Of a stretch of 23,857 bases of DNA, positions 1 to 23,857 are shown in pieces. The stretch's first letter is position 1, and each line of letters opens with the position of its first letter. The DNA is from a virus, in IMG/VR virus record IMGVR_UViG_3300011445_000066, positions 1 through 23,857 of that record; one strand, given 5' to 3'. Below the pieces are notes generated by a model. The model had not been told where the DNA came from. It worked only from the letters and a program-made list of their open reading frames with translations, and did no database searches. The position numbers and the translations under genes are program-made.

Positions 1-465
1 AAGGTCACGCTTCGGGCGGTCCAGGACGCCGAGGGGTATGGGCGGATCCGAGCAGAATCGGATGGGACGTACGACCTGGCGAAAGTGCGACGCGATTGGA
101 AGGCGAACACCCGGACCGAGAAGCGCCACCGCGGTAAGCCGGATCTCGGCAAGAGCGAGAGCAATGGGACCGCCACCGGGAACTGGAACGCCGCGCGGAC
201 CGATCGCGAGCGGATCCGGATCCAGCGCGACGAGATCAAGCTCAGGCAGGAGACGGGCGAGCTGGTCGAGCGCGTGGCGGTGGAGCGCGATGCGTTCGAT
301 CTCGCGCGGAAGCTGAGGGACCTGCTCCTGGATCTTCCGGGCGAGATTGGCCCTCGCCTCGCCGGAGCGACCCCACAGGAGGCCGAAGAGCTGCTCGAAG
401 TCGAGGTCCGGCGGATCTGCGGCGAGATGTCACAGGGGAAGCATGAGCGCAACGGCAGCGGCTGA
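1..465 (+). CDS. Terminase small subunit, 5'-truncated by the window edge
   Basis: The frame is open from base 1, so the true start lies outside the window; the ATG at 85 is internal. The translated beginning (VTLRAVQDAEGYGRIRAE) reads like the second half of a winged-helix DNA-binding motif of the Nu1/terminase-small type, in which the protein recognises the packaging site on phage DNA. A basic linker rich in K, R and N follows. The C-terminal half is a charged helix (about RIRIQRDEIKLRQE onward) that in this family forms the oligomer and contacts the large subunit. The gene directly precedes the GpA-type large terminase and overlaps it by 23 bases, which strongly supports the call. What is seen is the helix pattern and position; DNA-site specificity is inferred. 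Confidence 0.8.
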   Translation, partial: KVTLRAVQDAEGYGRIRAESDGTYDLAKVRRDWKANTRTEKRHRGKPDLGKSESNGTATGNWNAARTDRERIRIQRDEIKLRQETGELVERVAVERDAFDLARKLRDLLLDLPGEIGPRLAGATPQEAEELLEVEVRRICGEMSQGKHERNGSG

Positions 466-2377
466 GGCGACGCTTTATACCACTGCGTTTCGCCGCGGGT
501 TCGAGCTCGAGCGCCAGCTGACGGTGACGGAGTGGGCGGATACCTACCGCGTGCTGTCCAGCGTGTCGTCGGCGAGTCCCGGGCAGTACCGCTCGAGCAG
601 GATCCCGTACATCCGCGGATTCATGGACGCGATCTCGCCGATGAGCCGTCCGCGTCGCGTAGTGGTGATGAAGGCGTCTCAGCTCGGATTCTCGGACGCG
701 CTCTACAACCTGATCGGCTACGGCCTGCATCTCCGCCCGGGCCCGGTCCTGCTGGTGATGCCAACGTCGAACGCGGCGAAAACGGTCTCGAAGCAGCGCA
801 TTGCTCCCATGATCGAGGCGACTCCGGTGCTGCGCGACCTGGTGAAGGACCATCGATCACGCGACAGCAAGAACACGTTGCTGTCGAAGGAGGTGCCGGG
901 CGGAATCCTGATGCTGGCCGGTGCGAACTCGGCGATCGAGCTGCGCAACCGTCCCGCGCGAGATCTGATCTGCGACGAGATCGATGCCTTCCCGGACGAC
1001 GTCGACGGCGAAGGCGATCCGATCATGTTGGCCGAGGCCCGGAGCGCGACGTTCTCTCGGACGCGCACGGAAGTTCTGGTCTCTTCGCCGACGTTCAAGG
1101 GCTCACGGATCGAACGCGAGTACGCGGGCTCCGACCGCCGGCGATACTTCATTCCGTGTCGCGCGTGCGGACACATGGACTGTTTAACGTTCGATGGCGC
1201 CGACCGCGTCACCGAGGACGGGCGTCAGCATCACCGGATCGAATACGACGCGGGGCGCCCCGAAACCGCGCGAATGGTGTGCTCAGAGTGCCGAACCGGG
1301 ACCGACGAGCGCTGGAAGTCGTGGATGCTGGCGCGCGGAGAATGGCGCCGCACGGCGGAGGAGTGGGACGGGCTGACAGTGGGGTTCCACCTGTCGAGCC
1401 TCTACTCGCCGCCGGGCTGGCTGTCGTGGGCGGAAATCGCCGCGTCGCACCGGAAGGCGACGCAGGACCGCTCCTTGCTCAAGGCGTTCGTGAATACCGT
1501 TCTCGGCGAGTGCTGGGAAGAGCGCGGCGAGCGCGTGAAATCGAAGGGCCTGAAGGCCCGGATCGAGGACTGGGCCGCGGACGTCCCGGTCGGCGTCGGT
1601 GGGCTCGTCGCCGCGGTCGACGTCCAGGATGATCGCCTCGAGGTGCTGGTGAAGGGGTTCGACTCAGACGAACAGTCCTGGATGATCGACTTCAAGCAGC
1701 TCTACGGCGACACCTCGCAGCGACAGGTGTGGTTCGATCTCGGCCTGCTCCTGGGCACGGTCTACAAGAATCCGCATGGTCACGAACTGAAGATCGACGC
1801 GGTCGCCGTGGACACCGGGGGGCATCGCACCGAAGAGGCGTATCGGTTTGTTCGTGGGCGGCTCGGCGAGTCGCCGCGGACCTACGCGATCAAGGGCGGG
1901 AACGTGCCCGGCCTCCCGCTGGTTCAGCGACCGACGACGCGCAACCGCTACCACGTTCCGCTGTATAGCGTCTGCTCTGACACCGGCAACGAGATCGTCT
2001 TCGCGCGGCTCAAGATCGAGACTCCCGGTCCGGGCTACATCCACCTGCGGAAGAGCCTGGCCGACGACGAGTACCTCGCGCAGCTCGCCGCCGAGCGCCC
2101 GATGTGGAAATACATGAAGGGCCGCGGCCGGGTGCAGGTGTGGGACACCGTGCGCGAGCGAAACGAGGCCTTCGACCTGGAGAAGTATGCCCTGGCGGCC
2201 CTGTACATTCTCGGCCCGGCCTACATCAAAGATCTCGCGGAGCGCGCGAGGACGTTCAGCGCACCCCTTCCGGACAATGCGACGCCGGCGTCCGAGGCCC
2301 CCGAATTGGCCGGGTCTCCGAGGTCCACGCGCCTGAAGTTCGCCAGGCGTCGCCAGGGCATCATCGGCAAGCTCTAG
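443..2377 (+). CDS. Terminase large subunit, GpA family (packaging ATPase and nuclease)
   Basis: This 644-residue protein is the DNA-packaging motor and headful/cos nuclease, acting at the portal of the empty prohead. An adenine-binding N-terminus leads into a Walker A-like segment VMKASQLGFS (residues 75-84, Lys77), a variant typical of the lambda gpA family, and a Walker B LICDEID (about 175-181, Asp178-Glu179). Two CxxC pairs (CRAC and CSEC) in the middle could bind zinc. The C-terminal nuclease fold shows AAVDVQDD and AVAVDTGGH strands carrying the usual acidic residues. I chose the ATG at 443 because AGGGGAAGC sits just upstream and because the family starts near here; the same frame is open upstream to 347, but that part is out of phase with the real small-subunit gene. 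Family length is usually 600-700 residues, so the protein looks intact. Confidence 0.95.
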   Translation: MSATAAAEATLYTTAFRRGFELERQLTVTEWADTYRVLSSVSSASPGQYRSSRIPYIRGFMDAISPMSRPRRVVVMKASQLGFSDALYNLIGYGLHLRPGPVLLVMPTSNAAKTVSKQRIAPMIEATPVLRDLVKDHRSRDSKNTLLSKEVPGGILMLAGANSAIELRNRPARDLICDEIDAFPDDVDGEGDPIMLAEARSATFSRTRTEVLVSSPTFKGSRIEREYAGSDRRRYFIPCRACGHMDCLTFDGADRVTEDGRQHHRIEYDAGRPETARMVCSECRTGTDERWKSWMLARGEWRRTAEEWDGLTVGFHLSSLYSPPGWLSWAEIAASHRKATQDRSLLKAFVNTVLGECWEERGERVKSKGLKARIEDWAADVPVGVGGLVAAVDVQDDRLEVLVKGFDSDEQSWMIDFKQLYGDTSQRQVWFDLGLLLGTVYKNPHGHELKIDAVAVDTGGHRTEEAYRFVRGRLGESPRTYAIKGGNVPGLPLVQRPTTRNRYHVPLYSVCSDTGNEIVFARLKIETPGPGYIHLRKSLADDEYLAQLAAERPMWKYMKGRGRVQVWDTVRERNEAFDLEKYALAALYILGPAYIKDLAERARTFSAPLPDNATPASEAPELAGSPRSTRLKFARRRQGIIGKL

Positions 2378-2447
2378 TCGAAACGACGGTTGCGCGGTGC
2401 CGATTGGAGTAACTCTCCAGATGCACTGAACTTTGTGCAGCCCGATC

Positions 2448-3023
2448 ATGCGTGTCATGGCGGCGCCCGTGCTCACCTTCATGCCCGAAACGATCGTCGC
2501 AGGCACGACGCTCAAGTACCTCCGCACGCTGAGCTATTTCCCGGCCAACGACGGCTGGACGCTCAAGCTGTCTCTGGCCGGCCTGTCTCTGTACAGCGCC
2601 TCGGCCAGCGGCGCCGACCACCAGGTGACGATTGCGTTCGGCGGCGACACCGGCACCGGGCTGTGGGAGCCCGGCACCTACGACTGGTCAGAAATCGTCG
2701 AGAAGGCCGGCGAAAAGTACGTCGTCGCCAGCGGCACGCTTGTCGTCATCGCCCACCCCTCGTCGATCCCGGCCGACCAGGCGCGGCCGTTCTGGGAGCA
2801 GGTCAAGGAGAAGGCCGAGGATCTCTACTTGGCGCGGCTCACCCAGGGATCGGACGTCAAGGAGTTTGAAGTCGCCGGCCGGCAGTTCACGCTGGAAACC
2901 CTCGAAGACATCGAGCGCGTGATCGCGATCGCGGACCGCCAGATCTCACGTCTCCGTTCTGGACAGCGCTTCAGCACGCCGGTCGTCATCCGGCCGCGCT
3001 ACTGGCCTTGGCAGACGTCGTGA
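2448..3023 (+). CDS. Virion protein with N-terminal beta domain and possible gpW-like C-terminus
   Basis: The gene lies between large terminase and portal, where lambda carries gpW, the small head-tail joining protein. At 191 residues it is almost three times the length of gpW. Residues 1 to about 110 are strand-rich (LTFMPETIVAGTTLKYLR, then LKLSLAGLSLYSA and VTIAFGGDTG), suggesting an Ig-like or beta-sandwich domain. The rest is helical and ends with FEVAGRQFTLETLEDIERVI followed by a further helix. That strand-then-helix pattern is like gpW and related joining proteins. The start is uncertain: ATG 2448 and ATG 2457 are both possible, TTG 2433 less so, and no clear ribosome site precedes any of them. 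The stop overlaps the portal start. The joining function is inferred from position and the C-terminal pattern; I do not recognise the N-terminal domain with certainty. Confidence 0.7.
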   Translation: MRVMAAPVLTFMPETIVAGTTLKYLRTLSYFPANDGWTLKLSLAGLSLYSASASGADHQVTIAFGGDTGTGLWEPGTYDWSEIVEKAGEKYVVASGTLVVIAHPSSIPADQARPFWEQVKEKAEDLYLARLTQGSDVKEFEVAGRQFTLETLEDIERVIAIADRQISRLRSGQRFSTPVVIRPRYWPWQTS

Positions 3024-4612
3024 ATCGTTCGCCCATCCGCAATCGACTCGGTCGCGCCGTCCTGGCGCTCATGCCGGCGCGCGTCCGACACGCGGTGCGC
3101 GAGTTCTTCGGGCCATGGCCCGTCAGTCAGATCATGGCCGGACCCGGGGCCTCAGAGCTGTCGCAACTCGTCTCCGACTTTGTCAGGGGGACCATGAACC
3201 CCGACGACGAGATCCGCGGCTCAGCCAGGAGGCTCCGGGAGAAGGCCCAGCAACTCGAGCGCTCGAACGCCTGGATCGCAGGATGGCTCGACCACCTGGT
3301 GAACGGCGTGATCGGACCGAACGGGATCCATCACCAGGCGCGCGTGCTGAGACGTGACGGCAAGATGAACGCCGACCTGAACGCGCACATCGAAGACCGT
3401 TTCTACGACTGGACGCGAGCCGTGACGCGGGACGGTCAGCTCACGCTGATGGACTACGAGGATCTCGCCCTGCGCTCGGCCGGGACTGCCGGTGAAGTGT
3501 TCGTCCGCGCGATCGTCGGACCGCAATACCGACACGGCCTGGCCCTCGACTTCATCGACGCCGAGCTCGTCGACGAGGAGTTCGTTCGGGTCGAGCGCGA
3601 CGGCTTCAAGTCCATCCGGAACGGTATCGAGATCGACCGTGACGGGCGCCGAGTGGCCTACCACTGTCTTTCGGACTACGGCGGGCAGGGCAACGTGCGC
3701 CATCTGCGGATCCCCGCCGAGGAAGTGCGTCACGTTTACCGGCCACGACGCGTCAACCAGGTGCGCGGCATATCGTGGGCCGCCCCGATCCTTGTCAGCC
3801 TCCGATCGCTCGACGGTTACGAGATGGCGGAGCTGATCCAGGCGCAGATCGCCGCCAGCAAGGGCGGCTTCTTTGAAAACATAATGGAAGGCAACGAGCC
3901 CGATGGCGAGTGGGCAAAGAACGAGAGCTCGCCGATCACGATGGAGGCCGCGCCTGGTGTCGCCGAGAAACTGCCGCGCGGCTGGACCTTCAAGGAATGG
4001 TCACCGACGCATCCGACGGCACAGTTCCCGGGCTTCGTGAAGTCGAACCTTCGGAAGATCGCGACCGGTCTCGGTATCAGCTACAACCAGCTCGCCAACG
4101 ACCTCGAGGGCGTCACCTACTCGTCGCTGCGTTCCGGCTTCACTTCAGAGCGCGATGGCTATCGGCGGCGCCAGACCTGGTGGATCGACTCGTTCCGCGA
4201 GTGGATCTATCCGATCTGGATGCGACAGTCGATGCTCGCCGGCGAGCTCAAGCTTCCGTCGCCCGACCCGGTGCGGTACGCCGCGCACGAGTTCATCCCG
4301 CGCGGGTTCCCCTGGGTGGATCCATACAAGGACATCGCGGCCGCGATCCTCGAGATCCAGTGGGGCCTCAACTCGCGCACGCGCATCACGGCCGAAGCCG
4401 GCCGCGACCTCGAGGAGACGCTCAAGGATCTGAAGCGTGAGGACGAGGCGGCGGCCCTTCTTGATGTCCTCATCCGCGCCGGTGTCACGGCTCCCGGTGG
4501 GACCGACAACAACGCACAGGAAGGGGACGCCGGCGACCAGGAGGCTGGATCACGCAACGGACACGCGCGTCGCGCGGTGCTGGCGGCGCTTCGTAACGGA
4601 GGGATCCAATGA
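3020..4612 (+). CDS. Portal protein, lambda gpB type (Phage_portal_2)
   Basis: This 530-residue protein forms the dodecameric ring at one capsid vertex through which DNA is packaged and ejected. Family features are clear: an N-terminal helical segment with RGSARRLREKAQQLERSNAW, then WLDHLVNGVIGPNGI, the GEVFVR strand, the LALDFIDAELVDEE segment, the HVYRPRRVNQVRGISWAAPI loop, and the SYNQLANDLEGVTYSSLRSG motif before the crown. The start is taken as GTG 3020 because its GTGA overlaps the upstream stop, as in many junctions here; TTG 3008 is an alternative adding four residues. The C-terminus after about residue 480 is acidic and low in complexity, as is common in this family. The stop overlaps the next ATG by four bases. 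Confidence 0.93.
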   Translation: MNRSPIRNRLGRAVLALMPARVRHAVREFFGPWPVSQIMAGPGASELSQLVSDFVRGTMNPDDEIRGSARRLREKAQQLERSNAWIAGWLDHLVNGVIGPNGIHHQARVLRRDGKMNADLNAHIEDRFYDWTRAVTRDGQLTLMDYEDLALRSAGTAGEVFVRAIVGPQYRHGLALDFIDAELVDEEFVRVERDGFKSIRNGIEIDRDGRRVAYHCLSDYGGQGNVRHLRIPAEEVRHVYRPRRVNQVRGISWAAPILVSLRSLDGYEMAELIQAQIAASKGGFFENIMEGNEPDGEWAKNESSPITMEAAPGVAEKLPRGWTFKEWSPTHPTAQFPGFVKSNLRKIATGLGISYNQLANDLEGVTYSSLRSGFTSERDGYRRRQTWWIDSFREWIYPIWMRQSMLAGELKLPSPDPVRYAAHEFIPRGFPWVDPYKDIAAAILEIQWGLNSRTRITAEAGRDLEETLKDLKREDEAAALLDVLIRAGVTAPGGTDNNAQEGDAGDQEAGSRNGHARRAVLAALRNGGIQ

Positions 4613-6543
4613 GCAAGAAGGCCTACCCGGGCCAGGGCGTCCAGCGAATCGCCGCGGCGGAGATCCGCCAGGTCACCCGCGCTGCGGGCGACGGCGACGC
4701 GACAACCTACGAGGTCGCGGTATCGAGCGAAACCGAAGTCACTCGCTACGGATGGTTCGAGAAATGGCGCGAGGTGCTCGGCCACAGCTCGGGAGAGATC
4801 GACATGGCGCGCTTCAAGTCGGGGCGCGCCGCGGTCCTCGAGGAGCACGACGGGCCCCCGATCGGCGTGATCGAGTCGGCGCGTGTCGGCGCAGACAACG
4901 TATTGCGCGCGATCATCCGGTTCTCGCAGAGCACGCGTGGGCAGGAGGTCGAGAACGATGTGAAGGCGGGCATCCGCGCGAATGTTTCGGTGGGCTACAT
5001 CCCGAAGCGCGCCCGGATGGAGGAAGAAAACGAGGAGCAGGGCGATCTGTGGCGGGTCACGAAGTGGGAGCCAGTCGAGCTTTCGATCGTCGGCATCCCG
5101 GCGGATGCGACGGTGGGCGTGGGACGTTCGGCAAAGGACGATCCCGCGTTTCCGCCCGTCGAGATCGAGGTCCACGAGAACAGGGAGGTTCGGACGATGA
5201 AGACGAAGAGTGTTCGAGGGCCGGACGGCACCATCATCGAGGTGCCGGAGACGGACGAGCGGGCAGCGGTGTCTCCGCGCGAGGCCGAACTCGAGGCCGA
5301 AGAGAAGCGCCGGAGCGCACTGCTCGAGCTCGGCACGTCGAGCAAGGTCCCGCTCGCGAAGGTGCGCGGCTGGATCGACAGCAACATCTCGCTCGAGCAG
5401 GCCTTGCGCCAGCTGCTCGAAGAGCGCGCGACCCGGTCGGCGGACCCGGCTCCGGGGGCCGACCCCGAGCTGTGGATGGCGAGGAAGGATCGCTCGGCCT
5501 ACTCGCTCTGCAGGGCGGTTCTCGGTGCCTCCGACATTCGCGAGGGCAAGAGCAATCTATTCACCGGGCTCGAGCGCGAGGTCGATCAGGAGCTCGGGAA
5601 GACCTTCACGCGACAGCGTGGCGGCGTCCTGGTCCCGCTCACGCTCGGCGTCTCGCGCCGCACGATGGAGACCGGCGCCCCCTCCAAGGGCATCGAGCTC
5701 GTCAATGAGGAACAGCAGCCGATGATCGAGCTGCTCCGCAATCGGATCGCTGCGGTGCGGCTCGGCGCGCGGGTTGCGTCCGGGCTGTCGGGACCGATCT
5801 ACTTCCCGAAGCAGACCTCGGCGGTCGTCGCCCAGTGGCTCGGCGAGAACCCGGGCACGCCGGTCGCGCTGAGCGATCCGGGGCTCGGCGTTCTGCAGAT
5901 GACGCAGAAGACGCTCATGTCCCAGGTCAAGTTCTCGCGTCAGCTGCTGATCGCAGCGGCCTTCGACACGGAGCAGTGGCTGCGGTCGGACATCACGCTC
6001 CAGCACGTGCTGGCGGTGGACTTCGCCGTCTTCCACGGACTCGGTGCGGGGCCGGAGCCGATCGGCGTCTACAAGGCCGGCGGCGTCAGCAGCACCGCCG
6101 TCGGTGGCGCGATGGACTACTCGAAGGTCCTCGATGCCCAGGGCAAGGTGGCGGCCAAGAACGCCGACGTCGGCGCCCTCGGGTGGGTCATGCATCCGAC
6201 GATGGCGACCAACCTCAAGGGCAAGGCCCGCTTCGCGAATACCGACACTCCCGTGTGGGAGGGGACGTATGACGACGGGCGCGTGGGCGGCTACGGCGCC
6301 ATCGCGACGAACCAGATCTCGAACACGATGACCGGCTCCGAGCGGATTGGTGGGGCCGAAATCGGCGGGATCTTCGGCAACTGGAACGACGTGATCATCG
6401 GGCTGTGGGGCGCGATCGAGCTGATCGTGGACCCGTTCACGCTCGCTGGCTACGGCCTGCTCCAGATCACTGGCTATCAGGGCGCCGACACCGGCATCCG
6501 TCACGGAGAGAGCTTCACCAAGCTGACGGGCGCCACCGGCTAG
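4609..6543 (+). CDS. Prohead protease fused to HK97-fold major capsid protein
   Basis: This single 644-residue frame joins two head genes that many phages keep apart. Residues 1 to about 175 form an S78/U35-like prohead serine protease. By the HK97 pattern I assign His80 (EEHDG), Ser127 (ANVSVGY) and Glu157 (PVELSIVGIPAD) as the catalytic residues. Residues about 200-270 are charged and helical (PREAELEAEEKRRSAL), like a delta or scaffolding region. From about 290 to the end is an HK97-type capsid: YFPKQTSAVVAQWLGENPGT, then SRQLLIAAAFDTEQWLRSDI, and a C-terminal FGNWNDVIIGLWGAIELIVD strand typical of the P domain. An in-frame ATG at 5197 with its own strong ribosome site could give the scaffold-capsid part alone. 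The ATGA at 4609 couples the gene to portal. The fold calls are from recognisable patterns; where processing cuts is unknown. Confidence 0.93.
   Translation: MSKKAYPGQGVQRIAAAEIRQVTRAAGDGDATTYEVAVSSETEVTRYGWFEKWREVLGHSSGEIDMARFKSGRAAVLEEHDGPPIGVIESARVGADNVLRAIIRFSQSTRGQEVENDVKAGIRANVSVGYIPKRARMEEENEEQGDLWRVTKWEPVELSIVGIPADATVGVGRSAKDDPAFPPVEIEVHENREVRTMKTKSVRGPDGTIIEVPETDERAAVSPREAELEAEEKRRSALLELGTSSKVPLAKVRGWIDSNISLEQALRQLLEERATRSADPAPGADPELWMARKDRSAYSLCRAVLGASDIREGKSNLFTGLEREVDQELGKTFTRQRGGVLVPLTLGVSRRTMETGAPSKGIELVNEEQQPMIELLRNRIAAVRLGARVASGLSGPIYFPKQTSAVVAQWLGENPGTPVALSDPGLGVLQMTQKTLMSQVKFSRQLLIAAAFDTEQWLRSDITLQHVLAVDFAVFHGLGAGPEPIGVYKAGGVSSTAVGGAMDYSKVLDAQGKVAAKNADVGALGWVMHPTMATNLKGKARFANTDTPVWEGTYDDGRVGGYGAIATNQISNTMTGSERIGGAEIGGIFGNWNDVIIGLWGAIELIVDPFTLAGYGLLQITGYQGADTGIRHGESFTKLTGATG
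5182..5199 (+). promoter_or_regulatory. Internal ribosome-binding site and ATG inside the protease-capsid frame
   Basis: AGGGAGG at 5182-5188 is followed by eight bases and then an in-frame ATG at 5197 (residue 197 of the fusion). This is as good a ribosome site as any in the window and lies exactly at the border between the protease and the helical scaffold-capsid part. Starting here gives a 448-residue product. In lambda the scaffold Nu3 is made from an internal start within protease gene C, so a nested start has precedent. Use of this site is inferred. Confidence 0.6.
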
Positions 6544-6548
6544 CCACC

Positions 6549-6767
6549 ATGCCGCTCTACCGTGTTCTCGATGACTTCTGCCTGGGCCCGCCGCACGGCG
6601 ACGTGTGGACGGGTGACGTCGTCGAGCTCGAGGAGCGGTTCGCAAGCGTCTACGTATATCAGCGGCGTCTGCAGCTGGAGACCCAGGCTCCGGCTCACCA
6701 GGCGCCGCCCGTCGTTACCAATCAGGATCCTACGCCGGCGCGTCGCACGCGTCGCAGGGGGGAGTAA
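6549..6767 (+). CDS. Small hypothetical protein after the capsid gene
   Basis: This 72-residue protein begins MPLYRVLDDFCLGPPHGDVW and continues with an acidic TGDVVELEERFA segment, then a proline-rich stretch and a basic tail (ARRTRRRGE). Short proteins of this pattern, a YRVL strand followed by a short beta-barrel-like segment, are common directly after the capsid in HK97-like phages and are usually left as hypothetical or called a head accessory. It starts five bases after the capsid stop; no strong ribosome site is visible, so it probably depends on translation arriving from the capsid gene. The next gene starts three bases after its stop. I cannot assign a function; a packaging or connector role would be a guess from position. 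Confidence 0.65.
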   Translation: MPLYRVLDDFCLGPPHGDVWTGDVVELEERFASVYVYQRRLQLETQAPAHQAPPVVTNQDPTPARRTRRRGE

Positions 6768-6770
6768 TCC

Positions 6771-7133
6771 ATGAGCAGGGAGCTGCAGTGGAAGCCCGTG
6801 TTGGTGCTCGCGTCGGTGAGCGCGGCGAATACCGCGGCGGCTACGTCGGCCGCGATCGACAACACGGGATATGAAGGCGAGCTCGAGATGGCCATCGTCA
6901 CTGGCGCCATCACCGGCACCGTCGACTTCAAGATCCAGGACTGTGACACGAGCGGCGGTACGTATGCCGACGTCACGGGGCTGACTGCCGCGCAGATTTC
7001 GACGGCGAACCAGGTGCGTCTGATCCAGTTCCCGCGCAACAAGTGTCGCCGGTTCATCAAGCTGGTAGGCACCGTGGTGACGGGGCCCGTGCTGGTCGGA
7101 GCGCTGCTGCTCGAGCGCGACAAGAGCGCGTAG
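6771..7133 (+). CDS. Small structural protein, probably a decoration or head accessory protein
   Basis: A good ribosome site (GGGGGGAGTAATCC) precedes the ATG. The 120-residue product is all-beta in character: WKPVLVLASVSAAN, then an ELEMAIVTGAITGTVDFKIQ strand pair, GGTYADVTG, and a closing RRFIKLVGTVVTGP and LVGALLLERD. Proteins with this sandwich-like pattern (a variable contrast strand, GGTYxD, RYIKLVGT) occur near the capsid gene in many siphoviruses and are usually listed as virion proteins without a proven role. The capsid-proximal position and its own strong ribosome site suggest a protein needed in quantity, such as a surface decoration. That function is inference. Two cysteines (DCD, NKC) are present. 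Confidence 0.7.
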   Translation: MSRELQWKPVLVLASVSAANTAAATSAAIDNTGYEGELEMAIVTGAITGTVDFKIQDCDTSGGTYADVTGLTAAQISTANQVRLIQFPRNKCRRFIKLVGTVVTGPVLVGALLLERDKSA

Positions 7134-7142
7134 GCGCAAGCG

Positions 7143-7451
7143 ATGGACTTCGGTGACGCCTATCTGCGGCAGGGCCTGCGCAGGGCCGGCGTCACCCTGT
7201 CCATTGTGGTCAACGGCATCCGCATCTCCACGCACGCGGTCGAGAACACGACCGACGAGGATTTGCTGCAGGAAGTCGCCGCCGGGCTCGCTGGCCGCGT
7301 TGACGTCTTCGAACTCGAAACCGGCGCCCTCGGTAGCACTTTGACCGCAGGAGCCGTGGTCACACGGGAGTCGGATGGCCAGGCGTTCACCGTTGTGCAG
7401 ACGCGTGCATTCGGAGATGGCCGGATGACGCGGGTCTGGGTCCGGAAGTGA
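7143..7451 (+). CDS. Head-tail connector or head-closure candidate
   Basis: This 102-residue protein sits between head genes and the tail terminator/tube genes, where siphoviruses encode one or two small neck proteins. It begins with a helix (MDFGDAYLRQGLRRAGVT) and then runs as strands: LSIVVNGIRISTHAV, a helix EDLLQEVAAGLA, DVFELETGALGSTLTAGAV, and FTVVQTRAFGDGRMTRVWVR. A small beta-barrel ending in a paired strand with an arginine-rich close fits the head-closure (lambda FII/SPP1 gp16-like) type, but I see no diagnostic motif. There is little of a ribosome site; it starts nine bases after the upstream stop. Function assigned by position only. Confidence 0.6.
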   Translation: MDFGDAYLRQGLRRAGVTLSIVVNGIRISTHAVENTTDEDLLQEVAAGLAGRVDVFELETGALGSTLTAGAVVTRESDGQAFTVVQTRAFGDGRMTRVWVRK

Positions 7452-7454
7452 TCG

Positions 7455-7919
7455 ATGCCGCCCGTTGACGCCTTCGAGAACCGCGTGCTGGACCAGCTCA
7501 TGGCTACGACGTGCCTCGGCGGGATCGGAACGCCGCCGACCAGCTGGCTGACGGTGCCCGTCGTGGCCGAAGGCCTGCCGCGAGAGATCGTGCCGTCGGA
7601 CGTCGCGACCACGCCGCGCATCTACGTCCAGCACGACCGCACGGGGCCATCGATCGGCGAGAATCAGACCTTGACGCGGCACCACGCGCGCGCCGAGTTC
7701 TCGGCATGGATCGCAGCCAAGGACCGATCGACGCTATTGCAAGTTAAGGCCGACGTCCTGCGCGCGGTCTACGCCGCGGAGGGGACGATCGCCGGGGCGC
7801 TCGGGATGTACGTCGAAGCCCGCGAGTTCATTCAGCGTGACGATCTAGTGACGGCTGGCTTCGCGCTCGGCCAGCAGATTCTGACCATTGATTTCGACAC
7901 TGATCACGCTTCGCCGTGA
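7455..7919 (+). CDS. Tail terminator or tail completion protein candidate
   Basis: The 154-residue product starts with an amphipathic helix (AFENRVLDQLMATT) and continues with strands and a central RIYVQHDRTGPS and ARAEFSAWIAAKD pair, then a long helix (LLQVKADVLRAVYAAE) and a closing ILTIDFDTD strand. This alpha/beta order, with a strand of the type xRAEFxxWIxA and a final short strand after a helix, resembles the lambda gpU/tail-terminator family that caps the tail tube and joins it to the head. It directly precedes the tail tube gene, the normal place for this protein. The ribosome site GGAAGTGAT ends two bases before the ATG. The call rests on pattern and order, not on a catalytic motif. 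Confidence 0.65.
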   Translation: MPPVDAFENRVLDQLMATTCLGGIGTPPTSWLTVPVVAEGLPREIVPSDVATTPRIYVQHDRTGPSIGENQTLTRHHARAEFSAWIAAKDRSTLLQVKADVLRAVYAAEGTIAGALGMYVEAREFIQRDDLVTAGFALGQQILTIDFDTDHASP

Positions 7920-7933
7920 GAAGGGAGTAGCCG

Positions 7934-8938
7934 ATGCCTCCGGGCCTTGGACATAAGAGCTACATGCAGATCGGACCGAAGGAGACGACCTACGGGACGT
8001 ATATCGCCCCGACGGCGAAGCTCGAGGTCTTCAACTTCGAGGCGACCCCGGAGATCGGTGTCATCCAGGACCCCTCGCTCTACAGTCAGCCGTCGCGCCG
8101 CGGGTTGTATCAGGGCGGGCAGTTCTGGCGGGTCCGGTTCACCGTCCGCGGCAACTTCGATGGCTGCCTCGAGCTGTTTCGCGCGGTCTTCGGGACGTAC
8201 TCGAACACGCTCGTCGACACTCCGGCGCGCGATCACTTCTTCAAGGAAGGCGCGAACCTCAACAGCTATTCGCCCGAGGCGATCGTAGGCGACGTGACCA
8301 CTGGCAAGTGCTTCCGCGTGCTCGGCCTCAAGCTGACCGGGGTGCGCGTGCGCGGGACCGCCGGGCTCGGTAACGACGCGATGCTGCAGTTCGAGTTCAA
8401 TGGCCTCGCCAAGGACGTTCAGTCGAACCAGACGCCGACCGGCGCGCTGACCTTCCCCGCGGTCCTGCCGATCCTCTACCACTACAGCGGCAACGCAACC
8501 GGCATCGTCGATGACGGAACGGCCGACACCGGTGTGAGCCTCCGCGTCCGGAGCTTCGAGGTCTCGCTCGAGCAGCCGCATACCGAAGATCGGTCCTACC
8601 TGCAGTCGATCAACATCGACGAGCCGATGCGCAGCGACTTCCTCGTCGCGCGCTGGCGGCTGACGCAGGAGTTCACCACCTACACCCAGTTCGACGCCGC
8701 CAAGGCGTTCACGGTCGGGAGCCCCAAGCTCGTTTTTGCTCATCCCACCACGATCGGATCCACCTCGAAGCGTGAATTCGAGCTGAGGTCGAACCAGGCG
8801 AACCTGGTCGAGTACTCGAATCCGGTCGAGGGCTACGGCGTCATCCTGTCGACGGCGACGTGGGAAGCCTTCTTCGACGCGACCGATGCAAGCGCCCTGG
8901 TCGCCCGGTTCCGCAACACCGAGTCGGCGCTGCCATAG
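7934..8938 (+). CDS. Tail tube (major tail) protein
   Basis: This 334-residue protein is preceded by a clear ribosome site (AAGGGAG) and followed by the tail chaperones and tape measure, the fixed order in siphoviruses. The N-terminus has GPKETTYGTYIAP and the strand-rich FRVLGLKLTGVRVRG and MLQFEFNGLAKDV segments. SFEVSLEQPH then a variable loop and EFELRSNQANLVEYSNPVEG and GVILSTATWEAFFD follow. The repeated pattern of a long strand, a helix and another strand pair is that of the larger tail-tube family (Phage_tube_2 type). The rings of this protein stack to form the tube. A beta-hairpin projecting domain is possible given the length, which is above lambda gpV (246 residues). Confidence in tail tube is high from order and fold pattern. 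Confidence 0.82.
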   Translation: MPPGLGHKSYMQIGPKETTYGTYIAPTAKLEVFNFEATPEIGVIQDPSLYSQPSRRGLYQGGQFWRVRFTVRGNFDGCLELFRAVFGTYSNTLVDTPARDHFFKEGANLNSYSPEAIVGDVTTGKCFRVLGLKLTGVRVRGTAGLGNDAMLQFEFNGLAKDVQSNQTPTGALTFPAVLPILYHYSGNATGIVDDGTADTGVSLRVRSFEVSLEQPHTEDRSYLQSINIDEPMRSDFLVARWRLTQEFTTYTQFDAAKAFTVGSPKLVFAHPTTIGSTSKREFELRSNQANLVEYSNPVEGYGVILSTATWEAFFDATDASALVARFRNTESALP

Positions 8939-8970
8939 TCGATCGACAACCCTCATCGCGCGGAGGAAAC

Positions 8971-9492
8971 ATGGAAGTCCACACGACGCTCGCATCGACG
9001 GTACGCATCCCGATCGAGATGGTTCAGCTTGAGCACCTGAAGACCGATAGCGGTGACCCGGTCGCCGTTCGGTGCGAAGCCATCAACGAGATCTCCGTCC
9101 TGCGGGCGTTGAGGGCCCTTCCTGGCGCATCACCTCCGAGCGCCGGGGCGATCGACGAGAGCGATCTCGACGACGAGGCCCGGCTCCTGTGGAAGGCAGA
9201 GCGCACGGCTCTATTGATGGAGCGGGGCACGGCGCTGATCGAAGCCGGCGCCTTCCTCGAAGGTCCGGATGGCCGCCCGGTCCAGGCGTTCTATGCGAAG
9301 GACCCGCCGCCGCACCCGTTCGCGATCCCGATCAGGATGCTGCGGAGCGATGACATCCTCCTGCTCGTGGACACGATCGCGCGCCTGAGCGGATTCATCG
9401 GAGGTGAGGCCGAAGCCGAGACCTTTCGTACAGAGCGAAGCGGGACTGGCGATGGCCTGGGAGATGTGGAGGGCGAGCCGCGGGACGGGTAG
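8971..9492 (+). CDS. Tail assembly chaperone, first frame (gpG-like)
   Basis: GGAGG precedes the ATG by four to five bases. The 173-residue product has a beta N-terminus (VHTTLASTVRIPIEMVQLEH) and then helices (NEISVLRALRALPG, LLWKAERTALLMERGTAL, PIRMLRSDDILLLVDTIARL) and a glycine/acidic tail. It lies between tail tube and tape measure, where siphoviruses encode two overlapping chaperones that bind the tape measure and recruit tube subunits. In lambda the pair is gpG and gpGT, joined by a frameshift. Here the second frame is open from 9389 on, so the overlap is about 100 bases. The frame step is +1 (or -2), not the common -1. The sequence supports chaperone by order and overlap only; these proteins conserve little. 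Confidence 0.7.
   Translation: MEVHTTLASTVRIPIEMVQLEHLKTDSGDPVAVRCEAINEISVLRALRALPGASPPSAGAIDESDLDDEARLLWKAERTALLMERGTALIEAGAFLEGPDGRPVQAFYAKDPPPHPFAIPIRMLRSDDILLLVDTIARLSGFIGGEAEAETFRTERSGTGDGLGDVEGEPRDG
9389..9492 (+). other. Overlap region where a tail-chaperone frameshift would occur
   Basis: Both frames are open only within this stretch. The step needed is +1 or -2. The first frame ends GAC GGG TAG A; a glycyl tRNA on GGG could slip one base to GGT, after which the second frame continues with AGA. A stop codon in the A site favours such +1 slips in prfB. A -2 shift of the kind known in phage Mu is the other possibility. I saw no clear heptanucleotide of the X XXY YYZ type. Use of either route is inference. 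Confidence 0.4.
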
Positions 9493-9661
9493 AGGGCCGC
9501 GCGAGGCGCTCCGCTCGCTTCCAACGCTCGCCTTTGATCTGACGGTGATGCGCTCCCACGACCGGGCGCGGTCAATCCGATGGGGGACAAGGGTGGGCAG
9601 TCAGCGGGATCCGTTCGGCGCAGTCCTGGAAGCGCTCAGGCTGATCTACGAGGAGCTGTAA
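9404..9661 (+). CDS. Tail assembly chaperone, second frame (T-like), by frameshift or own start
   Basis: This frame is open from 9389, just after a TGA at 9386-9388, to the stop at 9661, and overlaps the end of the first chaperone. It reads FVQSEAGLAMAWEMWRASRG, then a helix LRSLPTLAFDLTVMRSHD and DPFGAVLEALRLIYEEL. Two starts are possible: GTG 9404, with no separate ribosome site, and ATG 9452. A fusion by shifting from the first frame is equally possible, by analogy with lambda gpGT. If fused, the T part adds about 55-85 residues. The tape measure starts four bases after its stop. The boundary is approximate; I list the longest independent frame. Confidence 0.55.
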   Translation: MRPKPRPFVQSEAGLAMAWEMWRASRGTGRGPREALRSLPTLAFDLTVMRSHDRARSIRWGTRVGSQRDPFGAVLEALRLIYEEL

Positions 9662-9664
9662 CGC

Positions 9665-11578
9665 ATGGCCGGCATCGGCACCGTAGAATTCTTCCTCAAG
9701 GCACGTGATGACGCGACCTCGACGATCCTCAAGGTCACCGCCGGCGTCAATCGGCTCGACCAGGGGCTCGCCAAGCTCGCCTCGGGTGCCGGCCTCGCTG
9801 GCCAGTTCGCGCTCGCTGCCACCGCGGCGACGGCAGTCACCGGCGCCCTGACCGCCGCCGGCATCGCATTCGGCAACACGTCTGAGGAGATCCTTCGTGC
9901 GTCGAAGGCGACGGGCGTCGGCGCCGAGGAGCTTCAGGTCTACCGGAGGATCGTTCGCGATGCCGGCGGCGATACCGGCGCCCTCGACACCGCGCTCATT
10001 CGCTTCCGTCGGTCCGTTGCCAACAGCGATCCCGCCCTGAAGAAGCTCGGGATCACGACGTCGGACACCGGGGAGGCGTTCCGTCAGTTCAATCAGATCC
10101 TCGCATCGAGCACCAACGAAAAGCAGCGCACGAAGCTGTTGTTCGATCTCATGGGCCGCGGTGCCGGCGAGCTCATTCCGCACATGGACGACCTCGTCAG
10201 GAAGTTCGGCGAGGTGGACGCCGCGATGCGGACGAGCAACTCGCTGATCGACCGCGAGACGCTGGCCAAGGGCGACGCGCTCGACGATCGGGTGGACCAG
10301 CTCACCGACTCGCTGACCGGGCTGAAGAACGCCTTTGCTGAGCTCGCGATCCCGATCGCGATGCCGATCATCGACCAGTTCGCGAGACTCGCCCGCGAAA
10401 TCACGGACGCACTCGGGAGGCTCCAGGAGTTCAACCAAAGGACGGACGCCCTCGACACCATCGGCGATATCGCTGCCTTAGGCACCATCGGCGGCGCGGC
10501 GCGGTTCCGCGGCAGAGTTCTGCAACGCGCGGCCGAACGGGACCGCCCAGGCCCGGTCCAGGGCCCGATGACGCGCGAAGAGTGGGTGAAGCAGCGCGAG
10601 CGCGACCTCGAGGCCCTCCGCGCGAAGTCACGCGAGACCGAAGACGCGCTCGACGCACTGGCAGCGACCAAGGTCGAGGCGAAGCGCGAGAAGGCGATCG
10701 CCGCGCTGCGAGACATCATTGGCGGGACCACTCTGGAGGCAGCGCGCCTGCAGGACCGGCTCGACGCGATCGAGAACACCGAGAATCTCGAAAAACTGGT
10801 GAAGCTCCTGCGCGAAGCCGGCGCCGTTGGATTCGGCCAGAAGGCGCTGGTCGATGCCTTTGAGCCGGGCCCGGCCCCGGAGCTGCGTCAGGTCCCGCGC
10901 CCCCGGCCCGAGCCGATCCCGTTCGGGCCTGCGGTCTCAGAAGAGGAAATCGATCGGCTCAACGACGCGATGGACGGCTTCATCGACCGCCAGCGCCGTT
11001 CGATCGAGCTCCTGGTCGACCTCCGCGTAGAGTGGGCCGACACGCTCGAACGTGGCTCCTCGGCCCTCGCATTCCTGTCGGACTTACTCAGCGGACTGGG
11101 GGCGAGCACCGAGCAGTTCCTGACGGTTCTCTTCCAAGGCGTCCGCAATCGCACGCTCACCCTGGTGGGGGCGTGGAAGCAGGCTTGGGACTCAATGGTC
11201 AACTACGCGATCGCTGCCCTCGCACGGCTCCTCGCCCACCGGTTTCTCAACTTCGTCACGAAGCTGCTTGCCGGGCTCATCGGTGGCCCGGTCGGTGGCG
11301 TCATCATGGATGTGGTCGGTGGCTCGGCGCGCTCGCAGCGCGCCATGCAGCGCCTGGATGCGGTTCAGGACACGCAGACGTCGACCGTTTTCAGCCTGGC
11401 CGGGACGGTCGCCCCGACGCGGCCCACGACGTCACCGGAGCCCCGGCCGGCCCAGCAGACCACGAACGTGTTCCACATCACCGGCCTCGATACGCATGAC
11501 ATCGTGACCGCGCTCGAGGCACCCAGCGGCCAGCTCCGGCGCGCTCTCGGTCGTCAAGCCATGAGCGGAGCGTACTGA
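9665..11578 (+). CDS. Tape measure protein
   Basis: This 637-residue protein sets tail length and passes through the tube during assembly and DNA ejection. Its N-terminus (GTVEFFLKARDDATSTILKV) and the hydrophobic run AGLAGQFALAATAATAVTGA are typical. The middle is long helix with abundant charged residues (EDALDALAATKVEAKREKAI), then a second hydrophobic block near the C-terminus (LLAHRFLNFVTKLLAGLIGG). It is short for the family: at about 0.15 nm per residue the tail would be near 95 nm. The gene follows the chaperones with a ribosome site GAGGAG nine bases before the ATG and ends in TGATG with the next start overlapping by one base. No lysozyme or peptidase domain is visible inside it. Confidence 0.9.
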   Translation: MAGIGTVEFFLKARDDATSTILKVTAGVNRLDQGLAKLASGAGLAGQFALAATAATAVTGALTAAGIAFGNTSEEILRASKATGVGAEELQVYRRIVRDAGGDTGALDTALIRFRRSVANSDPALKKLGITTSDTGEAFRQFNQILASSTNEKQRTKLLFDLMGRGAGELIPHMDDLVRKFGEVDAAMRTSNSLIDRETLAKGDALDDRVDQLTDSLTGLKNAFAELAIPIAMPIIDQFARLAREITDALGRLQEFNQRTDALDTIGDIAALGTIGGAARFRGRVLQRAAERDRPGPVQGPMTREEWVKQRERDLEALRAKSRETEDALDALAATKVEAKREKAIAALRDIIGGTTLEAARLQDRLDAIENTENLEKLVKLLREAGAVGFGQKALVDAFEPGPAPELRQVPRPRPEPIPFGPAVSEEEIDRLNDAMDGFIDRQRRSIELLVDLRVEWADTLERGSSALAFLSDLLSGLGASTEQFLTVLFQGVRNRTLTLVGAWKQAWDSMVNYAIAALARLLAHRFLNFVTKLLAGLIGGPVGGVIMDVVGGSARSQRAMQRLDAVQDTQTSTVFSLAGTVAPTRPTTSPEPRPAQQTTNVFHITGLDTHDIVTALEAPSGQLRRALGRQAMSGAY

Positions 11579-12345
11579 TGTCTGCGACGCGGCTGGTACT
11601 TCGCAACCATCCAACCGCCGGCGGGGCGTCCATCATCGCATCGACGGGCACGTTTGATTCACTGTTCCCGACGAGCAACCTGCTGCTGAAGGACCGCTAT
11701 CTCCCCGTCGCAACGCCGGGAGCCGGGACCAACTCGGTCACGCTCGACCTGGGCTCAACCGTTCGCACGACGCAACTCGTGGGCTATCTGGCCTTCAAGT
11801 CCGCCAGTGTGTTCCCGACGTCGGTGACGGTCGAAGCCTCAAATTCGGTCCCACCGACCGGCCTCGTGGGCATTGCTACGCTTGCCGTCAGCACCGGAAA
11901 TCCGCGCGACCAGGGAGTCTGGCTCGCGTCGCCGGTGACCTATCGCTACTGGAAGTTTTCGATCAGCTCCTCGTTCAGCCCGTACTCGATAGGGAAATTC
12001 GTCATCGCCGATGCTCACGACCTGGGAATCCTCTACTCGCCCGGAGCTCTCGACTCGCTGGTGCTCCAGCGCGTCCACAACGACAGTCCGGGCGGAATTC
12101 GGATGACGACCAGGACCGGGCTCAATCGTCGAGCGTTCCGGATGTCTCTCGAGCGCGTCAACGAGGACACCCGCGACGAGTTCCTGTCGGTCGCCGGCAA
12201 CGCGCCGTTCATCATCATGCATCCGTTCTACGGGCTGTGTGAGGTGGACCTGGTAGACGACCGTCTCCCCACCGAGCACTTCTGGGGGATCAACGACGCC
12301 AGCTATCTGTTCGACGTCCACCTCGACGTGGAGACCCTGGCGTGA
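11578..12345 (+). CDS. Distal tail (Dit-like) protein
   Basis: Following the tape measure, this 255-residue protein is in the place of a distal tail protein that joins the tube to the hub. Its N-terminal half resembles a galactose-binding-like beta sandwich (TNSVTLDLGSTVRTTQLVGY, then RYWKFSISSSFSPYSIGKFV), similar to F5/8 type C folds. The C-terminal part has LNRRAFRMSLERVNEDTRDE followed by a helix and a LFDVHLDVETL strand, as in many Dit C-termini. CGGAG sits seven bases before the ATG. The start is firm from the TGATG junction; the hub begins at GTGA overlapping its stop. A carbohydrate-binding role would be inference. Confidence 0.68.
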   Translation: MSATRLVLRNHPTAGGASIIASTGTFDSLFPTSNLLLKDRYLPVATPGAGTNSVTLDLGSTVRTTQLVGYLAFKSASVFPTSVTVEASNSVPPTGLVGIATLAVSTGNPRDQGVWLASPVTYRYWKFSISSSFSPYSIGKFVIADAHDLGILYSPGALDSLVLQRVHNDSPGGIRMTTRTGLNRRAFRMSLERVNEDTRDEFLSVAGNAPFIIMHPFYGLCEVDLVDDRLPTEHFWGINDASYLFDVHLDVETLA

Positions 12346-15300
12346 GCGCGGCGACGGCGGCCTGGCAGACGGCGTGGCGGGCCATTGCGACCCGCGAGGT
12401 CGGAGCCTTCCTCGTCATGACGATCCCGTCCGGGCCGACGCTGAAACTTTCGACCAAGGACGAGATCAACGACTTCGGGTTCTGGGAGCCAGTGCTGCAG
12501 GCAGACGGGTCGGTGACCTGCCCGGGGGCATTCCTCGACACGCGCGAGGCGCCGGCCACGCTGCGGTTCTCGGTCTTCGACAAGAAACTGTCGCTCGCCA
12601 GCGGGCTGACCATGAGCGCCGTGGTTGAGCAGTACGACGTTCAGGCCGCAAGCGTTTCGCTCTACCTCCACGAGGACAGCGTGACGTTCGCGGCGAACGC
12701 GCTGTTGCGCTTCACGGGCAAGGTCCAGTCGATCAAGCTCGGGCTAGGCGTGGTCGAGTTCACGGCGATCCAGGACCGCTCATGGAACAAGCCCATCACG
12801 ATCAAGACGGTGAACCGCTCCGACGATCCCCAGGCCCCCGACGATGCCATGGGCGCACCGAAGCCGGTGATCTACGGGCGCATCAGCGGGCCGCCGGCGA
12901 GGCCTCCGATCGATGAAATCGACACCGGTGTGGACGGTCAATACGGGGACCTGTACCGGATCCACGAGCTGATCCGTGGCGGCACGCGCGCCACGCCCGC
13001 AGTGCTCGTGGACTCCGGGCGGGGCAATGGATCGAACCGCGCAAAGGTGCTCGTGGCCTCGCACGCCGTGAAGCAGCTCGGGAACTTCACTCCCGACTGG
13101 GGCAGCTCGCCAATGTTCGAGGGGAAGGACGGGCTCCTCCACACGATGGATCCGTCGAGCGGGAACGTCTTCAACGACTCAACGCTCGGAGCCGGCTGGT
13201 ACGTGGGGGAGGACGCGACGGTCGCCTTTCTTCCGCTCGCTCCGGTCGAGATCGAGACGACCAGTAACTACTGCGACAATCCCCTGCCGCTGCTCGATCC
13301 GAAGAGCGAGTTCAACCCGGCCATCTTCAACTGGAGCGGGTCGAAGCGAAACCTCTTGGTGCGGTTCGCTGCGTCCGAGGCACTCGGAGCCCTGCACGCC
13401 ACCGCGTCGGTCGCCTACGTCATCTATCGCGCGTCGTCCGCCACGGCCAACCTGCAGTTCCGGATCCAGAACACCGCGATCCCGCAGGGCTCGGGTGCCA
13501 CGACGTTGCCGGCCACCACTGGGTTGCAGTTCCGTTCGCTCGCTCTCGCATACCCGGGATCGCCGACCTACTGGTCGCCGGACCCCTGGCTGTTCTCGAA
13601 CTGGCAGCTCATCGTGGAATACCAGGGGACCGGTGCCGGGTCCGCCGAGATCTTCGCTGTGGGCTGCGCGATCGCCTACTACCCGCGACGCGACCGCTAC
13701 GACACGCGCCGCAAGACGATCAGCATCCCGGTTAAGAAGAAGCGTCCCGGCAGCAGCATCTTGAGCCGGCGATACACGGTCTACGAGCAGCGCGAGGTCC
13801 TCGAGGATGTAACCGAGGTCCGCGGCCGCTTCTTCGCCAACGTGCTGGGATACGCCGACGATGGGAGCGGGACGTACACCGGCGTGGCGGCCGCCCTAAT
13901 CGAGCGCGTGCCGGATATTCTGAGGCACCTCCTGGCCATCTACGGCGGGACGTCTGCGGTAGCGACCGGGAGCGCCTTCGGTTCGCTCATCACGGCGCGC
14001 GACTACCTGAAAACGTGGCATCAGAGGGACATGTTGGCGGCGCTCTACGTCGCGGAGACGATCGACGTCGCGACCGCGATCGAGTGGCTCTGCGATGCGG
14101 GTCTGGCGCAGCCGATCCTCTCTGAGTTCATCGCTACGTGGCAGCTTCACCCCTGGCGCGGCGCCTCGCCGGACGCGACCTACCTGAAGCCGCTCTCGTG
14201 GGAGAACCTGGTTGGCGACGACGGCATCACCGTGGAGTTCCCGCCGCCGGCCTCAGTGCTCTCGGCGGTGCGCCTCAACTACGGCCACGATGCCCACTCC
14301 GGCACCTACCTCCACGAATGCTCGGTGTCCGCGTCGCGCTCGGTCGCGGGCTACCTCTACCGCAACCTGCGCGACGGCTATCTGACGATCGTATCCAGCG
14401 TGAACGATCGGCTCGACTTCAACACGGGCGGGGGCGTCAAGTCCGCGAGCCTCACGCCCGGGACCTACGATCCGTGGGACCTCGTCAAGCACGTCTCGGC
14501 TGCAATGGAGACGGCCGAGGGCGGATCCTTCTTCCCGGCGTTCTACGGGCCGCGGTTCGAGACGGGCTTCAACGATGACTTCCAGTTCCAGGACCCCACG
14601 GTCAGGAACGTCTCGATCAACGGCGACTTCGCGACCTTCGAGGACGCATGCGCCGCACTGCAGACGGCCATCAACGCCGTGTCCTCGAACTGGACCGTCA
14701 CGTACAGCCGCACCACCAATCGCGTCACGGTGGATCGTTCATCGGGAACGAAGATCCTCGCCGTGGGAAGCTCTGACTGCGGATGGGCCGGCTTCGGGAT
14801 CTTCTTCAATGCTGCGACGCTCACCTGCCCGGTCACCGGCGTTCCGGTAGAAGAACAACGCGTCGTTCTCGGGCAGCACACCATGAACGCGGCTTTCACG
14901 TTGCTGTGGCGCACGGGAACCAATGGGCTGCTCGGGACGAAGCGGGACTGTGCGGAGCTGCTCGGGTTCGATCGAACCTCGGACCTGTCCGGCATCAATG
15001 CGTTCGTGGCGCACTGTCCGAAGATGACGATCGAGGGAACCCTGGAGGCGGCCGACGCAAGGTTCGGCGGTAAGCGCGAGCTGCCCATTGACTGCCGCTC
15101 GATCTATGACTCGGCGACGGCGCGCCAGCTCCGCAACCGCTTGGTCGCGCTGCTCGCCACTCCGCGGGCCACGATCGAGTTCTCGAGCGAGGTGCACGCC
15201 GACCTCAGGCGTGGCGACGTGTTCGAGGTCTCCACCGACGTGGACGCTTTCCAGCCGTGCCCGATTCCGGGAAGCGCTGGCTTATGGGCAGGCCGGCGCT

Positions 15301-15377
15301 TCCGTGTGCTCGAGACCCGCCAGCGCTTCGGCTCGAGCTGGCACACCGACGTCGTCGCGATCGACGTCACGGACTGA
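12342..15377 (+). CDS. Central tail hub / tip attachment protein
   Basis: This is the longest gene in the window (1011 residues) and lies after the distal tail gene, where siphoviruses encode the hub or tail-associated protein (J or Tal). The N-terminus is strand-rich and reads like a hub ring domain (RFSVFDKKLSLASGLTMSAV, then VEFTAIQDRSWNKPITIKT). A Ser/Thr-rich sandwich region lies near 330-430. After that come helices (LLAIYGGTSAVATG, LAALYVAETIDVATAIEWLC). Near the C-terminus a segment of the type LxPGTYDPWDLVKHVSAAME then LLGFDRTSDLSG looks like an inserted compact domain seen in other phage tail proteins. Start GTG 12342 is set by the GTGA overlap with GGAG upstream. Receptor contact is plausible but not shown by the sequence. 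Confidence 0.72.
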   Translation: MSAATAAWQTAWRAIATREVGAFLVMTIPSGPTLKLSTKDEINDFGFWEPVLQADGSVTCPGAFLDTREAPATLRFSVFDKKLSLASGLTMSAVVEQYDVQAASVSLYLHEDSVTFAANALLRFTGKVQSIKLGLGVVEFTAIQDRSWNKPITIKTVNRSDDPQAPDDAMGAPKPVIYGRISGPPARPPIDEIDTGVDGQYGDLYRIHELIRGGTRATPAVLVDSGRGNGSNRAKVLVASHAVKQLGNFTPDWGSSPMFEGKDGLLHTMDPSSGNVFNDSTLGAGWYVGEDATVAFLPLAPVEIETTSNYCDNPLPLLDPKSEFNPAIFNWSGSKRNLLVRFAASEALGALHATASVAYVIYRASSATANLQFRIQNTAIPQGSGATTLPATTGLQFRSLALAYPGSPTYWSPDPWLFSNWQLIVEYQGTGAGSAEIFAVGCAIAYYPRRDRYDTRRKTISIPVKKKRPGSSILSRRYTVYEQREVLEDVTEVRGRFFANVLGYADDGSGTYTGVAAALIERVPDILRHLLAIYGGTSAVATGSAFGSLITARDYLKTWHQRDMLAALYVAETIDVATAIEWLCDAGLAQPILSEFIATWQLHPWRGASPDATYLKPLSWENLVGDDGITVEFPPPASVLSAVRLNYGHDAHSGTYLHECSVSASRSVAGYLYRNLRDGYLTIVSSVNDRLDFNTGGGVKSASLTPGTYDPWDLVKHVSAAMETAEGGSFFPAFYGPRFETGFNDDFQFQDPTVRNVSINGDFATFEDACAALQTAINAVSSNWTVTYSRTTNRVTVDRSSGTKILAVGSSDCGWAGFGIFFNAATLTCPVTGVPVEEQRVVLGQHTMNAAFTLLWRTGTNGLLGTKRDCAELLGFDRTSDLSGINAFVAHCPKMTIEGTLEAADARFGGKRELPIDCRSIYDSATARQLRNRLVALLATPRATIEFSSEVHADLRRGDVFEVSTDVDAFQPCPIPGSAGLWAGRRFRVLETRQRFGSSWHTDVVAIDVTD

Positions 15378-15380
15378 CGC

Positions 15381-16232
15381 ATGGCCCTTTCGCTCTTTCC
15401 CGCGTCCGGCCAGGTCCCGGGCTGGGGTTGCACCATTTGCAGCGGCTCTCCAACCTACGAGAGCGCAGCAGGTCTGAAGGACGCCGACGATCTGACCGCG
15501 AGCCGTGGGCTATGGGCCGGTGACGGCTTTTCGTCCGACACGGGGTTCATCTCCGAGGATTGGACCGTCGACGCGTGCCCGCCGGACATACAGATCGACC
15601 TGCTGAAGGTCGTCGTTCGCACGGCACGTATCAACGCGTTCGGAACCTTCGACGGTGCGATTCAGGCGCGGCTCAACTCGATCGACTATGGGCCGCAGCC
15701 ACCGCTTCCCCCGATCGGGTTCGCCGACTTCACGTTCGACTTCACGACAGACCCCGCTGACGGTCAGCCTTGGACACCGGCCAAGGTCAATGCGCAGAAG
15801 TTTGGCTACAAGGCCACCGTCACGAGCTCGGACCCTCTCTCGGGCGGGGACATCTGGATCTCAGCCCTTCGCATCGAGCTCTACCCGGGGACTCCCAGCA
15901 CACCGACGATCGCGACGCCGCTGAGCGTCAGCAACGCGGTCGAGTCCGGCCAGGCAGGAATGATCGGGCTGGAGGGCAGTGTCGGCGCAATCGCTCACGA
16001 AGCGACCGTTGGCGCCCAGGTGGAAACGGGAGAGGCCGGGGCGATCGTGCGGGCGGGGAGCGTGGACGGCATCAACCTCGAAGCCGTCGTCGTCGGCGCC
16101 CAGGTCATCGACGCCGACGCCGGCGCGATCATCATCTCCGGACGTGTCGTCCAGATGGCTCACGAGGCGACCGTCGGCCACCACGTCATCACCGGCGATG
16201 CCGGAACCATCAACCTGGGAGGGACCCCATGA
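15381..16232 (+). CDS. Putative tail fibre or tip protein with C-terminal repeats
   Basis: This 283-residue protein follows the hub with three bases between. The first 180 residues are strand-rich and contain a cysteine pair CTIC near residue 17 and a proline-rich PQPPLPPIGFADF linker. From about residue 185 three and a half repeats of 27-28 residues follow, each with a pattern V-x-(S/T/D)-G-x-AG-x-I then a hydrophobic run and (H/L)EATVG. Such regular repeats fit a beta-solenoid or stacked fibre shaft. The stop overlaps the next ATG. There is no close ribosome site, so translation may depend on the upstream hub gene. Receptor binding is inferred from position at the tail tip. Confidence 0.6.
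   Translation: MALSLFPASGQVPGWGCTICSGSPTYESAAGLKDADDLTASRGLWAGDGFSSDTGFISEDWTVDACPPDIQIDLLKVVVRTARINAFGTFDGAIQARLNSIDYGPQPPLPPIGFADFTFDFTTDPADGQPWTPAKVNAQKFGYKATVTSSDPLSGGDIWISALRIELYPGTPSTPTIATPLSVSNAVESGQAGMIGLEGSVGAIAHEATVGAQVETGEAGAIVRAGSVDGINLEAVVVGAQVIDADAGAIIISGRVVQMAHEATVGHHVITGDAGTINLGGTP
15933..16226 (+). repeat. Three and a half protein repeats of 27-28 residues in the fibre gene
   Basis: Units begin NAVESGQAG, QVETGEAG, QVIDADAG and HVITGDAG, with 27 or 28 residues between them. The ends of units one and three are almost the same (AHEATVG), and unit two carries a diverged form (LEAVVVG). The codons differ, so this is an old protein repeat rather than a recent DNA duplication. The outer boundary is approximate. 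Confidence 0.7.
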
Positions 16233-16891
16233 ATGGAATCAAGAGACTCGTCCTGGTCTCCGCACTCGCCGCGGTCAGTTCGCCGGCGCTCGCGGACGGC
16301 TTCTTCAGCCAGATGTTCGAGAACCGCTATGAGATCCAGCGCTGGGGGTTCGGGCCGAACTCCTCGGGCGCGGATGAGGTGTGGGTGTTCCCGACCGGGA
16401 ACGTCAACAACGGTCAGAGCTTGCTCACGAACACGATCCAGGCGCTCGGTGCCTCGGAGATCCAGTTCTTCGTGCGCGACTCGCTCGGCACGGCGAACAC
16501 GACGAGCATTGTCATCTACGCGTGCACCAATCCGGCCTTCCCATCCACCGGGACCACGATCGATTCGGTGACGCTGACGGCCGACACGATCAACTGCAGC
16601 ACGAGCGGGCGCATCCGGGTCTGCGCGATTGGGCGCACAGGCTCATCGAGCTATCGGCTTCCATGGTCAATGACGATCCTGCCGTGGAGCCCGGAACAGA
16701 CCGGCGCCGGCACGATCACGGGACACATCGCGCAGAACGATCTCCTGAGAGTCAATGCCGCGACCTTCAGCAATCTGTGGTTCCGTATTCGGGTCGCGGC
16801 GAACTCCGACATGAAGCAGGTGTTGTCTCGCGTCGTGACCAGCTACCCGAACGGCAAGCCGCCGCTGTACGCGATCATCGGGGAGAACTGA
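16229..16891 (+). CDS. Secreted protein of unknown function in the tail module
   Basis: The product is 220 residues and starts with a textbook signal peptide: MNGIKR, a hydrophobic core LVLVSALAAVSS and an ALA-D cleavage site after residue 22. Export from the cytoplasm is therefore predicted, which is unusual for a gene lying among tail genes. The mature part is strand-rich with three cysteines (99, 123, 132) and segments QFFVRDSLGTANTTSIVIYA and NLWFRIRVAANSD. I do not recognise the family. GGGAGGG five bases before the ATG and the ATGA overlap with the fibre stop fix the start. Possible roles include an exported surface or exclusion factor; a virion component assembled after export would be odd. 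None is shown. Confidence 0.75.
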   Translation: MNGIKRLVLVSALAAVSSPALADGFFSQMFENRYEIQRWGFGPNSSGADEVWVFPTGNVNNGQSLLTNTIQALGASEIQFFVRDSLGTANTTSIVIYACTNPAFPSTGTTIDSVTLTADTINCSTSGRIRVCAIGRTGSSSYRLPWSMTILPWSPEQTGAGTITGHIAQNDLLRVNAATFSNLWFRIRVAANSDMKQVLSRVVTSYPNGKPPLYAIIGEN

Positions 16892-16896
16892 GCCCG

Positions 16897-17268
16897 ATGG
16901 ATGTCAACGAGGAGGTCGTCAGGGAGGTCCGGGTCGGCGCGACCCGCAAGAAGCTGATCTATCAGCTCAAGGACGAGAACGGTGCGGCCATCAACATCAC
17001 CGGTTTCACGATCCGGCTGCAGGGCAAGAGCGCAGACCTGCCGGCCGTCGAGATCGATCAGGCCGGCACCATCATCGACGCCCCGAACGGCAAGGTGCAG
17101 TGGAAGCCCAGCACCCTGGTCACCTCGACCAACCTGCTCGACGCGCAGAAGCGGACCGCGCTGTTCGATCTCACGGTGAAGATCACGGACCTAACCCCGG
17201 AGTCGGACTTCATCGACCCCGAGGACAACGTCCTGCTGCGCTTCCTTCAGGATCCGCTCATCCCATGA
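16897..17268 (+). CDS. BppU/Ig-like beta-sandwich baseplate or fibre protein
   Basis: The 123-residue protein starts with a charged stretch (MDVNEEVVREVRVGATRKKL) and then a beta sandwich: LIYQLKDENGAAINITGFTI, a GTIIDAPNGKVQWKPSTLV turn-and-strand, and ALFDLTVKITDLTPES. This order, an LTG-F-T-I strand then DAxNGKVxW, resembles the N-terminal domain of BppU-like baseplate proteins, which lies at the tail tip. It starts five bases after the secreted gene, with a GGGGAG about 11 bases upstream. Its stop overlaps the next ATG. The family link is from pattern recognition only; such domains are also used as spacers in fibre proteins. Confidence 0.62.
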   Translation: MDVNEEVVREVRVGATRKKLIYQLKDENGAAINITGFTIRLQGKSADLPAVEIDQAGTIIDAPNGKVQWKPSTLVTSTNLLDAQKRTALFDLTVKITDLTPESDFIDPEDNVLLRFLQDPLIP

Positions 17269-17987
17269 CCGCCGGCCTGGTCACCGTCGACGTCCGCAAG
17301 GCCGTCGTGCTGCTCGCCCTCAGGAACGGGGCGAAGCGCATGACCTACTCCGTGGCGAACGCGATCAACACGACGGCGAAGTCGATCCAGCGCCACCAGC
17401 GCGAGCACACCGGGCAACAGTTCGTCGTGCGGAAGGAGTTCACGCGGCGCCAAGCGTCGATCATCAAGCCCTTCGCGTCGCCGGCGAAGGGGATCATGCA
17501 CGCCCGGCTCTCGGTGGGGCAGCCAGACCGATTCCTGCTCGGCGGTTTCGAGCAGGGCGCTGAACGGCGGCCATTCACCCCGGGTGCGAAGCGGGTGGGC
17601 GTTCCCGTCATCGGTGGGGCCCGTCCCTCGAAGGCTGCTTCGGTCGATCCGCAGCTCACGTTTCAGAGGCTGGCAATCCGACCGAAACCCGGCCGCGGCC
17701 GCGGGCGACGCCGGAGCTCCGGCAGGGCGCCCCTGGTCGGCCGCCTGGGCACTTTCATCGCGAGGACGGCCCGTCAGCCGGAAGGCGGGGTGTTTCAGCG
17801 CACCGGGCCGGGTCGCGGCGACGTGCGACTGCTGTACGCGTTCGTCGCGCACCCGCCACGGCTCGATCGGCGGCTGCGGTTCATTCCCATCGCGGAGGAT
17901 GTCACGCGTCGGGAGTTCCCGCGGCACCTCGGCGACGAGATCCGGAAGACCTTCGCATTCCAGGCGGCGCGGGCCGCGCTCGGATGA
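17265..17987 (+). CDS. Minor tail protein Z-like / HK97 gp10-like protein
   Basis: The 240-residue product has an N-terminal helix with TYSVANAINTTAKSIQRHQR and a TRRQASIIKPFASP segment, the pattern of the lambda gpZ/HK97 gp10 group, whose proteins finish the tail at the head-proximal end. The middle (KPGRGRGRRRSSGR) is strongly basic and disordered-looking, and the end (LDRRLRFIPIAEDVTRREF) is a strand followed by a helix. The unusual point is the location: it is 9 kb away from the tail tube, after fibre genes rather than before the tube. The start ATG overlaps the upstream stop by four bases and its stop overlaps the endolysin start. If the Z call is right, the place is atypical; otherwise it is a DNA-binding-like virion protein. 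Confidence 0.58.
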   Translation: MTAGLVTVDVRKAVVLLALRNGAKRMTYSVANAINTTAKSIQRHQREHTGQQFVVRKEFTRRQASIIKPFASPAKGIMHARLSVGQPDRFLLGGFEQGAERRPFTPGAKRVGVPVIGGARPSKAASVDPQLTFQRLAIRPKPGRGRGRRRSSGRAPLVGRLGTFIARTARQPEGGVFQRTGPGRGDVRLLYAFVAHPPRLDRRLRFIPIAEDVTRREFPRHLGDEIRKTFAFQAARAALG

Positions 17988-18514
17988 GTGCAGGGATGCG
18001 CACCGGGGCAGGGATGCCCCAACAGCTTCGCACGCTGACTGACCTCGAGGTTCGAGAGAACTACGGCGATCCGTCCCGCCTCATCCGCGAGGACGGTGGC
18101 ATCGATTCCGCCTGGGAGACGCTGACGCTCGGCTTCTGCTACCTGCCGGCGCCACTGCCGCTCTCGTGGGACCGCTCGCGCTTCGTGCTCCGGGTCCGCT
18201 GCCACCGGCTGATCGTGACCCGGCTCGAGCGCGTCCTGCGGGCGATCCACCAGGTCCCAGAGGCCTGGGCATCGATCGGCGACTTCGGCGGCTGCTACGC
18301 CTGGCGTCCGCGGCGCGGATCTCGCCGGCGCCTCTCGATGCACTGCTGGGGGATCGCGATCGACCTCGACGTCGCGGACAACGCGGACCACAGCGTCGGC
18401 ATGGTGCACCCGTTCACGATCGAGGCCTTCAACGCCGAGGGCTTCTACTGGGGCGGGCGCTTCGCCGGCGACGATCGCGATCCCATGCACTTCGAGATCG
18501 GGGTGGCCGCATGA
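17984..18514 (+). CDS. Endolysin, M15-family peptidase (L-Ala-D-Glu or D-Ala-D-Ala type)
   Basis: This 176-residue protein carries the zinc motif of M15 peptidases: SMHCWGIAIDLD with His120 and Asp127, then DPMHFEIG with His169 near the C-terminus. These enzymes cut the peptide stems of peptidoglycan to release phage. There is no signal peptide and no wall-binding domain, so a holin must let it reach the wall, as usual for Gram-negative phages. The N-terminal 60 residues are not conserved motifs. ATG 17984 overlaps the previous stop; ATG 17996 and ATG 18014 lie in the same frame and could be used instead. A hairpin covers the third ATG. It is followed at once by two membrane genes, as a lysis cassette should be. 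Confidence 0.9.
   Translation: MSAGMRTGAGMPQQLRTLTDLEVRENYGDPSRLIREDGGIDSAWETLTLGFCYLPAPLPLSWDRSRFVLRVRCHRLIVTRLERVLRAIHQVPEAWASIGDFGGCYAWRPRRGSRRRLSMHCWGIAIDLDVADNADHSVGMVHPFTIEAFNAEGFYWGGRFAGDDRDPMHFEIGVAA
18005..18020 (+). promoter_or_regulatory. GGGA-capped hairpin over an in-frame ATG of the endolysin gene
   Basis: GGGGCA (18005-18010) and TGCCCC (18015-18020) form a perfect six-pair stem with a GGGA loop, which has the GNRA pattern. The third in-frame ATG of the endolysin (18014-18016) lies in the loop and stem. The motif GCAGGGATGC occurs twice here, at 17990 and again about 18 bases later. It may slow or select translation starts; this is inferred. Confidence 0.45.
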
Positions 18515-18813
18515 AGCGCCTCTTCGTGTGGTGCAAGTGGGTCACCGCGATCGGGGGGACGCTCCTCGTCGTCGCCACCATCTTCGGAGCCATCGGCAGC
18601 TTCTTCTGGAAGCTCGCCGTCGCAGGTATCGAGACCCGACTCGACAATGGTGCCACGGCCGACAGCGTGATGATCCACGAGCTCAAGGAAGTGAAGATCG
18701 CGGTCGAGTGGGTGCCTGGAATCGCTCAGCGCCTCGAGGTGCATGAGCAGCGGATCCAGTTCCTCTACGACCTGCTGAAGAAGGACAAACCTGAACCACG
18801 GAGGGATCCATGA
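18511..18813 (+). CDS. Single-TM lysis-cassette protein (i-spanin-like or holin accessory)
   Basis: This 100-residue protein has a basic N-terminus (MKRLFVWCKW), one long hydrophobic segment (about residues 11-38, VTAIGGTLLVVATIFGAIGS then FFWKLAVAG) and then a charged helical tail with heptad character (HELKEVKIAVEWVPGIAQRL). An N-terminal membrane anchor with a coiled C-terminal tail is the layout of inner-membrane spanins and of some holin-accessory proteins. No lipoprotein partner (o-spanin) is visible inside or beside it, which argues against a plain Rz/Rz1 pair. ATGA joins it to the endolysin and its stop overlaps the holin start. Confidence 0.65.
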   Translation: MKRLFVWCKWVTAIGGTLLVVATIFGAIGSFFWKLAVAGIETRLDNGATADSVMIHELKEVKIAVEWVPGIAQRLEVHEQRIQFLYDLLKKDKPEPRRDP

Positions 18814-19211
18814 TCGACTGGGCCAAGGTGCTCGCATTCCTGAACGACGCTGGTGTGAAGTACGTCGCGCTGTTCGTCATCGGGTTCGTGATGAAGAAGT
18901 GGCCGGCACTCGTGAACAAGGGCATTCCGACCTTCCTCACCGGACTGAGCGGCGCAGTCGCGGCGCTCGCCGCCTGGTTCCCGGCCGTGCCGACGACCGC
19001 CGTGCCAGGCTCGTTCATCTACATGAGTTTCTGTGGGATGCAGGCCACGGCCGTCGCGTCCACCGGCGCGGTGCTCTCCTCGTGGTTCTTCAACACGATC
19101 ATCCCGGTCGCGTTCGCCCTGGCGACGCACACTGGGCCGAAGAACACGATCGAGTGGCTCCAGCTCGGTGCCAAGATGTTCTGGACCGAGGGGCGGCCCC
19201 CGGCGAAGTAG
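18810..19211 (+). CDS. Holin candidate with three membrane segments
   Basis: The ATG follows GGAGGG closely. The 133-residue product has three likely membrane helices: about 15-28 (GVKYVALFVIGFV), 38-57 (GIPTFLTGLSGAVAALAAWF) and 78-106 (QATAVASTGAVLSSWFFNTI and beyond), with a charged end (TGPKNTIEWLQLGAKMFW). Three segments, small size and the place after the endolysin and a one-TM protein fit a class I holin, which forms lesions in the inner membrane to release the endolysin. It is the last gene on this strand; the stop is one base from the converging minus-strand stop. No dual start (two ATGs for holin and antiholin) is evident. Confidence 0.65.
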   Translation: MIDWAKVLAFLNDAGVKYVALFVIGFVMKKWPALVNKGIPTFLTGLSGAVAALAAWFPAVPTTAVPGSFIYMSFCGMQATAVASTGAVLSSWFFNTIIPVAFALATHTGPKNTIEWLQLGAKMFWTEGRPPAK

Positions 19212-19212
19212 A

Positions 19213-19440
19213 TCACGTCTCGCCTCGCCCGGGCAGGAGCAACGGCATCGTGCCGGACTGGTACATGGCCTCGAGCTGGGGCTGGATCCACTGCCCGACC
19301 GTGTCGCCGTTCGCCATGACCGTGTCCGACAGGAACTCGCGCTCGACCGTGGTGATCCCGGCCGAGATCGCCTCGAACTTGGCCTTGAGGATCAGCAGGA
19401 TCGCCCGCCAGCGAGTGCGGCACGCCTGCTCCCACAGCAT
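19213..19440 (-). CDS. Conserved phage hypothetical protein, last gene of the minus operon
   Basis: The 75-residue protein reads RTRWRAILLILKAKFEAISA, then GITTVEREFLSDTVMANGDT, VGQWIQPQLEAMY and TMPLLLPG. A helix, then GISTVxxEFLxxxVxPDGxTVGxW and a QMPxLLPG end, is a pattern I recognise from small proteins in many tailed phages of high-G+C hosts, whose function is unknown. The frame is open further, with a TTG at 19494, but the added residues look random and have no ribosome site; ATG 19440 has GGCAGG upstream. The stop lies one base from the end of the holin gene on the other strand. Confidence 0.65.
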   Translation of the reverse strand: MLWEQACRTRWRAILLILKAKFEAISAGITTVEREFLSDTVMANGDTVGQWIQPQLEAMYQSGTMPLLLPGRGET

Positions 19441-19534
19441 CGCCTGCCGCGAGCCGCCCGAGGTCGCCCTTTGCGAACGCGCGTCCCACGACAATAAGGA
19501 CCCGAAGCGCGCCCCGGGCTCGCCGCCCGCGGGT

Positions 19535-19702
19535 CTACCTTGAACACTTGCACCACGTCAGACCGCCATCCGGTCGCAGGACCACCCACTCGTTCGGAGC
19601 AATGAATCGCGTCACCTGCACCGTGACCAGGGGCGCCGGCGCCTTCGTCATCGGCGTCACGCACTGCACGGACAGCGCGAGGTACAGCAGCGCCTCGCTC
19701 AT
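19535..19702 (-). CDS. Small hypothetical protein with hydrophobic N-terminus
   Basis: This 55-residue protein begins MSEALLYLALSVQCVTPMTK and ends VLRPDGGLTWCKCSR. The first 15 residues are hydrophobic, which may mean a membrane or secretion signal, though this is weak. Its ATG overlaps the stop of the 40-codon gene upstream (ATGA), and GGGGTG lies eight bases upstream. Between its stop and the next gene on this strand lie about 94 bases with no further convincing frame. The frame is open upstream of 19702, but the extra part has no match to the ribosome site. No family is recognised; three cysteines are present. Confidence 0.5.
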   Translation of the reverse strand: MSEALLYLALSVQCVTPMTKAPAPLVTVQVTRFIAPNEWVVLRPDGGLTWCKCSR

Positions 19703-19821
19703 GGGTCGATCACCCCATCCTCGCCGGCCAGCACCACCTCGACCGGCATGCGCATCGCCTGCCAGCACCAGAATCGGAACAACGCTTCGTCGATCATCAC
19801 GATCAGATCAGACGGAATCAT
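19699..19821 (-). CDS. 40-residue phage micro-protein
   Basis: The ATG at 19821 has an AGGGAG ribosome site six bases before it and the frame runs 41 codons to a TGA that overlaps the ATG of the next gene by four bases. The peptide reads MIPSDLIVMIDEALFRFWCW and then QAMRMPVEVVLAGEDGVIDP. It starts with an aromatic-rich amphipathic helix and ends acidic. The good ribosome site and the ATGA junction are the reasons to call it real despite its length. I do not recognise a family. Confidence 0.6.
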   Translation of the reverse strand: MIPSDLIVMIDEALFRFWCWQAMRMPVEVVLAGEDGVIDP

Positions 19822-19834
19822 GGGATTCTCCCTA

Positions 19835-20092
19835 TCAGTGCTTCGCCTCGCTGCCCTCGAGCGCCAGCCGCTGCTGCCGGATCTCGAAGATCAGCTCGCC
19901 ATGCTCGCCGAGCGGATAGGTCGCCGCGTGTTCCGGATCGACCAGAATCGTCGCGACGGTCTTCTTGTCGTCACCGCGTCCGCGCAGCTTGATCTTCAGC
20001 ATGTCGTACTCGTCGGCCACGTCCTGATCCTTCACGGTGACCAGCTCGTGGCCGATCACGCGCATCCTGACCTGCAGCTTGGTGTCGCTCAT
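19835..20092 (-). CDS. Conserved small phage protein (beta-rich)
   Basis: A strong ribosome site (GGAGGG, five bases before) sets the ATG at 20092; the frame is open upstream, but that part overlaps the previous gene. The 85-residue product reads MSDTKLQVRMRVIGHELVTV, then DEYDMLKIKLRGRGDDKKTV, ATILVDPEHAATYPLGEHGE and a final strand LIFEIRQQRLALEG. It looks like a small beta barrel with a charged tail. It lies 13 bases upstream of the 40-codon gene and about 98 bases downstream of the 152-residue gene's stop. A family name is not known to me. Confidence 0.65.
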   Translation of the reverse strand: MSDTKLQVRMRVIGHELVTVKDQDVADEYDMLKIKLRGRGDDKKTVATILVDPEHAATYPLGEHGELIFEIRQQRLALEGSEAKH

Positions 20093-20190
20093 AGTGACCC
20101 TCCGTGGTGGTGGTACCGCCGCGGTGGACCGGACGGCGCCCGCGAAGTGGGACGCATCCAGAACCATTGCGGCGGGTGCTGCCGCTTCGC

Positions 20191-20649
20191 TCAGTCGTCG
20201 TCGCCCGGCTCGCGTCCGATCGGGGCCGCCTTCGGATCGTCGTTCCCCTTCTCCTCGTCGATCAGGAACGACTCGGCTGCCGTCGCCGTGCGGCCCTTGG
20301 TGTTCCGGATCCGCACGCACTTGACCGTCTGGCCGAACGCCTGCGTGTCGGTCACGTAGAGCGCGATCTCCTGGCCCTTCCAGCTTTTCGTGATGTTCGT
20401 GAACATCGCGTTCATGATCTTCCGGTTCGTCGAGTTCAGCCCGAGCACGCGCGTCTTCCCGACGAACTCGAGACCGATCAGATCCTTCCGAACCTTGCCG
20501 TCCTGGAACTTCACCTCGGGGTACTTGATCACCCGCGCGATCTTGACCTTTGCGTCCGTGCCCTCGACGAGATCCTCGGACGTCAGCCACGGGCTGTCGC
20601 GACCCACGCCGCTCGGGCCCGAGTACTCCACTCCAACGGGAGCTTCCAT
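20191..20649 (-). CDS. Phage recombination/replication accessory protein, possible ssDNA-binding role
   Basis: The ATG directly follows the exonuclease stop (TAAATG), and the upstream gene supplies a GGAGGAGG ribosome site. The 152-residue product has a variable N-terminus, then VKIARVIKYPEVKFQDGKVR, LIGLEFVGKTRVLGLNSTNR, a helix and ITKSWKGQEIALYVTDTQAF. An xLGLNxTNxxxxxxxF...WxGxxIxLY pattern like this is familiar from proteins beside nucleases in many phages, and I recall no proven function. The C-terminus is acidic (EEKGNDDPKAAPIGREPGDD), as in single-strand DNA-binding proteins. Single-strand binding or annealing help is inference. Confidence 0.62.
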   Translation of the reverse strand: MEAPVGVEYSGPSGVGRDSPWLTSEDLVEGTDAKVKIARVIKYPEVKFQDGKVRKDLIGLEFVGKTRVLGLNSTNRKIMNAMFTNITKSWKGQEIALYVTDTQAFGQTVKCVRIRNTKGRTATAAESFLIDEEKGNDDPKAAPIGREPGDDD

Positions 20650-21507
20650 TTACGCCACCTCCTCCTCAGCGATCATCGCGTTCGCAACCGCGTCCGTGAT
20701 CGTCGCCATCTGGATCGCCGGGAACATGCCCGGCCACTCGCCGCTCGCCTCGCATTCCGCGAGCCGCGTCAGCAGCACCTCGTAGTGCATCTCGCCGAAC
20801 CCGAGCGCGTCCGGCACCAGCTCGTACACGCCGACGTCGTAGGGGGCAGCGGAGTCGATCGCGATGAAGAACCAGAGCGACACGTCACGCCCGAGCCGGC
20901 GCAGGCCGTCCCGGTACCACGCCGCGTCCCGGTAGTAGCCGAGCTTGGTCACGACGTGCGGCGAGAACAGCGCGAGGTTGCGCGTCGTCTTCAGGTCGCC
21001 GGCCGCACCGTTGCCGAGGAAGTCCACGCGCCCGCGGCACGCCCGGCCCTCGTTCTCCCACAGCATCGTGAGCTCGCGCTCCGGGCAGCGGGCGAGCAGC
21101 TTCGCCGCGACCGGGTGAGCGTGGATCGCCGCCGCCATGGCGCGCACCTTGGCGAGTACGTCCCGCTTGAGCACCGTGCGCCCGCCCGCCTCGAGCGCCG
21201 CGACTGCTTCCTTGTAGGCCTTGGTCGCGCGCGGCTTGTCGTAGCCTTCGACCGACGGCTCCATCACGTAGGCCGCCTCGAACAGCTCGGGCTGAAGTGC
21301 TGCCATGTGCACCGCGGTCCCCAGCGACAGCGCGGCCGTCTCCCAGCGCGGCTCGCCCAGCAGGTGCTGGTAATGCTTCGGCGAGATCGCCAGCGTCCCG
21401 AGCCGCGAGGCCCCCATCGCGTCGATCGCCAGGTACTCGGACATCGGCACGCCAGGATGGATCCCGACCGGGTAGGGCTGGCCGTCCTGGATCGCGAGCA
21501 CGCTCAC
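20650..21507 (-). CDS. PD-(D/E)XK exonuclease, RecE/Exo8-like
   Basis: The 285-residue product belongs to the phage PD-(D/E)XK exonuclease type. Visible motifs are SLGTAVHMAAL (His67), Glu near residue 145, GRVDFLG (Asp162), GDLKTT (Asp171 and Lys173) and a KLGYYRDAAWYRDG helix. Such enzymes resect one strand of linear duplex DNA to leave a single strand for recombination. GTG is the start, its GTGA overlapping the ATPase stop by four bases. The family usually pairs with an annealase (RecT or Beta), which I do not see in this window. The 152-residue protein follows at once. Confidence 0.87.
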   Translation of the reverse strand: MSVLAIQDGQPYPVGIHPGVPMSEYLAIDAMGASRLGTLAISPKHYQHLLGEPRWETAALSLGTAVHMAALQPELFEAAYVMEPSVEGYDKPRATKAYKEAVAALEAGGRTVLKRDVLAKVRAMAAAIHAHPVAAKLLARCPERELTMLWENEGRACRGRVDFLGNGAAGDLKTTRNLALFSPHVVTKLGYYRDAAWYRDGLRRLGRDVSLWFFIAIDSAAPYDVGVYELVPDALGFGEMHYEVLLTRLAECEASGEWPGMFPAIQMATITDAVANAMIAEEEVA

Positions 21508-22802
21508 GACTCGACCGCGGCCGTCGCTTGCTGCACGGCGCCGTCCTCGATCACTACCGTCGCCCCGCCGTCCTCGACGCGCTCGATCCAGAGCTGAGCG
21601 TCCTGCGTCTCGGCCATCTCGGCCACGAGCCGCAGCGACTCGGCGTCGAGCAGCGAGCCGTCGCGGATCAGCAGGACCCGGATCTTCGGGTTCAGCGCCA
21701 TTCCGATCGCGACCGACACGCGGAGCTTCTCGGCCGACGACGCCTGGTCGAAGGGCAGCTCGCAGAACGTGACGCCGCCCTCGGTGCCGAAACCGAGGCC
21801 ATCGACCGGGAACCTCGCCGCGGCGATCGCCGCCTGCTTCTTCGCGTCGATCGCCGCGATCTGCCTCGTGATCCCGAGCGAGGCGTCGCGCAGATCGTTC
21901 AGCTCCTTCTCGTGGGCCGCGCGGGTCCGGTTCTCGATGAACCGGCGGTTCGCATCCTGGACGCCGGCGAGCCGCTCCTTCAGCGGCCCGAGGTCGATGT
22001 CGGGATCCTGTGCGTAGGCCGTCGCGTACGACGCCGCGACCTTCGCCTTGTCGTAGTCAACGTGCATCCGGTCGAGTTCGGCCCGCGCGGCCTCGAGCTG
22101 TTTTTGAAGGTCCTCTACGCGCCGGTGCCCGTTCTCGCACGAGGACTTCATGTATTCAGCTTGGCGGGTTGCTTCCCTCGCCCCCAGCCGCGCCCCGTCG
22201 ATCGCCTTCTGCGTCTCGCGCGCCTCTTCGATCTGCTGGATCACGAAGTCGGACGAGACTTCGGCGGCCGGCGCGTTCTCGTGGTGGTCAGGGAGCGCGT
22301 CGAACCGTGCGCGCACCGCGTTGCCGTCGCGGTTCACCTCTGTGCGCTGGTTGAACAGCCGCAGCCGCTGGCCCTCGAGCTCGGCGAAGTCGAGGCCGGC
22401 CAGGCTGCGCAGGGTCACCGCCTGGTCGTCCGGCTTCATCCGCGAGAACTCGAGCGGGTCGAACGACAGCGCGCCGAGCAGCCCGTCGAGCCGGGTCTGC
22501 GGCTTCGTGTAGTGCGCGCCTTCCTTCGACTCGACCGTGAGCGTCGAGTTCCCGTCGGCGAAGAACGCGCGCCGCACGACCAGGTCGCCGAGATCGCACG
22601 TCACCTCGGCGCTCTCCTCGCCGCGGCGGATCGGCTCCGAGCAGGCAACGTCCTTCCCGCCGAGCGCGTACATGATCGAGTCGAGCACGGACGACTTGCC
22701 CTGTCCGTTCCTGCCGCTCACGACGACGACGTTGCCGTCCGGGGTGATCTCGACGGCACGGAGCCGCTTCACGTTTCGCGCGCTGAGCTTGAGGATCTTC
22801 AC
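21504..22802 (-). CDS. SMC/Rad50-like ATPase of a phage recombination module
   Basis: The 432-residue product begins KILKLSARNVKRLRAVEIT then GNVVVVSGRNGQGKSSVLDS, with the Walker A at about residues 30-37 and Lys36. A long charged helical middle (residues about 190-300, including RRVEDLQKQLEAARAELDRM) looks like a short coiled coil. The C-terminus has QASSAEKLRVSVAIG, the SMC/ABC-like signature (about 355-363), followed by RVLLIRDGSLLDAESLRLVA. The Walker B there (LLIRDGSLLD) lacks the usual DE pair. The start is GTG 22802, with AAGGAGG six bases before; the frame is open to 23057, but that region is the zinc-protein gene in another frame. It is shorter than SbcC. I expect it to work with the exonuclease downstream, in the manner of Rad50/SbcC; this is inference. 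Confidence 0.85.
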   Translation of the reverse strand: MKILKLSARNVKRLRAVEITPDGNVVVVSGRNGQGKSSVLDSIMYALGGKDVACSEPIRRGEESAEVTCDLGDLVVRRAFFADGNSTLTVESKEGAHYTKPQTRLDGLLGALSFDPLEFSRMKPDDQAVTLRSLAGLDFAELEGQRLRLFNQRTEVNRDGNAVRARFDALPDHHENAPAAEVSSDFVIQQIEEARETQKAIDGARLGAREATRQAEYMKSSCENGHRRVEDLQKQLEAARAELDRMHVDYDKAKVAASYATAYAQDPDIDLGPLKERLAGVQDANRRFIENRTRAAHEKELNDLRDASLGITRQIAAIDAKKQAAIAAARFPVDGLGFGTEGGVTFCELPFDQASSAEKLRVSVAIGMALNPKIRVLLIRDGSLLDAESLRLVAEMAETQDAQLWIERVEDGGATVVIEDGAVQQATAAVES

Positions 22803-23047
22803 TGTTGCCCTCCTTGGTGGAACAGGTCGGACTGGGGAAGGGGCACGACTGCCGGCCGGCCGAGACAGATCCAGCTGTCGCCGCAGTCGTGCTCGAATTG
22901 CGCGCCGCAGCCGGAGCAGGACGCCTTCGCCGTGCAGGCGTTGCGCTGCGCCGGGATCAGGTACACGCCGACGACCCCGGCGCAGTGCATGCACCGCGGC
23001 GTCACGAGGCCGCAGCCGTAGCAGCTCGTCACCGCGTCGATCGCCAT
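22799..23047 (-). CDS. Small zinc-ribbon protein with nine cysteines
   Basis: This 82-residue protein has cysteines at 9, 12, 19, 22, 38, 44, 47, 55 and 61. The first four form CxxC-x6-CxxC, a compact zinc knuckle; the others give a CxxC at 44-47 flanked by single cysteines, which may hold a second zinc. The C-terminus is proline-rich and uncharged. GGGAGG lies nine bases before the ATG, with a strong hairpin upstream. The stop overlaps the ATPase GTG as GTGA, so the gene is translationally coupled to it. It could bind DNA or guide the nuclease complex; this cannot be told from the sequence. Confidence 0.75.
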   Translation of the reverse strand: MAIDAVTSCYGCGLVTPRCMHCAGVVGVYLIPAQRNACTAKASCSGCGAQFEHDCGDSWICLGRPAVVPLPQSDLFHQGGQQ

Positions 23048-23295
23048 TGCTTTGCACCTCCCAAGGTTTGACGGGGCCGGGCCGGGTTCGCCGGCCCCGC
23101 TGCTAGGCGCGTGCTAGCGCCGGATCCACCACAACAGGTCGAGGAACAGCACCACCGCGAGAATGGTTTCCATGGTGGAGACATCACCTCCAGACGGGAT
23201 GTGACGTAGGCTGCGGTCAGGATCGCGACCGCGGCCGATACAGCCGAGAACAGGAGCCAGTCCCAGAAGTTCGGAGGGGCTCCGGCGCGCGTCAC
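23029..23295 (-). CDS. Small membrane protein with uncertain C-terminal part
   Basis: GTG 23295 has GGAGGG about five bases before it and overlaps the stop of the previous gene as GTGA. The first 40 residues contain a clear membrane segment (FWDWLLFSAVSAAVAILTAA). After VTSRLEVMSPPWKPF the sequence turns cysteine-, serine- and proline-rich (CCSSTCCGGSGA) and runs through a GC-rich hairpin and into the next gene's start. That second half looks unlike a coding sequence, but no stop in the same frame ends the gene sooner. Either the gene has a poor C-terminus, or the frame is broken or shifted. I give the longest frame. Confidence 0.4.
   Translation of the reverse strand: MTRAGAPPNFWDWLLFSAVSAAVAILTAAYVTSRLEVMSPPWKPFSRWCCSSTCCGGSGASTRLAAGPANPARPRQTLGGAKQWRSTR
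23073..23098 (-). promoter_or_regulatory. Strong GC-rich hairpin upstream of the zinc-ribbon gene
   Basis: GGGGCCGG (23073-23080) and CCGGCCCC (23091-23098) form a perfect eight-pair stem with a ten-base loop on either strand; a shorter stem with a five-base loop is also possible. It lies about 26 bases before the ATG at 23047 and just above the GGGAGG. No T-run follows on the minus strand, so it is not a classic terminator. It may be a processing or translation-control element, or part of a promoter leader. Confidence 0.45.
23114..23173 (-). CDS. Possible 19-residue membrane micro-protein
   Basis: ATG 23173 is preceded by GGAGGTGATG, the complete anti-16S consensus, though the spacing to the ATG (about 13 bases) is long. 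The peptide METILAVVLFLDLLWWIRR is one membrane segment with a basic end, ended by TAG at 23114. It lies in a different frame inside the C-terminal half of the small membrane-protein gene, and its frame is open upstream of the ATG. Such tiny membrane peptides are common in phages. Translation is not shown. Confidence 0.4.
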   Translation of the reverse strand: METILAVVLFLDLLWWIRR

Positions 23296-23459
23296 GGCCG
23301 CCCTCCGCTGAGGTAGGTGAGGAGCGCGAACAGCAGCAGCGTCCAGCCGTAGCGGTACATGAACCCGCGCTCGTGCGGCGCCGGGCGCCACACGTTCCGC
23401 GCCAAGAGCCGCCGCAGGTTCTCGCGCCGGATCGCTCGCCGGGTCGGGAGCGTGGTCAC
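23292..23459 (-). CDS. Small protein with basic N-terminus and C-terminal membrane segment
   Basis: The GTG at 23459 overlaps the previous stop as GTGA and the stop overlaps the next GTG in the same way. The 55-residue product reads VTTLPTRRAIRRENLRRLLA, then RNVWRPAPHERGFMYR and a hydrophobic YGWTLLLFALLTYLSGG. It is strongly basic at the front with one C-terminal membrane segment. The frame is open upstream to 23603, but that part lies within another gene. No family is recognised. Confidence 0.55.
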   Translation of the reverse strand: MTTLPTRRAIRRENLRRLLARNVWRPAPHERGFMYRYGWTLLLFALLTYLSGGRP

Positions 23460-23617
23460 GCGGCACCGCCTTCGCTGGCCTGTCGTGCCTCGCACGCCGC
23501 CTGCTCGCCCTTCTCCCAGTCGAAGCGCGCCTGCAGCTGCAGGTACTCGGCCTCGCTCAATTCCTCGACGCGCACTTCGCCGTCCGGACCGCGGCCAACC
23601 CACAGGCGCCGGCTCAT
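23456..23617 (-). CDS. Small charged hypothetical protein
   Basis: The 53-residue product MSRRLWVGRGPDGEVRVEEL, then SEAEYLQLQARFDWEKGEQA, is acidic and helical at its C-terminal half. The ATG at 23617 overlaps the stop of the repeat-protein gene (ATGA), and its stop overlaps the next GTG. The frame is open further upstream as an arginine-rich sequence, but that is the repeat gene read in another frame. Small proteins with an LSExEYxxLxxR pattern occur in phage early operons; the function is unknown. Confidence 0.6.
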   Translation of the reverse strand: MSRRLWVGRGPDGEVRVEELSEAEYLQLQARFDWEKGEQAACEARQASEGGAA

Positions 23618-23857
23618 GACTGGCCCGCGGTGCCGTACACCCGCGCGTTGCCGTACACCCGCGCGTCGCCGCCCACCCACGCGGCGCCGGACACCTGCGC
23701 GTTGCCGCTCACCCACGCGGCGCCGCCCACCCACGCGTTGTCGTACACCCGCGCGTTGCCGTACACCCGCGCGGTGCCGTACACCCACGCTGAGCCGTAC
23801 ACCCACGCGGAGGCGCCCACCCGCGCGGTGCCGCCCACCCACGCGCCGCCGGCCACC
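23614..23857 (-). CDS. Left-handed beta-helix hexapeptide-repeat protein, 5'-truncated by the window edge
   Basis: The visible part has about 80 residues and is nearly all six-residue repeats of the form A-x-V-x-G-x, with x mostly Y/W/G/S and N/D/A/T: GNARVYDNAWVGGAAWVSGN. Some 12 units are visible and the frame runs open to the right edge, so the start may lie outside. This is the pattern of left-handed beta-helix proteins, seen also in hexapeptide transferases and in short phage proteins with WVYGNA-type repeats. No catalytic histidine and no nucleotide-binding part is visible. A rod-like or polymer-forming protein is likely; the role is not known. The stop overlaps the next ATG. Confidence 0.75.
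   Translation of the reverse strand, partial: VAGGAWVGGTARVGASAWVYGSAWVYGTARVYGNARVYDNAWVGGAAWVSGNAQVSGAAWVGGDARVYGNARVYGTAGQS
23621..23857. repeat. 18-bp-period tandem repeat encoding the beta-helix
   Basis: On the plus strand the sequence repeats units such as CCGTACACCCGCGCGTTG at 18-base steps through to the window edge, about 13 units with drift at the third codon positions. One unit encodes one hexapeptide. Adjacent units are similar enough that slippage or recombination could change their number. Confidence 0.85.

Follow-up and report, generated by a model that had tools for sequence, protein, structure and literature searches.

In bacteriophage lambda, the C/Nu3 pair combines an N-terminal head protease with an in-frame internal start that releases the C-terminal part of the same protein. 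The internal product is scaffold only, and the shell protein E is encoded by a separate gene. The ClpP-capsid fusions of the Gifsy-2 type (NCBIfam NF045540) are known as the 'tripartite capsid gene'. Fusion of a protease to a capsid protein is itself already known, from PHROG 617, from two NCBIfam fusion families and from Gifsy-2. In HK97, protease and capsid (gp4 and gp5) are products of separate genes, and the protease enters the head without a covalent link. Actinophages of the Arthrobacter clusters AM, AU and AN and of the Microbacterium cluster EE also possess a fused S78 protease and capsid. A survey of Arthrobacter phages calls this fusion unusual and likens it to HK97 and lambda (PMC5513430), whereas small siphoviruses are said to have it commonly in a genome announcement (PMC9671004); the passages on the fusion mention no internal start.

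Here we describe a fused protease-capsid gene in a 23.9-kb IMG/VR virus record, the whole of which is called the window below. Its closest described relatives are the PHROG 617 fusions (R4C, RcCronus, VP882, PPpW-3, FoX5, S-CBS1 and others), which share the same full-length domain order at 30-41% identity. All PHROG 617 phages examined possess an ATG at the border between protease and scaffold, and no structural difference from the window gene was seen; the records examined annotate one product for the gene and make no note of an internal start. As with lambda C/Nu3, an in-frame internal start lies downstream of an N-terminal head protease, in the window preceded by a Shine-Dalgarno (SD) sequence; the protease family differs, and the internal product of the window gene contains the shell itself. 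The best reading of the sequence is that the gene works like the nested pair of lambda, applied to the shell protein, and as such represents a different version. The earlier note had proposed such a distinction from lambda, and the internal open reading frame indeed holds the whole HK97 shell domain. HK97 gp4/gp5 and the window gene are alike in the S78 protease, in the scaffold at the N-terminus of the capsid precursor and in the HK97 fold, the 448-residue product having the plan of gp5.

Anatomy of the fused gene and its two starts

Besides the fused gene, the window encodes a large terminase subunit of the GpA type, a portal of the lambda type and head-tail and tail genes; the features of the fused gene and its surroundings are collected in Table 1. 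Pfam places Peptidase_S78 at residues 76-168 (29.7 bits, cut-off 21) and Phage_capsid (PF05065) at residues 369-640 (98.1 bits, cut-off 24.2), and the capsid family TIGR01554 is scored at 71.8 bits versus a cut-off of 27.5. PHROG 617 aligns residues 22-642 with positions 16-624 of its 626-position profile (E 2.4e-94). The fused protein does not pass the stricter S78 family TIGR01543 (28.9 bits, cut-off 59), and it does not reach the 525-bit cut-off of NF045541 (prohead protease/major capsid fusion), which gives 151.3 bits over residues 28-282 only. A match to the Clp family was found neither in Pfam nor in NCBIfam, S78 being matched instead. His80, Ser127 and Glu157 are invariant among the 16 fused homologues aligned. 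As judged from the family score and these catalytic residues, the N-terminal part of the protein is an S78 prohead protease.

A structure was predicted with AlphaFold from an alignment of 44 fused proteins (mean pLDDT 80). It comprises a confident protease fold up to about residue 175, a structureless stretch from 176 to 203 that contains Met197, helices at 223-332, a second structureless stretch at 348-369 and, finally, a confident HK97 shell. The best Foldseek match is the R4C capsid 8gta (E 2e-17, target TM 0.70), followed by the capsids of GTA, D3 and HK97. The claim of the earlier note that a complete protease pattern and a complete HK97-type capsid share one frame is therefore borne out by Pfam, by the invariance among homologues and by Foldseek, and its placement of AGGGAGG and an in-frame ATG between the two domains agrees with the position of Met197 in a linker (176-203) predicted to be disordered.

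Table 1. Features of the fused gene and its upstream neighbour in the window
Feature	Position	Strand	Basis
Portal gene, lambda family	3008..4612	+	ORF list, Pfam
GGAGGG, SD of the first start (ATG 4609)	4598..4603	+	anti-SD pairing -10.0 kcal/mol
Fused gene, S78 prohead protease - scaffold - HK97 capsid, 644 aa	4609..6543	+	ORF list, Pfam, PHROG 617 over residues 22-642
Protease fold, residues 33-175, with His80, Ser127, Glu157	4705..5133	+	Pfam, homologue alignment, AlphaFold
Linker, residues 176-222	5134..5274	+	AlphaFold pLDDT <50 at 176-203 and 212-220
AGGGAGG, internal SD	5182..5188	+	sequence; anti-SD pairing -11.8 kcal/mol; homologues
Internal start ATG 5197-5199 (Met197) and predicted 448-aa scaffold-capsid precursor	5197..6543	+	sequence, relatives
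Helical scaffold (delta-like), residues 223 to ~360, predicted to be removed in maturation	5275..5688	+	AlphaFold; homology to R4C 8gta
Mature shell, residues ~361-644, HK97 fold	5689..6540	+	Pfam, R4C structure, AlphaFold, Foldseek

The TGA of the portal gene and the first ATG of the fused gene overlap as ATGA (4609-4612), and in 80 of 105 relatives a start lies at -25 to +15 nt from the upstream stop, which suggests translational coupling of the first start to the portal gene. At the internal site, AGGGAGG is followed after an 8-nt spacer by the in-frame ATG at 5197 (codon 197). Calculated as a simple duplex with the anti-SD 9-mer in a fixed window, its pairing energy of -11.8 kcal/mol is the strongest of the 12 start sites compared among the head and tail genes of the window, in line with its earlier description as a strong internal ribosome site. 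Because the SD sequences of both starts are of similar strength (-10.0 and -11.8 kcal/mol), the dominant product and the ratio are not readable from the sequence.

Two other features of the window may be mentioned. Positions 17984-18514 (plus strand) encode an M15 family peptidase (PF13539, E 2.4e-11), likely an endolysin, and an open reading frame at the contig end (23614-23856, minus strand), cut by the end of the record, encodes a regular, hexapeptide-like A-x-V-x-G-x-A-x-V repeat.

Conservation of the internal start in relatives

Searching viral contigs with the whole protein as query gave a first set of 80 fused relatives, which was combined with phage records and reduced to 91 non-redundant genes (<80% identity). 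In-frame starts within 60 codons after the protease domain were scored, counting an ATG whose anti-SD pairing reached -5 kcal/mol or better. Such an SD-ATG was found in 76 of the 91 genes; the figure for 737 control windows from these genes was 10%, and for the other two frames of the border only 6%. A second scan made use of the capsid half alone, so that protease and border had no part in the search; the alignment used here (A3) begins at the internal Met, but the search patterns lie in the shell. In the resulting enlarged set of 128 fused genes (<70% identical), 111 have the SD-ATG as compared to 14.4% of 763 control windows, with a Fisher odds ratio of 39 whose p-value is not to be taken literally, relatedness being controlled by the identity filters alone. 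Conservation in relatives, the check named by the earlier note, is thereby confirmed. All 128 genes possess a candidate border start, either ATG (126 genes) or GTG (two genes, with SDs of -12.5 and -10.3 kcal/mol).

Synonymous recoding, in which the amino acids were held, yielded on average 43 and at most 53 genes with an SD-ATG versus the 76 of 91 observed, and permutation of the codons in the border yielded at most 53 versus 111 of 128. A chance origin of the SD-ATG was rejected on the control windows and on these nulls, which never reach the observed counts; by these sequence comparisons the internal start is more than chance. The RNA around it is also less structured than that around control ATGs in the same genes (-11.3 versus -18.3 kcal/mol). 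In close pairs, which were picked for a shared ATG, the SD core is conserved for about 73% and the flanks for about 55%. Approximately 13% of the relatives have a weak or absent SD at the border ATG; S-CBS1 and S-LBS1, both cyanophages, have the border ATG without an SD.

It might be argued that only the full fusion is made and that a purine-rich K/E-x-x-Met motif, a feature of the protein such as a protease cleavage site or a flexible charged linker, mimics an SD. The border amino acids do favour purine-rich codons, as the high synonymous null (43/91) illustrates, a single SD codon phase (encoding K-E or E-E) accounts for 56 of 75 genes, and fusions of the Gifsy-2 type conserve the residues themselves (K/E-E-F..M-P). 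However, all three codon phases are represented among the SDs (56, 10 and 9 genes), and in the 19 of 75 genes with another phase the SD encodes R-G, K-G, R-S or G-N; the phase differs from gene to gene, so that the encoded residues change and the RNA signal stays. Moreover, where Met is missing (two genes), GTG (Val) stands in its place behind a very strong SD, the site outlasts an exchange of protease class, and a protein feature would account neither for the weak RNA structure nor for counts above those of synonymous recoding. We consider this explanation very improbable.

Even less credit can be given to the possibility that the SD-like site acts as a translational pause that lets the protease fold before scaffold and capsid are synthesized. 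Such a pause would suit a site exactly at the domain border, but it needs no start codon at SD spacing. In a reverse test, an in-frame ATG came after the strongest SD-like 9-mer of the border in 57 of 93 genes (61%) versus 22 of 362 control windows (6%), and out-of-frame ATGs after the strongest border 9-mer showed no excess, as is expected for a start and not for a pause.

The site might also be an unused relic of a once separate capsid gene. The distant unfused relative phi39:1 has separate protease and capsid genes with a TAATG stop-start overlap at the same place, and its capsid (439 residues) is about as long as the 448-residue internal product. Yet no naturally split version was found among the loci recovered by the capsid half alone: of 184 loci, 174 carry the S78 fusion, and the remaining ten comprise four contig ends, four ClpP fusions and a pair of distant phages that were added deliberately. 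A scan of genome contigs with alignment A3 returned two prophage-like loci. With identities of only about 30% among fused relatives, the fusion is apparently ancient, and a site out of use would be expected to have decayed, whereas spacing, low structure and GTG replacement are all kept. A relic is thus as hard to credit as a pause, and a working internal start remains the preferred reading.

Protease exchange and other fusion types

A ClpP-type (S14) protease takes the place of S78 on a related capsid in L126, L137 and L166 according to Pfam, L167 being nearly identical to L166. Another scan contributed L185, which likewise closely matches L166, and the distinct L189, both also ClpP fusions; taken together, these loci are listed as L126/L187, L137/L188, L166/L184 (near copies L167 and L185) and L189. 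All four distinct ClpP-fused genes have AGGAGG before the border ATG, with energies of -11.6 to -13.6 kcal/mol. The protease class is thus, as read from these sequences, exchanged with the capsid half and the internal start kept, and the internal initiation signal is conserved independently of protein sequence and protease class.

Like the window gene, fusions of the Gifsy-2 type have protease, scaffold-like and capsid parts in one frame and a border ATG with an SD; unlike it, their protease is ClpP-like (S14) instead of S78 and their border residues are more conserved. Border ATGs with an SD were found at residue 221 in Gifsy-2 (-8.8 kcal/mol), 211 in mEp043, 188 in mEp460, 222 in LESphi2, 176 in yong2, 214 in Pmp14, 215 in RcKemmy, 207 in Stenotrophomonas S1 and 218 in Bordetella PBb002. 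In Microbacterium phage Pondwater, whose capsid part weakly matches another capsid family, the border ATG is at residue 166 (SD -5.8). All of these, Pondwater included, are individual cases that stand outside the statistical controls. A search of 369 genomes with NF045540 recovered mostly ordinary ClpP; three genes scored above the cut-off, and the two of these whose sequence could be read have border ATGs (-5.8 and -7.7). Single genes outside the main family are not decisive, because L255, L256 and L265 have SD-like ATGs of equal or greater strength elsewhere in the gene, and some prophage members likewise have ATGs that rival the border one.

Some loci depart from the common plan. Four marine cyanophages and roseophages (L011, L016, L017 and L018) have an extra N-terminal region of about 150-200 residues before the protease, a fourth part, which in L017 gives a weak TUDOR-like Pfam match. 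The ClpP reading frames of L208, L223 and L228 extend about 220-240 residues beyond the protease without a detected capsid, and carry an SD-ATG after the protease (-7.6 to -8.0) that may be likened to the scaffold start of lambda C/Nu3. In Halomonas phage phiHAP-1 (L006, 843-2651), the start given in the annotation (MSATSEYP) falls within what is the protease region in homologues, and the recorded N-terminus is probably too short.

More broadly, we lean towards the view that genes of the protease-capsid fusion kind generally encode two proteins: an internal start for the capsid is retained in three or more separately built types, the proportion of enzyme to shell is fixed as the single mRNA is translated, and the protease reaches the head interior covalently attached to a minority of the shell subunits. 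The types counted are S78 on a PHROG 617 capsid, ClpP on a PHROG 617 or Gifsy-2 type capsid, and S78 on an actinophage capsid.

Maturation, proposed mechanism and meaning

Phage R4C carries the same fusion gene (L015), and the chain of its solved shell (8gta) starts at the residue aligned to window residue 361, so that, provided this chain start marks the cut, the protease and scaffold parts would be gone from the mature head; this mature N-terminus rests on one homologous structure, in which the start of the chain may reflect disorder instead of a cut. The words 'protease' and 'cleave' are absent from the paper describing the R4C structure. The predicted 197-644 product would consist of about 164 residues of scaffold and about 284 of shell. 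As maturation removes the scaffold (197 to ~360), proteomics of virions would be blind to a start at Met197, whatever the truth.

Very probably, then, one mRNA gives rise to a 644-residue fusion and a 448-residue capsid precursor that co-assemble. Translation from 4609, probably coupled to that of the portal gene, would produce the protease-scaffold-capsid fusion as the minority product, and translation from 5197 would supply the scaffold-capsid precursor that makes up the bulk of the capsid. Because their scaffold and shell parts are identical, both proteins should co-assemble; the fusions would occupy some positions of the lattice, bringing the protease into the prohead on its inner face. 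There, the protease would free itself by cutting at the linker and would remove the scaffolds near residue 361, leaving a shell of subunits of about 284 residues. Most likely, as we infer, the gene yields both products, more of the internal than of the full-length one, which co-assemble and are cleaved in this order. The suggestion of the earlier note that a few fusions are built into a shell of mostly unfused capsid fits all the sequence evidence and is in that sense supported, with both products and their ratio as we infer them.

HK97 has about 60 proteases per 415 capsid proteins, Prohead 1 of D3 contains about 90 for its 540 capsid proteins (PMC12749128), and a ratio of fusion to capsid of roughly one to six or seven would be expected if the present phage is like HK97 or D3. 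Were the fusion the sole product, each subunit of the shell would carry a protease at its N-terminus within the head, unlike the situation in HK97 (PMC12749128).

A search of the open full-text literature, which lacks the main paper on the Gifsy-2 capsid, brought up no earlier account of a start inside the gene that would deliver the capsid, and priority is uncertain. A capsid-delivering internal start in a fused frame thus appears to be new, with strong support from sequence. Since the start survives the exchange of protease class, the rule suggested here concerns dosage and capsid supply, not the enzyme. A conserved internal start would resolve the excess of protease and set right how a widespread class of head genes is annotated; this one start codon would also offer a simple handle on how much protease a head needs and how the protease gets in.
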